A stretch of DNA of 64,000 nucleotides, taken from assembly GCF_024832785.1 (NCBI RefSeq), contig NZ_CP116615.1:3100001-3164000 (forward strand). Direction: 5' to 3'. The DNA comes from Fontisphaera persica (lineage in GTDB: Bacteria > Verrucomicrobiota > Verrucomicrobiia > Limisphaerales > Fontisphaeraceae). Shown one piece after another: positions 1 through 64,000 of this stretch. The notes below the pieces were generated by a model, which saw nothing but the letters and a program-made list of their open reading frames with translations, was not told the origin of the DNA and did not search any database. The translations under genes were made by a program, and so were the position numbers. Numbering within the stretch: the first letter of the stretch is position 1; each line of letters starts with the position of its first letter.

Positions 1-3000
1 CACGTGCCGCCCCACGGTGACGCCTGCCTCAGTGCCGCGGAAGTTGAACCCGTGAAAATAGCCGGTGAGCCGGCCCTGGGCATCCGCGGCAAACAGCGCC
101 ACTTCACCGCCACTGCCACTCCACGTCAGATTGCCGGCCGCGGCCAGAAACTCGCCCTCGTTCAACACAAAATAACCACCGGCGGGGATGACTGTGCCCG
201 GCGGAAATTGGTATTTGAACGGCTGGCCCAAATCATCCGTCAACCACCAACCACTGATATCTGCGGGCGTGGCGCCCACGTTCGCCAGTTCCACCGCGCG
301 CACCTGCCCTGCGGCAGGATGGGCCAGCACTTCATTCACCACTACCGCCGGGAACAAGGGTGGCGCCACATTGGCGCTGCACGGGTTCCCGTTAAAGGCG
401 CCACTGGCCCGCCAGTTGGCGTGGTTATCCCACAAGGAAGCAGGCGCGTTTTCGTCCACCACCACCAGCGAGAAACCATAACCATCAGTGATGGGATACC
501 AGCCGTCCCCATAAGCAAAGCGCAGGAGGGTGCGGCCCGCCGCGTCCACCAGATGGAGCGTCTCGCCTGCGTTGCTGAGCTGGCCGACATACACTCCGGC
601 CACGGGCAGGTTGGTGCCGTAGCGGAGGGCGAAAGCGGCCCGGTCCCTGACAATGACTACCCGTTCACCCGGCGCCAGGGTGCCGTCCGCAAACTGGAAG
701 GTAATACCTTCAATGAAGCGTACGCCCGCCAGTGCCACCGTTTGCGTGCCCACATTGCGCAGCTCCACGTATTCAAACAAGTCTTTGTCCGCGAAGCCGG
801 CGGCCAGCTCCGCCGCCGTGGGCGGGGCGGGATGGTACATCAGCTCTGTAACGCGCAAAGCAGGCAGCTCCGGGGTAAGGAAGTCTGCCTCCAACAGCGC
901 GCTCCACGTGTTATTGACCAGGGCGCGGGCCTTGACCCGGACACTGCCGGTCAGCGGAATGGGGCCGCTGTACGCCAACGCTGTCGGCGCCACCGCGCCG
1001 CCCACCAGGCGCGGGTCGCTGCCGTCCAGGGTGTAATACACCGCCCCGCTGGGATTGTTCAGGCTGATGGCCAGCGGGAAGCCGTTGGTCACATAACCTC
1101 CATGCCGGTTAAAGCTGGGCGCATTGACCGAGGGATACAAACCATCGGCGCGGAGCTGCGCCAACACCGTCTCCGCCCGGGTGGGGAAGATGTTGGCCGG
1201 CACCGCATTGACGGCGCTGACCCACTCGGTTTCCCCGTAGGGCGGCTCACGCGGCGCGGCATCTCCCCACCGCGCCGAGTAGGCGCGAATGGCCTTGGTG
1301 ATTTGATTGGCCTTCTTCCACCAGCGATTCGTGCAGGCGGAAAATGTGAGCGCGCCGCCGTTGAAGAAATGCTTCTGCACATGGTCGGCAAAGCGCAACC
1401 GGTATTCCGGATTGTTCATCAAATCCTCGTGCAGGTACTGCGGATTGGAATAAGTGAAGTTGCCCACATTGGAGCCGCTGATGCCACTCCATGGCCCCGT
1501 GCGGTCCACCTGCCAGCTCGGCGCGCCCAGGGTGTGCTCGCAGTCGCTGTTGAAGAAAATCCAGCCCCTTTCGGGGTTGTTCCGGTTCCGCATGGCAAAC
1601 CAGTTATTGGGCCGGGTGTTGGAAAGGAAGGCGGACAACGTGGCGTCGCCATCGCCGGAGTAAAAAATGCCAATCATGTAATCAATCAGATTGTCCACAT
1701 CCAGCATCACCGGCAGCGCCGGGTCGCGCGTGCCATCCGGCTTGCGTCCCAGAATGCGGAAGTAATTGGAGTTGGAGGGATTCCCCGGCACCGAGCGCAC
1801 CATCACCCAGAGATTGCTCCAGGCGCTTATGTTGCCATCGGTCACCTCGGTCACAAAGTTGCCCACGTGATTGGCGCACTTGACCACATCGTAATCCTCC
1901 TTCCGGCCGCCCAGATAAATCTCGCCATAAGAAGCCTCGGGGCGTTCATCAGTCTCATACAGCCCCCAATACTGGCCGTTGAGATAAAGATGGTAATAGC
2001 GTGAGCGGCGGTAGGGCTGGCCCATCGCCCCCAGGGTTTCCCGGCACCAGACCTCGCGCACCATCGTCTCGTAGAGGCCGTTGTTGCCGGTTTCGCGCGG
2101 CCATGAGTAATTTTGGCTGGTGCGCAAATCAAACGTGTCAAACTCCTGCGCGCCCTCGTTCTCAAACAACGGATAGCGCAGCCGCCCCAAACCATAATCG
2201 CGCCGGAAAAAAACCCGGAAGGAGTGCTTCACAAAATTGGCATTGCGGCTGTAGCCGCCGCGGATGCGCAGGCCGCACGGCGCCTGAAAACGCCCCGGCA
2301 CGGAATTGGTCGGGTCAAGCAACTCAATCGAGCTGGGCCGCTCCCATTCCTCGCCATGCCCATCGGCATTGGCGTAAATGCCGGTCACCGGGTCAAACAA
2401 ATTGGGCAGCTCGGTCACAATCGAAAGGGTGGGTATTTGCGTCAGCGCCTCGCGCCATTGCTGAAGGGTGTATTTGCTGACCACCTCCGGGTCCATGCCG
2501 TAGTCCACCCGGTTGCGCCCCCAACTGGCCGGGAAATATGGCGGCGGACGCCCATCGGACGCTTGATAAATCACGTCGTCAAGAAACAGGTAGGTGTGCG
2601 TGTCCACGTTGGTGGGCTTGTATCCCGCCTTGAACGCCCGCGCCCGCACCACCGTGGTGTTGGTGATGGTCAGCGGTCCCGTGTAGCGCACCCCCTTGCC
2701 CGGAGCAGGCTCATCGCCATTGAAGGAATAATAAATCTCCGCCCCAGGCGTTTCAGTAGTAATGGACAGCATGAAGGGTGCCTGAAAGAAGCCGCGATTG
2801 ACGCTGAACTTGGTATCCGCCACCTGCCCGTAGTAATAGTCCGTGTTGTTAATCGCCCCCGGCGTGGCATCCACCAGCCAGGCATTGCTGGACACCTCGA
2901 TTTGCACCGTCTCCAGCGTCGGCACCATGAGAAAATCACCGTTGGCGGCAGAAACATTTAACGCCTGAATAGCCAGCCAGTTCGTGCCGGGTATCAGGAG

Positions 3001-4407
3001 AGGAATGGCAGAAGAAAGGTCCAACGTTTCTTCCAACCGCGCTGCCGGCAGGGTCCGGTTGGTGACGGCAGTGCTGTTCCAGGCCAGGGAAGCTGGCGCG
3101 TTGGCGCGCGCCACCTCCACCCCGTTCAAATAAGCCACCAGACCATCGTCGTACCGCACGCGCAACCACATACGGTCCACCGGCAGACCCGGCGTATAAA
3201 CAAACGGCAGGCGGATAAAGGCCGAGCCGTTCACCCCCAGCATCCGCGACTGCACATCCGCGCGAATGTAAGGCGCAAAGTCGCTGCCCAGCACACCCTC
3301 CACCACCACCTCGGCCAGCGAAAGCACGTTGGGCTCATCGGCGTTGCCCTGCCCTCCCGTGCCAGATAAATCCGGGTCCGGAATGCGAATGACCCGCACC
3401 ATCCGCCCCAAGGCCGGCTGGCCGTTGAGCGCAGCGATATCCACCGTGAGGGTCATTGGGCCGGAGGGAACGGAGGAAAAAGTGTAGCCGGTATTCTCCG
3501 GGTTGAGCAACGGGGATTGCCAGTTGGTAACCATGCCCGAAGCGTTGGTGGATAAAACCAGGACGCGAATGTCCCGCAACCGCGATTGGCAACAGGAGCT
3601 GCGGTTGTACAACACCACCCGCGAAATGAAAAATTCGTTGGTAAAGGTCACCTGCCAGAACGGCGAGGCATCCGCAGAAGCCGTATGCGTAAAATCATTG
3701 GTACTGCCGTTGAGGGCCAGACTGGCGGAGTACGAGGATAACGTGGTGCTCTGCGAAGCTGTTCCGGTCGGCGCAATATTGGCGGGCACACCGCCGGCCC
3801 GGTTGGTGTCAAAACCCATGGCCATGGGCACGGCACTGGTGAACCACAACCCGGTTGGCACAAAATCCGGGGCCATCCAGTTGCTGTCCCATTGTGCTTC
3901 CGTGGCGGGGATGAGGATTTGCGGCACGGACTGCGCCAACCAGGATTGCACCACCAGCCGCCGCGCCACGCCGTAGGAAACATCTTCCTGTTGGGGAGGA
4001 TAAGCCGGAGTGAAGCCATGCACCACGGCGTTGCCATCGGTCAGCGCTAGAAATTCGCCAGCGGCATCCAGTTGAAAATTGGCATGCAGACGGGCGGCCG
4101 GATTGCGCCGGTTCTTGCCCGAAGCAAACACCAGCAGATAGCCATCCCCTGCCAGGCTCATTTCCGGAAACGCCCACTTGCGCAAATTGGCGGGGTCGTC
4201 CGTGAGAAAATATCCGGCCAGGCTCACGGGGTTGGTGGAGGCGTTGTGAATCTCAATCCAATCCGAAAAATCCCCATCCTCATCCGCCAGCACGCGATTA
4301 TTGCTGGCCATGAATTCGGATATTTCCAAAGGAGCGGCGGCAAGGGAAAACGCGCCTGTGACCCAAATGTAACACAGCGCCCAAAACACAACAGCGAGGC
4401 AGCGCAT
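1..4407 (-). CDS. Secreted lamin-tail / CotH-family surface protein (3' end cut by window)
   Basis: The frame is open from an ATG at 4407 to the window edge, giving at least 1469 residues with no stop. An N-terminal signal peptide (about residues 1-24) precedes a lamin-tail domain (25-140, starting LEISEFMASNN). A discoidin-like stretch (about 210-300), two chitobiase C-terminal-like folds (about 525-595 and 1090-1160), a CotH-kinase-like core (about 780-940, with HLYLNGQYWGLYE and GWIFFNSDCEHTLG) and two more lamin-tail domains (about 1180-1290 and from 1347) follow. Such proteins are common and exported in Verrucomicrobiota and Planctomycetota. A role at the cell surface, possibly with CotH-type phosphotransfer, is inference. 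It lies 61 nt downstream of dus on the same strand and may be cotranscribed. The C-terminus, where a sorting tag might sit, is outside the window. Confidence 0.85.
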   Translation of the reverse strand, partial: MRCLAVVFWALCYIWVTGAFSLAAAPLEISEFMASNNRVLADEDGDFSDWIEIHNASTNPVSLAGYFLTDDPANLRKWAFPEMSLAGDGYLLVFASGKNRRNPAARLHANFQLDAAGEFLALTDGNAVVHGFTPAYPPQQEDVSYGVARRLVVQSWLAQSVPQILIPATEAQWDSNWMAPDFVPTGLWFTSAVPMAMGFDTNRAGGVPANIAPTGTASQSTTLSSYSASLALNGSTNDFTHTASADASPFWQVTFTNEFFISRVVLYNRSSCCQSRLRDIRVLVLSTNASGMVTNWQSPLLNPENTGYTFSSVPSGPMTLTVDIAALNGQPALGRMVRVIRIPDPDLSGTGGQGNADEPNVLSLAEVVVEGVLGSDFAPYIRADVQSRMLGVNGSAFIRLPFVYTPGLPVDRMWLRVRYDDGLVAYLNGVEVARANAPASLAWNSTAVTNRTLPAARLEETLDLSSAIPLLIPGTNWLAIQALNVSAANGDFLMVPTLETVQIEVSSNAWLVDATPGAINNTDYYYGQVADTKFSVNRGFFQAPFMLSITTETPGAEIYYSFNGDEPAPGKGVRYTGPLTITNTTVVRARAFKAGYKPTNVDTHTYLFLDDVIYQASDGRPPPYFPASWGRNRVDYGMDPEVVSKYTLQQWREALTQIPTLSIVTELPNLFDPVTGIYANADGHGEEWERPSSIELLDPTNSVPGRFQAPCGLRIRGGYSRNANFVKHSFRVFFRRDYGLGRLRYPLFENEGAQEFDTFDLRTSQNYSWPRETGNNGLYETMVREVWCRETLGAMGQPYRRSRYYHLYLNGQYWGLYETDERPEASYGEIYLGGRKEDYDVVKCANHVGNFVTEVTDGNISAWSNLWVMVRSVPGNPSNSNYFRILGRKPDGTRDPALPVMLDVDNLIDYMIGIFYSGDGDATLSAFLSNTRPNNWFAMRNRNNPERGWIFFNSDCEHTLGAPSWQVDRTGPWSGISGSNVGNFTYSNPQYLHEDLMNNPEYRLRFADHVQKHFFNGGALTFSACTNRWWKKANQITKAIRAYSARWGDAAPREPPYGETEWVSAVNAVPANIFPTRAETVLAQLRADGLYPSVNAPSFNRHGGYVTNGFPLAISLNNPSGAVYYTLDGSDPRLVGGAVAPTALAYSGPIPLTGSVRVKARALVNNTWSALLEADFLTPELPALRVTELMYHPAPPTAAELAAGFADKDLFEYVELRNVGTQTVALAGVRFIEGITFQFADGTLAPGERVVIVRDRAAFALRYGTNLPVAGVYVGQLSNAGETLHLVDAAGRTLLRFAYGDGWYPITDGYGFSLVVVDENAPASLWDNHANWRASGAFNGNPCSANVAPPLFPAVVVNEVLAHPAAGQVRAVELANVGATPADISGWWLTDDLGQPFKYQFPPGTVIPAGGYFVLNEGEFLAAAGNLTWSGSGGEVALFAADAQGRLTGYFHGFNFRGTEAGVTVGRHV

Positions 4408-4468
4408 AGGTGATGCTTTGAACCTAATTAAGCACCTTCACCTCTGCCGGGCAACAGTTTTCCGCCCT

Positions 4469-5488
4469 TCAATGGTGTGGCACCAGAGCCAGCGGCTGCT
4501 CATGGTCCAGATGGTCGGCGCAAATGCGGAAAAATTCAGCCCGTGTGCGCGCCCGCCGGCTGTCATGTAAAAACGCCTCCGCCCCCGGCAACCCCAGCCC
4601 CACCTGATTGCTGAACTTTTTGAGCGCCTGCACCTGACAGGCCTCGCTGACGTCCGGCGTGGAAAGGGCTTCATCCAGCGCGTGCAAATAAGCCAGCACC
4701 TCGCGGCCCGTGGGCAACGTCACCGCCTGCCCGGCCAGGCGCTCGCGAATCTGCCGGAACAGCCACGGATTGCGAATCGCCCCGCGCCCCAGCATGAGGC
4801 CGCGCGCCCGGGTTTGCTGCAACACCCGCTCCGCGTCGGCCGGACTGAAGATGTTGCCGTTGGCAACGACGGGACACGGCATGGCGGCCGCCGCCGCCGC
4901 AATCAAATCATACCGCACCACCCCGCCGTAGCCGTCGGCCACCGTCCGCCCATGCACCGTCAACATATCCAGCCCATGCCGCGCAAAAATGGGCAACAAC
5001 TTCTCAAACTCCTCCGCACTGGCGAATCCCAGGCGTGTCTTGACCGTGAACGGAATGGTGATGGCCTCGCGCAGCTTGCCCAGAATCATGTCCACCCGCT
5101 CCGGCTCGCGCAACAGTCCGCCCCCCGCGCATTTGCGATAAACCACCGGCGCCGGGCAGCCCAAGTTCAAATCTATGCCAGCCACCGGATGCTGCGCCAG
5201 AACCTGCGCCGTGCGAATCAACGCGGGAATGTCATTCCCAATCATCTGCGCCAGCATGGGCCGCCCGGTCGAATTTTCATCCACACACCGCAAAATGTCC
5301 TTCTCCGGACGCGACGACGCATGCACGCGGAAATACTCCGTCACGTAATAATCCGCCCCCCCATACCGATGCACCAGACGGATAAACGGCAGCGTTGTCA
5401 CATCCTGCATCGGCGCCAGCGCCAGCACCGGCGCGCCGCGCCGCCACAAAGACCGAAAAGAATCCACCGGTGACAGCGTCAGACTCAT
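4469..5488 (-). CDS. dus: tRNA-dihydrouridine synthase (Dus family)
   Basis: This 339-residue FMN enzyme would reduce uridines in the tRNA D-loop with NAD(P)H in the cytoplasm. Visible Dus features are the N-terminal APMQDVT (residues 25-31), NLGCPAP with the catalytic Cys near 111, TVKTRLGF, TVHGRT and the phosphate-binding VVANGNIFS / LMLGRGAIRNPW. An upstream in-frame Met would add 39 residues. I chose the ATG at 5488 because it overlaps the stop of the upstream symporter as ATGA, which indicates translational coupling, and because the extra residues are low complexity. The Dus subfamily cannot be fixed by eye. Confidence 0.92.
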   Translation of the reverse strand: MSLTLSPVDSFRSLWRRGAPVLALAPMQDVTTLPFIRLVHRYGGADYYVTEYFRVHASSRPEKDILRCVDENSTGRPMLAQMIGNDIPALIRTAQVLAQHPVAGIDLNLGCPAPVVYRKCAGGGLLREPERVDMILGKLREAITIPFTVKTRLGFASAEEFEKLLPIFARHGLDMLTVHGRTVADGYGGVVRYDLIAAAAAAMPCPVVANGNIFSPADAERVLQQTRARGLMLGRGAIRNPWLFRQIRERLAGQAVTLPTGREVLAYLHALDEALSTPDVSEACQVQALKKFSNQVGLGLPGAEAFLHDSRRARTRAEFFRICADHLDHEQPLALVPHH

Positions 5489-6960
5489 GCCGCAAGCGAG
5501 GCCCCCGCCGCCGGCGTTCTCAGCCGGGCCAGCCACAAGCCCAGGGCCGTCAGCAGACCATTCACCAACAACAACTCGTTGCTGAACTGGTAACCGGCAA
5601 ACCATCGCGGGCCGTTAACCTCCAACACGTAGCACATCACCGGTGGCAGCAAACAAGCCAGCGGCGTCCACCGATCCTCCACCCGGATGCGGGTGAACAG
5701 ACCAAAGAAAAACAACCCCAACAGCGGCCCATACGTATAATTGGCCAGCTTCAACACCAGCAATATCACCTCGCGGGCATCCAAGGCCTTGAACGTCAAA
5801 ATCACCAGCAACAACAACAGCGCAAAAAACACGTGCACCTGATGCCGCAATCGCGTCTTGAATGCCTCATCCCACTGCGGGCGCCGCTCCATGTCCAGAA
5901 TGTCTATGCAAAAGCTGGTGGTCAACGTGGTGAGCACCGTGTCGGCGCTCGCAAACGTGGCGGACGTCAGCCCAATAATGAACATCAACCCCGCCAGCAG
6001 CCCCAGATGCTGCAGAGCCAGCAACGGAAACAAATGATCCAGATTGGCCGGCTTGGCGATGCCCCGCGCATCAGCATAAGTGTGCAACAACGCCCCCAGA
6101 CACAAAAACGCCAGATTCACAATCATCACAATCACCGCAAACCACCGGATGTTTTTCTGCGCCTCCGGCAGCGTGCGCGCGCTCAAATTACGCTGCATCA
6201 TGTTCTGATCCAGCCCCGTCATGCACACCGCCACCACCATGCCCCCGATAAACTGCTTGGGAAAAAACGTCTTGGCCTGCCAGTCCCAAAAGAAAACCCG
6301 CGAGTACGCCCCCTCCCACAACGCCGCCCACACCCCACCCACCCCCAAATCCATCTGCCGCGCAATCAACACAATCGAAAGAAACAAGCCCAGCAAAAGA
6401 AACGACGACAAAAAGGTGTCCGTCCACACGATCGTTTTAATGCCGCCCTTGAACGTATAGGCCATCATCAACAAAATCATGAACGCCACCGTCGCCGCAA
6501 ACGGCACCCCCCACGCATCCAGCACAAAATATTGAATAACCCCGGCTGTCAAATACAGCCGTGCCGCCGCCCCCAGCAACCGCGACACCAGAAAAAAAGT
6601 CGAACCCACCTTCTGCGTGCGCGGCCCGTACCGCCCAAACAAGTAGCTGTAAATCGAAGTGAGATTCAGCCGGTAATACAGCGGCAACAAAACCCCCGCG
6701 ATGATCAGGTACCCAATCGCATACCCCATCACCATTTGAAAATAACCAAACTGCTGCAGCCCCACCTGCCCCGGCACCGATATGAACGTCACCCCCGACA
6801 ACGACTCCCCAATCAAACCAAAAGCCAGGATGTACCACGGCGACTTGCGTTCGCCGAGAAAATACGCGTGCGCGCCGGCGTGCCGGCCTGTCCGCCAGGC
6901 AATGGTCACCAGCACCACAAAAAACACCCCGATGCAGCCCAATATCAACGCGGGCGTCAT
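5485..6960 (-). CDS. Sodium:solute symporter (SSS family)
   Basis: A hydrophobic protein of about 491 residues with roughly 13 membrane segments and the SSS pattern: an N-terminal helix followed by YFLGERKSPWYILAFGLIGESLSGVTFISVPG, then a sodium-site-like TSATFASADTVLTTLTTSF around residue 335. It should import a small solute with Na+; the substrate is not readable. A TTG nine bases further upstream is an alternative start, and I prefer the ATG at 6960. Its TGA overlaps the dus ATG. Its closest neighbours give no substrate clue. Confidence 0.88.
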   Translation of the reverse strand: MTPALILGCIGVFFVVLVTIAWRTGRHAGAHAYFLGERKSPWYILAFGLIGESLSGVTFISVPGQVGLQQFGYFQMVMGYAIGYLIIAGVLLPLYYRLNLTSIYSYLFGRYGPRTQKVGSTFFLVSRLLGAAARLYLTAGVIQYFVLDAWGVPFAATVAFMILLMMAYTFKGGIKTIVWTDTFLSSFLLLGLFLSIVLIARQMDLGVGGVWAALWEGAYSRVFFWDWQAKTFFPKQFIGGMVVAVCMTGLDQNMMQRNLSARTLPEAQKNIRWFAVIVMIVNLAFLCLGALLHTYADARGIAKPANLDHLFPLLALQHLGLLAGLMFIIGLTSATFASADTVLTTLTTSFCIDILDMERRPQWDEAFKTRLRHQVHVFFALLLLLVILTFKALDAREVILLVLKLANYTYGPLLGLFFFGLFTRIRVEDRWTPLACLLPPVMCYVLEVNGPRWFAGYQFSNELLLVNGLLTALGLWLARLRTPAAGASLAA

Positions 6961-7247
6961 GCCGCGCAATCAAACGGATTCACCGCCCCCCTGCCAAGCA
7001 ATTTATTGCCATTTTATAAATCCCGCGAAAAATGCCCCCCCGCCGCCCCCAAGCTGCACCTCAAACTGAGCAAGTCCAACGGTCAAGAAGGAGGATGATC
7101 TGTCGCCCCTGCGGAGCTCGGACGGGTTGGCCCGGCTGTTTCTACCACCAGGCCGCCCCGCTGGGGCTGTTTATTTCAGGGCTAGTAGCGGTTGGACAAA
7201 TACCAGGTGCGACAGGCCTAGGCCGTTAATGGGGACTCCGCGCCAGC

Positions 7248-7312
7248 CCCTTAGGGACGACCGGTTTATAGAAAACGTCCCCCTCCCAATTATTGAGTCC
7301 CTTAGGGACGAC
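7248..7312. repeat. Two direct copies of CCCTTAGGGACGAC
   Basis: The 14-mer CCCTTAGGGACGAC occurs at 7248-7261 and again at 7299-7312, 51 nt apart. Each copy contains the small palindrome CCCTTAGGG. The sequence after each copy differs. Function unknown. Confidence 0.6.
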
Positions 7313-7323
7313 ATGAAACCAAC

Positions 7324-7397
7324 TCCCCTCTCCCGCCGGCAGAAGGCCCGGGTGAGGGGACCGTTTTCCCCCTTCGTTCCCTTCGTTTCCTTCTGTT
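7324..7397 (-). repeat. Composite extragenic repeat, inverted copy 1
   Basis: The CTTCGTTCCCTTCGTTTCC part (within about 7371-7397) is the exact reverse complement of the segment at about 7628-7656. The match continues imperfectly through the adjacent CCTCTCCC...GGTGAGGGG block. With 7628-7702 it forms an inverted pair about 230 nt apart. Confidence 0.65.
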
Positions 7398-7473
7398 AAA
7401 AATCCGTGTGTTCCTTTACCCCATCGTGGGAAGGGACTATTGTGAAGGTGTGTAGCGCGTTCGTCGGCCCCAT

Positions 7474-7501
7474 GTAGCGCAGGCGTCCCCGCCTGCGCTA
7501 C
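7474..7501. repeat. Perfect palindromic hairpin, GTAGCGCAGGCG arms
   Basis: GTAGCGCAGGCG (7474-7485), loop TCCC, then the exact complement (7490-7501). The arm sequence CGCCTGCGCTAC recurs singly right after it and in the repeat units near 9783, 10265 and 10587. The loop (GGGA on the other strand) is shared with the other hairpins of this region. Confidence 0.75.
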
Positions 7502-7506
7502 GGGGA

Positions 7507-7702
7507 GACGCCTGCGCTACAGACCCTCACCTTGGCTTTCTGCTACGATGGGGTAGAGGTCAAAGGGGTCAGAGCGCGTGAAAGTGGAAACAAGAACCAC
7601 GAACGAACACGAATGAACACGAATGTTGAACAGAAGGAAACGAAGGGAACGAAGGGGAAAAACCGCCCCCTCACCCAAGCCCTCTCCCCGGGGGGAGAGG
7701 GA
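7507..7702 (+). repeat. Composite extragenic repeat, copy A
   Basis: About 196 bp that align with 9769-9965 in the same order: GACGCCTGCGCTACA, then CTCACCTTGGCTTTCTGC, TACGATGGGGT, a run of CACGAA(T/C)GAACACGAATG, GGAAACGAAG, and a CCTCACCC...CCTCTCCCC...GGGGAGAGGG hairpin. No intact frame is shared between the two copies, so this looks like a non-coding element. Confidence 0.7.
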
Positions 7703-7708
7703 GGTTTT

Positions 7709-7825
7709 TTAGCTGCGCTCCTCGGCCAGCCGCTTGAAGGCGTCGTCGTAGCGTTTGGCTTGGGGATGGGGTTTGGCCAACCCCGGCGCGGCTTCCTGCG
7801 GTTGGCTGAGGTTGGCTTTTTTCAT
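7709..7825 (-). pseudogene. Remnant of an IS3-type transposase OrfA N-terminus
   Basis: A 38-codon frame from the ATG at 7825 ends KRYDDAFKRLAEERS and then stops. The KRYDxAFKRxAVE pattern is how many OrfA helix-turn-helix proteins of IS3-like elements begin. Nothing resembling the rest of OrfA or OrfB follows on either strand. It is most likely a truncated relic embedded in the repeat region. The call rests on one short motif. Confidence 0.4.
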
Positions 7826-8000
7826 GTACACGGTGTTTCTACCGCACCCGCCCACCGGGTGTCCATCAAACCGGGGCTAGCCCAGTGTCATGCCTGCGCA
7901 TGACGTCACGCATAGGTGTAAGGAGTCGGAAACAGGCGTCCTAAGCGTCCTAATGCCGACAGCGTGTGGCCGCGCCGGGCGGCGTGCCCTATGCGGCATA

Positions 8001-8462
8001 TCAATTCACATGCAAAGCAGCCTCTCCGTCTCGCTCTATTTTTTCGACCAAGGCTTCTGCTGATTCAACATGCCCATTTCGAACCGCACCTAAGAACAAC
8101 TGCTTCGCTAAGCTTGCATTGGTTCGGCTCCAATGCTGTGTGTGCTCTTCAATCCTGCGAGCAAGTGAATAAATCCTCCCTCCCGAGTAGTAGGCAGAAC
8201 GACGAGACCACGCGCTAAACTCATAGACCGTGCGCCAATCAGGAGTTCCTTGAAGACTCCTCTGGCCGTTAAGCAACTTCAGCGAAGCAAATGTTGTACT
8301 CACCTCACGAGAATAGACCGGCATGAACAACAAACGCGCTTCTATTTTCTCCATACCACTGTCGCAATCGATCAAATAGCACGTCTTGTATGATAAAAAG
8401 CACACTGTCACACCAAGTGTAGCTCCGAGAAATACTAGAACCAAGGCTTTACGCACGGTCAT
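8001..8462 (-). CDS. Small membrane-anchored protein, candidate RHS immunity protein
   Basis: A 153-residue protein with one N-terminal hydrophobic segment (about residues 6-24, signal anchor or uncleaved signal) and a hydrophilic remainder ending in a helical, Ala- and Glu-rich tail. I recognise no family. Its ATG overlaps the stop of the RHS-tip gene (ATGA), so the two are translationally coupled. Immunity genes of polymorphic toxins usually sit exactly there, and an envelope-anchored inhibitor would suit a metallopeptidase toxin. That role is inferred from position only. Base composition is more AT-rich than neighbouring housekeeping genes, as is usual for exchanged RHS tips. Confidence 0.6.
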   Translation of the reverse strand: MTVRKALVLVFLGATLGVTVCFLSYKTCYLIDCDSGMEKIEARLLFMPVYSREVSTTFASLKLLNGQRSLQGTPDWRTVYEFSAWSRRSAYYSGGRIYSLARRIEEHTQHWSRTNASLAKQLFLGAVRNGHVESAEALVEKIERDGEAALHVN

Positions 8463-9577
8463 TTCATCCTCGTGAAGTTATTGACAGTATTTCCAAGGTA
8501 CTCGTCAATGTTGCCTGTGCCCAACAATTCTATGTAACTTGCATCTAACGGCCACTTAGGCCAAAAGTTTCCCCGTGGTGCAGGGTCATCGGTTCCGCCG
8601 TAAAGATGCGAGAGTTCATGCAAAAGGATGTCCACTTGCGAGTCTGGAGACGCCTTGAAGAATTTGGGACAAAAATGAATATCACTATCGTACGGACTCC
8701 ATGGTCGCGTGTATGCCATTGTATCCCCAAGGCAAAAACATTCGCATTCTGCTTCATACTTGTTGGCTGCCATCCCGCTGGCAACAGCATGCAAGACAGA
8801 TGAAATATTGGCATACCACGAATGGTAGTCCGACCGGAAACCTGAGTCGGAAGCGTAGCGCGCAGCGAACGAAGGGCTGGAACCAACCAATTTGCTTACA
8901 GCGTAATTGGATAGCGTCGTGATCGTAACCAGCAAATTAGCTTTTAGGGTAGCTTCGGCTTTTATCAGCGCCGCCTTTTCCTTGTCGTTACAAAGGCTGA
9001 AGTCAGCGAATAAACCAAGAGCATCGAAAACGTTTACTGGATTCTGATGGCAATAGCCGTAGAGGTTCACTCCCCCTCTTTCCCCCATGGGGTCTCTGGA
9101 AAGCCACCTGCCGGCGGTGGGGGAGTAGTAGCGGTGGCCGTAGTAAGAGAGGCCGGTTTCCCAGTCAAAGTATTTGGTGGAGAAGAGATGATGGAAGTCC
9201 TTGGCCAGGGGGCCCGTGGCGTGGAGAAGCTCGCCAAACGGGCAGCATTCGTGTTCTGACGAGCGTTGCTCTGTGGCCGCATTCGACGTGTGGAGGAATA
9301 ATTTCCCTTCGGCGGGACGCCGAAGGGCACACGCCGGAGGCGTGTGCTCCCCGAGACCAACAACGTGCGCCAACCCCGCTTGCAACCCTCCTGAAATCGA
9401 ACCCGTCCCCTGCGTCGTCCCCGACAAATCCACCCCCCATACGTGCGTGCGTAGCTCACCCCTTGGCCCATGCACTGCGGGACAATTCTTCTCCTCCACG
9501 ATTGCCCACCCACCTATGGCTTCATTCACCTGCATCTTGTGGCTGACCTCGAACCCAATATCTCCCAAATCCCCCAT
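8459..9577 (-). CDS. Orphan RHS-repeat tip with aspzincin-like metallopeptidase toxin domain
   Basis: A 372-residue protein. Residues about 110-189 are the RHS-associated core end: CPFGELLHATGPL, KYFDWETGLSYYGHRYYSP, GRWLSRDPMGERGGVNLYGYCHQNP, FDALGL. The variable tip (190-372) carries DSDIHFCPKFF and HELSH (320-324) followed by GTDD (328-331). This matches the HExxH plus GTxD zinc signature of the M35/aspzincin group, so the tip is probably a Zn-dependent endopeptidase. The long N-terminal RHS cage is missing. Residues 62-110 look scrambled relative to normal RHS and coincide with two palindromic repeats, so this is a truncated or displaced tip. Whether it is still delivered is unknown. The start ATG at 9577 is simply the longest option. 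Confidence 0.72.
   Translation of the reverse strand: MGDLGDIGFEVSHKMQVNEAIGGWAIVEEKNCPAVHGPRGELRTHVWGVDLSGTTQGTGSISGGLQAGLAHVVGLGEHTPPACALRRPAEGKLFLHTSNAATEQRSSEHECCPFGELLHATGPLAKDFHHLFSTKYFDWETGLSYYGHRYYSPTAGRWLSRDPMGERGGVNLYGYCHQNPVNVFDALGLFADFSLCNDKEKAALIKAEATLKANLLVTITTLSNYAVSKLVGSSPSFAARYASDSGFRSDYHSWYANISSVLHAVASGMAANKYEAECECFCLGDTMAYTRPWSPYDSDIHFCPKFFKASPDSQVDILLHELSHLYGGTDDPAPRGNFWPKWPLDASYIELLGTGNIDEYLGNTVNNFTRMK
9305..9347. repeat. Two abutting GGA-loop hairpins inside the RHS frame
   Basis: CCCTTCGGCG / loop GGA / complement at 9305-9327 is followed at once by GCACACGCC / loop GGA / complement at 9327-9347. Both are perfect. They lie exactly where the RHS reading frame stops resembling RHS, which suggests insertion into the gene. 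The loop matches the hairpins outside the gene. Confidence 0.75.
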
Positions 9578-9685
9578 CCCTTCAAGCCTTCATTCGCCCC
9601 TTTGCCCCCGCATGCAAGACGCAGGCCTTATTCCGCTACGCAGTACGAAACACTTGCGTTAGGACACAGGAAAGTTTGACGGGCA

Positions 9686-9783
9686 GACTGGTGGTTAAAG
9701 GCGCGTCTGTTTGATGACGGCAATTCTGCAATCACGGAGCCGGGAGGCTCCGTGAACCCGCAGGCGGGGACGCCTGCGCTACA
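9686..9783 (+). repeat. CACGGAGCC-hairpin repeat unit 1
   Basis: Order: GACTGGTG, GACGGCAATTCTGCAATC, hairpin CACGGAGCC-GGGA-GGCTCCGTG (9733-9754), GAACCCGCAGGCG, CGCCTGCGCTAC. The same order is found at 10166-10265 and 10492-10587. Confidence 0.75.
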
Positions 9784-9965
9784 CACCCTCACCTTGGCTT
9801 TCTGCTACGATGGGGTGGAGGGAAAAGGGGGCAGAGCGTGTGAAGGGGGGAGATTAACCACGAATGAACACGAATGGACACGAATTTTCACACAGAAGAA
9901 AACAAAGGAAACGAAGAGGGAGAAGAGGCCCCTCACCCTGACCCTCTCCCCGAGGGGGAGAGGGA
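9769..9965 (+). repeat. Composite extragenic repeat, copy B
   Basis: Aligns with 7507-7702. The first 45 nt differ at only about two positions, and divergence grows through the CACGAATGAACACGAATG part to the terminal CCTCTCCCC hairpin. Confidence 0.7.
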
Positions 9966-10165
9966 AATACATCAAATTCTGTCACAGACTTTGACCACCC
10001 TCACCCTAGCCCTCTTCCAATGGGAGAAGGAGGAATTGTAGCTGCGCGGATTATTCTCACGCTGGTACCTTGGCCCCTTAGCATATTTAGCCTGCGGGTT
10101 GCGGGCCTACTTCCGCTACGCGATTCGTGGACGCCATACGTTATGGCTAATGCGAGATTGAGATG

Positions 10166-10265
10166 GGGCTTGGTGCGTCCAGGGGCGTGTGTTTGACGAC
10201 GGCAATTCTGCAAGCACGGAGCCGGGAGGCTCCGTGAACCCGCAGGCGAGGACGCCTGCGCTACA
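10166..10265 (+). repeat. CACGGAGCC-hairpin repeat unit 2
   Basis: Second copy of the unit. The hairpin is at 10215-10236, preceded by GACGGCAATTCTGCAAG and followed by GAACCCGCAGGCGAGGACG and CGCTACA. Confidence 0.75.
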
Positions 10266-10491
10266 GACCCTCACCGTGGCCCTGTCCCGGGGGGAGAGGG
10301 AAAATAGTTAATGTGCCTCGAATTATTCATTATCTGCGTTTGCTCAATGCAGACGAGGAGGGAAAGTAAGAATAGAAACCCCATAGATGTTCTCATTTCC
10401 ATTCGTTGCCTCCGGCCTGCGGGACGGAGGCTGAATCCCGCTTTGCGGGACGGGGACGCCTGCGCTATGGGAAATGAAAGATTGATGAGCG

Positions 10492-10587
10492 GACTGGTGC
10501 TTTTGGGCGCATACGCTTGACCTTGGCAATTCAGCAATCACGGAGCCGGGAGGCTCCGTGAACCCGCAGGCGAGACGCCTGCGCTAC
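10492..10587 (+). repeat. CACGGAGCC-hairpin repeat unit 3
   Basis: Third copy. The hairpin is at 10539-10560, preceded by CTTGGCAATTCAGCAATC and followed by GAACCCGCAGGCGAGACG and CGCTACA. The upstream flank is the most diverged of the three. Confidence 0.75.
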
Positions 10588-10704
10588 AGGGGGTGGTCGC
10601 CGGGAAAGGGGTCCATCCAATCAACTCGCGGCCCGGCGTGGGGATTCCGGCTTGTCAGAAAGTTGCCGGGGAGACAGGATAGCTGCTGTTCATTTTAGCA
10701 TCTT

Positions 10705-11730
10705 ATGAAGTTAGAACGGTTTGCCGGGAATCCCATTCTTGCGCCGCATCCGGACCATCCCTGGGAGGATTTGGCGGTGTTCAATCCCGCCGCGTATTAT
10801 GACGCGGAAAAGGGGGAAGTTCTGTTGTTGTACCGCGCCGCGGAATCGCATCCGGATTACAAATGTTACTTCGGGCTGGCGAAAAGCCGGGATGGCTACC
10901 ACTTTGAGCGCGTTTCCGACCGCCCGGCGATGGACATCAGCCGGGAGGGCTTTGACGGGGCCACGATTCAGGACCCGCGCATCGTCAAGATGGGGGAGTG
11001 GTTTTACGTCACTTATGCCTGCCGCCATTTTCCGTTTGGGCAGTTCTGGGTGCCCGGTGGACGCGACCGTTATGTGAAGCCAGACGTGGGCGAGGAGTTT
11101 CCGCGTTATTTGCGGCTCAACGCCACGCTGACGGGGCTGGCGATGACCCGGGATTTTCAGCACTGGATCCGGGCGGGCTGGATCACCAACCCGCTGCTGG
11201 ACGATCGCGATGCCATTCTCTTTCCCGAAAAGGTCAACGGCAAGTTTGTGCTGATGCACCGGCCGCTGGAGTGGGTGGGGCCGGAATACGGCACGGAGCA
11301 TCCCTGCGCGTGGATTGCGTTCAGCGATGATTTGCTGGGCTTTCCTTTTGTCCGCAGCAGGCTGCTGATTAAAAATAAATATCCCTGGGAGGCGGCCAAG
11401 CTGGGCATCAACACCCCGCCCATTCGCACGGCGCATGGATGGTTCACGTTGTATCACGCGGTGGGTCCGGACAAGTTTTACCGGCTGGGCGCTCTGTTGC
11501 TGGATTTGGAGGACCCGGGCATCGTGCGGCATCGCACACCGGACTGGCTCATGCAGCCGGAGACGGATTACGAAATCGAGGGGTTTTACCGCGGCGTATG
11601 TTTTCCGTGCGGGACGGTGGTGAAGGACGACACGCTGTTCGTGTACTATGGCGCCGGGGACAAATACTGCGCGCTGGCAACCTGTCGGTTCAGCAAGCTG
11701 CTGGATTATTTATTGCAATGCCCGGCGTAA
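10705..11730 (+). CDS. Glycoside hydrolase family 130 (mannoside phosphorylase-type)
   Basis: A 341-residue cytoplasmic enzyme without signal peptide. GH130 marks are GNPILAP near residue 8, LLLYRAAES, QDPRIVKMGEWFYVTYA with Asp90 as the expected general acid, DAILFPEKVNGKFVLMHRP, and the C-terminal FPCGTVVKDDTLFVYYGAGDKYCALA. The family phosphorolyses beta-mannosides to mannose 1-phosphate or hydrolyses them, depending on phosphate-binding residues I cannot settle by eye. It heads a run of same-strand genes with a Cys-rich protein and an SSS transporter, consistent with oligosaccharide uptake and breakdown. Confidence 0.87.
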   Translation: MKLERFAGNPILAPHPDHPWEDLAVFNPAAYYDAEKGEVLLLYRAAESHPDYKCYFGLAKSRDGYHFERVSDRPAMDISREGFDGATIQDPRIVKMGEWFYVTYACRHFPFGQFWVPGGRDRYVKPDVGEEFPRYLRLNATLTGLAMTRDFQHWIRAGWITNPLLDDRDAILFPEKVNGKFVLMHRPLEWVGPEYGTEHPCAWIAFSDDLLGFPFVRSRLLIKNKYPWEAAKLGINTPPIRTAHGWFTLYHAVGPDKFYRLGALLLDLEDPGIVRHRTPDWLMQPETDYEIEGFYRGVCFPCGTVVKDDTLFVYYGAGDKYCALATCRFSKLLDYLLQCPA

Positions 11731-11769
11731 ATTGAGATTTTCTTCGCAACCACACACAGCGAAGCGCGT

Positions 11770-12225
11770 ATGAGCAATCAGTCCTCCAACAGCCAGTGCG
11801 CCCAGGCCGCCGTGGCGCATTTCCAGCAAGGTTATGCCTGCTCGCAGGCCGTGGTGGCGGCGTTTGCGCCCAAACTGGGTTTCAGCATGGAGGCGGTGTT
11901 GAAGGCCGCCGCCGGCTTTGGCGGCGGGCTGGGGCGGCAGGCGCAAACGTGCGGGGCAGTGAATGGCGCCTGCATTGTCATTGGGCTGCGTTATGGCTCA
12001 ACGGACCCGAATGACAAGGACGCCAAGGAATTCACCTACCACACCGTGCGCGAGTTCTGCCGGCAATTCCGCGCCCGCCACAAATCCCTGCAATGCCGCG
12101 AACTGCTGGGCTGCGACATCAGCACGCCGGAAGGGCTGGCATTGGCGCGGGACAAAAAACTCTTTGCCACCCAATGCCCCAAGTTTGTGGGAGAGGCAGC
12201 GGAAATTCTTGAGCAACTCATCTGA
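11770..12225 (+). CDS. C_GCAxxG_C_C family protein
   Basis: A 151-residue soluble protein of the Cys-rich family named for its cysteine pattern. Visible are GYACSQAV (Cys24), FGGGLGRQAQTCGAVNGA (Cys61), Cys97, Cys109, Cys115 and Cys136. Members are presumed redox-active or metal-binding; a precise reaction is not known to me. It sits 39 nt after the GH130 gene and 24 nt before the symporter, so the three are probably cotranscribed. Confidence 0.85.
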   Translation: MSNQSSNSQCAQAAVAHFQQGYACSQAVVAAFAPKLGFSMEAVLKAAAGFGGGLGRQAQTCGAVNGACIVIGLRYGSTDPNDKDAKEFTYHTVREFCRQFRARHKSLQCRELLGCDISTPEGLALARDKKLFATQCPKFVGEAAEILEQLI

Positions 12226-12249
12226 CCGCCGGGCCGCACCCCTCTGCTC

Positions 12250-14103
12250 ATGCACTGGCTGGACCTGGTTATTATTGTCCTCTATTTCGCCCTGATGGTG
12301 GGGGTGGGGGTCTGGGTTTCCCAAAAAGCGGCGCAAAGCGCGGAGTCCTATTTTCTGGCGGGCAAAAGCCTGCCGTGGTGGATTATTGGCATTGCGCACG
12401 GCTCCAGCGGCGTGGACATCACGGGCACGATGTGGTTTGTGACGATGCTCTACGTATATGGCGCCAAGGGCATCTGGCTGTTGTGGATTTGGCCGCTGTT
12501 TAACGTCATTTTCCGCATGGTGTACCTGGGGGCGTGGGTGCGGCGCTCGAATGTCCTCACCGGCGCGGAATGGATGCGCACGCGTTTTGGCAAAAACCTC
12601 GGCTCGGAGCTGGCCTACCTGAGCGTGGTGTTGTACGCGCTGGTGAGCGTGGTGGGCTTTTTGAGCTATGCCTTTCAGGGCATCGGCAAGTTCGCCAAAT
12701 CCTTTCTTCCCTGGCCCCTGCCGGCTGAAGTTTATGGCACCCTCATCATGGTGGTGTCCGGGGCGTATTGCATTTTGGGCGGCATGTACAGTGTGGTGTT
12801 GAATGACCTCGTTCAGTTTGGGTTGATTCTGCTGGCCGCGGTCATCATTGCGGCAGTGGCCATCGCGGTGACTTCGCCGGAGCAGATTACCGCCGCCGTG
12901 CCGGCGGGGTGGGAGGAGCTGTTTTTTGGCTGGCGATTGAACCTGGACTGGAGCGGCCTGGTGCCGCAATTAAACGACAAGATTTACGGCCCGCAGGGAG
13001 ATGGTTATTCGCTGTATTTTCTGTTCATCGGCATGTTGCTCTTCAAGGGCATCCTGGTGAGCATGGCCGGGCCCACGCCCAATTACGCCATCCAGCACGT
13101 GCTCTCCACCCGGAGCCCGCGCGAGGCAGCGCTGGAGAATTTCATGATGGCGATTGTGTCGCTGGCGCCGCGGTTCCTCTTGATTGCCGGCATTGCGGTC
13201 ATTGGCCTGGTCCATTTCAGTCCGGAGCTGGCCAAAATGGCGGCGGCGGGCCAGAAACTGGATTTCGAGAAAATCCTGCCCGAGGTGGTCAATCAATACC
13301 TGCCGGTGGGGGCCAAGGGGCTGGTTCTGGCAGGACTGCTGGCAGCGTTCATGAGCACGTTTGTTTCCACCACCAACTCGGGCGTGGCGTACATTGTCAA
13401 CGACATTTACAAACGCTACCTCAAACCGGATGCCTCCCAGCAAAAGCTGGTGTGGATGGGCTATTTCTGGTCGCTCATGGTCATTCTGGCGGGCATCGGG
13501 TTTGGCTTTCACACAGGCTCCGTGCAAAAGGTGACGGAGTGGGTGGCCAACGCGTTGGTGCCGGCCTTCGTGGCGCCCAACGTGCTGAAATGGCACTGGT
13601 GGCGCTTCAATGGCTGGGGTTTTTTTGCCGGCATGGTCAGCGGCACGGCGGCGGCGGTCATCAAATTGTTTGTCCCCCTCAGTCCCACGGTGACCTCGCT
13701 GGTCATCATCGGCATCAGCATGATTTTTTCCGTGGGGGTCTGCCTGCTCACCCCGCCGGAGGACAAGGCCGTGCTGAAACGCTTTTATCTCACCGTGCGG
13801 CCCTGGGGCTGGTGGCGGCCCATTCATGCGCTGTGCGCGGCGGAGCATCCGCGTCTCCAAGCCAACCGGGATGCGGCGCGGGATTGGTTCAACATTGGCG
13901 TGGGCCTGGTCTGGCAGATTGCCATGGTGGCCGCGCCCATTTACCTGGTCATCCGCAACTGGCCGCGCTTTTGGGCGTGTGTCATCGTGTTCGTCGCGAC
14001 TTCCCTTGTGCTCAAGTTCACCTGGTACGACCGTCTGGAAAAGGAACACGAGATGTACCTGACGGATTACGAGGACAAACCAGCCTCCCCCACCAAGGTC
14101 TGA
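12250..14103 (+). CDS. Sodium:solute symporter (SSS family)
   Basis: A 617-residue membrane protein, longer than the symporter at 5485, with the SSS opening YFLAGKSLPWWIIGIAHGSSGVDITGTM and AAFMSTFVSTTNSGVAYIVNDIY in the sodium-site helix (about residue 375). About 13-15 hydrophobic helices are seen, with extra helices at the C-terminus. It would couple Na+ entry to uptake of a solute. Its place after GH130 suggests a sugar or sugar derivative, but this is inference. It converges with the next minus-strand gene across only 6 nt, and no clear terminator lies between. Confidence 0.88.
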   Translation: MHWLDLVIIVLYFALMVGVGVWVSQKAAQSAESYFLAGKSLPWWIIGIAHGSSGVDITGTMWFVTMLYVYGAKGIWLLWIWPLFNVIFRMVYLGAWVRRSNVLTGAEWMRTRFGKNLGSELAYLSVVLYALVSVVGFLSYAFQGIGKFAKSFLPWPLPAEVYGTLIMVVSGAYCILGGMYSVVLNDLVQFGLILLAAVIIAAVAIAVTSPEQITAAVPAGWEELFFGWRLNLDWSGLVPQLNDKIYGPQGDGYSLYFLFIGMLLFKGILVSMAGPTPNYAIQHVLSTRSPREAALENFMMAIVSLAPRFLLIAGIAVIGLVHFSPELAKMAAAGQKLDFEKILPEVVNQYLPVGAKGLVLAGLLAAFMSTFVSTTNSGVAYIVNDIYKRYLKPDASQQKLVWMGYFWSLMVILAGIGFGFHTGSVQKVTEWVANALVPAFVAPNVLKWHWWRFNGWGFFAGMVSGTAAAVIKLFVPLSPTVTSLVIIGISMIFSVGVCLLTPPEDKAVLKRFYLTVRPWGWWRPIHALCAAEHPRLQANRDAARDWFNIGVGLVWQIAMVAAPIYLVIRNWPRFWACVIVFVATSLVLKFTWYDRLEKEHEMYLTDYEDKPASPTKV

Positions 14104-14109
14104 ACCAGC

Positions 14110-15234
14110 TCACGGCGAGGCGTACATGGCGCGGCGGGCTTTCTCGAAGGTGGCGCCGGGAGGCGGCAGGGTTTTAATGGCCGCGTCATAGTTCACAATG
14201 TACTGCCACCAATTGTTGAAAAAGCCGCCCGTGATGCCCGGCCGATGCGGCAGGCGGGTCATCCACCAGCGATGATGGGCGGTGATGCCCTTCCAGCCGC
14301 CGGTCACCGCGTTGAGCTTTTTCTTCTGGCGGGGCAAATCGGGATAAGTCAGCCAGTCATCGGCATAGGTCCACACTTCGGTCAGGTTGTCCCAGTCATA
14401 GTCCCGCAAGGAATTGGGCGCAAAGTGAATGCTGCCCACTTCGGCCTCGCCGGGAAAATCCTTGTCCACCCGCGTGAATTGATTCCAGATATTACTAGGA
14501 TTGCCCTTGGGGTCCCATCGGCCCTGCCCCAAGGTAAGGGAGAGCACGCTTTCGATGCGATGCCCGTAGCTTTCCAGCATTTCGCCCTCGCCCCGTTCGT
14601 AATTCCAGCCCATAATCCACACCGTCTTGCCCACGTCGGGAATGTCATAAGGCCGGTAAAACCACGGATTGTCGGTCTGGTAGGGAATGCGGTCTCCCGG
14701 CGTTTTCCAGTGCAATTCATCCCACTGAAAATAAGGCGCGCCCCAGAGCCAGATTTCAGTGGCCTGGTGTTTGGCCAGCAGGGCCGGCAGGTTAAAACGC
14801 TCAAAAAGCCACTTGAAACTCGTCATGCCTTTATTGGCTTTTTTGCGGTCTTTTTCCCACATCTCCAGAAAAGTTTCCTCGGTGTAAGTGAACCCGTTGC
14901 GGAAGGTGGGGAAGCCGTCGTGATTGATTTTTTCCACGATGCGATACTCCACAAAACCGTGGCTGGTGGTGCGGGCGGCTTCCACCATGGTTTCGGTGAG
15001 CTTCCAGGGGTCCGACCACTTGAAACAGGCGTGCAAAGGTTGGTTGCCGCGGGTTCTCAGAATGGGGTCAAAGTTGATGACGATGACGTTGACCACCTGC
15101 TGTTTCTGTTGGGCCAGCGCGGCGGCGGTGACGGCGGCGGACAGGGAATGCGTCAACGCGCCCCACATCAAGCTCAGCCAGGCCGCCAGTGTGAGCCATT
15201 GCTTGCCGGAAGGGATTTGCATGAGCGAAACCAT
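14110..15234 (-). CDS. Secreted protein of unknown family
   Basis: About 374 residues from the ATG at 15234. A further ATG at 15222 and one at 15339 are alternatives. I favour 15234 or 15222 because either places a hydrophobic signal peptide (LTLAAWLSLMWGALTHSLSA) at the N-terminus. The mature part is rich in Trp, Tyr and Asp (FKWSDPWKLTETMVEAARTTSHGFVEYRIVEKIN, EIWLWGAPYFQWDELHW, KTVWIMGWNYERGEGEMLESYGHRIES) and looks like a compact extracellular domain. I do not recognise it. The neighbours are a symporter (convergent) and a membrane protein (divergent). Confidence 0.7.
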   Translation of the reverse strand: MVSLMQIPSGKQWLTLAAWLSLMWGALTHSLSAAVTAAALAQQKQQVVNVIVINFDPILRTRGNQPLHACFKWSDPWKLTETMVEAARTTSHGFVEYRIVEKINHDGFPTFRNGFTYTEETFLEMWEKDRKKANKGMTSFKWLFERFNLPALLAKHQATEIWLWGAPYFQWDELHWKTPGDRIPYQTDNPWFYRPYDIPDVGKTVWIMGWNYERGEGEMLESYGHRIESVLSLTLGQGRWDPKGNPSNIWNQFTRVDKDFPGEAEVGSIHFAPNSLRDYDWDNLTEVWTYADDWLTYPDLPRQKKKLNAVTGGWKGITAHHRWWMTRLPHRPGITGGFFNNWWQYIVNYDAAIKTLPPPGATFEKARRAMYASP

Positions 15235-15397
15235 GCCAGTTTTACCGGCAGATGCAACCTCGGTTGCAAACATACCGGCCGCCGTCTCCCCACTGTGAAA
15301 GGCAGAGTGGGCATTCTCCTGCAAAACGGGGCTGGCCATGCTCGCGCAGCGAGTGCTTGGTTTGGCCCCTGGTTATTTGTTATGGTGCGGCCACGGT

Positions 15398-16231
15398 ATG
15401 GCACAAGACCCTTCAGCAGCGGAGGCCGGCAGTCCGCCCGCGGGGGCGTGGCAGCCCCTGACCCCGCAGGGCGTCGCGGCCTTTGCGGGGGCAGGTTATG
15501 GCCGGACGCTGGCCATGCTGATGGTCTTCGGGCTGGCCATCGGGATGGTGGCCGCATGGTTTGTCCGCAGCGCCTGGTTTCCGCCGGTGGCGCGCGCGGT
15601 GACGGCGCTGCCCGCCAGCGGTGAAATTCGCGGCGGCCGGTTGAAGATGGAGCTGGACCAGCCGGTGGCGCTGGCCGGCAACCGCTTTTTATCGCTGGTC
15701 ATTGACCCCCATCACCGCGGCGAACAAAGCTTGCCGGCGGATGTGCAACTTGAGTTTGGGGTCACCAACCTGCATGTGCGGGGCGTGCTGGGGTATCTGG
15801 AAATTCCCTATCCGCCGGAGGTCGTGCTGCCCTTCAACCAGGCAGAGGCCGTGCCGTGGTGGGGAGCGTGGAGCCAGGCGATGGTGGCGCTGGTGTGGGT
15901 GGGGGCCACGCTGGGGCTGGTGGTCATTTGGACCTGCCTGGCCCTGGTTTACGTTCCTGTGGCGCGGGTGCTGGCCTGGCTGCGCGGCGCCAGGTTGAGC
16001 GTGGGCGCCGCCTGGCGTCTGTGCGCCGCCGCGCTCATGCCCGGCGCGGTCATTATGACGGTGGCCATTGGCGGGTATGGATGGGGGTTGATGGATTTAA
16101 TCCGGCTGGGGCTGGTGGCCATTTTTCATGTGATGGTGGCCTGGGTCTATGTGCCGCTGGCGGTCTGGTGTTTGCCACGTCAGGCGACCTCGTCGGCCTC
16201 ACGCGGCAATCCCTTTACCGCCAAACCCTGA
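15398..16231 (+). CDS. Integral membrane protein of unknown function
   Basis: About 277 residues with one N-terminal membrane helix (TLAMLMVFGLAIGMVAAWFV), a roughly 100-residue extracytoplasmic domain, then three or four helices to the C-terminus. The frame stays open upstream to 15338, but the ATG at 15398 (MAQDPSAAE) is nearer the first helix. The arrangement, a beta-rich loop between helix 1 and a DUF1189/Yip1-like bundle, is suggestive only. Divergent from the secreted unknown at 14110. Confidence 0.65.
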   Translation: MAQDPSAAEAGSPPAGAWQPLTPQGVAAFAGAGYGRTLAMLMVFGLAIGMVAAWFVRSAWFPPVARAVTALPASGEIRGGRLKMELDQPVALAGNRFLSLVIDPHHRGEQSLPADVQLEFGVTNLHVRGVLGYLEIPYPPEVVLPFNQAEAVPWWGAWSQAMVALVWVGATLGLVVIWTCLALVYVPVARVLAWLRGARLSVGAAWRLCAAALMPGAVIMTVAIGGYGWGLMDLIRLGLVAIFHVMVAWVYVPLAVWCLPRQATSSASRGNPFTAKP

Positions 16232-16340
16232 CGGATGGACTGGGCAAGCCAGATGTCCGGCGAGCGCTGCCCTGGACAAAATGGGCGTGCAGCAGAAAGG
16301 TTGCTTGACCTGCCGTGCGCAGCGTTTCTACTAACTGGAT

Positions 16341-17444
16341 ATGGATGCCCAAATGAGATGCGCGATGAAGTCCCGGCTTGGTTCAGGTATCTTGCTGGCG
16401 ACCTTGGGAGCAGGTTGCTTGCTGGGCGCGGAAGCCGCTCCCCGTCCGGCCGCACCCGCCGCCTTTGAACCGGGCAAGGTCTGGCTGGACACGCAGGGCA
16501 ACCCCATTCGCTCCCATGCGGGCGGCATTCTGGAGCGCGAGGGCGTTTATTATTGGTACGGACAGGAGCGGGCCGGCCGGCCCAGTGGGGTGACGGTGTA
16601 TCGCTCGCGGGATTTATTGAACTGGGAGCCGCTGGGTCTGGCCCTGCCCCGGGAAGTGTTGCCGGAGGAGGCGCGGGAACGCGGCGTGTGCGAGCGGCCC
16701 AAAGTCCTGTGGAATGCGAAAACCCGCCGCTATGTGATGTGGATGCATCTGGACAACCGGCAATACACGTATGCCATGGCGGGGGTGGCGGTGAGCGAGA
16801 AACCCGAAGGCCCGTTTGCCTTCCTTGAGGCTTTTCGGCCCGTTCGCTTTGACTTTGGCTATCCCGAAAATGACCGTTGCCGCCAAAAGGAGCTGGGCAA
16901 CACCTTCCGCGACATGAATCTCTTTTTGGATGACGACGGCCAGGCCTATGTGTTTTACGCCTCGGAAGACAATCGCACCATGTACATCGTGCGGTTGAAT
17001 GAGGCCTTTACCCGTCCGGCGGAGCCCCTGGTGCAGGGCCGCACTTGGGCGCGCATTCTGGTGGACCAATACCGCGAAGCGCCCGCGCCGTTCAAATATC
17101 GCAACAAGTACTACCTCATTACCTCCGGCTGCACGGGATGGAACCCCAACGCCGCAGATTTAAGCGTGGCCAACAGCTTGTTTGGCCCGTGGACCAGCCG
17201 CGGCAATCCATGCGTGGGGCCGGAGCGTCATCTCACGTTTCGCGCACAGAGCACTTTTGTGCTGCCCGCGCCGGGCAAGCCCCCCGGTTGCTTCATTTTC
17301 ATGGCGGACCGCTGGGAACCCAAACGCCTGGAGCAATCCACCCATGTTTGGCTGCCGTTTGTGGTGCGCGAGGATACCCTGTTATTGGAGTTTCGCGAGC
17401 GATGGGATTTTTCCATTTATGACGCCCTGCGGGGCGGTCAATAG
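16341..17444 (+). CDS. Glycoside hydrolase family 43-like enzyme, exported
   Basis: 367 residues with an N-terminal signal peptide (about 1-32; ATGs at 16341, 16353 and 16365 are all possible). The beta-propeller opening KVWLDTQGNPIRSHAGGILEREGVYYWYGQE, then CERPKVLWNAKTRRYVMWMH, RDMNLFLDDDGQAYVFYASED and EAPAPFKYRNKYYLITSG, fits the GH43 group acting on galactans or arabinan/xylan side chains. The Asp and Glu of these blades are the likely catalytic residues. It starts 109 nt after the membrane protein. Probable periplasmic or extracellular glycan trimming. Confidence 0.82.
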   Translation: MDAQMRCAMKSRLGSGILLATLGAGCLLGAEAAPRPAAPAAFEPGKVWLDTQGNPIRSHAGGILEREGVYYWYGQERAGRPSGVTVYRSRDLLNWEPLGLALPREVLPEEARERGVCERPKVLWNAKTRRYVMWMHLDNRQYTYAMAGVAVSEKPEGPFAFLEAFRPVRFDFGYPENDRCRQKELGNTFRDMNLFLDDDGQAYVFYASEDNRTMYIVRLNEAFTRPAEPLVQGRTWARILVDQYREAPAPFKYRNKYYLITSGCTGWNPNAADLSVANSLFGPWTSRGNPCVGPERHLTFRAQSTFVLPAPGKPPGCFIFMADRWEPKRLEQSTHVWLPFVVREDTLLLEFRERWDFSIYDALRGGQ

Positions 17445-17456
17445 GTCGCTGGCAAA

Positions 17457-18908
17457 TTGAGTTTTTTCACCGAAAACCATTACTGGGCCGGGCGCCGATG
17501 CCAGAAAGCCCTTTATTTCCTGGCACAGGAGGCGCCGGCCACCTCCTTTGCAGTCTGGGATGTGGCAGAACAACGGCGGCTGCTGCGCCTGGCCGCCCCG
17601 TTGTTGCCCGGCCCCATCACGGTGATTGCGGGGGACATGGAAACTCGCCTGCGCCAGACGCAGCAATGCCTGAAAGCCGGCCAGGCCATGTTGGAGGCCG
17701 TGCTGGCGCACGATGGCTGGCTGGCCGAAGTGGATTACCTGGGGCCGCATCCCCACGGCGGCTGGCAGATTGTTTCGGTGATACCGCAAACGACGATATC
17801 GCCCACCGCCCGGCAACGGCTGGCCTACCAGGCGAAGATTGTGAAAGCGGCGGGGGTGGACCTGGTTCAGGTGGGGCTGGTCACCCTCAACCCCATCTAT
17901 TGCCGCGCACAACGGTTGGACCCCTCCAGTTTGTTCCTGGTCGAGCCGAACAGCCAGGTGGGATTCCATGCCGTCGGCGAGTTGGAGGAGGCCCTGGACG
18001 CTTACGCGCAGCTCCTGCGGGCGTCGGCGCCGGCGTCCATTCCGCTGGGCCCTTACTGCGAAGAGGGGGGCGACTGTCCCTTCAAGGCCCGTTGCTGGGC
18101 CGGGCAACTGCCGGAGCACAACATCTTTCACTTGTATCAGCTCAGCCGCCAGAAGGCCTTCAAGCTGTATCAGGCGGGTCACGTTTCCCTGCAACTGCTG
18201 CCCAAAAACCTGCGCACACGAAATCGCGAGGCGCAGCTTTACGCCGTGCAGACCGGGCGCCCCTATGTGGACCGCCCCGCGTTGCGTGAATTTCTGGGCC
18301 GGCTCGAATACCCGCTGCATTGTCTGGACTTCGAGACGGTCAATGCCGCCATTCCCTGGCTGCCCGGGCTGTCGCCGTTCAACATGGTGCCCGTGCAATT
18401 TTCCATCACCCACGTCCGAGCGCCGGGGGCTGAGCTGGAGCACGAGGCGTTTGTTTGCACCGGCCAGAGCGATCCCCGGGCGCCCATGCTGGACCGGTTA
18501 AAATCCAGCCTGGGCAATCGCGGCAGCATTCTGGCGTACAACGCCGCCTTCGAGCAATCGGTCCTCGAGTCGCTGGTGCGTTGGGATACAGTCAGGCAAA
18601 GTTGGTATGACTCCCTGCGTCCACGGTGGGTGGACATGCTCGAGCCGTTCAAGAATTTCTATTGCTACTTCGCCCAACAAAAGGGCAGTTGCTCGTTGAA
18701 GGAGGTGCTGCCGGCCGTGACGGGCCGGGGCTATGAGGATTTGGCCATTCGGGACGGTCACCAGGCCACGCAGGCATGGCTTAGGCTCCTTTTTGACCGG
18801 CTGTCCGCGGAGGAGGAGGCCAGGGTGCGACAGGATTTGATGGCCTATTGCCGCCGGGACACTGACGCTCTGGCCTGGCTGGTGCAGGCCCTGCGGGCAT
18901 GGGTGTAA
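17457..18908 (+). CDS. DUF2779-type protein: Cas4-like domain fused to a DEDD exonuclease-like domain
   Basis: 483 residues, TTG start at 17457, chosen because it retains the N-terminal HYWAGRRCQKALYFLA typical of this family. Cys15 with Cys201, Cys207 and Cys213 reproduces the split four-cysteine Fe-S arrangement of Cas4/AddB nucleases. The PD-(D/E)XK core is recognisable (AEVDYL, then LAYQAKIV), but the expected E-x-K reads S-V-I, so this half may be catalytically dead. The C-terminal half has an RNase H-like exonuclease pattern: LDFET (Asp291, Glu293), AYNAAFEQS, and YCRRDTDALAWL. The cellular role is unknown; DNA end processing is inference. It starts 12 nt after GH43. Confidence 0.8.
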   Translation: MSFFTENHYWAGRRCQKALYFLAQEAPATSFAVWDVAEQRRLLRLAAPLLPGPITVIAGDMETRLRQTQQCLKAGQAMLEAVLAHDGWLAEVDYLGPHPHGGWQIVSVIPQTTISPTARQRLAYQAKIVKAAGVDLVQVGLVTLNPIYCRAQRLDPSSLFLVEPNSQVGFHAVGELEEALDAYAQLLRASAPASIPLGPYCEEGGDCPFKARCWAGQLPEHNIFHLYQLSRQKAFKLYQAGHVSLQLLPKNLRTRNREAQLYAVQTGRPYVDRPALREFLGRLEYPLHCLDFETVNAAIPWLPGLSPFNMVPVQFSITHVRAPGAELEHEAFVCTGQSDPRAPMLDRLKSSLGNRGSILAYNAAFEQSVLESLVRWDTVRQSWYDSLRPRWVDMLEPFKNFYCYFAQQKGSCSLKEVLPAVTGRGYEDLAIRDGHQATQAWLRLLFDRLSAEEEARVRQDLMAYCRRDTDALAWLVQALRAWV

Positions 18909-18995
18909 GTCCTGAGATTTTATATTTTTTTCTGGACATCAAGGACTTGGGAAGGCATATAGAGGCCGAAACTCAAGCAGCATGAAGTGGACAAA

Positions 18996-19052
18996 TGACC
19001 ATGGAAATGTTAATTAAGTGGCCAGTGGTGTGATGGCGGCCGTCCATGGTCA
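18996..19052. promoter_or_regulatory. 10-bp inverted repeat upstream of the export genes
   Basis: TGACCATGGA (18996-19005) is exactly complementary to TCCATGGTCA (19043-19052), with 37 nt between. It lies 53 nt before the outer-membrane protein gene and could be an operator or an mRNA stem. No known site is matched. Confidence 0.35.
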
Positions 19053-19105
19053 AAACACCTCCTTGTGAGGCCGGTAGCGGGCGTTGATGGCAAACACGGT
19101 GTAAA

Positions 19106-20773
19106 ATGCCTGAACAACCTAATACGCAGCCATTTTTTCAGCGAGGCCGGGGCCTGTTTTGCGCCCTCGCTTTGGGCATGGCCGGTTGGGTTGCGGCGCA
19201 AACTCCCGTGGGCAATGAGCGCCGGGTAAATCCGCTGGACACCGCAGGCAGCGCGCGAGGGTATCACATCCTCGGTGAGGCGGGGGAACCGGGCAGCGCC
19301 GGCGGGATGGGCACCGTTGAACCCAATCCCATCCAGGAAGTGCGGGCCGCTTATGACAGCATGTTCCGCACCATCAACCGCGGCGTGGTCCGCCCCGTGA
19401 AGGTCATGGAGGGCGAGGGCACCGTGCGCGTGGCCACCCCGCCTGGCTTCACCTGGGGCGTGCCGCTCGTGGAGTGGGCATTTCGCCCGGAGGACGCCGA
19501 AATCAAGATTGGCAATTTCTACCTCGATTTTCGCACGCTTTCAGGGAGCTTGCTGTACTCAGACAACGCTACGCGCTCCGACCCGGCGGTGGAGAGCGGC
19601 TTCATCAGCATGATTGGGTGGAGCGTGGCGGCCATGTTCCAGGCCACCGAGCGGCTGCGGTTGGCGGTGGGCATCCAGATGGTGTATCTGCCGTTTGAAA
19701 ACAAAATCGGGTTCATTGACCCGATGGAAATGTTCGCCTTCAACGCCACGCCGCGCGGCCTGGCCCAGTTGAGCTACACCTTCCCCATTGGCAACTGGGA
19801 TGTGCATCTATACGACAACTTCAGCGTGTACACGCCCAGTTACATTTGGGGCGGCGCGTTTGATTTGTTCGATACGGATTATAATGCGGCCGACACGGTG
19901 GGCCGCTATTCTTACCGCATCATTGACCGGAACATTCAGGAGCGGGCCGACACCTTCAACCGCCTGTTTGATTACTTTGTTTTCCGCAACACCGCCGGCG
20001 CCCATGTCAGCCATTTGCTGCCCACCGAGACGCGCTTCTCCGCCGGCGCCGCGCGGTACGACATCTGGTCGGACGGCCTGCCCAACGAGGTGCCGCGCTC
20101 GGGTGAGCGTTATTACGCGGCCCTGGACAATGAGCGGGAAAACATGCGCTTCAAGCCGCACATTCACTATGCGGCCACCCATCATGACCGTCAGGATGGT
20201 TTCAGCCATACGTTGATGGGCGGCTTCCGGGGGCCGATTACGGATTACCTGAGCCTCCTGGGTGAAGCGGGCTACTATTGGGCGGATAACCAACGGCGGG
20301 AGGCGCTGTTGTGGACGCTGGACCTGCAGCATTCCATCTCCCCCACCATGTCGCAGCGCGTTTATTTCCAGCGCAGTGTCACCTGGCCGCTGGAGAGCGT
20401 GCGCACCGCCATTGGCTATTTCTTCCGCAAGACCCTGGGACCGGACCTGCGCATGGAGGTGGTGGGCGAGTACAGCGAGTATGACCCGGTGGATTTGCCC
20501 AACGTGCCCAAGTACACCGAATGGCAGGCGGGCTTGCGGTTCATGTACAGCATGAGCACCCGGCTGGGGCTGCGCAGCGGGGCGTATTACCGGCTGATGG
20601 ACAACGGCACCTATGAATGGGACGCGCTGACCCTGCGCAATGAGTTATATTTGCGCGCCACCGAAACGGTGGACGCCATGTTGATGCATCAATACCAGAA
20701 CACCGCCCTGACGACCGGCCCCAATGGCTGGCAGGAGAATCTGCTGATTCTGACGCTGCGGAAGTCGTTTTGA
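19106..20773 (+). CDS. Outer-membrane beta-barrel protein associated with polysaccharide export
   Basis: 555 residues, with a signal peptide ending near VAAQ (about residue 32) after a hydrophobic run FCALALGMAGWVAA. The remainder has many alternating amphipathic, aromatic strands and ends LLILTLRKSF. A C-terminal Phe is typical of barrels inserted by the BAM complex. I do not place it in a named family. It precedes a Wza-like export gene by 134 nt, so a role in exopolysaccharide secretion or surface anchoring is likely. Confidence 0.72.
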   Translation: MPEQPNTQPFFQRGRGLFCALALGMAGWVAAQTPVGNERRVNPLDTAGSARGYHILGEAGEPGSAGGMGTVEPNPIQEVRAAYDSMFRTINRGVVRPVKVMEGEGTVRVATPPGFTWGVPLVEWAFRPEDAEIKIGNFYLDFRTLSGSLLYSDNATRSDPAVESGFISMIGWSVAAMFQATERLRLAVGIQMVYLPFENKIGFIDPMEMFAFNATPRGLAQLSYTFPIGNWDVHLYDNFSVYTPSYIWGGAFDLFDTDYNAADTVGRYSYRIIDRNIQERADTFNRLFDYFVFRNTAGAHVSHLLPTETRFSAGAARYDIWSDGLPNEVPRSGERYYAALDNERENMRFKPHIHYAATHHDRQDGFSHTLMGGFRGPITDYLSLLGEAGYYWADNQRREALLWTLDLQHSISPTMSQRVYFQRSVTWPLESVRTAIGYFFRKTLGPDLRMEVVGEYSEYDPVDLPNVPKYTEWQAGLRFMYSMSTRLGLRSGAYYRLMDNGTYEWDALTLRNELYLRATETVDAMLMHQYQNTALTTGPNGWQENLLILTLRKSF

Positions 20774-20907
20774 GGCAAAAATTTACTTTACATTTGCAGG
20801 ATTTTGGGGTTGCCTGTGCGATGGTCATGCGCTAAAGTTGGAGCCGTCGCTGGCAACGTAAACAACTGAACGAGCTGTTTTTGCGGAACGGAAATCACTA
20901 ACAAGTC

Positions 20908-22134
20908 ATGAAAGCTACCACGTTATCCATTGTTGGCGCCTTGGCGTTTGCCGGTTGGGTGGGCTCGTTGTCGGTGTTGGGCCAGGACACCGAGAAAATT
21001 GACAAGTTCCGCCGGGAACTGGATGAGCGCAACCGGGCCGAAGCGGTCATGCGCAACCTCTCCGGCCGGCAGGGCGAAGCCCAGCGGACCGTGGAGCGGT
21101 TGCAACGCAAGAAGGCCGACCTCACCCGCGACATGAATTATTACAAGTCGCGGCTGGAGCGCGCCACCAAAGACGCCGACATGATTTCCAAAATGACGCC
21201 CGTGGACAAGGAGCTGCTCGACAGCGTCAAAAAGGACGTCGAGTACTACCAGGGCCGCTACCGCGTGGTGGAAGATGAGTTGACCAAGACCGAAGCCGAG
21301 CTGGCTGCCGCCGTCAAGGCGCTCCAGGAAAGCTACCAGGCCTCCCTGAAGGAAAAAATCCTGCTCCCCGGCCAGGTGGTTCAGTTGTTTGTGCTGGAGG
21401 ACGAAACCTTCAACGGCCTGTATCAAGTGCGCGAAGGCGGTTACCTGGTGCTGCCGCGCGTGGGCCGCGTTTCGGTCATCGGCAAGGATTTTGAAGGGGC
21501 GGCGGCCGCCATCAAGGCCGAGCTGGAGAAGACCCAGTTGCGCAACGCCACGGTGATGCTGGAAATTTCCTCAGGCATCTACGGCGAAGAAGAATCCGAC
21601 GTGATTTACCTGGCCGGCGAGTTTCGCACCACCGGCCCCCTGCGCACCCCCAAGGGCATCCAGCCCACGCTGGTGACCACGATTTTGCGCGCCGGCGGGT
21701 TGACGCCCTCGGCGGATTTGACGCGGGTGAAACTGCTCCGCCTCGAAGGCGGCAACGCGCTGGTGGAGGAAGTCAACGTGCAGGCGATTCTGGATGGCAA
21801 CGGCCTGCAATCAGACCTTGCTCTGGCGCCGGGCGATGTCATCGTGGTGCCGGCTTTCGCGCCCGTGATTTACGTGACCGGCAATGTGCGCAGCCCGGGC
21901 GTGCTGCGGCTCAGCCCGGATGAGGAATTGACCGCTTATGCGGCCATTCTGCGCTGCGGCGGCTTCTCCCGTTTTGCCAAACTCAGCGGCGTATATGTGC
22001 TGCGGGACCGCGGGGCTGGCGAAAAGGTCAAGATTCCGGTGAACATCAAGCAATTGCAGGCCGGCCAGCGCGCCGATGTCATCCTGCAAGGCAAGGACAT
22101 CGTGGTGGTGCCGGAAAAATTCTTCAGCTTCTAG
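20908..22134 (+). CDS. Polysaccharide export protein with SLBB domains (Wza-like)
   Basis: 408 residues: signal peptide (1-26, ending SVLGQ), a long coiled coil (about 30-150, rich in Glu, Arg and Lys), a poly-export domain (about 155-215, LLPGQVVQLFVLEDETFNGLYQVREGGYLVLPRVGRV) and two SLBB repeats (about 230-305 and 320-400, e.g. IYVTGNVRSPGVLRL). The coiled coil in front is unusual for Wza and could span the periplasm or contact an inner-membrane partner. No lipobox is visible. A strong terminator follows. Confidence 0.88.
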   Translation: MKATTLSIVGALAFAGWVGSLSVLGQDTEKIDKFRRELDERNRAEAVMRNLSGRQGEAQRTVERLQRKKADLTRDMNYYKSRLERATKDADMISKMTPVDKELLDSVKKDVEYYQGRYRVVEDELTKTEAELAAAVKALQESYQASLKEKILLPGQVVQLFVLEDETFNGLYQVREGGYLVLPRVGRVSVIGKDFEGAAAAIKAELEKTQLRNATVMLEISSGIYGEEESDVIYLAGEFRTTGPLRTPKGIQPTLVTTILRAGGLTPSADLTRVKLLRLEGGNALVEEVNVQAILDGNGLQSDLALAPGDVIVVPAFAPVIYVTGNVRSPGVLRLSPDEELTAYAAILRCGGFSRFAKLSGVYVLRDRGAGEKVKIPVNIKQLQAGQRADVILQGKDIVVVPEKFFSF

Positions 22135-22155
22135 CCCCATAATACCTCCCCACGT

Positions 22156-22189
22156 AGCGGACGCCGCACCTCCCGGCGTCCGCTTTTTT
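22156..22189 (+). terminator. Intrinsic terminator after the export gene
   Basis: AGCGGACGCCG (22156-22166), 7-nt loop, exact complement (22174-22184), then a run of T to 22189. It begins 21 nt after the stop codon. Confidence 0.88.
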
Positions 22190-22417
22190 ATGGGTTCAGG
22201 GCATTCTGCCTGCCTGTGAATCCGGACTCTCGAAGAGGCAGAAGAGCATGCGCCGAATCAAGCAGGGAGAAGCCCAAACTCTGACGGCCGCGGGCCAAAC
22301 CGGCTTGCCTGCCGCTCAACTTCCCTGCTCATGCCGGTTTGCTGGCAAGCAAACGCTTTCTGGACACAAGGCCGGATTCCACCTCACCCTGCGGCCCAAA
22401 GCGCAGCCGTCCGGGCA

Positions 22418-22930
22418 TTATTTACCGGCTGCCGAAGAAACAGTGGCTTTGATTTCCTTGAAACCCGCGACGTCGCTCACCGTCACCTGGCCTGCGGGCC
22501 CGCCAATTTGCACGGGCACATGGGCGAGCGGTCCCTGGCGGTTATTTTCGGTGAACTCGATGACCAGAAAGTATTGGCCTGCCGGGACGGGTTTCCCTTC
22601 CGCATTGTCGCCTTTCCAGAGCACCCGGTGGGTTTGGTGTTCCGCTACCGTTGCGCCGGTGACGCCATCCACCCGGTCATCACTGCCGCGCGCCTGGTTC
22701 CACGTGTGCAGTTTGTTTTGACGTTTCTGGCCCAGGCGCAGGAGGGTTTTGACATAGTTGGTTTGCGCATCCGCCACCCAAACGGCCATCACATGGCGGG
22801 GGGCATACTTGCCCTGCACCACACTTTGCGTGGTAAACTCCAGTTTTATCTCCACTGCATCCGCCGCCTTCACCCCCAAAGGGGACAATAATCCCAGCCC
22901 GGCAAGCCAGAAGATTTGGATAATCCGCAT
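22418..22930 (-). CDS. DUF2271 periplasmic protein
   Basis: 170 residues with a signal peptide (about 1-23, ending GVKAA). The pattern RHVMAVWVADAQTNYVKTLLRLGQ, LHTWNQ, VDGVTGATVAEHQTHRVLWKGDN and VPAGQYFLVIEFTE matches DUF2271, predicted periplasmic proteins often found near flavin- or thiol-linked redox genes. Here no such gene is adjacent. The upstream oxidoreductase is separated from it by a terminator, so it has its own promoter. Function unknown. Confidence 0.82.
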   Translation of the reverse strand: MRIIQIFWLAGLGLLSPLGVKAADAVEIKLEFTTQSVVQGKYAPRHVMAVWVADAQTNYVKTLLRLGQKRQNKLHTWNQARGSDDRVDGVTGATVAEHQTHRVLWKGDNAEGKPVPAGQYFLVIEFTENNRQGPLAHVPVQIGGPAGQVTVSDVAGFKEIKATVSSAAGK

Positions 22931-23057
22931 AAATGGTTAAAAGGCGCCCCTCATGTAACACATAGCGGCACCCGATTCAAGGTGAAGTTGTACAAGAGCA
23001 AGCGTCGCGGGATGGGTGCATGGCCCCATGGGACACGGTCCCGCCGGCGTCAGGCAC

Positions 23058-23089
23058 AAAAAAGCCCGGACCCGCGCACGGGTCCGGGC
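23058..23089 (-). terminator. Intrinsic terminator after the oxidoreductase gene
   Basis: Stem GCCCGGACCCG with exact complement, loop of 4 nt (23064-23089), followed on the minus strand by six T (23063-23058). It lies 18 nt past the stop at 23107. Confidence 0.88.
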
Positions 23090-23106
23090 CGTCAAGCCGA
23101 AGCTTT

Positions 23107-24537
23107 TTACACCGCCGGCAATTCCCAGCCTTTGCGGTAATCGCGTTTGACCAGGTGTTCCACCTTGGCGTTGCGCGCGCGGGCGGCCTTGCCGTCCCAT
23201 TGGATGGGCTTCTTGACCCCATGCCGCAGGGCGATGCAGCCGAGCAGGATGATTTCGGTCAGGTAGGCCGCAATGTCAAAGTTCGAGTAAGCCTTCTTCT
23301 TCGGATCGCGCATCATCTCGAACCATTCCCGGTCGTGGCCGGGCGAGCGCGGGATGGTTTGCGGCACCGCCTTGCAAGCCTCGTGGTCACTGCCGGACTT
23401 GAACTCCGCTTCGTCCTTGAGCTTGATGTAGAAGCGGGCGCCGTAATCGTCGGGCGAGAAAATCTGGCCCTTGTCGCCCACCAGCAGGCAGCCGCTGCCC
23501 GGCAGGCTGCCGCGCAACGCCACAATGTCCTTGGTAAGTTCAGCGGGTGGCCGGAGCGCGGGGGTGTTCTTGTCGCCCGGGTTGCCATCGTACCACCAGA
23601 ACTTCAGCGGCACCATGTCCTCGCGTTTCGGGAACTCGAAACGGATGCGCGAGGTCTTGGGGAAGGTCTCCGGGAACAACTGCGAGGTTTCCTCGCATTC
23701 AATGACCGAAGGATAGCCGAGCTTGAGCGCCCGGAAGGGCATGTTGACCGTGTGGCAGGCCATGTCGCCCAGCGCGCCGGTGCCGAAGTCGTACCAGCCA
23801 CGCCAGTTGAAGGCGTGATACACGTCGCGCTTGTAAGGACGGAACTGCGCGGGTCCCAGCCACAAATCCCAATCCAGCCAATCCGGCACGGGATCCTCGC
23901 CTTCCGGCCGGGGGATGCCCTGCGGCCAGATGGGGCGGTTGGACCATACATGCAGCTCGCGCACGGGGCCGATGACGCCCGCCTGAATGACTTCCACCGC
24001 GCGGCGCAACCCGCTTTCGGCGCTGCCTTGGTTGCCCATTTGGGTGGCCAGATTGGGGTTTTTCTGCACCAACTGCCGGACTATCCGGGCCTCGTGCACC
24101 GTCTGCACCAGCGGTTTCTGGGTATAGACGTGCTTCTTCATCTTCAGCGCCATGACGGTGGCCAGCCCATGCACATGGTCCGGCGTGGAGATGGTGACCG
24201 CATCAATCTCCTTCTCCATCTCCTCCAGCATCTTGCGGAAATCCTTGTACTGCTTGGCGTTCGGGAACTGTTTGGCCTTGGATTCCAGCCGGCGGCGGTC
24301 CACGTCACAAATCGCCACGATGTCCCCACCCCATTCCTTGTTGGCGGCGCTGTTGGCGTCGCTGTCCCCCTTGCCGCCCACGCCAATGCAGGCCACCCGG
24401 ATGCGGCTGTTGACGTTTTGAGCCCGCAAGAAACTGGGCGCCGCCAGCAGGGCGCCGGTGGCCAGGCCGGTGTATTTCAAGAAGTTACGCCGCGACTGGG
24501 CAGACGCGGCCCCATAGACTTTGTAAAATTTGCTCAT
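23107..24537 (-). CDS. Tat-exported Gfo/Idh/MocA family oxidoreductase
   Basis: 476 residues. A twin-arginine signal (SRRNFLKYTGL, Arg16-Arg17) and cleavage near LRAQ predict export of the folded, cofactor-loaded protein. The Rossmann part shows IRVACIGVGGKGDSDANSA, DIVAICDVD and the conserved TQKPLVQTVHEA. The substrate half has WLDWDLWLGPAQFRPYKRDVYHAFNWRGWYDFGTGALGDMACH, a block typical of planctomycete and verrucomicrobial paralogues. Probably an NAD(P)-dependent sugar oxidoreductase in the periplasm; substrate unknown. Paralogue of the gene at 34146. Confidence 0.9.
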   Translation of the reverse strand: MSKFYKVYGAASAQSRRNFLKYTGLATGALLAAPSFLRAQNVNSRIRVACIGVGGKGDSDANSAANKEWGGDIVAICDVDRRRLESKAKQFPNAKQYKDFRKMLEEMEKEIDAVTISTPDHVHGLATVMALKMKKHVYTQKPLVQTVHEARIVRQLVQKNPNLATQMGNQGSAESGLRRAVEVIQAGVIGPVRELHVWSNRPIWPQGIPRPEGEDPVPDWLDWDLWLGPAQFRPYKRDVYHAFNWRGWYDFGTGALGDMACHTVNMPFRALKLGYPSVIECEETSQLFPETFPKTSRIRFEFPKREDMVPLKFWWYDGNPGDKNTPALRPPAELTKDIVALRGSLPGSGCLLVGDKGQIFSPDDYGARFYIKLKDEAEFKSGSDHEACKAVPQTIPRSPGHDREWFEMMRDPKKKAYSNFDIAAYLTEIILLGCIALRHGVKKPIQWDGKAARARNAKVEHLVKRDYRKGWELPAV

Positions 24538-24651
24538 GAGCTTTCAGTTAACTGGTTCAACAGGCTTTTCACAAGCCTAAATTTGGACGCCGACGGGCGG
24601 GCATTTCTTCGATGATTCGCCCTGTCGCAACGCGATGCCTCTCCTTAAACT

Positions 24652-25716
24652 TCAGGGGTTCGTCCGCGGGCGCATCTGCGCTTGAATCAGATTTCTCACC
24701 CAGTTCAGCTCAAACTCAGAAACGCCCGCTGCCCGGGTGTTGATGCTGAAAGCCGTCAACCAGGCTTCGCGCCTGGGGCGGTAACCCAGGTCGGCGGCCA
24801 GCCGTCCCTCCAAATCGTGCATGTGGCCGGCGCCATAGAAAATGCCCACGCTGGAGGGGGGGCGTTTCTCGGCGAGCAGGCGGCGCACGTCGGTCAGCAC
24901 GATGTTGTTACGCTCCTGGATGAGGAATTTCATCAGCGCCTGCCACTCTTCGGGCACGTTCAGCGACTCGCTCAGGTCGCCTTCAATGGCGCCCATGGTT
25001 TCAATCAACACCACTTTGACGGTGGCCTGCAGGCGGGGGCTGGCGGCGATAAACTGCACCATGGTATGGGCCAGCACGCCCATGAACGAAGTGCCTTCCA
25101 TAATGCCCATCAAATCATCCATCCCTTCGCTGACGGAGCCGGTGGCGGTTTCCACCGCACCGCACAACCATAGCGGGACCGCGGGCCGCCAGTGAGTCGA
25201 GGAAGAGGTGGGCTTTTCACCGCGCAAGACCTTCAGCAACTGCTCGGCCGTCAAGTCACTGTTTTTGAAATGTGGCCGGTCATAGCGGATGGCCTCCAGT
25301 TGGAACACCAGCCCCAGGGCGCGAGCCAGGCGTACCTGCAAGGAGGCGGTGTTTTCCTCCCGCAGGTCCGCTGCGCGGGGGGCATCGCCAATGCCTTCAT
25401 ATAAAACCAGGTCACAACGGTCCAGCCTCTCCTGCAGGGCGGTGTAATAATTCGTCTCCCCCAGATGGGTCACCCCCACCAGCATAAGTTTGGGCCAGCG
25501 TTTGTGGGGCGGAACCATTTCGCGCACGGCCACTTGCAAAGCCAGGGTGGAATCCGGCTCGCGCTGGACGCGCAAATAAGGCTGGGGCGGCGCGGGCGGA
25601 TGACGGGCAGCCTGGCGCGAGGCGCATCCGCCGAACATCAGGCCAAGCAGGCATAACAGGCCTCCCGCAGCAAGTTTGGCTGCCCCGCGCAAAACTTGGC
25701 CGCTGCTTGGACACAT
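24652..25716 (-). CDS. TraB/GumN-like (TIKI-superfamily) lipoprotein
   Basis: 354 residues with a lipoprotein signal, lipobox FGGC and Cys31. LMLVGVTHLGETNYYTALQERLDRCDLVLYEG and, near the end, VGIFYGAGHMHDLEGRLAADLGYRP match the paired His/Glu motifs of the TraB/PrgY/TIKI fold, a suspected metallopeptidase group. About 100 residues in the middle are less conserved. It is likely anchored facing the periplasm. Same strand as, and 30 nt downstream of, the coiled-coil protein gene. Confidence 0.75.
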   Translation of the reverse strand: MCPSSGQVLRGAAKLAAGGLLCLLGLMFGGCASRQAARHPPAPPQPYLRVQREPDSTLALQVAVREMVPPHKRWPKLMLVGVTHLGETNYYTALQERLDRCDLVLYEGIGDAPRAADLREENTASLQVRLARALGLVFQLEAIRYDRPHFKNSDLTAEQLLKVLRGEKPTSSSTHWRPAVPLWLCGAVETATGSVSEGMDDLMGIMEGTSFMGVLAHTMVQFIAASPRLQATVKVVLIETMGAIEGDLSESLNVPEEWQALMKFLIQERNNIVLTDVRRLLAEKRPPSSVGIFYGAGHMHDLEGRLAADLGYRPRREAWLTAFSINTRAAGVSEFELNWVRNLIQAQMRPRTNP

Positions 25717-25746
25717 GTTGGCCGCCTGCCTGGCTCCGGAAACCGT

Positions 25747-26388
25747 TTACCGCTCCAATGCGCGCAACCGGCGGTCCAGCTCGCGCAAGACGCGCTGCAT
25801 GTCCATCACGGCCCGCTCCAGGCGCTCAGTGCGGTCAGCCATTCCGGGCATGGGCTCATCCATCGGCCCGCCCCCCAGGGGGCCGCGCGGGCGGTCCAGG
25901 CCGCCGCGGTCCCCCATGGCCCGCGTTTCGCGGGCCACCAGTTCCGCTATTTCGGGGTATCCCGCGGCGCGCAGGATTTGCACGGCTTCACGCACCATTT
26001 GCTGGCGGCGCTCCGGTTCCATCGGCGGACGCGGACGCTCCTCAGCCGGCGCCATGGGAGCCAGGACATCCCGAGGCTCCCGCTCCAGCATCAGGCGCTC
26101 TTTCAATTGTTGCCGCTGCCGCTCCAGGCGGTCCGCAGCTTCATGGTCGCCCAACCGCCGCAATTCCTTAATTTCCGTATCCATGCGGCGCAGGCGTTCT
26201 TCCATTTCCGCCGCTTCCCGGCGATTGGGAACCGGCCCCCGCCGTTCGGGACGCATTTCAGGCCCGCCTTCACCGGGCGGGGGTACAGGTGGAGGCGTGG
26301 GCGGCGTGGGACGCTCGTTTTCTGCCGCGTAGGCACACAAGCTCAGCATCAAGAGGGCCAGACAAGGCCATGGCAATGTGGTTTTCAT
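25747..26388 (-). CDS. Secreted Pro-rich, coiled-coil protein of unknown function
   Basis: About 213 residues from the ATG at 26388, preferred over one 72 nt upstream because it places a signal peptide (LPWPCLALLMLSLCAYA) at the start. A proline-rich stretch follows (PTPPTPPPVPPPGEGG), then charged helices rich in Glu, Arg and Met (MEERLRRMDTEIKELRRLGDHEAADRLERQRQQLKERL) and a closing coiled coil. It resembles the many Verrucomicrobiota periplasmic helical proteins with no assigned role. The composition is strongly biased, so family calls are unsafe. Confidence 0.65.
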   Translation of the reverse strand: MKTTLPWPCLALLMLSLCAYAAENERPTPPTPPPVPPPGEGGPEMRPERRGPVPNRREAAEMEERLRRMDTEIKELRRLGDHEAADRLERQRQQLKERLMLEREPRDVLAPMAPAEERPRPPMEPERRQQMVREAVQILRAAGYPEIAELVARETRAMGDRGGLDRPRGPLGGGPMDEPMPGMADRTERLERAVMDMQRVLRELDRRLRALER

Positions 26389-26544
26389 GGGCGAGGTGAT
26401 ATTTTTACGGGTCCCATTTGTTGAATGGTTCGTCACAAGTTTTTCGGGAACTAACCACAAACCTACTCCTGCGTGTGCTTCAGGTCAATAGCCCGCCGGG
26501 GTCAACCACGCCTCAGTCGTCCCTCAGCGGCATGGGAGGAAGAG

Positions 26545-28674
26545 TCACGCGCCAGCCGTCCGCGGGGGATTCTCTTCCGGTTTCCACCGGACTTCGTAAA
26601 TGGCCACCGGTTCCTGAAAACCCTTGACCGGCATGGGGGCCAACGGAATGCAGATGGCGGCCAAAGCCGGGTCATCGCGTTTCAAATCCTCATAAGTTCC
26701 CTGGCCAATGATGATTTTGCCGTGGCCGGAAATGCCCTCCAAGCGGCTGGCCAGGTTCACCTCCCTGCCAAAAACAGTATAATTAAATAGGTGGTCCTCG
26801 GACCCCATCAACCCCACCGTAACCATGCCGGTGTTGATGCCTGAACCCAGCCGCAACAGGGGCAGCAAGGGCAGGGGGGGGAGTTTGGCAGTGACGCGTT
26901 TGGCGTTTTCCGCCTGCCGACGCTGGTTTTCCCGCTCTCGCTCCTGATTGAGGCGGTAGATGGCCGATTGCGCGGCAATGGCCGCTCGCACACAGCTCAC
27001 CGCGTGGCGGGGATTGGGCTGGGGCGCACCCCAGAAGGCCATGACACAGTCGCCCATGTATTTATCCAACGTGCCGCCGTGGTCTTTGATGATGCCGGCG
27101 ACGGTGGAGAGGTAGAGATTCACCGTGGCCAGCAATTCCTCCGCCCGGGCGTCCATGTATTCATCGGCCGCATGGCCGGTTAACTGATGCTGGCGCACGT
27201 ATTCCTCGGCCTGCCGCTGCACTTCATCGGTGTACTGGGTAAAGCCGCGCACATCGGCGAAATAGACCGTGACCCGCCGCTGGGCGCCACCCAGCGAAAG
27301 ATGTTCCGATTCCAGCAGCTCATTCACGATGGAAGGCGCCACCACTTTCGAGAAAATGCCTTTGATGCGGCGTTGTTCCTTTTGCTCAAACACCACCCGG
27401 TAGGCCATGGCGGCAAAATGGCAGGACAACAAAGCGCCCAACAGCGGCGTGGCCACCGGCAACACATACAACGCGCGAATAAAAACAAAATAACTCAGGG
27501 CCAGGTAACCGGCCAGCGTCGCCATGACCGCCAGCGTGGCCAGCCAGGGGCGCGCCACCCAGGTGAGGATAAACCCCGCAAAGCTCATGAGAATAATAAG
27601 GACAATCTCCAAGCCCAGCGGCGCCTCTTTTATTAACTGATGGGTAATCAACTGGCTGGCCAGATTCCAGTGCTTGCTGACCAGAAAAGTTTCCTTGCTG
27701 AGGGGCGTGGCGCCAATGTCACTTAGGTTGTTGCCGGTCCCAATGCTTCCCACCACCACCAGCTTGTCTTTGAACAAAGCATTGGTCACCGGTTGCCCCG
27801 CCTGCCGGGCGGCATCCATGTCCAGCACCTCCTCCAGGCTGATTTTGGTCAGGCGCGGGTCATTCCAGGTCATGCTCCAGTTCACCAGGAACCGCCGTTT
27901 GCCGTCCACTTGCAGGACGCGAGCCGGCCCCTGGGCCGGCCGGAGCACAATCCGCCCCCGGTCTATTTCGGCCTGCGACAAATCCATGCCCAACTCGGTG
28001 GCCGCCATGACCAGCCCCAGCATCCAGTAACGGCCCGAGCGATGGGGGCCGGTGTCTTCATGGAAGGCCACCGCCCGGCGGGTGATGCCGTCGGCGTCGG
28101 CCTCGCTCATGATGTGCGCCAACCGCACACCGTTGGTGAAGCGGGGATTAGGCAGCAGCGGTTGCCAGACCAGCGCCCCCGTGGCCGGGTCCATCATAGA
28201 CTCCCCCATCACGGCCAAAACCACCCGGGGCCCGGCTGCGGCCAGCTCCCGGGCAAAAAACTCGTCGCTGCCCAAGACCTGGCCGTTGGGCAGGGTCACG
28301 TCGGTGTTGGTATGGCGGGGGTGGGCACTGTCGAAAAGAATATCAAACCCAATCACTTTGGCCCCCTGGGCGGTCAGCTCGCGTACCATCCGCCCGTACA
28401 ACTGGCGCGGCAGGGGCCAGGAGAAGCCGTAACGTTCATTGATGATTTTAAGGGTTTCATCATCAATGAACACCGCCGCCAAGTTGCTGGCCACCGGCGG
28501 CTGGGAACGATAAAGACCACGCATCCGCCAGTCGAAGGCATCTTCCTCAACGGACATCAGAAACCGCCAGTTGGGGAAGAGGGGGCTATTCACCAGCAGG
28601 CGCAAGGTAGTGACCACCACCACAATGGACAAGGTGGTAATCAGGGGTACCGGCTTAAGCCATCGCCAGGACAC
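26545..28674 (-). CDS. CHASE2-domain class III adenylate/guanylate cyclase
   Basis: 709 residues: N-terminal membrane helix, extracytoplasmic CHASE2 sensor (about 40-345, with VFIDDETL and GAKVIGFDILFDS), three membrane helices (about 350-430), and a cytoplasmic class III cyclase domain (about 465-690). Metal-binding Asp474 (VYFADVRGF) and Asp542 (KYMGDCVMAFWGAP) are present, with NYTVFGREVNLASRLEG near the end. It should make cAMP or cGMP in response to an envelope signal. A hydrophilic insertion (about 595-625, Gln- and Arg-rich) lies within the cyclase domain. It is not adjacent to the second cyclase at 57975. Confidence 0.9.
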   Translation of the reverse strand: MSWRWLKPVPLITTLSIVVVVTTLRLLVNSPLFPNWRFLMSVEEDAFDWRMRGLYRSQPPVASNLAAVFIDDETLKIINERYGFSWPLPRQLYGRMVRELTAQGAKVIGFDILFDSAHPRHTNTDVTLPNGQVLGSDEFFARELAAAGPRVVLAVMGESMMDPATGALVWQPLLPNPRFTNGVRLAHIMSEADADGITRRAVAFHEDTGPHRSGRYWMLGLVMAATELGMDLSQAEIDRGRIVLRPAQGPARVLQVDGKRRFLVNWSMTWNDPRLTKISLEEVLDMDAARQAGQPVTNALFKDKLVVVGSIGTGNNLSDIGATPLSKETFLVSKHWNLASQLITHQLIKEAPLGLEIVLIILMSFAGFILTWVARPWLATLAVMATLAGYLALSYFVFIRALYVLPVATPLLGALLSCHFAAMAYRVVFEQKEQRRIKGIFSKVVAPSIVNELLESEHLSLGGAQRRVTVYFADVRGFTQYTDEVQRQAEEYVRQHQLTGHAADEYMDARAEELLATVNLYLSTVAGIIKDHGGTLDKYMGDCVMAFWGAPQPNPRHAVSCVRAAIAAQSAIYRLNQERERENQRRQAENAKRVTAKLPPLPLLPLLRLGSGINTGMVTVGLMGSEDHLFNYTVFGREVNLASRLEGISGHGKIIIGQGTYEDLKRDDPALAAICIPLAPMPVKGFQEPVAIYEVRWKPEENPPRTAGA

Positions 28675-28868
28675 GCCTTCAGTATAGGCGCGGTGGCGCA
28701 GGGGGACAAGTCGGAGGTGTGACGAAAGTCCAAAAGCGCGGGGACGGCGGGAGTTTTGACGCCAGCCCGGCCTTGGACGGCAACCGTCTGCTCATCTGCT
28801 CAGATCAAAGTATATTATATTGCATTGGCAGTCGTTGACCAGACGAGGATGCCGGCTGGTTGATTTGG

Positions 28869-28898
28869 TTGGACAACCCCCTCTGTTTGCCCTAAAAT
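28869..28898 (+). promoter_or_regulatory. Possible sigma-70-type promoter for aroQ
   Basis: TTGGAC (28869-28874), 18-nt spacer, TAAAAT (28893-28898), ending 12 nt before the ATG. If used, the leader would be very short. A match by eye only. Confidence 0.3.
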
Positions 28899-28910
28899 GG
28901 CACCCGTCCA

Positions 28911-29348
28911 ATGAAACTGTTGGTGCTCAATGGCCCAAACCTGAACCTGCTGGGAACCCGTGAACCGGCGGTTTATGGCAGTCTTACCTTGGCCGAGGTT
29001 GAACGGTTGGTCAGGGAACAAGCCGCCCGGCATGGAGCCAACGTGGATTTTCGCCAGTCCAATCATGAGGGTGAACTGGTGACTTGGGTCCAGGAGGCCC
29101 GGGGGAAGTTTGATGTCATCCTGCTCAATGCCGGGGCCTATACCCATACCAGTGTCGCTTTGCGGGATGCCATCGTGGCGGCAGGGGTGCCTACCATAGA
29201 AATCCACCTTTCCAACATTCATGCCCGGGAGGAATTCAGGCATCGCTCCCTGCTGGCGCCGGTGTGTGTGGGCCAAATCAGCGGTTTTGGGGCCAATTCC
29301 TATGTTTTGGCGGTGGAAGCCGCCGTTAAGGTTAAAGTAAAAAGCTAA
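28911..29348 (+). CDS. aroQ: Type II 3-dehydroquinate dehydratase
   Basis: 145 residues, the usual length. It catalyses step three of the shikimate pathway (3-dehydroquinate to 3-dehydroshikimate) in the cytoplasm as a dodecamer in known members. Type II motifs are LVLNGPNLNLLGTREPAVYG with the active-site Tyr22, DFRQSNHEGELV, LLNAGAYTHTS and IEIHLSNIHAREEFRHRS, which supplies the catalytic His. The start is fixed by the conserved MKLLVLNGPN. The partner aroE is in the window at 61463, so the pathway genes are scattered. Confidence 0.96.
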   Translation: MKLLVLNGPNLNLLGTREPAVYGSLTLAEVERLVREQAARHGANVDFRQSNHEGELVTWVQEARGKFDVILLNAGAYTHTSVALRDAIVAAGVPTIEIHLSNIHAREEFRHRSLLAPVCVGQISGFGANSYVLAVEAAVKVKVKS

Positions 29349-29517
29349 AAAAGGCCTTGTTTACGCCTTAATTTTTGCCCCTAAAACCTTGTTTTTTAGC
29401 TTAAAATGACCTTCCCGAGGCCATTTTTGGGTAATTTTAGCCAATTTTGGCTTAATTTTTTCGTTATTGACGGGCAAGCCCCTTCTGGCATAATTCCACC
29501 CGGTTTGTGACAATTGC

Positions 29518-29553
29518 GAAAGCAGTTCCGAAAACTTCGGAAGCTGCTTTTTT
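29518..29553 (+). terminator. Probable terminator or attenuator between aroQ and accB
   Basis: AAAGCAGTTCCGAA pairs with TTCGGAAGCTGCTTT with a single bulge, followed by TTTTTT. It lies 170 nt past aroQ and 74 nt before accB, in an AT-rich stretch, so it could end aroQ transcription or act as a leader element for accB. Confidence 0.65.
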
Positions 29554-29612
29554 GCTAAATGTGAATGAATCTGCATCGTTTCATGCAGCGGATTTGGCGG
29601 AATAACCCCTTC

Positions 29613-29621
29613 AAAAGGAGG
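29613..29621 (+). promoter_or_regulatory. Strong Shine-Dalgarno deciding the accB GTG start
   Basis: AAAAGGAGG ends 5 nt before the GTG at 29627. Strong SD sequences are uncommon at the other starts in this window, so this one fixes the start. Confidence 0.8.
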
Positions 29622-29626
29622 TTTCT

Positions 29627-30106
29627 GTGGACTTAAAAGACATCAAGGCCATCATTGACCTGATGAAAAAGAACTCGATTAGCGAGTTCGAGCTGGAAAA
29701 AGGGCAGGAGTTCAAAATCCGGCTCAAACGGGCAACCGGCCCAGGCGGAGGGGCCGTTGGTGATGAGGGGGCCATACCCGCTTATGTGCCGGTGGTGGCC
29801 AGCTCGGCACCAGTACCTGCCAGTCCGGTCGCTGCTCCCCAAGCAGCACAGGTCACGGCAGTGAATGAGGTGGAAATCAAATCGCCCATGATTGGCACCT
29901 TCTACCGCGCTCCCTCGCCGGAATCCGCACCGTATGTGGAGGTGGGGACCGAAGTGAACCCGGATACCGTGGTGTGCATCATCGAGGCCATGAAGGTGAT
30001 GAATGAGATTAAGGCCGAGATGCGCGGGGTGATTACGGCGGTACTGGTGGACAATGCCAAACCGGTGGAGTTCGGCCAGCCGCTTTTCAAGGTGCGCCCG
30101 CTTTAA
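29627..30106 (+). CDS. accB: Acetyl-CoA carboxylase biotin carboxyl carrier protein
   Basis: 159 residues, GTG start. An N-terminal helix ([25 protein letters not shown]) leads to a Pro/Ala-rich linker (about 45-78) and a biotinyl domain (about 80-159) with EAMKVMN. Lys123 is the biotinylation site. It carries the carboxybiotin between AccC and the carboxyltransferase in fatty-acid synthesis. Followed by accC after 58 nt, the normal order. accA and accD are not in the window. Confidence 0.96.
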
Positions 30107-30164
30107 GGCCGAGTAGTTTTGCTCAAGTTGTTATCAGCCAACAACTTACACCTGATTATTCTGC

Positions 30165-31541
30165 ATGTTTGAAAAAATCCTCATCGCCAACCGCGGGGAG
30201 ATTGCTGTACGCATCATTCGCGCCTGCCGGGAACTGAATATCAAAACGGTGGCCGTGTATTCCCAAGCCGATGCCAACAGCATTCACGTGCAACTGGCGG
30301 ATGAGGCCATTTGCATTGGCAAAGGCCCAGCCTCCGAGAGCTACCTGCGCATCGAACGCCTGATTTCCGCGGCGGAAATTGCCGATGTGGACGCCATCCA
30401 CCCCGGCTACGGCTTTTTATCGGAAAACGCGCATTTTGCCGATGTCTGCGAGAGCTGCAATATTCGCTTCATCGGCCCCAATCCGCGCGCCTTGGAAGCG
30501 CTCAAAGACAAGGCCACCAGCCGGGTGCTGGCCAAAAAGGCCGGCGTGCCCGTCCCGCCCGGCTCGGAGGGAAATGTGGAGACTGAGCAGGAGGCCATTC
30601 AGGTGGCCCAAAAGATTGGCTATCCGGTGCTAATCAAGGCCATTGCCGGTGGGGGCGGGCGGGGCATGCGGCTGGTGCACAATGACATGAGCTTGGTCAA
30701 AGGCTTCCACACCGCCCGCACGGAGGCCGAAAAGGCTTTCGGCAACTCCGGGGTGTACATTGAGAAGTTCATCGAAAACCCCCGGCACATTGAGTTTCAA
30801 ATCCTGGGCGATTCACGGGGCAACATCATCCATTTGGGCGAGCGCGACTGCTCCATCCAGCGGCGTAATCAGAAAATCATCGAGGAAACGCCCTCCCCCT
30901 TCATTGAGCACAAGCACAAGGATTTGCGTAAAAAGATGGGCAAGGCCGCCATTAAAATTGCCGAGGCCGCCCATTACACCAATGCCGGGACGGTGGAGTT
31001 TGTGGTGGACGATGCCGGCAACTTTTACTTCCTCGAAATGAACAAGCGCATCCAGGTGGAACATCCCATCACCGAGGAAGTCACGGGGGTGGACCTGGTG
31101 AAGCAGCAGATTTTGCTGGCGATGGGCGAGCCGCTGAAGCTCTCGGATGTGACCTTCAAGGGGCACGCCATCGAATGCCGGATTAATGCCGAGGACCCCT
31201 TCGATGATTTCCGGCCCAGCCCGGGACGGATTGAGATGTATTACCCACCGGGCGGGCGGGGAGTGCGGCTGGACAGCCATGTCTATGCCGGCTATACCAT
31301 CCCCCCCTACTACGACTCGATGATCGGCAAGCTCATCACTTACGGCAAAGACCGCCGGGAAGCTTTGGACCGCATGAGCCGGGCCTTGGGCGAGTACATG
31401 ATTACCGGCATCAAGACCACCATCCCCTTCGAGCAGGCCATTTTGCAGGACCCGAACTTCCGCCGCGGGGTGTACACCACCGCCTTTGTGGACCAGCTCC
31501 TGGGCAGCGCCCGCCGCGAATTATACGAGGAAAAATCCTGA
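30165..31541 (+). CDS. accC: Acetyl-CoA carboxylase biotin carboxylase subunit
   Basis: 458 residues, an ATP-grasp enzyme that carboxylates biotin on AccB with bicarbonate and ATP. Motifs are [31 protein letters not shown] at the start, [17 protein letters not shown], the glycine-rich [40 protein letters not shown], and [25 protein letters not shown]. One residue differs from the usual EMNTRIQVEH (Lys for Thr). Forms an operon with accB and, 14 nt on, a thiamine gene. Confidence 0.97.
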
Positions 31542-31555
31542 GCAGGGCCTCGCCT

Positions 31556-32230
31556 GTGCCCGTGAAAGCAATTGCGGAATGCCGGCTGTACGGGTTTGTG
31601 GACACCGCCTACCTGCATGGGCGCCACCCGGCGGAAGTGGCCCGCCAGCTCTGCCGCGGAGGCTGTGACATCCTCCAACTGCGCGCTAAAAACACCCCCC
31701 TGCCCGTCATCCGCCGGATGGCGGAGGAAATCCTGCCGGTAACCCGCGATTTTGGCGTGCTGCTGGTCATCAATGATTACCCCCAAATGGCCTTGGAGGT
31801 CGGAGCACCCTGCTGCCATCTGGGGCAGGAGGATTTTTTTGACGCCGGCCATCGGCAGGTCAGCGAATTAGTCCCGCCGGGGGCTTCCCTCCAAGTTGGC
31901 CTCAGCACCCATGCTCCCGAGCAGGCGCAGCGCGCCCTGGCCGCCGGGCCGGCCTACATCGCCATTGGGCCGGTTTTTGCCACCGGCACCAAGCCCACCG
32001 CCCGGCCGGTAACGTTGGACTACGTGCGCTGGGCTGCGGCGCATGTGCCCATACCGTGGTTTGCCATTGGTGGCATCACCCTGGACAATGTGGCCCAGGT
32101 GGTGGCCGCCGGGGCAAGGCGGATTTGTGTGGTTTCCGCCATTTTGAATGCTCCAGATATCCCCGAAGCCTGCCGGGCTTTTCGCCGCGCGTTGGAGTCT
32201 GCCTCAAGGACTGCTCCCCCACAGGCGTGA
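31556..32230 (+). CDS. thiE: Thiamine phosphate synthase
   Basis: 224 residues, TIM-barrel enzyme joining the pyrimidine and thiazole moieties to form thiamine monophosphate. Motifs are LQLRAKN (about 40-46), VINDYP (71-76), CCHLGQEDF (86-94), GLSTH, YIAIGPVFATGTK and FAIGGI. Start is GTG at 31556 or at 31562. It sits 14 nt after accC, so it is probably read in that operon. Its last 27 nt overlap the end of the convergent DUF2752 gene. TenI-like paralogues share the fold, but the phosphate and Mg2+ motifs here favour a true synthase. Confidence 0.88.
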   Translation: MPVKAIAECRLYGFVDTAYLHGRHPAEVARQLCRGGCDILQLRAKNTPLPVIRRMAEEILPVTRDFGVLLVINDYPQMALEVGAPCCHLGQEDFFDAGHRQVSELVPPGASLQVGLSTHAPEQAQRALAAGPAYIAIGPVFATGTKPTARPVTLDYVRWAAAHVPIPWFAIGGITLDNVAQVVAAGARRICVVSAILNAPDIPEACRAFRRALESASRTAPPQA

Positions 32231-32698
32231 AAACCAGGGCAGGTTGCGCCAGAGCATGTAGGCCAGCAACACCCCCAGCAACACCCAGAGGGTCCACGGC
32301 CGCCGGAAAGGCGTGGGCCATTCGCGCCCGAAAACCGTGCGCATGATTTCCCGCAGCACGACATAGCCCAGCAACGGAGACAGCAATACGAGCATGGGAT
32401 TCAACCGGAAGGCCGCCCCCACCTCCCCATGCAAAAGCGCATGCGCCGCCCGCAACCCGCCACATCCCGGACATTGCAGGCCGGTGGTTTGATAGAGAAA
32501 GCATTTGGGATAGAATCGCCCCTGGGCCGGGTCCACCCAATACAACACCGCCAATCCACCGAATACCAGGAGGAGGGAAATGGCGGCCCAAAGAGTGGGA
32601 CGTTTTACCAGCGGAGGAGGAGCGGTGGGTGAAGACGGGGAGCCGGCCGCCGGCCCGTCGGAGGGCAGGAGTAGCGGTGGTGGTTCAACGGACGACAT
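32204..32698 (-). CDS. DUF2752 membrane protein
   Basis: 164 residues: a proline-rich N-terminus (1-32), then three membrane helices. The family signature reads DPAQGRFYPKCFLYQTTGLQCPGCGGLRAAHALLHGEVGAAFRLNP (about 56-101), with a CPGCGG pair that may bind metal or be redox-active. Function unknown. Its start overlaps the end of the upstream GYF-domain gene by 14 nt, so the two are coupled; such pairing is common in this phylum. Its 3' end overlaps thiE on the other strand. Confidence 0.85.
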   Translation of the reverse strand: MSSVEPPPLLLPSDGPAAGSPSSPTAPPPLVKRPTLWAAISLLLVFGGLAVLYWVDPAQGRFYPKCFLYQTTGLQCPGCGGLRAAHALLHGEVGAAFRLNPMLVLLSPLLGYVVLREIMRTVFGREWPTPFRRPWTLWVLLGVLLAYMLWRNLPWFSRLWGSSP

Positions 32699-33152
32699 GC
32701 GCGAAGGTGCTGGACAGGATGGCAGCCACGGAGGCCACCAAAGATTCCAATAAACTTAAAATGCCCAAGGTCAGTCCCACCATGGCCAGGGTCTGGCTGT
32801 GCGAATCGCGCTCCCGCGAGGCTTGGGCCAGGCCCAAGGTGGATAATAAAATGGCCAGGATATTGACGGGGCAGGCACAACAACAAAGACAAGACCCCAG
32901 AAGCGAGAGCAGGCCCAAAATAAACCCCCACAAAGCCAGGTTGTTGGCTTGGCGAGGCCCCGCCGCCGCCACCGAGAGGGCGGGGGGCGGCGGAGTCAGC
33001 TCCGAGAAGGTATGCAGGGGACGCCAAGCGGCTTCTGGCAGGCATTGGACCAGGGATTGATGATGCAGGCGCCCTTGGGCCAGCCATTGCCGGACCTCTG
33101 CTGCGCTTGCCGGGCCGTATTCCCGGCCATCGCCACCCAAGACTTTATACAT
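32685..33152 (-). CDS. GYF-domain / DUF4190-like membrane protein
   Basis: 155 residues. The N-terminal GYF_2 domain (MYKVLGGDGREYGPASAAEVRQWLAQGRL, 1-55) binds proline-rich peptides in characterised GYF proteins. It is followed by two membrane helices with a Cys cluster between them (GSCLCCCACPVN) and a third helix. The DUF2752 protein encoded next begins with a proline-rich tail, so a direct GYF-Pro contact between the two products is plausible but not shown. Second paralogue 135 nt upstream. Confidence 0.8.
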   Translation of the reverse strand: MYKVLGGDGREYGPASAAEVRQWLAQGRLHHQSLVQCLPEAAWRPLHTFSELTPPPPALSVAAAGPRQANNLALWGFILGLLSLLGSCLCCCACPVNILAILLSTLGLAQASRERDSHSQTLAMVGLTLGILSLLESLVASVAAILSSTFAHVVR

Positions 33153-33287
33153 GACGCCGCCTGGTTAATTATCCACTCCCAAGATTCCACCAATTATACG
33201 AATTGCGCAAGCTTGGGTGCACCTGAACGGTTGAGGCCCACCCTGCCGACGGGAGAAGGTGGAGGTCAGGTGAATGGGCCAAGCCGG

Positions 33288-33914
33288 TTAGGATTGAAAT
33301 GCCCTTTTGACCTCCGGCTTCATCAAGACCGTCAGGCCCCAAATGCCAATGGGCAGGCCAACCAGGCAACAGCAACTGTTGCAGCAGGGAATCATGTTGA
33401 GGATGAGCATCGCCATGGCCAAGCTGTAACTTTTGAGTTTCCGCATCTGAATGCCAGCCACGATGGTGGCGATGCCCAGGAGCACCCCAATCAGGGCGAA
33501 AACCACGCCCAGCGTGCCCGACATCATTTGAATGACTTTATCCATGTTAGGGTCGCCGGTGCTCTGGGTGACGGGCATGGCCAGCCCCAGCAGGTTGCCC
33601 AGCAAACCAAAAAGATTGCTGGCCACCACCAAGGCGCCGATGACGATCAAACCCACCGCGGGTCCAGCCACCATCTCCGCAACATTGATGACCGGGGCGG
33701 CGGGCACTGCCAAAGACGGGGCCACACCCAAGCCTCCGACTTCCTGCAAGGTCGGGGCAAATTCCGGAAATTCCCGCAAGGGCTTCCAGTCGGCCATGCC
33801 TGGGCCTTGGGCCAGGGTATCGCCGTTGGCGCGACGCTCGCGAATCCACCCTTGCAATTCGATGAGGCTGACCGGGCCGTACTGGTTGCCGTCGGCTCCT
33901 ATGATTTTATACAT
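33288..33914 (-). CDS. GYF-domain membrane protein
   Basis: 208 residues: GYF_2 domain (MYKIIGADGNQYGPVSLIELQGWIRERR, 1-50), linker, then about four helices with a Cys cluster (PCCNSCCCLVG, about 180-190). It is paralogous to the next gene and probably arose by tandem duplication. Likely an inner-membrane adaptor; no enzymatic motif is visible. Confidence 0.8.
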   Translation of the reverse strand: MYKIIGADGNQYGPVSLIELQGWIRERRANGDTLAQGPGMADWKPLREFPEFAPTLQEVGGLGVAPSLAVPAAPVINVAEMVAGPAVGLIVIGALVVASNLFGLLGNLLGLAMPVTQSTGDPNMDKVIQMMSGTLGVVFALIGVLLGIATIVAGIQMRKLKSYSLAMAMLILNMIPCCNSCCCLVGLPIGIWGLTVLMKPEVKRAFQS

Positions 33915-34041
33915 AAATGGATGGCGGATGATTTGATGTTAACTGCCCTTAACGCCGACATTCTAAACTGCTTCGAGAGAATTGGCAATCAACGTTTGCG
34001 GGAAGTCACAGCAAGTGCCCCACTCACCTACCAGCGCCCGG

Positions 34042-34073
34042 TCCTCTCCCAAGGGACAGGGTTGGGGTGAGGT
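34042..34073 (-). repeat. Isolated CCTCTCCC-type extragenic repeat
   Basis: On the minus strand it reads CCTCACCCCAACCCTGTCCC followed by TTGGGAGAGG. It is the same block seen at 7324, 7667, 9929, 9997 and 10268, here alone between two operons. Confidence 0.55.
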
Positions 34074-34145
34074 CCAGAGAGGGACAACTCCCACAGCCTC
34101 CCCGCAGAACTGGGTTATATTCAGCTTGTGAGGCGCTCAAGACCC

Positions 34146-35606
34146 TCAGGCCACGGAGGGCACAATGTAGGGCGCGCGGTAATTGCGCGTGAGCATCTGG
34201 TTGGCGGCCTGGTTGCCGAGGAAGGTTTCGCTGCGCGGGTCCATGCGCAACGGCACCCCCAAGGTGAGTTGGTCTTTGGTGATGTCCACATTATTGGCCG
34301 CCAGGTGCGCCGCCATGCGGTCAAAGGCTTCCTGAAAACCTTTGTCGGCCTTGATGGCTTCGCGGATTTCCTCGGGTTTTTTCTTCACGCCCAGCCGATA
34401 GGAGATGTTGCCAGTATGGCAAAGGGCGCTGGAAAGATGACCCTCGAGGATGTCCGCGTGCAGGTCTTCATGTTTGCGGCTGCGCACCGCCTTCAGGAAA
34501 TTGGCGTAGTGATTGTTGTCGCCGGTGTCACTCCAGCGTTTGATTTCCTTGCCGTCTTTGTCATAGGCAATGGCGCTGCGGTAGTTGGGCACGGTGACGT
34601 AACCGTTTTCGCATTCGATGATGGCCGCCACGCTGCCGCCTTTGAACACGTCCATCTGGTTGCCGCCCGCCTTGGCGGGCAGGCCGCGTACTTCAAAAAT
34701 CAGCGGGGCTTTGGCATAGCCCTGGAAAACAATCTGGGTGTTGGCGGTTTCCCCGTCATCAATGTACCCGAGCCGGCCGCCCACGCTCAGGACGTAGGGA
34801 GCCAGTTCCATTTCGCCGAGGAACCAGCGGCAAATGTCCATCTGGTGGATGCCCTGGTTACCGAGGTCACCGTTGCCGGTGTTCCAGACCCAGTGCCAGT
34901 CATAATGCAGGCGTTTGCGCATCAACGGCAGTTTTTCCGCCGGGCCGCACCAGAGGTCATAATCAATGTTGGCGGGAATGGGCTGGGGACCGTCCACCTT
35001 GCCGATGCTGTCACGCCGCTTGTAGCACAAGCCGCGGGCGATGACGATTTTGCCCAGGTTGCCCGCCTTGACCCATTCCACCGCGGCCAGGATGCCTTCG
35101 CGGCTGCTGCGGCTCTGGGTGCCGGTCTGCACAATTTTTTTGTACTTGCGGGCGGCCAGCACGATTTGGCGGCCCTCCCAGACATTATGGGAGACGGGCT
35201 TTTCCAGATACACATCCTTGCCGGCCTGGACGGCCCAAATAGCGCCCAGGGCGTGCCAATGGTTGGGGGTGGCAATGGAGACCACATCCACATTTTTGCT
35301 TTCCAGCAACTTGCGGATGTCGGTGTAGGTTTCAATTTCCCTGCCCTGCTGGCGTTGTTTTTCGGCGGCGCCTTCCAGGATTTTGGTGTCACAATCACAC
35401 AAGGCCGTCAGGCGCACGCCCTGCTGGCCGGAGAAGCCGCGGATGTGATCACCGCCGCGCCCGCCAAAGCCGACCACGGCCACGCGGATGTCGGAATTGG
35501 AGCCGGCCACTTGCGCCCAGGAGCGCGCGCTCAGGCTGGTGGCGGCGGCAACCACGGCGGTGGTTTTGAGGAATTGACGACGGGAGGTGTAGCGAGTGTG
35601 TTTCAT
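34146..35606 (-). CDS. Tat-exported Gfo/Idh/MocA family oxidoreductase
   Basis: 486 residues with a twin-arginine signal (SRRQFLKTTAV, Arg9-Arg10). The nucleotide-binding part shows IRVAVVGFGGRGGDHIRGF and LTALCDCD. The catalytic strand reads YLEKPVSHNVWEGRQ, with the lysine of the EKP motif. YDWHWVWNTGNGDLGNQGIHQMDICRWFLG resembles other exported members. Likely oxidises or epimerises a sugar derivative in the periplasm. It is 25 nt downstream of the PmoA-like gene, so they form a two-gene operon. Confidence 0.9.
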   Translation of the reverse strand: MKHTRYTSRRQFLKTTAVVAAATSLSARSWAQVAGSNSDIRVAVVGFGGRGGDHIRGFSGQQGVRLTALCDCDTKILEGAAEKQRQQGREIETYTDIRKLLESKNVDVVSIATPNHWHALGAIWAVQAGKDVYLEKPVSHNVWEGRQIVLAARKYKKIVQTGTQSRSSREGILAAVEWVKAGNLGKIVIARGLCYKRRDSIGKVDGPQPIPANIDYDLWCGPAEKLPLMRKRLHYDWHWVWNTGNGDLGNQGIHQMDICRWFLGEMELAPYVLSVGGRLGYIDDGETANTQIVFQGYAKAPLIFEVRGLPAKAGGNQMDVFKGGSVAAIIECENGYVTVPNYRSAIAYDKDGKEIKRWSDTGDNNHYANFLKAVRSRKHEDLHADILEGHLSSALCHTGNISYRLGVKKKPEEIREAIKADKGFQEAFDRMAAHLAANNVDITKDQLTLGVPLRMDPRSETFLGNQAANQMLTRNYRAPYIVPSVA

Positions 35607-35631
35607 AAAGCGCAGAAAGAGAATGCGGGGG

Positions 35632-36672
35632 TTACTTCACTTCATTGACATATTGTTGATAACGCTCCGCTACGCGGGCCTGTTTCTCATCGCCTTCGTG
35701 CAGATAGAAACGGTAGCGGAAAGTCACCGATTGCCCGGCCGGAATGGTCAGGTTGCCTGTGCCCGGGGGTTTTTTCTCAAAGTCATGCACACCAAAGGGA
35801 TTGGCGGCAAACAGGCCGTAATCCCGGACATGCCACCAGGTGGGATGCACCGGATTTTTGGGATGCGGCAGAATGGCAATGCCCACCCGCTGGCCGCGCA
35901 CCGGCCCACTGTAGTCGCACCATTCGGCGGCCTTGCCCCAGGCGTTGTTGCCCTCGACTCCGTTGCTGAGCACAATGCGGCCTTCGGCCTTGACGTTTTT
36001 GCCGCGGTTGAGGCGCATGCTTTCGGCCACGCGCACGGCCATGGTGCCTTCCTTGGTGTCGCCCAGCACCACTTCCAAGTCTTTGGGAGCTTTGAGGGTG
36101 ATTTCAAAGTCAAACAACCGTTCATTGGCCGGCCGATTGTACACACGCAGGATGCGTTCATCGGTCATGACCACTTTATTATCCGGCGCCACCCACCGGC
36201 AGGTCGAACGAATCCAACCCGCTTCTTTGCCGGATTTCAGCTCCAGAAACTGGTCATGCACAATTCGCCCGGCTTTGCCGTCTTCGCTCCAGAAATCCAC
36301 GCCATTGACGGCTCCGTGCGAAAACCACAGGGAGCGGTGGTGCGGATGGTCTTTCTCCTCGCCCTCGGCATCCGGCACCATGGGCCAGCCGCGGGTCATG
36401 GGCAGGCCGTTGGGGCCAATGAGGGGCCAGTAATAGGTTTTGCGGGTGACATTGGTGACGGCGGTGGTGGTGCCGTCGGCGTTTTTTCGGCGGGTGATGG
36501 CGGGGTGCTGATTGCCACGGTACCAGTATTCGGTGAAAAGCTGCCCGTTGATTTTGACGGTCACGCGGTCCTGGTTGTCCACCACTTCCACGCCTTCGGC
36601 GGCCGGGGCAGGCATCGGCCAAAGCGCCAGGCAGGCAAGGGCCGCAAGGGCATAGGCTGTGCGTTGTTTCAT
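35632..36672 (-). CDS. PmoA-like (DUF6807) secreted protein
   Basis: About 346 residues from the ATG at 36672. An earlier in-frame start at 36732 would bury the signal peptide (TAYALAALACLALWPMPAPAA), so I reject it. The family block GWPMVPDAEGEEKDHPHHRSLWFSHGAVNGVDFW holds the conserved HPHHRSLWF. The mature protein is beta-rich. DUF6807 proteins sit with sugar oxidoreductases and ThuA in PVC genomes; their activity is not established. Here the partner is the downstream Gfo/Idh/MocA gene. Confidence 0.85.
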   Translation of the reverse strand: MKQRTAYALAALACLALWPMPAPAAEGVEVVDNQDRVTVKINGQLFTEYWYRGNQHPAITRRKNADGTTTAVTNVTRKTYYWPLIGPNGLPMTRGWPMVPDAEGEEKDHPHHRSLWFSHGAVNGVDFWSEDGKAGRIVHDQFLELKSGKEAGWIRSTCRWVAPDNKVVMTDERILRVYNRPANERLFDFEITLKAPKDLEVVLGDTKEGTMAVRVAESMRLNRGKNVKAEGRIVLSNGVEGNNAWGKAAEWCDYSGPVRGQRVGIAILPHPKNPVHPTWWHVRDYGLFAANPFGVHDFEKKPPGTGNLTIPAGQSVTFRYRFYLHEGDEKQARVAERYQQYVNEVK

Positions 36673-36768
36673 ACGCTTGATATTTGGACGCAGGAGCGTG
36701 CGGGTCAAATCAAATAATTTTGCATTCCCCAAGTCCCCTGCCCCGGGGCCTTTGCGGGTGGTGCCTTG

Positions 36769-39700
36769 TTATTTGTCTCCGCGGACTCGGCGCAAATATT
36801 CCACGGCATTGGTCTGAGCGCGCTCCCACTTGAGGCGGGCCGCCGCATCTTCGGAGGCTTTGCGCTCATGTTGATTGATTTTAGGGCCGGCCTTCCAATG
36901 ACCGAAGTGCTCGGCTATCACCAGCCATTGCAAAATCTCCGGCGCAAGCATAAACCGCTCAATGCGCGTCGAAACTGCTCCTTGCGAGCCCAGGCGATTT
37001 TCCACCTCATAAAGCAGGTAAGCGGCGCGGGCGGCCAGGACGCCGTTTTCGTCGCGTATCAGGTCTTCACAATGCTGCCAGATTTCGTTGCGCAGAGCTG
37101 CCTTTTGTTCATCCCTCGACTGGTTTTGCGCAGGGCTGCCTTTCGAAGAATACATTTCCTTGTAAAGATTCGCGGCATGTTCCAAACGCGCGGCGGGATG
37201 CCCCTTGCGGGCCGCTTCCACGAGGTAGTTGTGGGCCACCGACTCGTCCCCGCCCCGGGACGAAGGCAGCAGCTCATTGGCAATCAAGTACCACACCCGG
37301 AATTGGGAGTCCGCATCGCCGGCCCGGGCGGCGCTTTCCCATTGGCGGCGCGCCTCAGCCAGGTTGGGCTTGAATTCGCGCTCCCGTCCCAATTCTTCCG
37401 GCCCACGCCCCCGCCAGCCGAGGGCGTGGCGCATGGCCAGGACCGGGGCAGGCACGTTTTTGGAAGGCGTCTCCAACTGGGGCGCCGGCCGGGGCACCGG
37501 CTCGGGGACGGCATCGGTAATCTCCAAGACCACGCGAAAGCCAACGTCATCCTCCTTGGTGGACGGTGGCGCACTGCGCCGGAAAGAGGCCAGCCAGGCG
37601 GTGGAATACACCCCATGCACCACGTCCCATTTCCAGGAGCCGCCCCGCAAAACCCGTTCTGAGCTTTGGTTGTCCAGGGCATCCTCCACCCATTCCCAAG
37701 CGTTGCCGCCCATGTCAAACAATCCTCGCTCATTGGGCGGAAACATGCCCACCGGCGCCAGCCGCTCGAAGAAGTCAAAGCTCACAAACTGCGGAAAATT
37801 ACCGCAATTGACGCGCGGCGGGAATTCGCGGCCCCACACATACCACGGCGCGCCCAAGCGTCCGGAGCGTTCCATGGGCGTGGCACCCGGCTCCTCCGGC
37901 AGGCCAAAAGCAAGGCTCCATTCGGCATCGGTGGGCAGGCGATAGCGATGATTGGAGGAAATGCGGAAGCCACTCTCGTTCCTTTGCAACTGCGCGCAGA
38001 AATTGCGGGCGTCCTCCCAACTCACGCCCACGATGGGCGCCTGATGAATGTTCCCTTCCGCCCCCCCCTCTTTAGTCCCGCGCGCCAGTTCTTCATAGGG
38101 CACCGTGAGCGGCGGGCGGATCATTCTCATGACATTGGTATAATCGCACACCCGGCATTCCCACACCGCCATGAACACCTTGCGGTTCAAGTTCACAAAC
38201 TTCATCCCCAGGCTGTTCGTCCAGTAGCGTTCATCGCCCTGCGGCCCCGGCCAGAATTGGAGCGCCTGGGTGACGGTCAGGCTGGATTGGGGGCGCAACC
38301 CCAAGGCTTGCGCATCGAGGACAAACGGGGTGGGCCGATGATTGGGCATCCGCGCCAACAGGGAGAGCTTCTCCGCCAAACCCACTTCGGGCAGCACCAA
38401 GGGGGGCTGGCCGGTTTCGCGCACCAGATTCGTGCCCAGCCACAAGCGCGCGCCGGGGGGTTGCGTTTCAAGAGCCAGCGACGCAAAAGGCAGCCGCAAG
38501 CTCACCTGGTTGCTTTGCCCCGCGGCCACTTCCACTTCCGCCGTCACCTGCCAGTCATTGGTGCCCAGCCCCGGCAGAGTGAAGGCGCGGGGTTTGGTGG
38601 CCGTCAGCCGGTAACGCCCCGTGGGCAGACCCGCCAGCAGGCCGGCGGCGGCGGTTTCCTGTGGCCCCCATTCATTTCGCAAGCCAGCCTCCGAACGCAC
38701 CTGCTCCACCCGCAGCCGCCCTCCCGATGGGCTCACCTCCACCAACAGCGCACCCGTGCTGCGCCGCAAAGCCGGCAGCTCCACTTCCGTCACGGGGCCT
38801 GAGGAGACGGACACGCGCCGCTCGAGGGTCTCATGGCCGGGCGCGGTAGCCCGCACCAGATAAAAACCAGTGGGCAAATTCTCAAATGTCACCGCCCGCC
38901 CGGCTTTGCTTTCCTGCTCCACGCGTTCTCCCGGCGCCAGCGGGGCCTCCGGCCCGCTCACCTGGAGCCTGGCGGTGGCGGGCGACGTCAGGCTGACCCG
39001 CAAGCCGCCGAGCAGGCGCGGCAGAATGATTTTCGGCGGTTGCGTGGTGCGCTCAGGCTGAATGTGCAGCCGCGCCACGTAATTGGAAAAACCGGGGGCA
39101 GTGACGCGCAGCTCATATTCCCCCACCGGCAGACCCGCGGCTGGCGCGGTCAAGCTTCCGGCTTCCTGATTGGTGAGGCGCAAAGACAAGGGCGCATCCA
39201 CAGCCGTTAGCTCGGCGCGGGCCTGCGCGGGCGCGAACTCCACCACCAGGCCACCGCGGAGGGGCTCCAAGGTGAGGATGCCCAGATTGGTCACCACCCC
39301 GGAGGTGACGGTAAAACGCCGCCGCAACGGTTGATAGCGGGCCAGCCCCACCTCCAGCTCGTACTCGCCGGTGGGCAAATCCACGCGCTCATTGTAACGC
39401 GCCTGCGCCACATCCCCGCCCGGCAAATCCGGGGTCAGATAACGCAGGTAATTCGTGGCCTGCAGGGGTTGCACCCGGAAGACCACTCCGCCCAGGCTGC
39501 GCGCCAGCCGCACCACCTGCTGGTTGGTCTGGCGCTCGAGAATGGTGAGGCTTTCCAGGCGCGTGTCGTACCCGGGCAATTCGACCTGCAACGTGTAAGC
39601 CCCTGTGGGCAGTTCCACCAGCTCGCCGGAGCGCAACGGCCGGTTGGGTTGCAACGTCAACACCGCGGCCGCCGGCTCCGCCTGCACGCGCAACCAGCCG

Positions 39701-42249
39701 GTGATGCGCTGCAATTCCAGGCGCCCCAGCGCCACCGGTTGCTCGGCGGTCACCGCAAATTGCTGGGTCCGCATGTAATAACCGGAGGCCGTGAGCACCA
39801 GGGCATACTCGCCCACCGGCAATTTCTGCCGAAACTCCTCCGTGATGGTTCCGCTCAATTCCACCGGCCCGTGCAGGGTAAAACGGGCCTGCGGCACGGC
39901 CACACTGAAGGACAGCTCGCCCTGCAGGCGGCTTAATTCACCCACCACCTGGATCAACCGCTCCTCCGGCACCGTCACATTGGTGACAAACCCGCCATAT
40001 TGCGCCGCCTCGAGGCTCACCCGCCACACGCCAGCGGGCAGATTGGTCAACAGCGCCGGACACCTCCCGCTCAATCGCTGGCCTTCCGGACCGGTCAGCG
40101 TGTATTGCGCGCCGGAGGGGCGCGAGTCCACCTGCAATTGTCCAATGCTTCGCTCCAACACCGGCGCCAGCCACACCGTCTCCTGCGCGGTCAACGTGAC
40201 ATTGGTCGTCCATGGCCGGTAACCCGTGCGCGTGAGGCTCACCTCGTATTCCCCCACGAGCAATTTATGGCTGAACTCCGCAGCCCTTTGCTTGATGGCG
40301 GCCGGTAACTGCCCCGTCTCGGCGCGGCGCGGCGTGACCGTGACCTGGGCATCGGGCGGCACGGCTTTGAGCGCCAAGGTGCCGGTCTGGGGCGCCAAAC
40401 GCACCGTCACCCGCTGGTACCGCGCATAGGGCGTGCCTTCCTGCGCCGCCAGCGAGAGAACATTGGTCACCGGCCAATATCCCGGCCGGCTGGCCATCAG
40501 TTCGTACTGGCCCGGCTCCACTTGATGAAACTCCCGTCCGCCGGCCTGCGGAGCATAAGTTTTGGCGCCGCGCAGCTCCAGCCGGGCATCCGGCGGCTCA
40601 ACCTCCACCACCACGTATCCCGCCGGGTGCCGCAGCCGCTCGTAATAACGCCAGCCTTGAAAACCGCCGAAAACCAAGCCGGCCAGTAATGCCACCAAGG
40701 CGGCCGCTTTGACCATCGCCAGCCAGCGTTGCCGCCGCTCCGAGGTGAGCCAGGGTTCGCTTGGTCGCGGGGGTTCTGGTCGCGGTTGAGCCGGCGGCTC
40801 CGGCGGCGGAGCTGGCGGTGCAGGAGGAGAGGGAGGTGGGACGGCTGGCGGGCCGGCGGCTGGCCTGTGGGTGGTGGCTCGCTCGGGATGAGGAATGGCT
40901 TTCTCGGTCGGCGTTGCTGCAGACGTCGCAGCTTCGACCGCCTTTGTGGTGGGGGGCGGCGGGGCAGGCGGTCGTGGGGCGGCGGTAGTCGGTGGACGGG
41001 GCGGCGGGGATTCCGGTGGAATGTCGTGTGGAATGGGGGCGGCTGGTTGGGACGGGGGCTTGTCCGTGGTTTTGGCGGTAGGCGGCGTGGTGGGCGGGCG
41101 CGCCGTGGCTGGAGGGGTCGCCAAGGGCGGCCCGGACAGCTCGGTTTCCACTTCAATCATGACGCCGCGCGCGGAGCGTCCCGTGCCGCGTTTGGGTTTG
41201 GGGGGTGGTTCGGCCGGCGTTGACGGCGCCGGCTGGGCAGGCTTGGGCGGAGTTTTGTGAGGCGCGTCTGCCACCACGGTAGGCTCTTCGGGCGCACTCA
41301 CCTGGATTGCCGAAGGCCGGCCGGCGAGTCCGGCCCCTGCCGGACGGCCGCTGAGATTCAAGCGTTCAATAATCTCCATCGCCGAAGCCGGGCGCTGGGC
41401 GGGGTCCTTGTGCAGACAAGCGGCCAGCGTGCGCTCCCAGGCGGGTGGGATTTTTTTGCCTTCAATGCCCAGTTCCTTGCGGCGCTGCTGCAAGGTGGGC
41501 GGCGCTTTCTCGCGCACCTGCGCCAGGATTTCCCCGGTGAAAAACGGCGGCTTGCTGGTCAACAGTTCGTACAGCGTCGCCCCCACTGCGTAAATATCAT
41601 CGGCCACCGACGGAGGCTCGCCCATGGCCTGTTGCGGGCTCATGTACACCAGCGTCCCCGAGACGCCGCCTTTGTTCAGGGTGACGCGCGTGAGGCTGTC
41701 GGCCACGCTGCGCGCGATGCCGAAATCGGTGATCTTCAACCGGCCCTGCGGGTCCACCATGAGGTTGGCCGGTTTCAGGTCCCGATGCACAATCTTCACC
41801 TCTTTGTGCGCGTAATCCAGCGCCTGGCAAAGCTGGTACACCCACGGCTGCAGCTCCTCCACTTCAAAAATCTTGCCCGGCCGGGTCAGCCGCAAATTGG
41901 CCAGCGTGTCGCCCGCCACATATTCCATGGAAATGCCGGCGCAATTTTCATCCTGAAAAAAATAGTAAAACTTGACGATGTACTGATGCGACAGTTCCAG
42001 GCTCCGGCGGGCTTCCCGCTTCAACTCCTCCAGGGCGGCGCGGTCCTTGGCCAGCACTTCCGGCAGGAATTTCAGCGCCACATCAAAATCCAGCGATTCA
42101 TCGTGGGCCAGCCAGACCACCCCCATGCCGCCGCGCCCCAGCACGCGCTGCAGCGTGAAACGATTGAGCACCTTTTGGCCAGGCACCAGCCCGCGCACGG
42201 TGATGCCCAAATCCAGGTCCGTCAATGGATTGATGTTTTCGGCACTCAT
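36769..42249 (-). CDS. Giant Ser/Thr protein kinase with PEGA repeats, SUMF1 domain and Sel1-like tail
   Basis: 1826 residues. Kinase domain 33-310 with GRGGMGVVW, Lys60, HRDLKPAN (Asp157) and DFG (175-177): all catalytic residues are present. A Pro/Ala-rich linker (about 310-510) leads to one membrane helix (about 510-540), about ten PEGA-like repeats of the form LPxGEYxLxxxxxGY (about 545-1330), a formylglycine-generating-enzyme-like SUMF1 domain (about 1336-1580, GLFDMGGNAWEWVEDA, RVLRGGSW) and a Sel1-like helical tail (about 1616-1826). Cytoplasmic kinase with an envelope-facing sensor and binding part is the likely topology. The ATG at 42249 matches the start of the paralogue at 52572; the frame also opens with TTG at 42264. 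Confidence 0.92.
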   Translation of the reverse strand: MSAENINPLTDLDLGITVRGLVPGQKVLNRFTLQRVLGRGGMGVVWLAHDESLDFDVALKFLPEVLAKDRAALEELKREARRSLELSHQYIVKFYYFFQDENCAGISMEYVAGDTLANLRLTRPGKIFEVEELQPWVYQLCQALDYAHKEVKIVHRDLKPANLMVDPQGRLKITDFGIARSVADSLTRVTLNKGGVSGTLVYMSPQQAMGEPPSVADDIYAVGATLYELLTSKPPFFTGEILAQVREKAPPTLQQRRKELGIEGKKIPPAWERTLAACLHKDPAQRPASAMEIIERLNLSGRPAGAGLAGRPSAIQVSAPEEPTVVADAPHKTPPKPAQPAPSTPAEPPPKPKRGTGRSARGVMIEVETELSGPPLATPPATARPPTTPPTAKTTDKPPSQPAAPIPHDIPPESPPPRPPTTAAPRPPAPPPPTTKAVEAATSAATPTEKAIPHPERATTHRPAAGPPAVPPPSPPAPPAPPPEPPAQPRPEPPRPSEPWLTSERRQRWLAMVKAAALVALLAGLVFGGFQGWRYYERLRHPAGYVVVEVEPPDARLELRGAKTYAPQAGGREFHQVEPGQYELMASRPGYWPVTNVLSLAAQEGTPYARYQRVTVRLAPQTGTLALKAVPPDAQVTVTPRRAETGQLPAAIKQRAAEFSHKLLVGEYEVSLTRTGYRPWTTNVTLTAQETVWLAPVLERSIGQLQVDSRPSGAQYTLTGPEGQRLSGRCPALLTNLPAGVWRVSLEAAQYGGFVTNVTVPEERLIQVVGELSRLQGELSFSVAVPQARFTLHGPVELSGTITEEFRQKLPVGEYALVLTASGYYMRTQQFAVTAEQPVALGRLELQRITGWLRVQAEPAAAVLTLQPNRPLRSGELVELPTGAYTLQVELPGYDTRLESLTILERQTNQQVVRLARSLGGVVFRVQPLQATNYLRYLTPDLPGGDVAQARYNERVDLPTGEYELEVGLARYQPLRRRFTVTSGVVTNLGILTLEPLRGGLVVEFAPAQARAELTAVDAPLSLRLTNQEAGSLTAPAAGLPVGEYELRVTAPGFSNYVARLHIQPERTTQPPKIILPRLLGGLRVSLTSPATARLQVSGPEAPLAPGERVEQESKAGRAVTFENLPTGFYLVRATAPGHETLERRVSVSSGPVTEVELPALRRSTGALLVEVSPSGGRLRVEQVRSEAGLRNEWGPQETAAAGLLAGLPTGRYRLTATKPRAFTLPGLGTNDWQVTAEVEVAAGQSNQVSLRLPFASLALETQPPGARLWLGTNLVRETGQPPLVLPEVGLAEKLSLLARMPNHRPTPFVLDAQALGLRPQSSLTVTQALQFWPGPQGDERYWTNSLGMKFVNLNRKVFMAVWECRVCDYTNVMRMIRPPLTVPYEELARGTKEGGAEGNIHQAPIVGVSWEDARNFCAQLQRNESGFRISSNHRYRLPTDAEWSLAFGLPEEPGATPMERSGRLGAPWYVWGREFPPRVNCGNFPQFVSFDFFERLAPVGMFPPNERGLFDMGGNAWEWVEDALDNQSSERVLRGGSWKWDVVHGVYSTAWLASFRRSAPPSTKEDDVGFRVVLEITDAVPEPVPRPAPQLETPSKNVPAPVLAMRHALGWRGRGPEELGREREFKPNLAEARRQWESAARAGDADSQFRVWYLIANELLPSSRGGDESVAHNYLVEAARKGHPAARLEHAANLYKEMYSSKGSPAQNQSRDEQKAALRNEIWQHCEDLIRDENGVLAARAAYLLYEVENRLGSQGAVSTRIERFMLAPEILQWLVIAEHFGHWKAGPKINQHERKASEDAAARLKWERAQTNAVEYLRRVRGDK

Positions 42250-42343
42250 ACGTGCCCTGGCCAATAAATCCGTCGGTGTTCAACCGAACGATAGCTGCTG
42301 TTGTGCTCCCATCATGCCAAAAACGAAGACCGCTGGCAACCGC

Positions 42344-42358
42344 AAGGTGAAGTGGTGG
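42344..42358. repeat. 15-bp target-site duplication, left copy
   Basis: AAGGTGAAGTGGTGG here and at 43548-43562, directly abutting both ends of the insertion sequence. Confidence 0.9.
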
Positions 42359-43547
42359 TGGGAAAGACTGGGTAGATCATGACCCCCCCGTGGTTAAGAT
42401 CAACGTGTTGAGTGCACGCCGCAAGGATGAGCTGCTGCACCTCCTCCGGAGGAGGTGCAGCAGCGGCGCGCCCCATCTGCTATCCTCCCGGCGTGCACAC
42501 CACCTACTTTGAATTGTACCGTATGCGCACCCACCGCCATTGGTTGCGACAAAAACTCGTCGCCTTCGCCAAAACCCACGGCATCAAAGCCGCCGTCCGC
42601 GAGTTCGGCTGTTCCCGCAACACCGTCCGTAAATGGCTCCGACGCCACGTGCCCGGCAAGCCCTCCTCCCTCCAAGAACACAGCCGCCGCCCACGACGCT
42701 CCCCCCGCCGTATCCCCTCCGGCCTCGAAGGCCAAATCGTCAAACTCCGCCACCAAACCGGCTTCGGCGCCGAACGCCTCCAGCGCGAATTCGCCCTCCC
42801 TGCAGCCACAACGCCATCGCCCGCGTCCTCCGCCAACACCATCTCCTCCGCCCACGCAAAAGAAACCCGCCACCAAAAACTCCTCCGCGCCCTCAAACGG
42901 AACTGGCCACTCTTCTCCCAACTCTCCGCCGATACCAAGTATTTACAGGACATTCCCCATTACTGGCCCCAAATGAACCGCCTCCACCTCCCCGCTTCCA
43001 ATACACCGTCCGCGAACCAGTCTCCGGCGCCTGCTTCACCGGCTACGCCGACGAACTCTCAAATCCTACGCCACCCTCCTGGCCACACAACTCTCCGCCC
43101 ACCTCGCCGCCCACGGCGTCAACCTCACCACCCTGGTCTGGCAAACCGACAACGGCAGTGAATTCCAAGTCAACCAACACCACCAAGGCCTCCCCGCCAC
43201 CGTCCGCGCCCTCGGCTCCGACCACCGCTTCATCCCTCCCAAACGCTACACCTGGCAAAGCGACGTCGAAACCGTCCACCGCCTGGTCGAAGACGAATTC
43301 TTCGACCGCGAAACCTTCTCCAGCCCCCAAGACTTTTGGGCCAAAATCACCACCTACTGGCTGTACTTCAACCTCGTCCGCCCCAACCGCGGCAAAGAAT
43401 GGCAAAGCCCACTCCAAATCCTCAACGCCAAGGCCCCAGCCCTCGCCGGGGCCCTAATCCACTGGCTCCCCCTCAACCTCTCCCAACCCCACCATCCCGA
43501 CTTGCCTCCACCCCTCCACCGGGGTCATGATCTACCCAGCTTTCCCT
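42359..43547 (+). mobile_element. IS481-type insertion sequence, about 1.19 kb, decayed
   Basis: Ends form near-perfect terminal inverted repeats: GGGAAAGACTGGGTAGATCA on the left and, reading inward, GGGAAAGCTGGGTAGATCA on the right (one-base gap). A 15-bp direct duplication flanks the element. A single DDE-type transposase frame with several frameshifts fills it. Length, one-gene organisation and a long duplication fit the IS481 group. Removing the element and one duplication copy restores a 21-codon frame (42314 to 43583), so the insertion is fairly young even though the transposase is broken. Confidence 0.88.
42431..42464. repeat. Perfect 34-bp palindrome inside the IS
   Basis: Arm GCTGCTGCACCTCCTCC (42431-42447) is followed without a loop by its exact complement (42448-42464). 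It lies between the left terminal repeat and the transposase frame. The right arm contains GGAGGAGG, so a folded transcript would hide a ribosome-binding sequence. Confidence 0.85.
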
Positions 43548-43549
43548 AA
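42523..43549 (+). pseudogene. IS481-type transposase, frameshifted
   Basis: N-terminal helix-turn-helix (LVAFAKTHGIKAAVREFGCSRNTVRKWLRRH), then the DDE core in pieces: CSHNAIARVLRQHHLL, NWPLFSQLSADTKYLQDIPHYWP, FQYTVREPVSGACFTGYADEL, VWQTDNGSEF, WQSDVETVHRLVEDEFF, YFNLVRPNRGKEWQSP. Following these segments requires frame changes near 42800, between about 42850 and 42880, near 43000 and near 43065. The first, third and fourth look like single-base losses. An upstream in-frame ATG at 42427 is possible. The stop at 43547 uses two bases of the duplicated target. Not functional as read. Confidence 0.85.
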
Positions 43550-43562
43550 GGTGAAGTGGTGG
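43548..43562. repeat. 15-bp target-site duplication, right copy
   Basis: AAGGTGAAGTGGTGG, identical to 42344-42358. Confidence 0.9.
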
Positions 43563-44386
43563 AAAAAGAGAGGGCCTCCCTGATTCACGCCCCCAGGCGG
43601 TCCCAAGTTGCCTGGGCCGGCGCCGAAAAACGCGGCAGGGCACGGTGTGGGGCTGATGCCCGCCTGCTTCCCGTCGGGCCGCCGCCAGGAAACATAAAAG
43701 CCGGGTGACCGCCACAAAAACGCGCCGGTCCACCATCCCAGGGGGGACGGCTCGTGAAATACGTTGACTTGACACATTTGCGGCCTAAATCCCCGACCGG
43801 CGGCGGATGCAGCCCCGCGTAGGGTCGCGGCGGCACGCGGGCCAAAGCCGTCCAAAAATTTTTCTGTACAAGCGGCCTCACCGGCGTAGTTTGGCAGTGA
43901 ATAAACCCCAATCATGTTGTGGCGCCGACGGGTTGTCATGGCGTGAATTCTTTGAAAAATCGCGGCGAAAAAAACGGGGCGCGCAGCGCAGGCGCATGGC
44001 AACGGGTCCGGCGTGGCCGGGACGTGCAAAACCCCTGTATTTATGGGCTAAATGGGGTTGTGAATAACTTGTGGAAAAGTGTTGATATATTCTGCTAGGC
44101 AGGGGCGGCGCTTTGGCGTAAAACTCACCCCGCGTTTTCGACGCACCCAGTCAAACAACAGTGACCGATGAACAAGCGACTGGGAGAGGTATTGTCATAA
44201 GTACTTGTCAGTTAGGTAGATATGCATGGATTAAACGGCAAGTGCGGCTTTTTCTATCGCGCCTTGGCCTGCGTGGCCGGGGCTTTGTACCGGATTTCTA
44301 GCCCGCCGCGCCCGCCCGTTTGCCAGGCATATCAGGGGTACGTGAATAAATCAGGCCGTCGCGCTGGTTAACGGGAGCAGGCACAC
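43563..44386. other. Non-coding stretch upstream of dnaA, probable replication origin
   Basis: I see no convincing gene; open frames on both strands lack homology. Three sites containing GTGAATAA occur in one orientation: 43896-43904 (AGTGAATAA), 44059-44067 (TGTGAATAA, the complement of DnaA box TTATTCACA) and 44341-44349 (CGTGAATAA). An AT-rich run near 44068-44095 (ACTTGTGGAAAAGTGTTGAT) follows the best box. Position before dnaA and this clustering support an oriC or a dnaA autoregulatory region. Confidence 0.5.
44059..44067 (-). promoter_or_regulatory. DnaA box
   Basis: TTATTCACA on the minus strand, one base from the TTATCCACA consensus, 320 nt before dnaA. Confidence 0.6.
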
Positions 44387-45775
44387 ATGCAAATTACCGC
44401 CGAAAAGGTATGGGATTCGGCCCAGCAATCCTTGCGGGGCATGTTGAATCCGGACATCTACAAACTTTGGTTTGCGCCAGTGCGAGCAGTGGATGTCACG
44501 AACGAGGAAATCCTCCTCGAAGTCCCCAATGATTTCTTTGAGGTCTGGCTCAAGGACAATTATCTGGGGCTGTTGCGTGATGCGGTGGCGCATGCCACGG
44601 GACAGAACTTGAACATCAAGTTCAAGACCGCCGCCCCGGGCACCCTGCTGGCGCCCCCCGAGCCGGAGCCGCCCCCGGCGCGCCCGGCCAGCACCGGCCG
44701 CGGTCGCCAGCGCCAGCAGGCCGAAGCCGAGGCCATCAACGGGCATAATCGCGAATCCATTTTCAATCCGCGCAATACCTTTGACACCTTCGTGGTGGGG
44801 GATAACAACGTGATGGCCCACGGCGCCTCGATGGCCGTCGCGCAAAATCCCGGCAAAGCCTACAATCCGCTCTTCCTCTACGGCGGGGTGGGGCTGGGCA
44901 AAACGCACCTGCTGCACGCCATCGGGCAGTATGTGGTGGCCCATAAAAAGACTGCGCGCGTGGCGTACGTCTCCTGCGAAAAGTTCACCAACGAATTCAT
45001 TGACGCCATTCAAAGCGGCACGCTGGCGCGGTTCCGCAAAAAATACCGGCAGACGGATGTGCTGCTGATTGACGACATCCAGTTTCTCAGCGGCAAGGAG
45101 CGCATTCAGGAGGAGTTTTTCCACACCTTCAACGCCCTGCATGAGGCGCACATGCAGATTGTGCTTTCCTGCGACCGCCCCCCCAGCGAAATCAACGGGC
45201 TGGAGGACCGCCTCATCACCCGTTTCGAGTGGGGGATGGTGAGCGATTTGCAGCCGCCGGATGTCGAAACGCGCGTGGCCATCCTGCGCAAAAAACAGGA
45301 ATTGATGGGCCTGAAGCTGCCGGATGAAATCATCAATTTCCTGGCCAGCCGCATCCGCACCAACATCCGCCGACTGGAAGGCGCGCTGACCCGGGTGGCG
45401 GCTTATGCCTCGCTGACGCGCAAACCGCTGACGCTGGATGCCGTGGAGAACTTGTTGCGCGAAGTGCTGCACGAGGAGGGCCAGACCCATGTGACGGTGG
45501 AGGTCATCCTCAAGCGCGTGGCGGAGCATTTTGATTTGCGCCTGTCCGACCTCACCGGCCGGCGGCGGCCGGAGAACATCGCCTTCCCGCGCCAGATTGT
45601 CATGTACCTGGCGCGCGAGCTGACCGAAAGCTCGCTCAACACCATCGGCGAGGCGCTGGGAGGACGCGACCACGGCACGGTATTGCACGGTTGCCGGCTG
45701 GTCAAAGACCGCATGGAGGTGGACCCCAACGTGCGCAAGCTGGTGGAGCACCTGAAGCAATCCTTGTTGCGCTAG
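44387..45775 (+). CDS. dnaA: Chromosomal replication initiator protein DnaA
   Basis: 462 residues. Domain I (1-80, VWDSAQQSLRGMLNPDIYKLWFAPV) is followed by a short Pro/Arg/Gln linker, the AAA+ domain (about 122-340) with Walker A GGVGLGKTHLL, Walker B VLLIDDIQFLSGK and sensor LEDRLITRFEWGM, and the DNA-binding domain IV (about 365-462) with GGRDHGTVLHGCRLV. It binds DnaA boxes and opens the origin. No dnaN, recF, gyrB or rpmH lies beside it: the next gene is convergent, so the classic dnaA cluster is broken here, as in many PVC genomes. Confidence 0.97.
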   Translation: MQITAEKVWDSAQQSLRGMLNPDIYKLWFAPVRAVDVTNEEILLEVPNDFFEVWLKDNYLGLLRDAVAHATGQNLNIKFKTAAPGTLLAPPEPEPPPARPASTGRGRQRQQAEAEAINGHNRESIFNPRNTFDTFVVGDNNVMAHGASMAVAQNPGKAYNPLFLYGGVGLGKTHLLHAIGQYVVAHKKTARVAYVSCEKFTNEFIDAIQSGTLARFRKKYRQTDVLLIDDIQFLSGKERIQEEFFHTFNALHEAHMQIVLSCDRPPSEINGLEDRLITRFEWGMVSDLQPPDVETRVAILRKKQELMGLKLPDEIINFLASRIRTNIRRLEGALTRVAAYASLTRKPLTLDAVENLLREVLHEEGQTHVTVEVILKRVAEHFDLRLSDLTGRRRPENIAFPRQIVMYLARELTESSLNTIGEALGGRDHGTVLHGCRLVKDRMEVDPNVRKLVEHLKQSLLR

Positions 45776-45812
45776 GCGCCGGCCGGCGCCGTTGAAGGAG
45801 GCCAACCTTCCC

Positions 45813-46700
45813 TCACCGCAAGGCGGTGGGCGGCACGTAGTGGTCGGTCAGCACCGGCGCGCGCGCCGCGGCGGGCGGCACGTTGGTGCGGAAGGCATTC
45901 ACCCGCACGGCCATGGCGGGCGGCATCAACACCTGGCGTTTGCGCTGCTCCTCGTACTTTTGCCGGAGGACCGGCAGGGTCAGCGGCTCGCGGGATTTGA
46001 CGCCCAACAGGACCACGTTCATCGAGTTCTCCGCGGCAAACCAATGGACCTGCGGAAACACCGTTTTCATGGTGCGATACAGCGCGCCCACCCGCTCGGC
46101 CTTCCATCCGCCCAGCGTGCCGATGACATTGTACATAATCACCCCATTGGGGGTGAGATTGGTGGCGGCCAGTTGGAAAAATTCCCGGGTGACCAGGTGA
46201 TGCGGCGCATCCGAGCCGTAGCGGCCGGTTTGATAAGCGTCCATCAGAATGGCGTCGTAGCGCGTGGGATTGCGCCGCAGAAAAACGCGCCCATCCGCCA
46301 CGTGGATGCGGTGCTGGGGCGATTCCAGCACGCCGAAGAAACGGCGGGCAATGACCACCACCTCGGGGTCAATCTCCACCGTGTCCACCCGCACGCGCGG
46401 ATAATAATACGCATAGGCGCGCTGGGTGCTGCCGCCGCCCAGGCCGACCATGAGCACGTTGCTCAGGCCGGGGTTGAGGACGATGGGAATGTGAAAATAC
46501 TCCGTGTAATCAAAATGACCCTCGAGATGATTGACGAGGGACATCCGCGTTTCCTGCGAGCCGTTGAAACTGAGAATGCGCAGCCCCGCTTCGTCCCGCA
46601 CCTGGATGTGGTGGTAGGCGGAAAACACTTCGTGCACCACGGCCGCCGGGGCCGGCAGCGCCAGCAGGCCCGCGCAGAGATATTCAAGAACGCGGCGCAT
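45813..46700 (-). CDS. Spermidine synthase-like SAM-dependent aminopropyltransferase or methyltransferase domain
   Basis: 295 residues with a short hydrophobic N-terminus (EYLCAGLLALPAPAA, signal or anchor). The nucleotide-binding loop VLMVGLGGGSTQRAYAYYYP, the acidic VDTVEIDPEVV and the catalytic-type ILMDAYQTG match the spermidine synthase fold. Its start overlaps the end of the membrane gene by 17 nt. Together they reconstruct the architecture of fused membrane/spermidine-synthase proteins, split here in two. The N-terminal hydrophobic segment suggests it stays membrane-bound. Substrate not known; such proteins need not make spermidine. Confidence 0.8.
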   Translation of the reverse strand: MRRVLEYLCAGLLALPAPAAVVHEVFSAYHHIQVRDEAGLRILSFNGSQETRMSLVNHLEGHFDYTEYFHIPIVLNPGLSNVLMVGLGGGSTQRAYAYYYPRVRVDTVEIDPEVVVIARRFFGVLESPQHRIHVADGRVFLRRNPTRYDAILMDAYQTGRYGSDAPHHLVTREFFQLAATNLTPNGVIMYNVIGTLGGWKAERVGALYRTMKTVFPQVHWFAAENSMNVVLLGVKSREPLTLPVLRQKYEEQRKRQVLMPPAMAVRVNAFRTNVPPAAARAPVLTDHYVPPTALR

Positions 46701-47310
46701 AAAAACGGTTCATGTACCAACATAAACCCGCCAGCCCCAGCGTCAAACCGCCGGCGAGCAGGAAAACCGCCGGCAAACTGAGCCAGTCTAGCAGCGCGTA
46801 GCCCGTGACAAACACCCCCGCAATGCTCCCCACCGTGCTGGCGGCGTAAATGCGCCCGCTGGCCGAGCCGACACGGTCCAGCGCGCGCGCCGCCAGGCGG
46901 ATGGTGAAGGGCGACAACATGGCCAGCACAAAGCAGGGCAGCAAGAACAACACCGCGCTGCCCAGCGCCGGGTCCACTTTCTGCCACAACATCGGAATGT
47001 CGCGGTCCAGCGGATGCCGCTGAATGATCAGGCCAATGAGCGGCGGGGCCAGCACGGGCAGGGCGGCAATGAACAAGGCCGTGCCCGCCAGCAACGGCGC
47101 CAGCCGCCCCGGCCGCGGAAATTGATCCGCCAGCCAGCCGCCGCAAAAATAGCCAAACGCCAGCGCGGCCATGACCATGCCAATCTGGCTGATCCACACG
47201 TAAAAGGACCCGCCAAAATCCTTCGTGAGAAATCGCACGCCGGCAATTTCGAGCACCATGATGATGAAGCCGCCGGTGCTCACGAGCAGGATTTCACAAA
47301 AAGTGCGCAT
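46684..47310 (-). CDS. Membrane partner of the spermidine synthase-like protein
   Basis: 208 residues with about six membrane helices (GGFIIMVLEIAGVRFLTKDFGGSFYVWISQIGMVMAALAFGYFCGGWLAD opens it). This corresponds to the N-terminal half of fused integral-membrane spermidine synthase-like proteins, including the conserved acidic E-I-A-G in helix 1 and FYVWISQIGMVMAALAFGYFCGG in helix 2. It overlaps the catalytic gene and follows pfkB by 24 nt. Confidence 0.8.
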   Translation of the reverse strand: MRTFCEILLVSTGGFIIMVLEIAGVRFLTKDFGGSFYVWISQIGMVMAALAFGYFCGGWLADQFPRPGRLAPLLAGTALFIAALPVLAPPLIGLIIQRHPLDRDIPMLWQKVDPALGSAVLFLLPCFVLAMLSPFTIRLAARALDRVGSASGRIYAASTVGSIAGVFVTGYALLDWLSLPAVFLLAGGLTLGLAGLCWYMNRFYAPRS

Positions 47311-47334
47311 GGCGGGGACTCCAGCCGGGGCGCT

Positions 47335-48276
47335 TCAGGAGGGCGGCTCCCACGCCGTGACCTCCGCCTGCGCCAGCAGGCGCTCAAGGTCCGGCATTTC
47401 CAGCTCGCCTGGCATCCAGGTCAGGGCGTTGGCCGCGCCAGCCGCCACGCCCCAGCGACAGGCTTCGGGCCAGTCTTCGCCGCGCAAACGGCGCGACACC
47501 ATCGCGGCGGTGAGGGAGTCGCCGGAGCCTATGGGATTCAGGGCGGCGATGGCAGGGGGCCGCAGTTGCCATAGGCGCCCTTCCGCGCTGAGCAGCGCCG
47601 GGCCGCTGCCCGCGGTGACCAGGACCGCCTCCGCCCCCTGGTCCTGCAAATGACGCATGGCCCGCGCCACCGCCGGCGCATCCGGCAGCGGCTGCTCCAG
47701 CAGCGCCTCCAATTCCTGGCGGTTGGGTTTGACCAGCGTGGGCCGCGCCGCCAGCGTGGCACGCAGGGCATCCCGTTGCGTGTCCACCACCGTCAGCAGC
47801 CCCTGCTGCCGGGCCGCGGCGACGCAACGCGCATAAAAATCGGTGGGTGCGCCGGGGGTGAGGGTGCCGGAAATAATGAGGGCGCGGCATTGTGGAAGGC
47901 GCGTTTTCACCACGTCCCACAAACGGTCATAGGCTTCGGCCGGCACGGGGCGGCTTTCCTCCACCAATTCCGTCACCCCGCCGCTGGCCATGTCCACCAC
48001 GGTGATGCACTGGCGGGTGGGAGCGGGCACGCGCACCCATTCCTGCCGCAAGCCACACTGCGCCAGTCCGGCTTCCAGCCGCCGACCGGTCTCCCCGCCA
48101 ATAAATCCCGTGAGCAGGGGCGTTTCCCCCAGGGTGCGCAGGACCTTGGCCACATTGACCGCCTTGCCCGCGATGCCGTCGAGCGTCTCCAAGGCGCGGT
48201 TGACCGCCTGGGTTTGCAGGCGGGCAAAGCGCATGACGCGCTGCAGCGCGGGAGTGGGGCCGAGGCAGAGAATCAT
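47335..48276 (-). CDS. PfkB-family hexose kinase (1-phosphofructokinase type)
   Basis: 313 residues, ribokinase fold. MILCLGPTPALQRVMRF opens it, GIAGKAVNVAKVLRTLG binds substrate, LVKPNRQELEALL precedes the anion hole, and NPIGSGDSLTAAMV carries the catalytic Asp of the GxGD motif. Similar to FruK/LacC enzymes that phosphorylate fructose 1-phosphate or tagatose 6-phosphate; the true substrate is open. The usual GGKGxN reads GIAGKAVN. No PTS gene lies nearby. It sits 16 nt after the PQQ-propeller gene, inside an operon of unrelated functions. Confidence 0.85.
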   Translation of the reverse strand: MILCLGPTPALQRVMRFARLQTQAVNRALETLDGIAGKAVNVAKVLRTLGETPLLTGFIGGETGRRLEAGLAQCGLRQEWVRVPAPTRQCITVVDMASGGVTELVEESRPVPAEAYDRLWDVVKTRLPQCRALIISGTLTPGAPTDFYARCVAAARQQGLLTVVDTQRDALRATLAARPTLVKPNRQELEALLEQPLPDAPAVARAMRHLQDQGAEAVLVTAGSGPALLSAEGRLWQLRPPAIAALNPIGSGDSLTAAMVSRRLRGEDWPEACRWGVAAGAANALTWMPGELEMPDLERLLAQAEVTAWEPPS

Positions 48277-48292
48277 GGGCGCAAGTCAGCCA

Positions 48293-49831
48293 TCAAGGTG
48301 GGGATGGCCGCGCCGCCGCGGCATAGAGGGTGCGCATGGTGGCCACGTAGAGCACGCCGTTGGCGGCCACGGGCGTGGCCACGATGGCGCTGTCCAGTTG
48401 CAGGGTGGCCAGCACCCGCAGCTCGCGGCCGGTGGCCAGCACCGCCAAATCTCCGCGCCGTGAGCCGATATAGACCCGGCCATCGGCCACCAAAGGCGAG
48501 GACCAGATTTCGCCGGCCAGTTGATGCCGCCAATACACCTGGCCGGTGGCGGCATCGGCGCAAAGGACCTGGCCCGAGCAATCGGCCGCATAGACCAATC
48601 CCTCATGCACCGCCGGCGTGGAGCAGGTGTGCCGCTGCAGGGGCACGGACCACACCAGCGCGTGGGCGGTGATGTCCCCCTCGCCGGTGATGGCGTAACA
48701 CTTGAGCCAGGCTTCATTTTTGCCCCACCAAATGTCGCCGCCGCCCGTGACGTACACCCGGTCCCCCACGACCACCGGCGTGCTCTTGATGTTGCTGGGG
48801 CTTTCCTTGCGATTGCTGATGAACCGGTGCACGTCCTCCTTGGGGCCGGTGGGATCAAAATCAATCTGCCAGCGCTTCTGCAAAGTCCCCGGCTCGCTGC
48901 CACCGGCGGCCCCCGCCCAGGGCGTAAATCCGTAAATCACGCCGTCTCCGCCGCAGAAGATAATCTGCTCCACGCCCTGCACCCGCGCCAGGGCCGGTGG
49001 AGACCACGTGCAATGAAAAATGCGCGGGCCCATGTTTTCGCGGTCGCGCGCCAGGTAGCGGCCGGTGTGTTTATCCAGCACAATCAGGCTGGGACCCTCG
49101 GGGCGGCGAATGCGCCGGTGGGTGTTGTCCACGCCGTTGCCGGAATTCAGGTACAAGTGGTCGCCGCGGATTAGAATCGCCGCATGGGCGCCGTCGTGCG
49201 GCCAGATGCCCGCCTGCTCCGGCACATCAAAACGCCAGAGAATATCAGCATCCAGCGGCCCGGGAGTCATCCGCGGCGCGTTGGTGGGGGTCAGGTACTG
49301 GCCTTCGTCGGTGTAGGGGCCGTCATTGCCGTTGGCCAGCCCTTCCAAATCGAGGCACAACACGCTGCGCCGGTTGTCGAGGATGTAGGCACGGTTGCCC
49401 TCGATGGTGGCCGAGGCGCAGATGCCGGCATGGGGCCAGTCCTGGTAAATGTCATCGTTGTATTTGGGCGTCACCAGTTGCCAGCGCAACTGGCCGGTGG
49501 CCTCGTCCAGACACAGCAACACGCCGCGATCCCCTTGATGTTTGGAATCGCGCGGGCGGTTGTTGTTCGTGCCGATGAGCACCACGCCCCGCCCCACCAC
49601 GGGAGTGGAATAAGTTTCCGTGCCCAAGGCGGCGGTCCACTTGAGGTTCCGGCCGGTTTGAGGGTCAAAGGATTCCGGCAGGCCGCGTTCGTACGAAACC
49701 ATGTTGCGGCTCCACGCCTGGCCCCACTGCGGCTGGTCCGCCGCCGGCGCGGCGCAAAAAGCCGCCCCGCACATCGCCCACCAAGCCGCCCGTCCCACAG
49801 CTTGCTTTAGCGCCCGCGCTTGAGAAATCAT
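48293..49831 (-). CDS. Secreted PQQ-type beta-propeller protein
   Basis: About 512 residues from the ATG at 49831, which overlaps the stop of the upstream pseudokinase as ATGA. An N-terminal signal peptide (about 1-32, AAWWAMCGAAFCAAPAA) precedes repeats such as WTAALGTETYSTPVVGRGVVLIGTNN, DKHTGRYLA, SNIKSTPVVVGDRVYVTGGGDIWWG, ADAATGQVYWRHQLAGEIWSSPLVADGRVYIGS. These are PQQ-like blades without evident dehydrogenase quinone ligands, so it is more likely a scaffold or sensor domain in the periplasm. The coupling to the kinase-like gene is the strongest clue to its role. Confidence 0.85.
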   Translation of the reverse strand: MISQARALKQAVGRAAWWAMCGAAFCAAPAADQPQWGQAWSRNMVSYERGLPESFDPQTGRNLKWTAALGTETYSTPVVGRGVVLIGTNNNRPRDSKHQGDRGVLLCLDEATGQLRWQLVTPKYNDDIYQDWPHAGICASATIEGNRAYILDNRRSVLCLDLEGLANGNDGPYTDEGQYLTPTNAPRMTPGPLDADILWRFDVPEQAGIWPHDGAHAAILIRGDHLYLNSGNGVDNTHRRIRRPEGPSLIVLDKHTGRYLARDRENMGPRIFHCTWSPPALARVQGVEQIIFCGGDGVIYGFTPWAGAAGGSEPGTLQKRWQIDFDPTGPKEDVHRFISNRKESPSNIKSTPVVVGDRVYVTGGGDIWWGKNEAWLKCYAITGEGDITAHALVWSVPLQRHTCSTPAVHEGLVYAADCSGQVLCADAATGQVYWRHQLAGEIWSSPLVADGRVYIGSRRGDLAVLATGRELRVLATLQLDSAIVATPVAANGVLYVATMRTLYAAAARPSPP

Positions 49832-52572
49832 TTGGATAACACCACGCGAAACCCGTAATCCGGGCGCCGTTCTTTGGCGTCCACCAGCAGCCGGTAAGAA
49901 GCCGCCAGTGTGCCGGGGATGTAACCGAAGTGGGAGCCGCCGCGCAGCACACGTTGCTTCTGGGCGGCGTCCCCCCAATCCTGCACCCATTCCCAGGCGT
50001 TGCCGCCCAGGTCAAAAAGCCCCTTGGCATTGGGCATGAAACTGGCCACCGGCGCCGTGTTTTCGAAGCGGTCGAAAGTGAGGTAATCGGCATAGTTGCC
50101 CGCGCCCGTGGGCGGCGGCCATTCCTGGCCCCAGGGATACACCCCCGCCAGGCGTCCGCTGCGCTCGGCCGGCGTGGCGCCCGATTCCTGCGGCAACCCC
50201 GCCGCCAGACTCCATTCCACGTCGGTGGGCAGCCGGTAAAGCTGGTCGGCGCCAATGATTCCCTCCTTGCGCTCGCGCTGGGTCAGCCAGTCACAGAAGC
50301 GCACGGCGTCCTCGTAATTCACGTTGACCACCGGGTGCGTGGGCGCCTGTTGGAACCCCGGCTCCTTCCAGGCCAGCTCGGCAAAACGCGCATCCAGCGC
50401 GAAACGCGAAAAATCCTGCACGCGGGTTTCCCAGGCGCAGATGAACACATTGCCCAGCGGGACCATCCGCATGCCCAGTGAATTGTGCCAGATTTTGCCG
50501 GGCGCCGGCCGGCTTTCCACCAGCGCCAACTGGGCCTGCTGGGCGCTCTTTTGCTCTTGCGCCGCTTTCATCTCGGCGGCTTTCCGGGCCTCTTCCGCGC
50601 GCCGCGCTTCCTCGGCGCGGCGGGCTTCCTCGCTAAGCTTGGCCAGGCGTGCCTGGCGCTCGGCCTCGGCACGGCGGGCCGCTTCCTCCAGTTTGCGGCG
50701 CGTCTCTTCTTCGGCCTTCAAGCGGGCCTTTTCGGCTTCCGCCAGTTTGCGCTCCAGCTCCGCCTTGCGGGCCGCCTCCTCCTCGCGGCGCTTGCGTTCT
50801 TCTTCGATGGCGGCCTGCGCCTTGGCCTCCAGTTCCTTGCGGGCGCGCTCCTCCTCCTCCAGCTTTTTCGCAGCGGCTTCCGCCGCCAGGCGGGTGGCCT
50901 CGGCTTCCTTCAAAGCAGCTTCCGCTGCGGCTTTGATGCGCTCGGCCTCCGCCCGCTGGGCGGCCAGTTGGGCTTCAATCTTCCGGCGCTCGGCCTCGGC
51001 GGCGGCGTCGCCGCCGGCTTTTTTGGCCGCCTCCTCGGCCAGCCGCTTCAAGTCCGCCTCTTTTTTGAGGATGGCCAGGCGCTCGGCTTCCAGGCGTTTG
51101 GCTTCCTCTTCCGCCGCCCGTTTCTTGGCCAGCGCCTCGGCTTCGCGCTTGCGGGCCTCCTCTTCCGCCTGCCGCCGGCGCGCCTCCGCCTCCTCCTGGG
51201 CTTTTTTGGCCTGGGCGGCGGCAATTTCCAGGGCCTTGCGGCGTTGCTCCAGTTCTTCCTCGGCTTTTTTCTTTTCCTCCTCGAGCCGTTTGCGCTCTTC
51301 ATCCAACTTCCGCTGAAGGGCTTCCCGCTCGAAGGCCAGCCGGCGTTCCAATTCCTCGGCGCTCAGGCCGGCGTTGGTGGAAGCATCCGGCGGCGTGGTG
51401 GTGGCCACGGGCGCGCTGGCCGGATGCATCTGCGTGCTGATGTACCACCCGACAATGCCCAGAATGACCCCTACCATCACCGCAATAATCGGCACCAGGC
51501 TCTTCTTGGGCGGGGCCGCCGCGGCCGGCGTGGGCGTCGGCGTGCCGGGGATGTTCATGGTGGGGACGGGCGGCGTGGGAGTCGCGGCCACGGCCGGAGC
51601 CGCGGGCGCCAGCGGAGCGGCCGCCGCTTTGAAAGGCTCAGGCGGGGTTGGCAGGGGAGGCCGCTTGCAGGGGCCGTAGAGCTCCAGGCGGTCCGCCACC
51701 TCCTCCATGCTTTCCGGGCGATACGCCGGCTCCTTGGCCAGGCAGCCGGCCACCGTTTCATCCCAGGCCCGCGGGATGGGCTCGCCCAATATCCGCATGT
51801 CCCGGCGGCGGCGGGTCATCGTGGGCGGCACATCTTCTTTGACCTGCGAAATGATGTTGCCGGTATTAAAGGGCGGCTTGCTGGTAATCAACTCATAGAG
51901 ACAAACGCCCAGCGAATAAACATCATCGGACACCGTGGGCGGATTGCCTTCCAATTGCTGGGGGCTGCAGTACCGAAAACTTTGCGCCACATCGCGCGGG
52001 CTGCCCTCGAGCTTGTTGACCCAGAAGCCCAGGAGGGCATCCAGGCGGGCGTCTGTGATGATGATTTCCCCCGTCTGCGCCAGCAGCAGGTTGGTGGGTT
52101 TGAGATTGCCGTGCGCCTGGCCTTTGGCGTGCAATGCCCCCAGGTTTTTGGTGATGGGTTTGAGCCATTCTTTCAGGTCCACCGCATCGAAGACCTGATT
52201 CTTGCGCTGCTGGCGCAAATCATGCAGGCTGGCTCCCTCAATCCATTCCTCCACCACGGCGGCCAGCGGCCCTTCGGTCACCCAGTCATACACCCGCGCC
52301 AGGCCGGGGGTTTCAAGCTGTTTTAATTCCCCCACCACGGCGGCAATCTGCGCCATCGCCTCCGGTGTGCCGGTCACGCGCGCCGGCAGAAACTTCAAGG
52401 TCACATCGCGGCTGCCCTGGTCATCCCATGCCTGCCAGACGGCGCTGTTGCGGCCCCGGCCAATCAGCCGCACCAAACAATACCGGTTGAACACAAATTG
52501 CCCGGCGGCCAGGCTGCGCACGGCCTCGCCTAAATCCACTTCGGGGGGGGTGGGGGAACTATTGGCTGACAT
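49828..52572 (-). CDS. Pseudokinase-coiled coil-SUMF1 membrane protein
   Basis: 914 residues, paralogous over its ends to the protein at 36769. Kinase-like domain 31-300: Lys60 is kept, but the catalytic HRD Asp is Asn156 (AHGNLKPTN), DFG reads DAR (174-176), and the glycine loop reads IGRGRNSAVW. It is therefore predicted inactive. A Pro/Ala linker is followed by one membrane helix (about 365-390, VPIIAVMVGVILGIVGWYI), a roughly 290-residue Ala/Glu/Lys/Arg coiled coil (about 400-685) and a SUMF1 domain (about 695-914, GLFDLGGNAWEWVQDW, RVLRGGSHFGY). It heads a five-gene minus operon. The coiled coil probably holds SUMF1 away from the membrane. Confidence 0.9.
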   Translation of the reverse strand: MSANSSPTPPEVDLGEAVRSLAAGQFVFNRYCLVRLIGRGRNSAVWQAWDDQGSRDVTLKFLPARVTGTPEAMAQIAAVVGELKQLETPGLARVYDWVTEGPLAAVVEEWIEGASLHDLRQQRKNQVFDAVDLKEWLKPITKNLGALHAKGQAHGNLKPTNLLLAQTGEIIITDARLDALLGFWVNKLEGSPRDVAQSFRYCSPQQLEGNPPTVSDDVYSLGVCLYELITSKPPFNTGNIISQVKEDVPPTMTRRRRDMRILGEPIPRAWDETVAGCLAKEPAYRPESMEEVADRLELYGPCKRPPLPTPPEPFKAAAAPLAPAAPAVAATPTPPVPTMNIPGTPTPTPAAAAPPKKSLVPIIAVMVGVILGIVGWYISTQMHPASAPVATTTPPDASTNAGLSAEELERRLAFEREALQRKLDEERKRLEEEKKKAEEELEQRRKALEIAAAQAKKAQEEAEARRRQAEEEARKREAEALAKKRAAEEEAKRLEAERLAILKKEADLKRLAEEAAKKAGGDAAAEAERRKIEAQLAAQRAEAERIKAAAEAALKEAEATRLAAEAAAKKLEEEERARKELEAKAQAAIEEERKRREEEAARKAELERKLAEAEKARLKAEEETRRKLEEAARRAEAERQARLAKLSEEARRAEEARRAEEARKAAEMKAAQEQKSAQQAQLALVESRPAPGKIWHNSLGMRMVPLGNVFICAWETRVQDFSRFALDARFAELAWKEPGFQQAPTHPVVNVNYEDAVRFCDWLTQRERKEGIIGADQLYRLPTDVEWSLAAGLPQESGATPAERSGRLAGVYPWGQEWPPPTGAGNYADYLTFDRFENTAPVASFMPNAKGLFDLGGNAWEWVQDWGDAAQKQRVLRGGSHFGYIPGTLAASYRLLVDAKERRPDYGFRVVLSK

Positions 52573-52773
52573 ATGAGTTCACATTGGGATTAATCCGTCA
52601 GTGACGTGATTTAGCTTAGCATCACCCGATTAGACGGGCAACGACTTCTTTCGCTCCGCCCGCCGCCATCTCCATCAGGCGAGGCGCCCTGCCGCTCCGG
52701 CACGGGCGGGCATGCGGCCATGGTTTGATATGAATAGTTGAATTGCCGCCGTTTTCAGGCACATTAAGCCGCC

Positions 52774-54939
52774 ATGATGCCGAAGCAAAAGCTGCTCGGA
52801 ATTGCGGGCGGAATGGGTTTGGCCGCCGGTCTGGCGCTCTGCCTGGCCGGTTGCGCCTCCGTTTCCCGCTCCCCCGCCCCCCCTACTGCCATGTCCACGG
52901 TTGATTTACCCTCGCTCCAGGCGCAAGCCGCGCGTTTTAATTTGCGTCTCACCCTGCCGGAATTTGAAACCACTCCCGAGGCGGTGCAACGGGCCGTCCA
53001 GCAGGCCATTGCCCAAGCCAACGCCCGGTTGGACGCCATTGGCAAGTTGGACCGGCGGCAGCTTAGCTTTGCCAACACCTTCCGCGCGCTGGACGACACG
53101 CTTTACGCCGCCAGTCTCACCGCCAACCGCGTGAGCCTGCTCAAGGAGACCCATCCCCAGGCCGCCCTGCGCGAAGCCTGCGCCGAGGCCGAGAAAACCA
53201 TCCAGGAATGGTGGGTGGGGTTGGACTATCGCGAGGACGTTTATGCCACGCTCCAAGCCTTTGCCGACACGCAGCCCAGGCTGGAAGGCGAAGACGCCAA
53301 GCTCATGGCCGAAACGCTCCGCGATTACCGCCGCGCCGGTCTGGCGCTGCCCCGCGCGCAGCGCGATGAAGTCGAGCGCCTGCGCAAGGAGCTGGCGCGG
53401 CTGATGACCGATTTCCAATCCAACATCACCAAGGCCAGGGCGCCGGTGAAGTTCACCCGCGCCGAGCTGGAAGGCGTGCCTGATTTGTTGTTGCAACAGC
53501 CCGGCATCAAAACGGGCGAAGACGAATACACCCTCCTGGCCAACGTCACCTTCCAGTACCAGATGGTCATGGAAAACTGCCGGGTCGAGGCCACCCGCCG
53601 CAAGCTGACGCAGCTTCGCTACAACCTGGCCCGCGAGGCCAATGTGCCCCTGCTGCGCCAGATTTTGGAGTTGCGAGCCACCATCGCCCAAAAACTCGGT
53701 TACGCCACCTGGGCCGATTACCAGATTGAACCCAAAATGGCCAAAAACGCCGCCACCGCCCGCGCCTTTCTGGAGCAGTTGAAGACCGGCCTGCAACCCA
53801 AGTTTGAGGCGGAATTGAAGGCCTTTCAGGAGCTGAAAGCCCGGGATACCGGCAACCCCAACGCCCGCATCGAGCTGTGGGACACCGCCTATTACATGAA
53901 CCAGCTCAAAAAAGAGCGCCACGCGGTGGACGCGGAAAAATTGCGGGATTACTTCCCCTACCAGCGCGTGCTCGAGGGCATGTTTGCCATTTACCAGCAG
54001 ATGTTCGGGCTCCGCATTGCCGAAGTCACCCCTCCGGCCAAATGGGTGGACGATTTGAAACTGTACGCCGTCACCGATGCCGCCACCGGCGAGCCGCTGG
54101 GGCTGCTCTATCTGGACATGTTCCCCCGCGAAGGCAAGTACAACCACTTTGCCCACTTCAGCCTCATCGAGGGCAAGCGCCTGCCGGACGGCACCTACCA
54201 GCGCCCGGTCTCCGCGTTGATTTGCAACTTCCCGCCGCCCTCGCCGGACAAGCCCTCGCTGCTGTCCCATGCCGACGTGGAAACGCTGTTCCATGAGTTT
54301 GGCCACGCCATGCACTGCCTGCTCACCCGCGCCAACCACGCCCGCTTCTCCGGCACCAGCGTGCCGCGCGACTTTGTGGAGGCGCCCTCCCAAATGCTCG
54401 AAAATTGGGTGTGGGACAAGGCCGTGCTGGACACCTTTGCCGGGCATTATCAGGACCCCTCTCGTAAAATCCCGCAGGACATCCTCGCCCAGCTCAAGGC
54501 CGCCAAACGTGCCACCATCGCCACCTATTACCGCCGGCAGCTCACCTTTGGCCTGCTCGATTTGAAGTTGCACATGGAAATCCGCCCCGGCGCCGGCCAG
54601 GACCCCGTGCAAATGGCCAATGACGTCTTCCGCGAAGTTTTCCTCCCCGTGCCCGAAGATACCGCCTTTGTGGCCTATTTCGGACATCTGATGGGCTATG
54701 ACGCGGCCTATTATGGGTATGCGTGGGCCGATGCCATTGCCGCCGACATGGCCACCCTCTTTGAAAACTCGCCGCAGCGCTATTTTGACACCCAGCTTGG
54801 CCGCAAACTGCGCGATGAAATCTACGCGCCGGGCGACAGCCGCGATGTCAACCTTTCCATTGAGCGCTTCCTGGGCCGCCCGCGCTCCCTGGCCCCCTTC
54901 CTCAAGGAATTGGGGCTGGAAACACCCGCAGCCAACTGA
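52774..54939 (+). CDS. M3-family oligopeptidase lipoprotein
   Basis: 721 residues. The signal peptide has a lipobox (CLAGCAS), so the enzyme is probably membrane-tethered. Zinc motif HEFGHAMH at 507-514, with ENWVWDKAVLD carrying the third ligand region. The N-terminal half is helical, as in thimet oligopeptidase and oligopeptidase A. It would cut short peptides; the lipobox places it in the envelope, unlike cytoplasmic E. coli members, so it may scavenge peptides. Length agrees with the family. It is divergent from the pseudokinase operon, with 201 nt between the two starts. Confidence 0.92.
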   Translation: MMPKQKLLGIAGGMGLAAGLALCLAGCASVSRSPAPPTAMSTVDLPSLQAQAARFNLRLTLPEFETTPEAVQRAVQQAIAQANARLDAIGKLDRRQLSFANTFRALDDTLYAASLTANRVSLLKETHPQAALREACAEAEKTIQEWWVGLDYREDVYATLQAFADTQPRLEGEDAKLMAETLRDYRRAGLALPRAQRDEVERLRKELARLMTDFQSNITKARAPVKFTRAELEGVPDLLLQQPGIKTGEDEYTLLANVTFQYQMVMENCRVEATRRKLTQLRYNLAREANVPLLRQILELRATIAQKLGYATWADYQIEPKMAKNAATARAFLEQLKTGLQPKFEAELKAFQELKARDTGNPNARIELWDTAYYMNQLKKERHAVDAEKLRDYFPYQRVLEGMFAIYQQMFGLRIAEVTPPAKWVDDLKLYAVTDAATGEPLGLLYLDMFPREGKYNHFAHFSLIEGKRLPDGTYQRPVSALICNFPPPSPDKPSLLSHADVETLFHEFGHAMHCLLTRANHARFSGTSVPRDFVEAPSQMLENWVWDKAVLDTFAGHYQDPSRKIPQDILAQLKAAKRATIATYYRRQLTFGLLDLKLHMEIRPGAGQDPVQMANDVFREVFLPVPEDTAFVAYFGHLMGYDAAYYGYAWADAIAADMATLFENSPQRYFDTQLGRKLRDEIYAPGDSRDVNLSIERFLGRPRSLAPFLKELGLETPAAN

Positions 54940-55108
54940 GCCAACTCTAGCTTGGAGAGGGCCGGGGACAGCCCCCTGCACGGGCTCCCAGCGGCGGCCC
55001 GGCCTGCGCTCCAAGGGATGAGAGAATGGGGGGCAAGCCAACGCCGCCCTGGCCCAGATTTTAAGCCCGGGAAGAACGCCCGGGGCGTGGAGCCGCCAGG
55101 AAAAGAGA

Positions 55109-55137
55109 TTGCTTTGGGGTAATTTTCTGCATACATT
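55109..55137 (+). promoter_or_regulatory. Possible sigma-70-type promoter for the signalling operon
   Basis: TTGCTT (55109-55114), 17-nt spacer, TACATT (55132-55137), 90 nt before the histidine kinase start. The preceding 170 nt are GC-rich with nothing recognisable. Confidence 0.35.
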
Positions 55138-55227
55138 CAGCCTTGGTTTCAGAAGTGAGCAGCGGCGCCCGGCGGCACGTTGAGGTGGGCGTGCGGCCAC
55201 GGGAAGCGGGTTTACAAAGATGGCCAG

Positions 55228-57582
<2,355 letters not shown>

Positions 57583-57603
57583 GGTATATTGCACACATTG
57601 CTT

Positions 57604-57978
57604 ATGGCTAAGATTCTGCTGGTTGAGGACAATGAGATGAACCGCGACATGCTGTCGCGGCGGCTGGTACGCAAAGGCTATGAAGTCATCATCGCCGTGG
57701 ACGGCAACGAGGGCGTGTCCAAGGCCCAGACCGAAGCGCCCGACTTGATTTTGATGGACATGAGCCTGCCGGTGCTGGACGGCTGGGAAGCCACCAAGAT
57801 TCTGAAAACCTTTCCGGCCACCCAGGCCATTCCGGTCATTGCCCTCACCGCCCATGCCATGGCGGGCGACCGCGAGAAGGCCCTGCAGGCCGGGTGTGAC
57901 GATTACGACACCAAACCCATCGAGCTGCCACGGTTGCTGGAAAAAATTGAAAAACTGCTGCCCAAAAAGTCCTCGTGA
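57604..57978 (+). CDS. Single-domain response regulator
   Basis: 124 residues, one receiver domain: ILLVEDNEMNRDML acidic pair, phospho-acceptor in LILMDMSLPVLDGWEA (about residue 52), ALTAHAM, and the conserved Lys in YDTKPI. No output domain, so it works as a phosphate shuttle or protein-interaction switch in the style of DivK or CheY. Starts 22 nt after the kinase gene (ATG at 57604; upstream TTG codons are weaker), and its stop overlaps the next start as GTGA. Confidence 0.93.
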   Translation: MAKILLVEDNEMNRDMLSRRLVRKGYEVIIAVDGNEGVSKAQTEAPDLILMDMSLPVLDGWEATKILKTFPATQAIPVIALTAHAMAGDREKALQAGCDDYDTKPIELPRLLEKIEKLLPKKSS

Positions 57979-59654
57979 GCGATTCATTGCCGCCACAAGC
58001 CTCCGGGCCTGACCCCGCCGACCTGCCCCCCCCGGAAACCGGTTCCGGTCCCGCCGGGGCGGCCCCGTCCGAAGGTGGAGAAGCCGAACTTTTGTCCAAC
58101 CTCCGGCACAGCCTGCGCACGCCGTTGAATCAAATCATCGGCTATTGCGAGCTGATGCTGGAGGAGCTGGAAAATTTCGACGACCCCGAGCTGCTTGCCG
58201 ATTTGCGGAAAATCCACACCGCCGGCGGCCAGTTGCTTTCCCTCATCAACGAGGCCCTGGCCCCCTGGCGGCTGGAATCGGACGTCATTGACCTGGATTA
58301 CGTGCGCATGGAAATGCGCACGCCCTTGAACCTTATCATCGGCTACAGCGAGCTGTGCCAGGAACTGGCCGAGGATAACAAGCTGGAGCGGGTGCTGGCC
58401 GACCTGCAAAAAGTCACCGGTGCCGCCAAAAACCTGCTCGCCCTCCTGGACAGCGTCTCCTTCCCCTCCCAGCTCGACGTCCGCAAAATCCGCAGCGAGT
58501 CCGCCACGGCCATCCCGTTGTTGCGCGCCCCGGCCTCCCCCGCCGATACCGCCGCCCTGCGCCGCGGCACCATTCTGATTGTGGACGACAACGAGATGAA
58601 CCGGGACATGCTCTGCCGCCGCCTCGAGCGCCAGGGGCACACGGTGATGGAGGCCGAAAACGGCCTGCAGGCCCTGCAAGTCCTGCGGCAGCGCAAGTTT
58701 GACCTGATTTTGCTCGATGTTGTCATGCCCGAGCTGGGCGGGCTGGAAACCCTCCAGCAAATCATCGCCGACCCCGCCCTGCGCCACATCCCCGTCATCA
58801 TGCTCAGCGCGCTGGATGAAATGGAAAACGTCATCCGCTGCGTGGAAATTGGCGCCGACGACTACGTCACCAAGCCCTTCAATCCCGTCCTGCTCAACGC
58901 CCGCATTGCGGCGTCGCTCGAAAAGAAACGCCTGCGAGACCAGGAGCGCAATTATTTCGAGTTGATTGAAACCGAGCGGCAAAAGGCCGAAACCCTCCTC
59001 CGCAACATCCTCCCCGAGTCCATTGCCCAGCGCCTCAAGCAGGGTGAAAGCTCCATCGCCGACCAGTACCCGGCCACCACCGTGCTGGTGGCGGACGTCA
59101 CCGGCTTCAGCGCCGCCTCCACCCAAATGACCCCGTCCGAAACCGTGGAGCTGCTCAACGACATCGTTTCCCAGTTCGACTGGCTGGCCGAGCTGCACGG
59201 CCTGGAGAAAATCAAGACCATCGTGGACAAGTACCTGGCCGTGGCGGGTGCGCCAGTGGCCCAAATCAATCACGCCACCGCCGCGGCGGACATGGCCCTG
59301 GAAATGCAAAAGGTCATCAAGCGCATCGCCTCGCTCAGCCGCCTCGATTTCTCGCTGCGCATCGGCCTCTGCTCCGGCCCGGTCATCGGCGGCGTCATCG
59401 GCCGCCGCAAATTCATCTACGACATCTGGGGTGACACCGTCCGCATCGCCTCCGCGCTCGAAGCCCAATGCCCCCCCGGCTCCATTCGCGTGGCCGAGGC
59501 CGCCGCCGATTTGCTCAAGGAAAAATACCAGTTGACACCGGCCGAGCCGCTGAGCATCAAACGTTGCGGCGACATTAAAACCTTTTTCCTGCAGGGACGC
59601 CTCAGCGGCCGCGCCGCCACGTCGGCGCCCATACGACCGGCGTCCGGGATGTAA
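57975..59654 (+). CDS. HisKA-like / receiver / class III cyclase signalling protein
   Basis: 559 residues, GTG start overlapping the preceding stop. A Pro-rich start leads to two HisKA-like helical hairpins: the first has His45 (NLRHSLRTPLNQIIGY), the second has Met112 where His belongs (RMEMRTPLNLIIGY). No ATPase domain follows. A receiver (about 200-320) has Asp248 in LILLDVVMPELGG. A class III cyclase domain (about 365-540) has metal Asp374 (VADVTGFSA) and Asp418 (KTIVDKYLAVAGAP), resembling CyaC-type cyclases. His45 may be phosphorylated in trans by the hybrid kinase, or serve as an HPt-like dimerisation module. Soluble; output is cAMP or cGMP. Confidence 0.87.
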   Translation: MSDSLPPQASGPDPADLPPPETGSGPAGAAPSEGGEAELLSNLRHSLRTPLNQIIGYCELMLEELENFDDPELLADLRKIHTAGGQLLSLINEALAPWRLESDVIDLDYVRMEMRTPLNLIIGYSELCQELAEDNKLERVLADLQKVTGAAKNLLALLDSVSFPSQLDVRKIRSESATAIPLLRAPASPADTAALRRGTILIVDDNEMNRDMLCRRLERQGHTVMEAENGLQALQVLRQRKFDLILLDVVMPELGGLETLQQIIADPALRHIPVIMLSALDEMENVIRCVEIGADDYVTKPFNPVLLNARIAASLEKKRLRDQERNYFELIETERQKAETLLRNILPESIAQRLKQGESSIADQYPATTVLVADVTGFSAASTQMTPSETVELLNDIVSQFDWLAELHGLEKIKTIVDKYLAVAGAPVAQINHATAAADMALEMQKVIKRIASLSRLDFSLRIGLCSGPVIGGVIGRRKFIYDIWGDTVRIASALEAQCPPGSIRVAEAAADLLKEKYQLTPAEPLSIKRCGDIKTFFLQGRLSGRAATSAPIRPASGM

Positions 59655-59671
59655 AGCCGCCTCCGAATTTT

Positions 59672-60286
59672 ATGTTTACCGGGATTGTCGAAGGCACAGG
59701 GGTCATTCAACGCATCCGCCAGGGCGCCAAGGCCATCCGCCTGGTCATCCGTGCCGGTCGGCTGGCCGCCGGGGTCAAGATTGGCGACAGCGTGGCCGTC
59801 AACGGCTGCTGTCTCACCGTGGTGAAGACCGGCGGCCGCGGCGCGGGGCGCACCCTGGAGTTTGATTTGCTGCTGGAAACCTGGCAGCGCACCAGTTTTT
59901 CCGCCGCCGCCGTGGGCGCGCTGGTGAACCTCGAGCGCTCCCTCCCCGCCAACGGCCGCCTGGGCGGGCACTTTGTCACCGGCCACATTGACGGGGTGGG
60001 CAAAATTGTGCGCTGGGAACGCGCCGGGCAGGACCACGTGCTGGACATTCAGGCCCCCCCGGAAGTCCAGCGCTACATCGTCTTCAAGGGCAGCGTCGCC
60101 GTGGACGGCATCAGCCTCACCGTGGCCGGGGTGAACCCCGACGGCTTCCGCATCTGGATTATCCCGCACACCTTCGAGGTCACCGCCCTGCGCCAGCGCA
60201 AGGTGGGAGACCTCGTGAATCTGGAAGCGGACCTCGTGGGCAAATACATCGAGCAATTCCTGCAAGCTCGCGGCCTCATCCGCTAA
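59672..60286 (+). CDS. ribE: Riboflavin synthase alpha chain
   Basis: 204 residues, two lumazine-binding repeats. MFTGIVEGTG fixes the start. NGCCLTV, LGGHFVTGHIDGVG, GSVAVDGISLTVAGV and IPHTFEVT are the family motifs. It dismutates 6,7-dimethyl-8-ribityllumazine to riboflavin. It follows the cyclase gene by 17 nt, so it is likely cotranscribed with signalling genes, an odd pairing. Other rib genes are not in the window. Confidence 0.95.
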   Translation: MFTGIVEGTGVIQRIRQGAKAIRLVIRAGRLAAGVKIGDSVAVNGCCLTVVKTGGRGAGRTLEFDLLLETWQRTSFSAAAVGALVNLERSLPANGRLGGHFVTGHIDGVGKIVRWERAGQDHVLDIQAPPEVQRYIVFKGSVAVDGISLTVAGVNPDGFRIWIIPHTFEVTALRQRKVGDLVNLEADLVGKYIEQFLQARGLIR

Positions 60287-60354
60287 GCCGGCCTCCCATG
60301 GGGTGGCGAAAGACGCCTTCCTGGCGGGACGCCTTCCCTGGCTCCCGCCGTCCT

Positions 60355-61482
60355 TTACCCGCCCGCCCCACGCTCGCCCCACCGTAAAAGCCAGTTCACC
60401 AGCTCGGGGCCGGCAAAAACCCATACGGTGGCGGCCAGGGCGAGGTAGGGGCCGTAGGGAATCCAGCGCGACCACTCCAGCCGCCGCAGCACAATGAGGG
60501 TCACCCCCGCCAGCGCCCCCACCAGGGAGCTGCCCAACAAGGTGAACACCACGCCCTGCCAGCCGACAAAGGCGCCAATCGCGCCCATGAAAAAGACATC
60601 CCCCAACCCCATCGCCTCCTGCGGAATGATGATTCTGTCCGTCACCACTTCCAGATGCGTCACCGGCCCCGGGTCCAGGGTTTGCTCACCAATTTCCAGG
60701 CGGTCCTTGTACAGGCGCACCCGCACATTCTCGAAGACCTCCTCGCCCAGCACCGCTTTTTTGGCCTGCGCTTCAATGTAATCCGAATCGCGGTAGAGCA
60801 TTTCGCCGTACGGAATCTCCTCCTCCGGCAGCTTCAGGGATTCCTCGCCAAAAATCACGGTGGTCTCGGGGGGCAGCGCAATTTTTTTGCGGCCGAACAA
60901 AAGCTTGCCGCCACGCAAGATGCCGTACACCAGCCCGCAGCCCGCCCCCATCCCCACGAGGGAGGACAGCAGGGCGTCGGCGGCGGAAGTTTTGCCATGC
61001 AACGCCGGCGCCAGGGGCGAGAGCAGCACGCCCGCGGCCATGCCGCCAAAGGTGATGCTCTCGGGGATGATGAAATGCTCGAAGTCAATAAAGGTGGCCG
61101 CCACCAGACCGGCCATGAACAGGCACAAAATCAAGGCCACCCCCGGATGCTCCGGCCCCTGCCGCCACCACGCCAGCAGAAACAACACCCCGGTCAGGAA
61201 TTCCACCAGAAAATAGCGCGGCGAAATCGGCGCCCGGCAGTGGGCGCACCGCCCGCGCAGCCACAGCCAGGTGATGAGCGGAATGTTCAGATACCAAGGG
61301 ATTGCATACTGGCAGTGGGGACAATGCGAGGGCGGCGAGACTATGCTTTCCCCGCGCGGGACCCGGTGAATGATGACGTTGAGAAAACTGCCCACCGCCG
61401 TGCCGAAGACAAAAAAGGCGCACGACCAAAAATGAAAGGGCACCTGGGCCCACACCTCGGGGTCAAACATGGCCATAAACAT
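60355..61482 (-). CDS. Prepilin peptidase (type IV leader peptidase) with a large insertion
   Basis: 375 residues; the usual length is nearer 270-290. N-terminal methyltransferase-type part with Zn cysteines 54, 57, 79 and 82 (CPHC, CAHC), FFVFGTAVGSFLNVIIHRVPRG, catalytic Asp133 (ATFIDFEHFIIPE) and Asp295 (EAMGLGDVFFMG). Between them residues about 200-287 are an extra, soluble, beta-rich stretch of unknown role. It processes and may N-methylate type IV pilin or pseudopilin signal peptides at the inner membrane. Its start overlaps the end of aroE; ATGs at 61482, 61476 and 61470 are all possible. Confidence 0.9.
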   Translation of the reverse strand: MFMAMFDPEVWAQVPFHFWSCAFFVFGTAVGSFLNVIIHRVPRGESIVSPPSHCPHCQYAIPWYLNIPLITWLWLRGRCAHCRAPISPRYFLVEFLTGVLFLLAWWRQGPEHPGVALILCLFMAGLVAATFIDFEHFIIPESITFGGMAAGVLLSPLAPALHGKTSAADALLSSLVGMGAGCGLVYGILRGGKLLFGRKKIALPPETTVIFGEESLKLPEEEIPYGEMLYRDSDYIEAQAKKAVLGEEVFENVRVRLYKDRLEIGEQTLDPGPVTHLEVVTDRIIIPQEAMGLGDVFFMGAIGAFVGWQGVVFTLLGSSLVGALAGVTLIVLRRLEWSRWIPYGPYLALAATVWVFAGPELVNWLLRWGERGAGG

Positions 61483-62407
61483 GCTCCCGCAGCGCCCGGC
61501 GCATCACCTCCACGGGGGCGGGGCGTCCGCACCAGATTTCCAGCGCCTTGACCCCCTGGTGCAACAACATGCCCAGCCCGTTGGCGGTGCGGCAGCCGGC
61601 CGCCCGCGCCGCCCGCAACAGGGGAGTCTCCGCCGGCCGGTAAATCATGTCATACACCAGCCGCGCGCGGGCCAGGGGAAATTGCGCGGTGTCCACCGGC
61701 AGCGCGTCTTCCGCCCGCAACCCCAGCGAAGTGGCGTTCAACACCAAATCCACCGGCTCCGCGGGATACCCCACCTGCACGCGCACCTGCGGATGCGTGG
61801 CCGCCAGCCGCTGGGCCACTTCCTCGGCTTTGCTGCGCGTGCGATTGACCAGCCACAAACGGCCCACCCCTTCATCCGCCAGCTTCAGCGCGGCCACCTG
61901 GCCGGCGCCGCCCGCGCCCAACAACAGCACAGTGGCCCCGCGCGGAGTGAAGTCCAGGTCTTCCCGCAACGCGCGCACCATCGCCTCCGCATCAGTATTG
62001 AAGCCCTGCGCCCGGATTTCGCCGGCGGCCTCGCCCTCAAACTCCGCCAGCGGCCGCCATTCACCGGCGGCATTTAGGGCCTCGAAGCGGATGGTGTTCA
62101 CCGCGCCATAGCGCCGCGCCGAATCATCCAGCGCTTCCACCATGGAATACGCCAGCAGCTTGTGGGGGACGGTCAGATTCAGGCCAATGAACTGCATGCG
62201 CCGCGCGCCCGCGATGACCTCCGCCAGATGCTCCGGCCGCACAGCGAAGGCCAGGTAGCGCCAGTTTAATCCCAGCGCGGCCAGCCCCGCATTTTGAAAA
62301 GCCGGGGAGGCGCTATGCCGCACGGGCCAGCCCAGCACGGCGCAATAACGGGTGCTGGCATTTATGGGTGATGCATATGAGTCCGGCACGCGCTTGGTTA
62401 TAGGCAT
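61463..62407 (-). CDS. aroE: Shikimate dehydrogenase
   Basis: 314 residues, NADP-dependent reduction of 3-dehydroshikimate. Motifs are YCAVLGWPVRHSASPAFQNAGL (substrate Ser pair), GLNLTVPHK with the catalytic Lys, GAVNTI, GFNTDAEAMV, the Rossmann VLLLGAGGAGQVAALKL, LVNRTRSKAEEVAQRL, NATSLGL and DMIYRPAETPLL. About 20 residues longer at the N-terminus than usual; the start may lie slightly downstream. Coupled with the prepilin peptidase. Confidence 0.94.
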   Translation of the reverse strand: MPITKRVPDSYASPINASTRYCAVLGWPVRHSASPAFQNAGLAALGLNWRYLAFAVRPEHLAEVIAGARRMQFIGLNLTVPHKLLAYSMVEALDDSARRYGAVNTIRFEALNAAGEWRPLAEFEGEAAGEIRAQGFNTDAEAMVRALREDLDFTPRGATVLLLGAGGAGQVAALKLADEGVGRLWLVNRTRSKAEEVAQRLAATHPQVRVQVGYPAEPVDLVLNATSLGLRAEDALPVDTAQFPLARARLVYDMIYRPAETPLLRAARAAGCRTANGLGMLLHQGVKALEIWCGRPAPVEVMRRALREHVYGHV

Positions 62408-62616
62408 CCTGACGCCACGGACGCAAGCTCAACTCGCCAAAGAGGCTGGATGAGTTGGCCCTGCCCGGCGCTGGCGGATTACGGCCCGGCGCCCTGCCCT
62501 AAACATTTTCGGCACCCCGCCGGCGCCACCACCCGCCCGCACCGGGCGCGATTGACAGTTGCGCGGGCGGGGGTCATGCTGGAAGTTACGGAAAGACACA
62601 TAGATTGCGCAGGCTT

Positions 62617-63495
62617 ATGAAAACTAAACTGGCATGGCTGGCCGTGGGGCTGGCGTGGTTTGTACTTCCAAGTCAGGCCGCGGAACGCACGTTGCTGCTC
62701 ATCGCGGGGCGCCCGAGTCACCCGCCGGGCATGCACGAGTTCCGGGCGGGGGCGTTGTTGTTGCAAAAATGCCTGGCCTCCGTGCCCGGCCTGACCACCC
62801 TGGTGGCCTCCAACGGCTGGCCCACCGAGGCCGAATGGCTGGAGCGCGCGGACGCCATCGTCATCTATGCCGATGGGGGCGGCGGGCACCCCGCCATTCA
62901 ACAAGACCGCCTGAAACGGCTCCAAGGGCTGCTGGACAAGGGCGTGGGCTTTGGCGTGATGCACTATGCCTGCGAAGTGCCCAAAGACCGCGGCGGCAAA
63001 GAATTTTTGGACTGGGTGGGCGGTTTTTATGAAGACCGGTACTCCTGCAACCCGATTTGGGAGCCGGAATTCAAAAAGTTCATCAACCACCCCACCACGC
63101 GCGGCGTCCAGCCTTTCAGCATCAAAGATGAGTGGTATTTTTGCATTCGCTTCCGGGAAAACATGGAAGGCATCATCCCCATCCTGGCCGCCACCCCCTC
63201 GGACAAGGTGCGCAATGGCCCTTATGTGTGGCCGGCGGGGCCTTACCCGCACGTGCAGGCCGCCTCCGGCCGTGAGGAAATCATGATGTGGGCGGTGGAG
63301 CGCCCCAATGGCGGACGCAGTTTTGGTTTTACCGGCGGGCATTTTCACTCGAACTGGGGCGACCCCAATTTCCGCAAGGTGGTGCTCAACGCCCTGCTGT
63401 GGGTCAGCAAGGTGGACGTCCCCGCCCAGGGCGTGGCGTCCACGGTGACGGAAGAGGAGCTGAAGCAAAACCTGGACCCCAAGGGGAAGAAATAA
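62617..63495 (+). CDS. ThuA-like secreted protein
   Basis: About 292 residues from the ATG at 62617 (a TTG 12 nt upstream is weaker). Signal peptide LAWLAVGLAWFVLPSQAA, then a glutamine-amidotransferase-like fold as in ThuA: TLLLIAGRPSHPPGMHEFRAG, ADAIVIYADGGGGHP, GVGFGVMHYACEVP, RSFGFTGGHFHSNWGDPNFRKVVLNALLWVS. ThuA domains occur with sugar oxidoreductases in this phylum. The molecular activity is unsettled. Followed after 15 nt by a response regulator. Confidence 0.88.
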   Translation: MKTKLAWLAVGLAWFVLPSQAAERTLLLIAGRPSHPPGMHEFRAGALLLQKCLASVPGLTTLVASNGWPTEAEWLERADAIVIYADGGGGHPAIQQDRLKRLQGLLDKGVGFGVMHYACEVPKDRGGKEFLDWVGGFYEDRYSCNPIWEPEFKKFINHPTTRGVQPFSIKDEWYFCIRFRENMEGIIPILAATPSDKVRNGPYVWPAGPYPHVQAASGREEIMMWAVERPNGGRSFGFTGGHFHSNWGDPNFRKVVLNALLWVSKVDVPAQGVASTVTEEELKQNLDPKGKK

Positions 63496-63510
63496 ACCGG
63501 ACGGCGCGTC

Positions 63511-64000
63511 ATGGCCATTGCCGTAGCGATTGTCGAGGATAATGACCAGTTGCGGGGCACGCTGGCGCGGGTCATTGACCGCGCTGAGGGGTTTCGCTGC
63601 GTGGGCCAGCATGCCAGCGCCGAGGATGCCCTGGCCGCCCTGCCGCAGCAAAAGCCGGACGTGGTGCTCATGGACATCAACCTCCCCGGCCTCAACGGGG
63701 TGGAGTGTGTGCGCCGCCTCAAGCCGCTGCTGCCCCAAACCCAGGTGGTCATGCTGACGGTGTATGAAGACACCGACAACATCTTCAACGCCCTGGCGGC
63801 GGGCGCCAGTGGTTACCTCCTGAAACGCACGTCCCGCGATGAATTGCTGGCCGCCATCAAGGAAGTGCACGCCGGCGGCTCGCCCATGACGGCGCACATT
63901 GCGCGCAAAGTCGTGCAATCCTTCCAACGGGCCGGCCCCTCGCCCCAGCCCGCCGAAAACCTCTCGCCCCGCGAGCAGGAAGTGCTGGACCTCCTGAGCC
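63511..64000 (+). CDS. NarL/FixJ-type response regulator (3' end cut by window)
   Basis: 163 residues are visible. Receiver domain: VAIVEDNDQLRGTLARV, phospho-acceptor in VVLMDINLPGLNGVE (about residue 55), MLTVYEDTDN, and the conserved Lys in GYLLKRTSRDELLAA. The LuxR-type HTH begins at LSPREQEVLDLLS and is cut by the window end. It probably binds DNA when phosphorylated. Start is ATG at 63511. Its cognate kinase is not in view. Confidence 0.93.
   Translation, partial: MAIAVAIVEDNDQLRGTLARVIDRAEGFRCVGQHASAEDALAALPQQKPDVVLMDINLPGLNGVECVRRLKPLLPQTQVVMLTVYEDTDNIFNALAAGASGYLLKRTSRDELLAAIKEVHAGGSPMTAHIARKVVQSFQRAGPSPQPAENLSPREQEVLDLLS

Follow-up and report, generated by a model that had tools for sequence, protein, structure and literature searches.

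Within the stretch of DNA analysed here (the window, 64,000 nucleotides, positions 3,100,001–3,164,000 of a 4.73-Mb single-contig genome), dnaA sits between two genes for kinase-like membrane proteins, P1 and P2. The initial annotation placed both inside one 16-kb stretch, in agreement with a span of 15.8 kb, and read them as an active kinase and a dead partner that flank the origin and may work as a pair. The locus raises the question of what a protein with a disabled kinase domain does, and whether it does so together with this particular neighbour.

The P1 gene (49828–52572, minus strand, 914 aa from an ATG start, with orthologues in five other genomes) has exactly the layout first ascribed to it, as judged from the open reading frame, Pfam and hydropathy. 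A kinase-like domain (aa 33–290, 51703–52476, minus strand; Pfam Pkinase PF00069, E 1.9e-27) is followed by a single transmembrane (TM) helix predicted by hydropathy at about aa 360–378 (51439–51495, minus strand), a coiled-coil-like, Lys/Glu/Ala-rich stalk of ~290 aa that is predicted to be extracytoplasmic (50503–51372, minus strand; the charged stretch in the sequence spans about aa 401–690), and a SUMF1/FGE-like domain (49831–50502, minus strand; Pfam FGE-sulfatase, aa 729–911, E 5.3e-29). Pfam finds no domains in P1 beyond Pkinase and SUMF1. AlphaFold2 predicts a complete kinase fold for aa 1–312 (pLDDT 93.2, pTM 0.90), for which the nearest solved structures in Foldseek are PknA (4x3f) and PknB (3f69). 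Pfam and the predicted structure, with PknA and PknB as its top structural matches, place P1 in the bacterial Hanks-type (bSTK) fold. At the other end of the protein, a role as formylglycine-generating enzyme (FGE) was considered and rejected. True FGEs use a C-terminal Cys pair, Cys336/Cys341 in human SUMF1. No such pair is present near the C-terminus of any P1 or P2 SUMF1 domain; the C-terminal part of the domain is devoid of Cys in P1 and in its congener and G013 orthologues, and an isolated single Cys occurs in the SUMF1 domain of some relatives only. By analogy with GldK/PorK-type proteins, the SUMF1 domains of P1 and P2 are probably binding domains.

Alignment confirms that HGN replaces HRD in P1 (52105–52113, minus strand), with loss of the catalytic Asp, and that DAR replaces DFG (52045–52053, minus strand), with the metal-binding Asp kept as D174. 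The Gly loop reads GRGRNSAVW, the β3 motif VTLK keeps Lys60, the catalytic loop HGNLKPTN keeps Asn161, and the αC Glu is replaced by Val. The genome encodes about nine Pkinase proteins. A kinase-domain profile search over 320 genomes of the order fetched about 175 domains with P1-like profiles, so that counts within this set do not describe a random sample of kinases. Six of these are P1-type proteins, from this genome (G000), G001, G013, G004, G101 and G102, which represent four genera and four families of one Verrucomicrobiota order, probably Limisphaerales; G000 and G001 belong to the same genus and their P1 proteins are 90–91% identical. All six share the kinase-TM-coil-SUMF1 layout and form one clade (UFB 100 / aLRT 99 in a 91-row LG+C20 tree), with longer branches in the G000/G001/G013 lineage. 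The HRD triplet reads HGN in G000, G001, G101 and G102, HGA in G013 and HGS in G004, such that its Asp is lost in 6/6 and P1 falls under the published definition of a pseudokinase, in which at least one of the β3 Lys, HRD Asp and DFG Asp is missing (PMC12599244), while the β3 Lys, the catalytic-loop Asn and the DFG Asp are kept in every member. Catalytic loss is a trait of the whole P1 clade. Beyond the known members, neither a GTDB r220 scan nor a 387-genome sample of the phylum adds to the clade, yielding HRD-type kinases only, and no plasmid relatives of P1 were found at E 1e-40. The HRD Asp is also missing in two others among the ~175 domains, G004 C83 (HRA) and one in G007 (QGA), which lie elsewhere in the tree. 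These pseudokinases of the same order, unrelated to P1, are encoded at L085:9900-12434 (G004, HRA/DFS) and L019:673-2685 (G007, QGA/DVG).

Loss of the canonical catalytic Asp does not always abolish activity, as SelO and SidJ lack it and yet have another activity (PMC12599244). P1 could in principle bind ATP and perform a non-canonical transfer, AMPylation as in SelO or glutamylation as in SidJ, or phosphorylate weakly. Retention of the Lys, Asn and Asp throughout the clade is consistent with this, and SelO reads H-G-x with DYG, superficially as in G101 and G102 (PMC12599244). However, G000, G001 and G013 lack the αC Glu, the residue at the base position is free to vary (N/A/S), and conservation in the P1 clade is lowest across the catalytic and activation segment, as would not be expected of a selected active site. 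We consider residual catalysis quite unlikely.

Comparison of G000 with G001 establishes that P1 is under purifying selection. Over the whole protein its dN/dS is 0.064 (kinase domain 0.074, coil 0.058, SUMF1 0.057), against 0.082 for dnaA and 0.188 for P2 (0.065 in the P2 kinase domain). With a value of 0.06, below that of dnaA, P1 is therefore maintained and not decaying, and outside the kinase domain it is held more tightly than P2. That P1 might be a former kinase gene in decay is suggested by its degenerate motifs and by the longer branches in the G000/G001/G013 lineage; this is contradicted by the selection data, which cover the whole protein, and by an intact reading frame kept in four genera, and we regard decay as extremely improbable.

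What is conserved in P1 was addressed by comparing regional identity in five P1-type sequences with that in 2000 random quintets of active relatives matched in overall identity. Relative to the whole domain, identity in the αF–αG region (aa 233–272, 51757–51876, minus strand) is +0.19 in P1 versus −0.12 ± 0.03 in the quintets, none of which is as high, and identity across the catalytic loop, DFG and activation segment is −0.08 versus +0.04 ± 0.03, with no quintet as low; the regions were picked after viewing the alignment, and G101 and G102 are close congeners. The αG excess is unchanged after dropping G102 (0.654 vs 0.464 overall). As such, αF–αG is the most conserved region in the P1 clade and the least conserved in active kinases. 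A second change concerns the position of PknB Leu33, the hydrophobic anchor of the PknB back-to-back dimer; PknB L33D mutants are among the structural matches of the P1 kinase model. This position is Gly53 in P1 (52414–52416, minus strand, by alignment with active relatives) and reads G/G/Q/A/Q/Q across the six P1 proteins, while Leu occupies it in 160/167 active relatives and in 4/4 P2 proteins. Of the contacts of the PknB-type dimer, the clade has the Leu33 equivalent in 0/6 members and the Asp76 equivalent in 5/6, which does not match a protein that forms this dimer. Selection in P1 has moved to the αG region, and the Leu33 anchor has been lost.

The sequence of αG in P1 resembles that of the active relatives (RR..L.I.G..IP..WE.T), and its strong conservation would also fit a decoy, or competitive inhibitor, that still has the surface with which an active SUMF1 kinase docks and that ties up the substrate of that kinase. 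Co-occurrence of P1 with a specific active kinase is incomplete, which argues against this reading and makes it rather unlikely. The conservation of αG might alternatively serve stability or a homodimer. We favour the interpretation, with a probability of about one half, that P1 is a receptor-like pseudokinase, conserved and non-catalytic, most likely a signal adaptor or scaffold, and that it probably acts by partner binding rather than by phosphorylation.

P2 is one candidate partner. Its gene (36769–42249, minus strand) encodes 1826 aa from an ATG, with an in-frame TTG five codons upstream, and the product combines an active-type kinase domain (Pfam Pkinase, E 8e-46), a TM helix, PEGA repeats, a SUMF1 domain and a tail. 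The full catalytic set (K/E/HRD/N/DFG) is intact, as the initial annotation had stated along with the PEGA and SUMF1 content. The tail of P2 in this genus (window 36772–37500, aa about 1585–1830) bears a weak Sel1-like resemblance, with a signal of 7.5–8.5 bits and no match to Pfam Sel1 in the P2 C-terminus; judged by sequence, this extra segment is possibly a fused, Sel1-like partner.

In its strongest form, the pairing idea holds that P1 heterodimerises with P2 and switches it allosterically, as in STRAD-LKB1 or HER3-HER2. Co-conservation, which had been proposed as a check of the pair, holds in one direction. P2 orthologues score about 640 bits with a P2 profile in four genomes (G000, G001, G101 and G102), the next hit reaching at most 367 bits, a gap that is partly built in as the profile was made from these very sequences, and all four genomes carry P1. 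P2 was not detected in two of the six P1 carriers, G013 and G004, both MAGs that are only about 89–90% complete, which argues against P2 as an obligatory partner. The carriers of P2 are a subset of those of P1, a suggestive hint of association, and P1 appears independent of P2 for its own occurrence. In addition, the 76% complete genome G100, from the genus of G101 and G102, encodes a P2-like kinase/PEGA/SUMF1 protein and gave no P1 match. The G101 orthologue of P2 (L130:3582-7841) has an in-frame TAG between its kinase and PEGA parts, either an assembly error or real.

Phylogeny leaves the relationship of the two proteins loose. A recent duplication that would make P1 the direct sister of P2 is absent from the best tree, in which P1 groups with an HRD kinase, though sisterhood, at a cost of 1.7 log units, withstands the AU test (p 0.41). 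The shared N-terminal start noted at the outset is present in both proteins, but its leader, DLG...GQ...R(Y/F), also occurs in other kinases of the group and is a family trait. Both proteins carry SUMF1, and both are Sel1-associated in g65 genomes, which favours pairing. Loss of the Leu33 equivalent, the PknB-type dimer anchor, speaks against the simplest kinase-domain heterodimer with P2; a direct complex may form through other faces, for which αG, the coiled coil and SUMF1 are candidates. Outside this genome the positions of P1 and P2 are unlinked, and here a multicopy insertion sequence (IS) interrupts their adjacency. From the active/dead pair, a conserved, predicted-inactive paralogue whose sisterhood with the P2 clade is not rejected survives; the placement by dnaA and the obligatory role of P2 do not. 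An obligate pair is on balance improbable.

Proximity to dnaA was the other pillar of that proposal. The dnaA gene (44387–45775, plus strand) is the sole full DnaA gene of the genome, and only two DnaA-box-like sites, both one-mismatch matches, lie upstream of it. Sampling of GC skew over 60 stretches, each of 20 kb, gives values close to zero and no switch around dnaA (3.06–3.24 Mb; dnaA at about 3.144 Mb), while sharp minus-to-plus switches occur near 2.6, 3.7 and 4.5 Mb; a change from plus to minus near 1.4 Mb lies roughly across the chromosome from the 3.7 Mb switch. The distance from dnaA to this best origin candidate is about 0.55 Mb. With several sharp switches, the chromosome looks recently rearranged. 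Between P2 and dnaA lies an IS element of 1.19 kb (42359–43549, plus strand), of which the genome holds 11 copies at 99–100% identity, the window copy included. Most differences among the copies are single-base gaps, and the window copy has a broken transposase frame; assembly indels or a frameshift mechanism may account for this. In the sister species G001, the block dnaA, spermine-synthase-like gene, next gene, pfkB, PQQ gene and P1 is kept, with P2 on a different contig; in G102, dnaA, P1 and P2 each have a separate contig, with dnaA 53 kb inside its own. The GC skew, the contigs of the sister species and the IS speak against a pair that flanks the origin, and linkage of the pair to dnaA is likewise not supported. 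Rearrangement best accounts for the adjacency of P1, P2 and dnaA and, because the multicopy IS is a likely agent of it, proximity to dnaA in this genome should not be read as evidence of function.

A PQQ/BamB-like β-propeller gene with a likely signal peptide (Pfam; 48293–49831, minus strand) begins with an ATG that overlaps the P1 stop codon. The same ATGA overlap is found in both G000 and G001, which suggests co-expression of P1 and the PQQ gene. In G013 and G102, the 3′ end of P1 faces a convergent Sel1-repeat gene that neighbours metG and encodes a signal peptide, and the same arrangement is found in G101. Similarly, a convergent Sel1 gene accompanies the G102 P2 gene and the G100 P2-like gene. 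The five genes (L073:16508-17302, L131:7384-8169, L129:6205-6990, L132:7404-8102 and L339:11251-12069) all lie beside P1-, P2- or P2-like genes. A secreted Sel1 gene within 600 bp downstream was found for 5/159 kinase genes, all of them P1, P2 or P2-like, in a small and phylogenetically clustered sample of genes followed by 700 bp or more of sequence; the G101 P2 gene, which also has a convergent Sel1 gene, was left out of the count as its reading frame is split. Convergent Sel1 genes are present at three of the six P1 loci (G013, G101 and G102). They are absent beside P1 in its own genus (G000 and G001) and in G004; the Sel1 orthologue of this genome lies at 1,941,130, away from P1.

From these results, a model of P1 as adaptor or scaffold can be drawn. 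The cytoplasmic kinase fold would probably still bind nucleotide yet no longer transfer phosphate, and the single TM helix would join it to the extracytoplasmic coiled-coil stalk, at whose end the SUMF1/FGE-fold domain would sense a ligand. This envelope ligand is perhaps delivered by, or complexed with, a secreted repeat protein, for which the candidates are the Sel1-like proteins of several relatives and possibly the PQQ propeller in this genus. Binding of the ligand would alter how the coiled coil assembles, and on the cytoplasmic side the pseudokinase would dock a partner through its αF–αG surface, P2 being one candidate. More specifically, and only tentatively, P1 may represent a new verrucomicrobial family of receptor pseudokinases whose αG docking face has come under the selection that once acted on the active site and on the PknB-type dimer face, and in which the SUMF1 stalk works with a convergently encoded, secreted Sel1 protein to give a non-catalytic transmembrane module.

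Bacterial Ser/Thr pseudokinases are almost unstudied. A 2025 review lists seven bSTK families that are rich in them (PMC12599244), and P1, to judge from its motifs, fits none of the seven, as none has loss of the HRD Asp alone, with Lys and DFG Asp kept, as a rule. The text of the review mentions neither Verrucomicrobiota nor Planctomycetes, sulfatase domains, PEGA or a SUMF1 sensor, and in the open-licence literature we found no published description of a P1-type family; a new family of non-catalytic receptor-like pseudokinases is the best reading. Active receptor Ser/Thr kinases of the PknB/PknA type share the kinase fold and the arrangement of a cytoplasmic kinase, one TM helix and an extracytoplasmic sensor, whereas P1 has lost the HRD Asp and the Leu33 anchor and carries, where these kinases have PASTA, a coiled-coil stalk with SUMF1. 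In ActPs1-3 and GLW every motif is degraded (PMC12599244). ActPs3/MviN of Actinobacteria is, like P1, a bacterial Hanks-type pseudokinase within a membrane protein; its three motifs are all degraded (VALT, Y--) and the Leu/Asp contacts of the back-to-back dimer are present, and MviN, a studied bacterial pseudokinase, retains the PknB-type dimer (PMC12599244), whereas in P1 the Lys and the DFG Asp are still there and the Leu is gone. The actinobacterial ActPs2 shares the change of the HRD Asp to Asn (PMC12599244) but has Arg for the β3 Lys and deletions at DFG, where P1 keeps Lys and Asp. In the CP1 family, about 40% of which are pseudokinases, some members similarly lose a single motif; these proteins are soluble, without a TM helix, and COG3899-linked, unlike P1 with its TM helix and SUMF1. 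EssB/YukC is also a membrane pseudokinase, with a scaffolding role (PMC12599244), but all its motifs are degraded and it belongs to the T7SS, to which we see no link for P1. DYD and DLHK keep HRD and lose an ATP- or metal-binding motif, the reverse of the pattern in P1. The verrucomicrobial SUMF1/PEGA Ser/Thr kinases, P2 among them, have the N-terminal leader, αG motif, TM helix and SUMF1 of P1 and are intact and active-type where P1 is not. With such clear active relatives, clade-wide loss of catalysis and constraint that has measurably shifted towards one surface, P1 is a compact case of a receptor kinase turned non-catalytic signalling protein.
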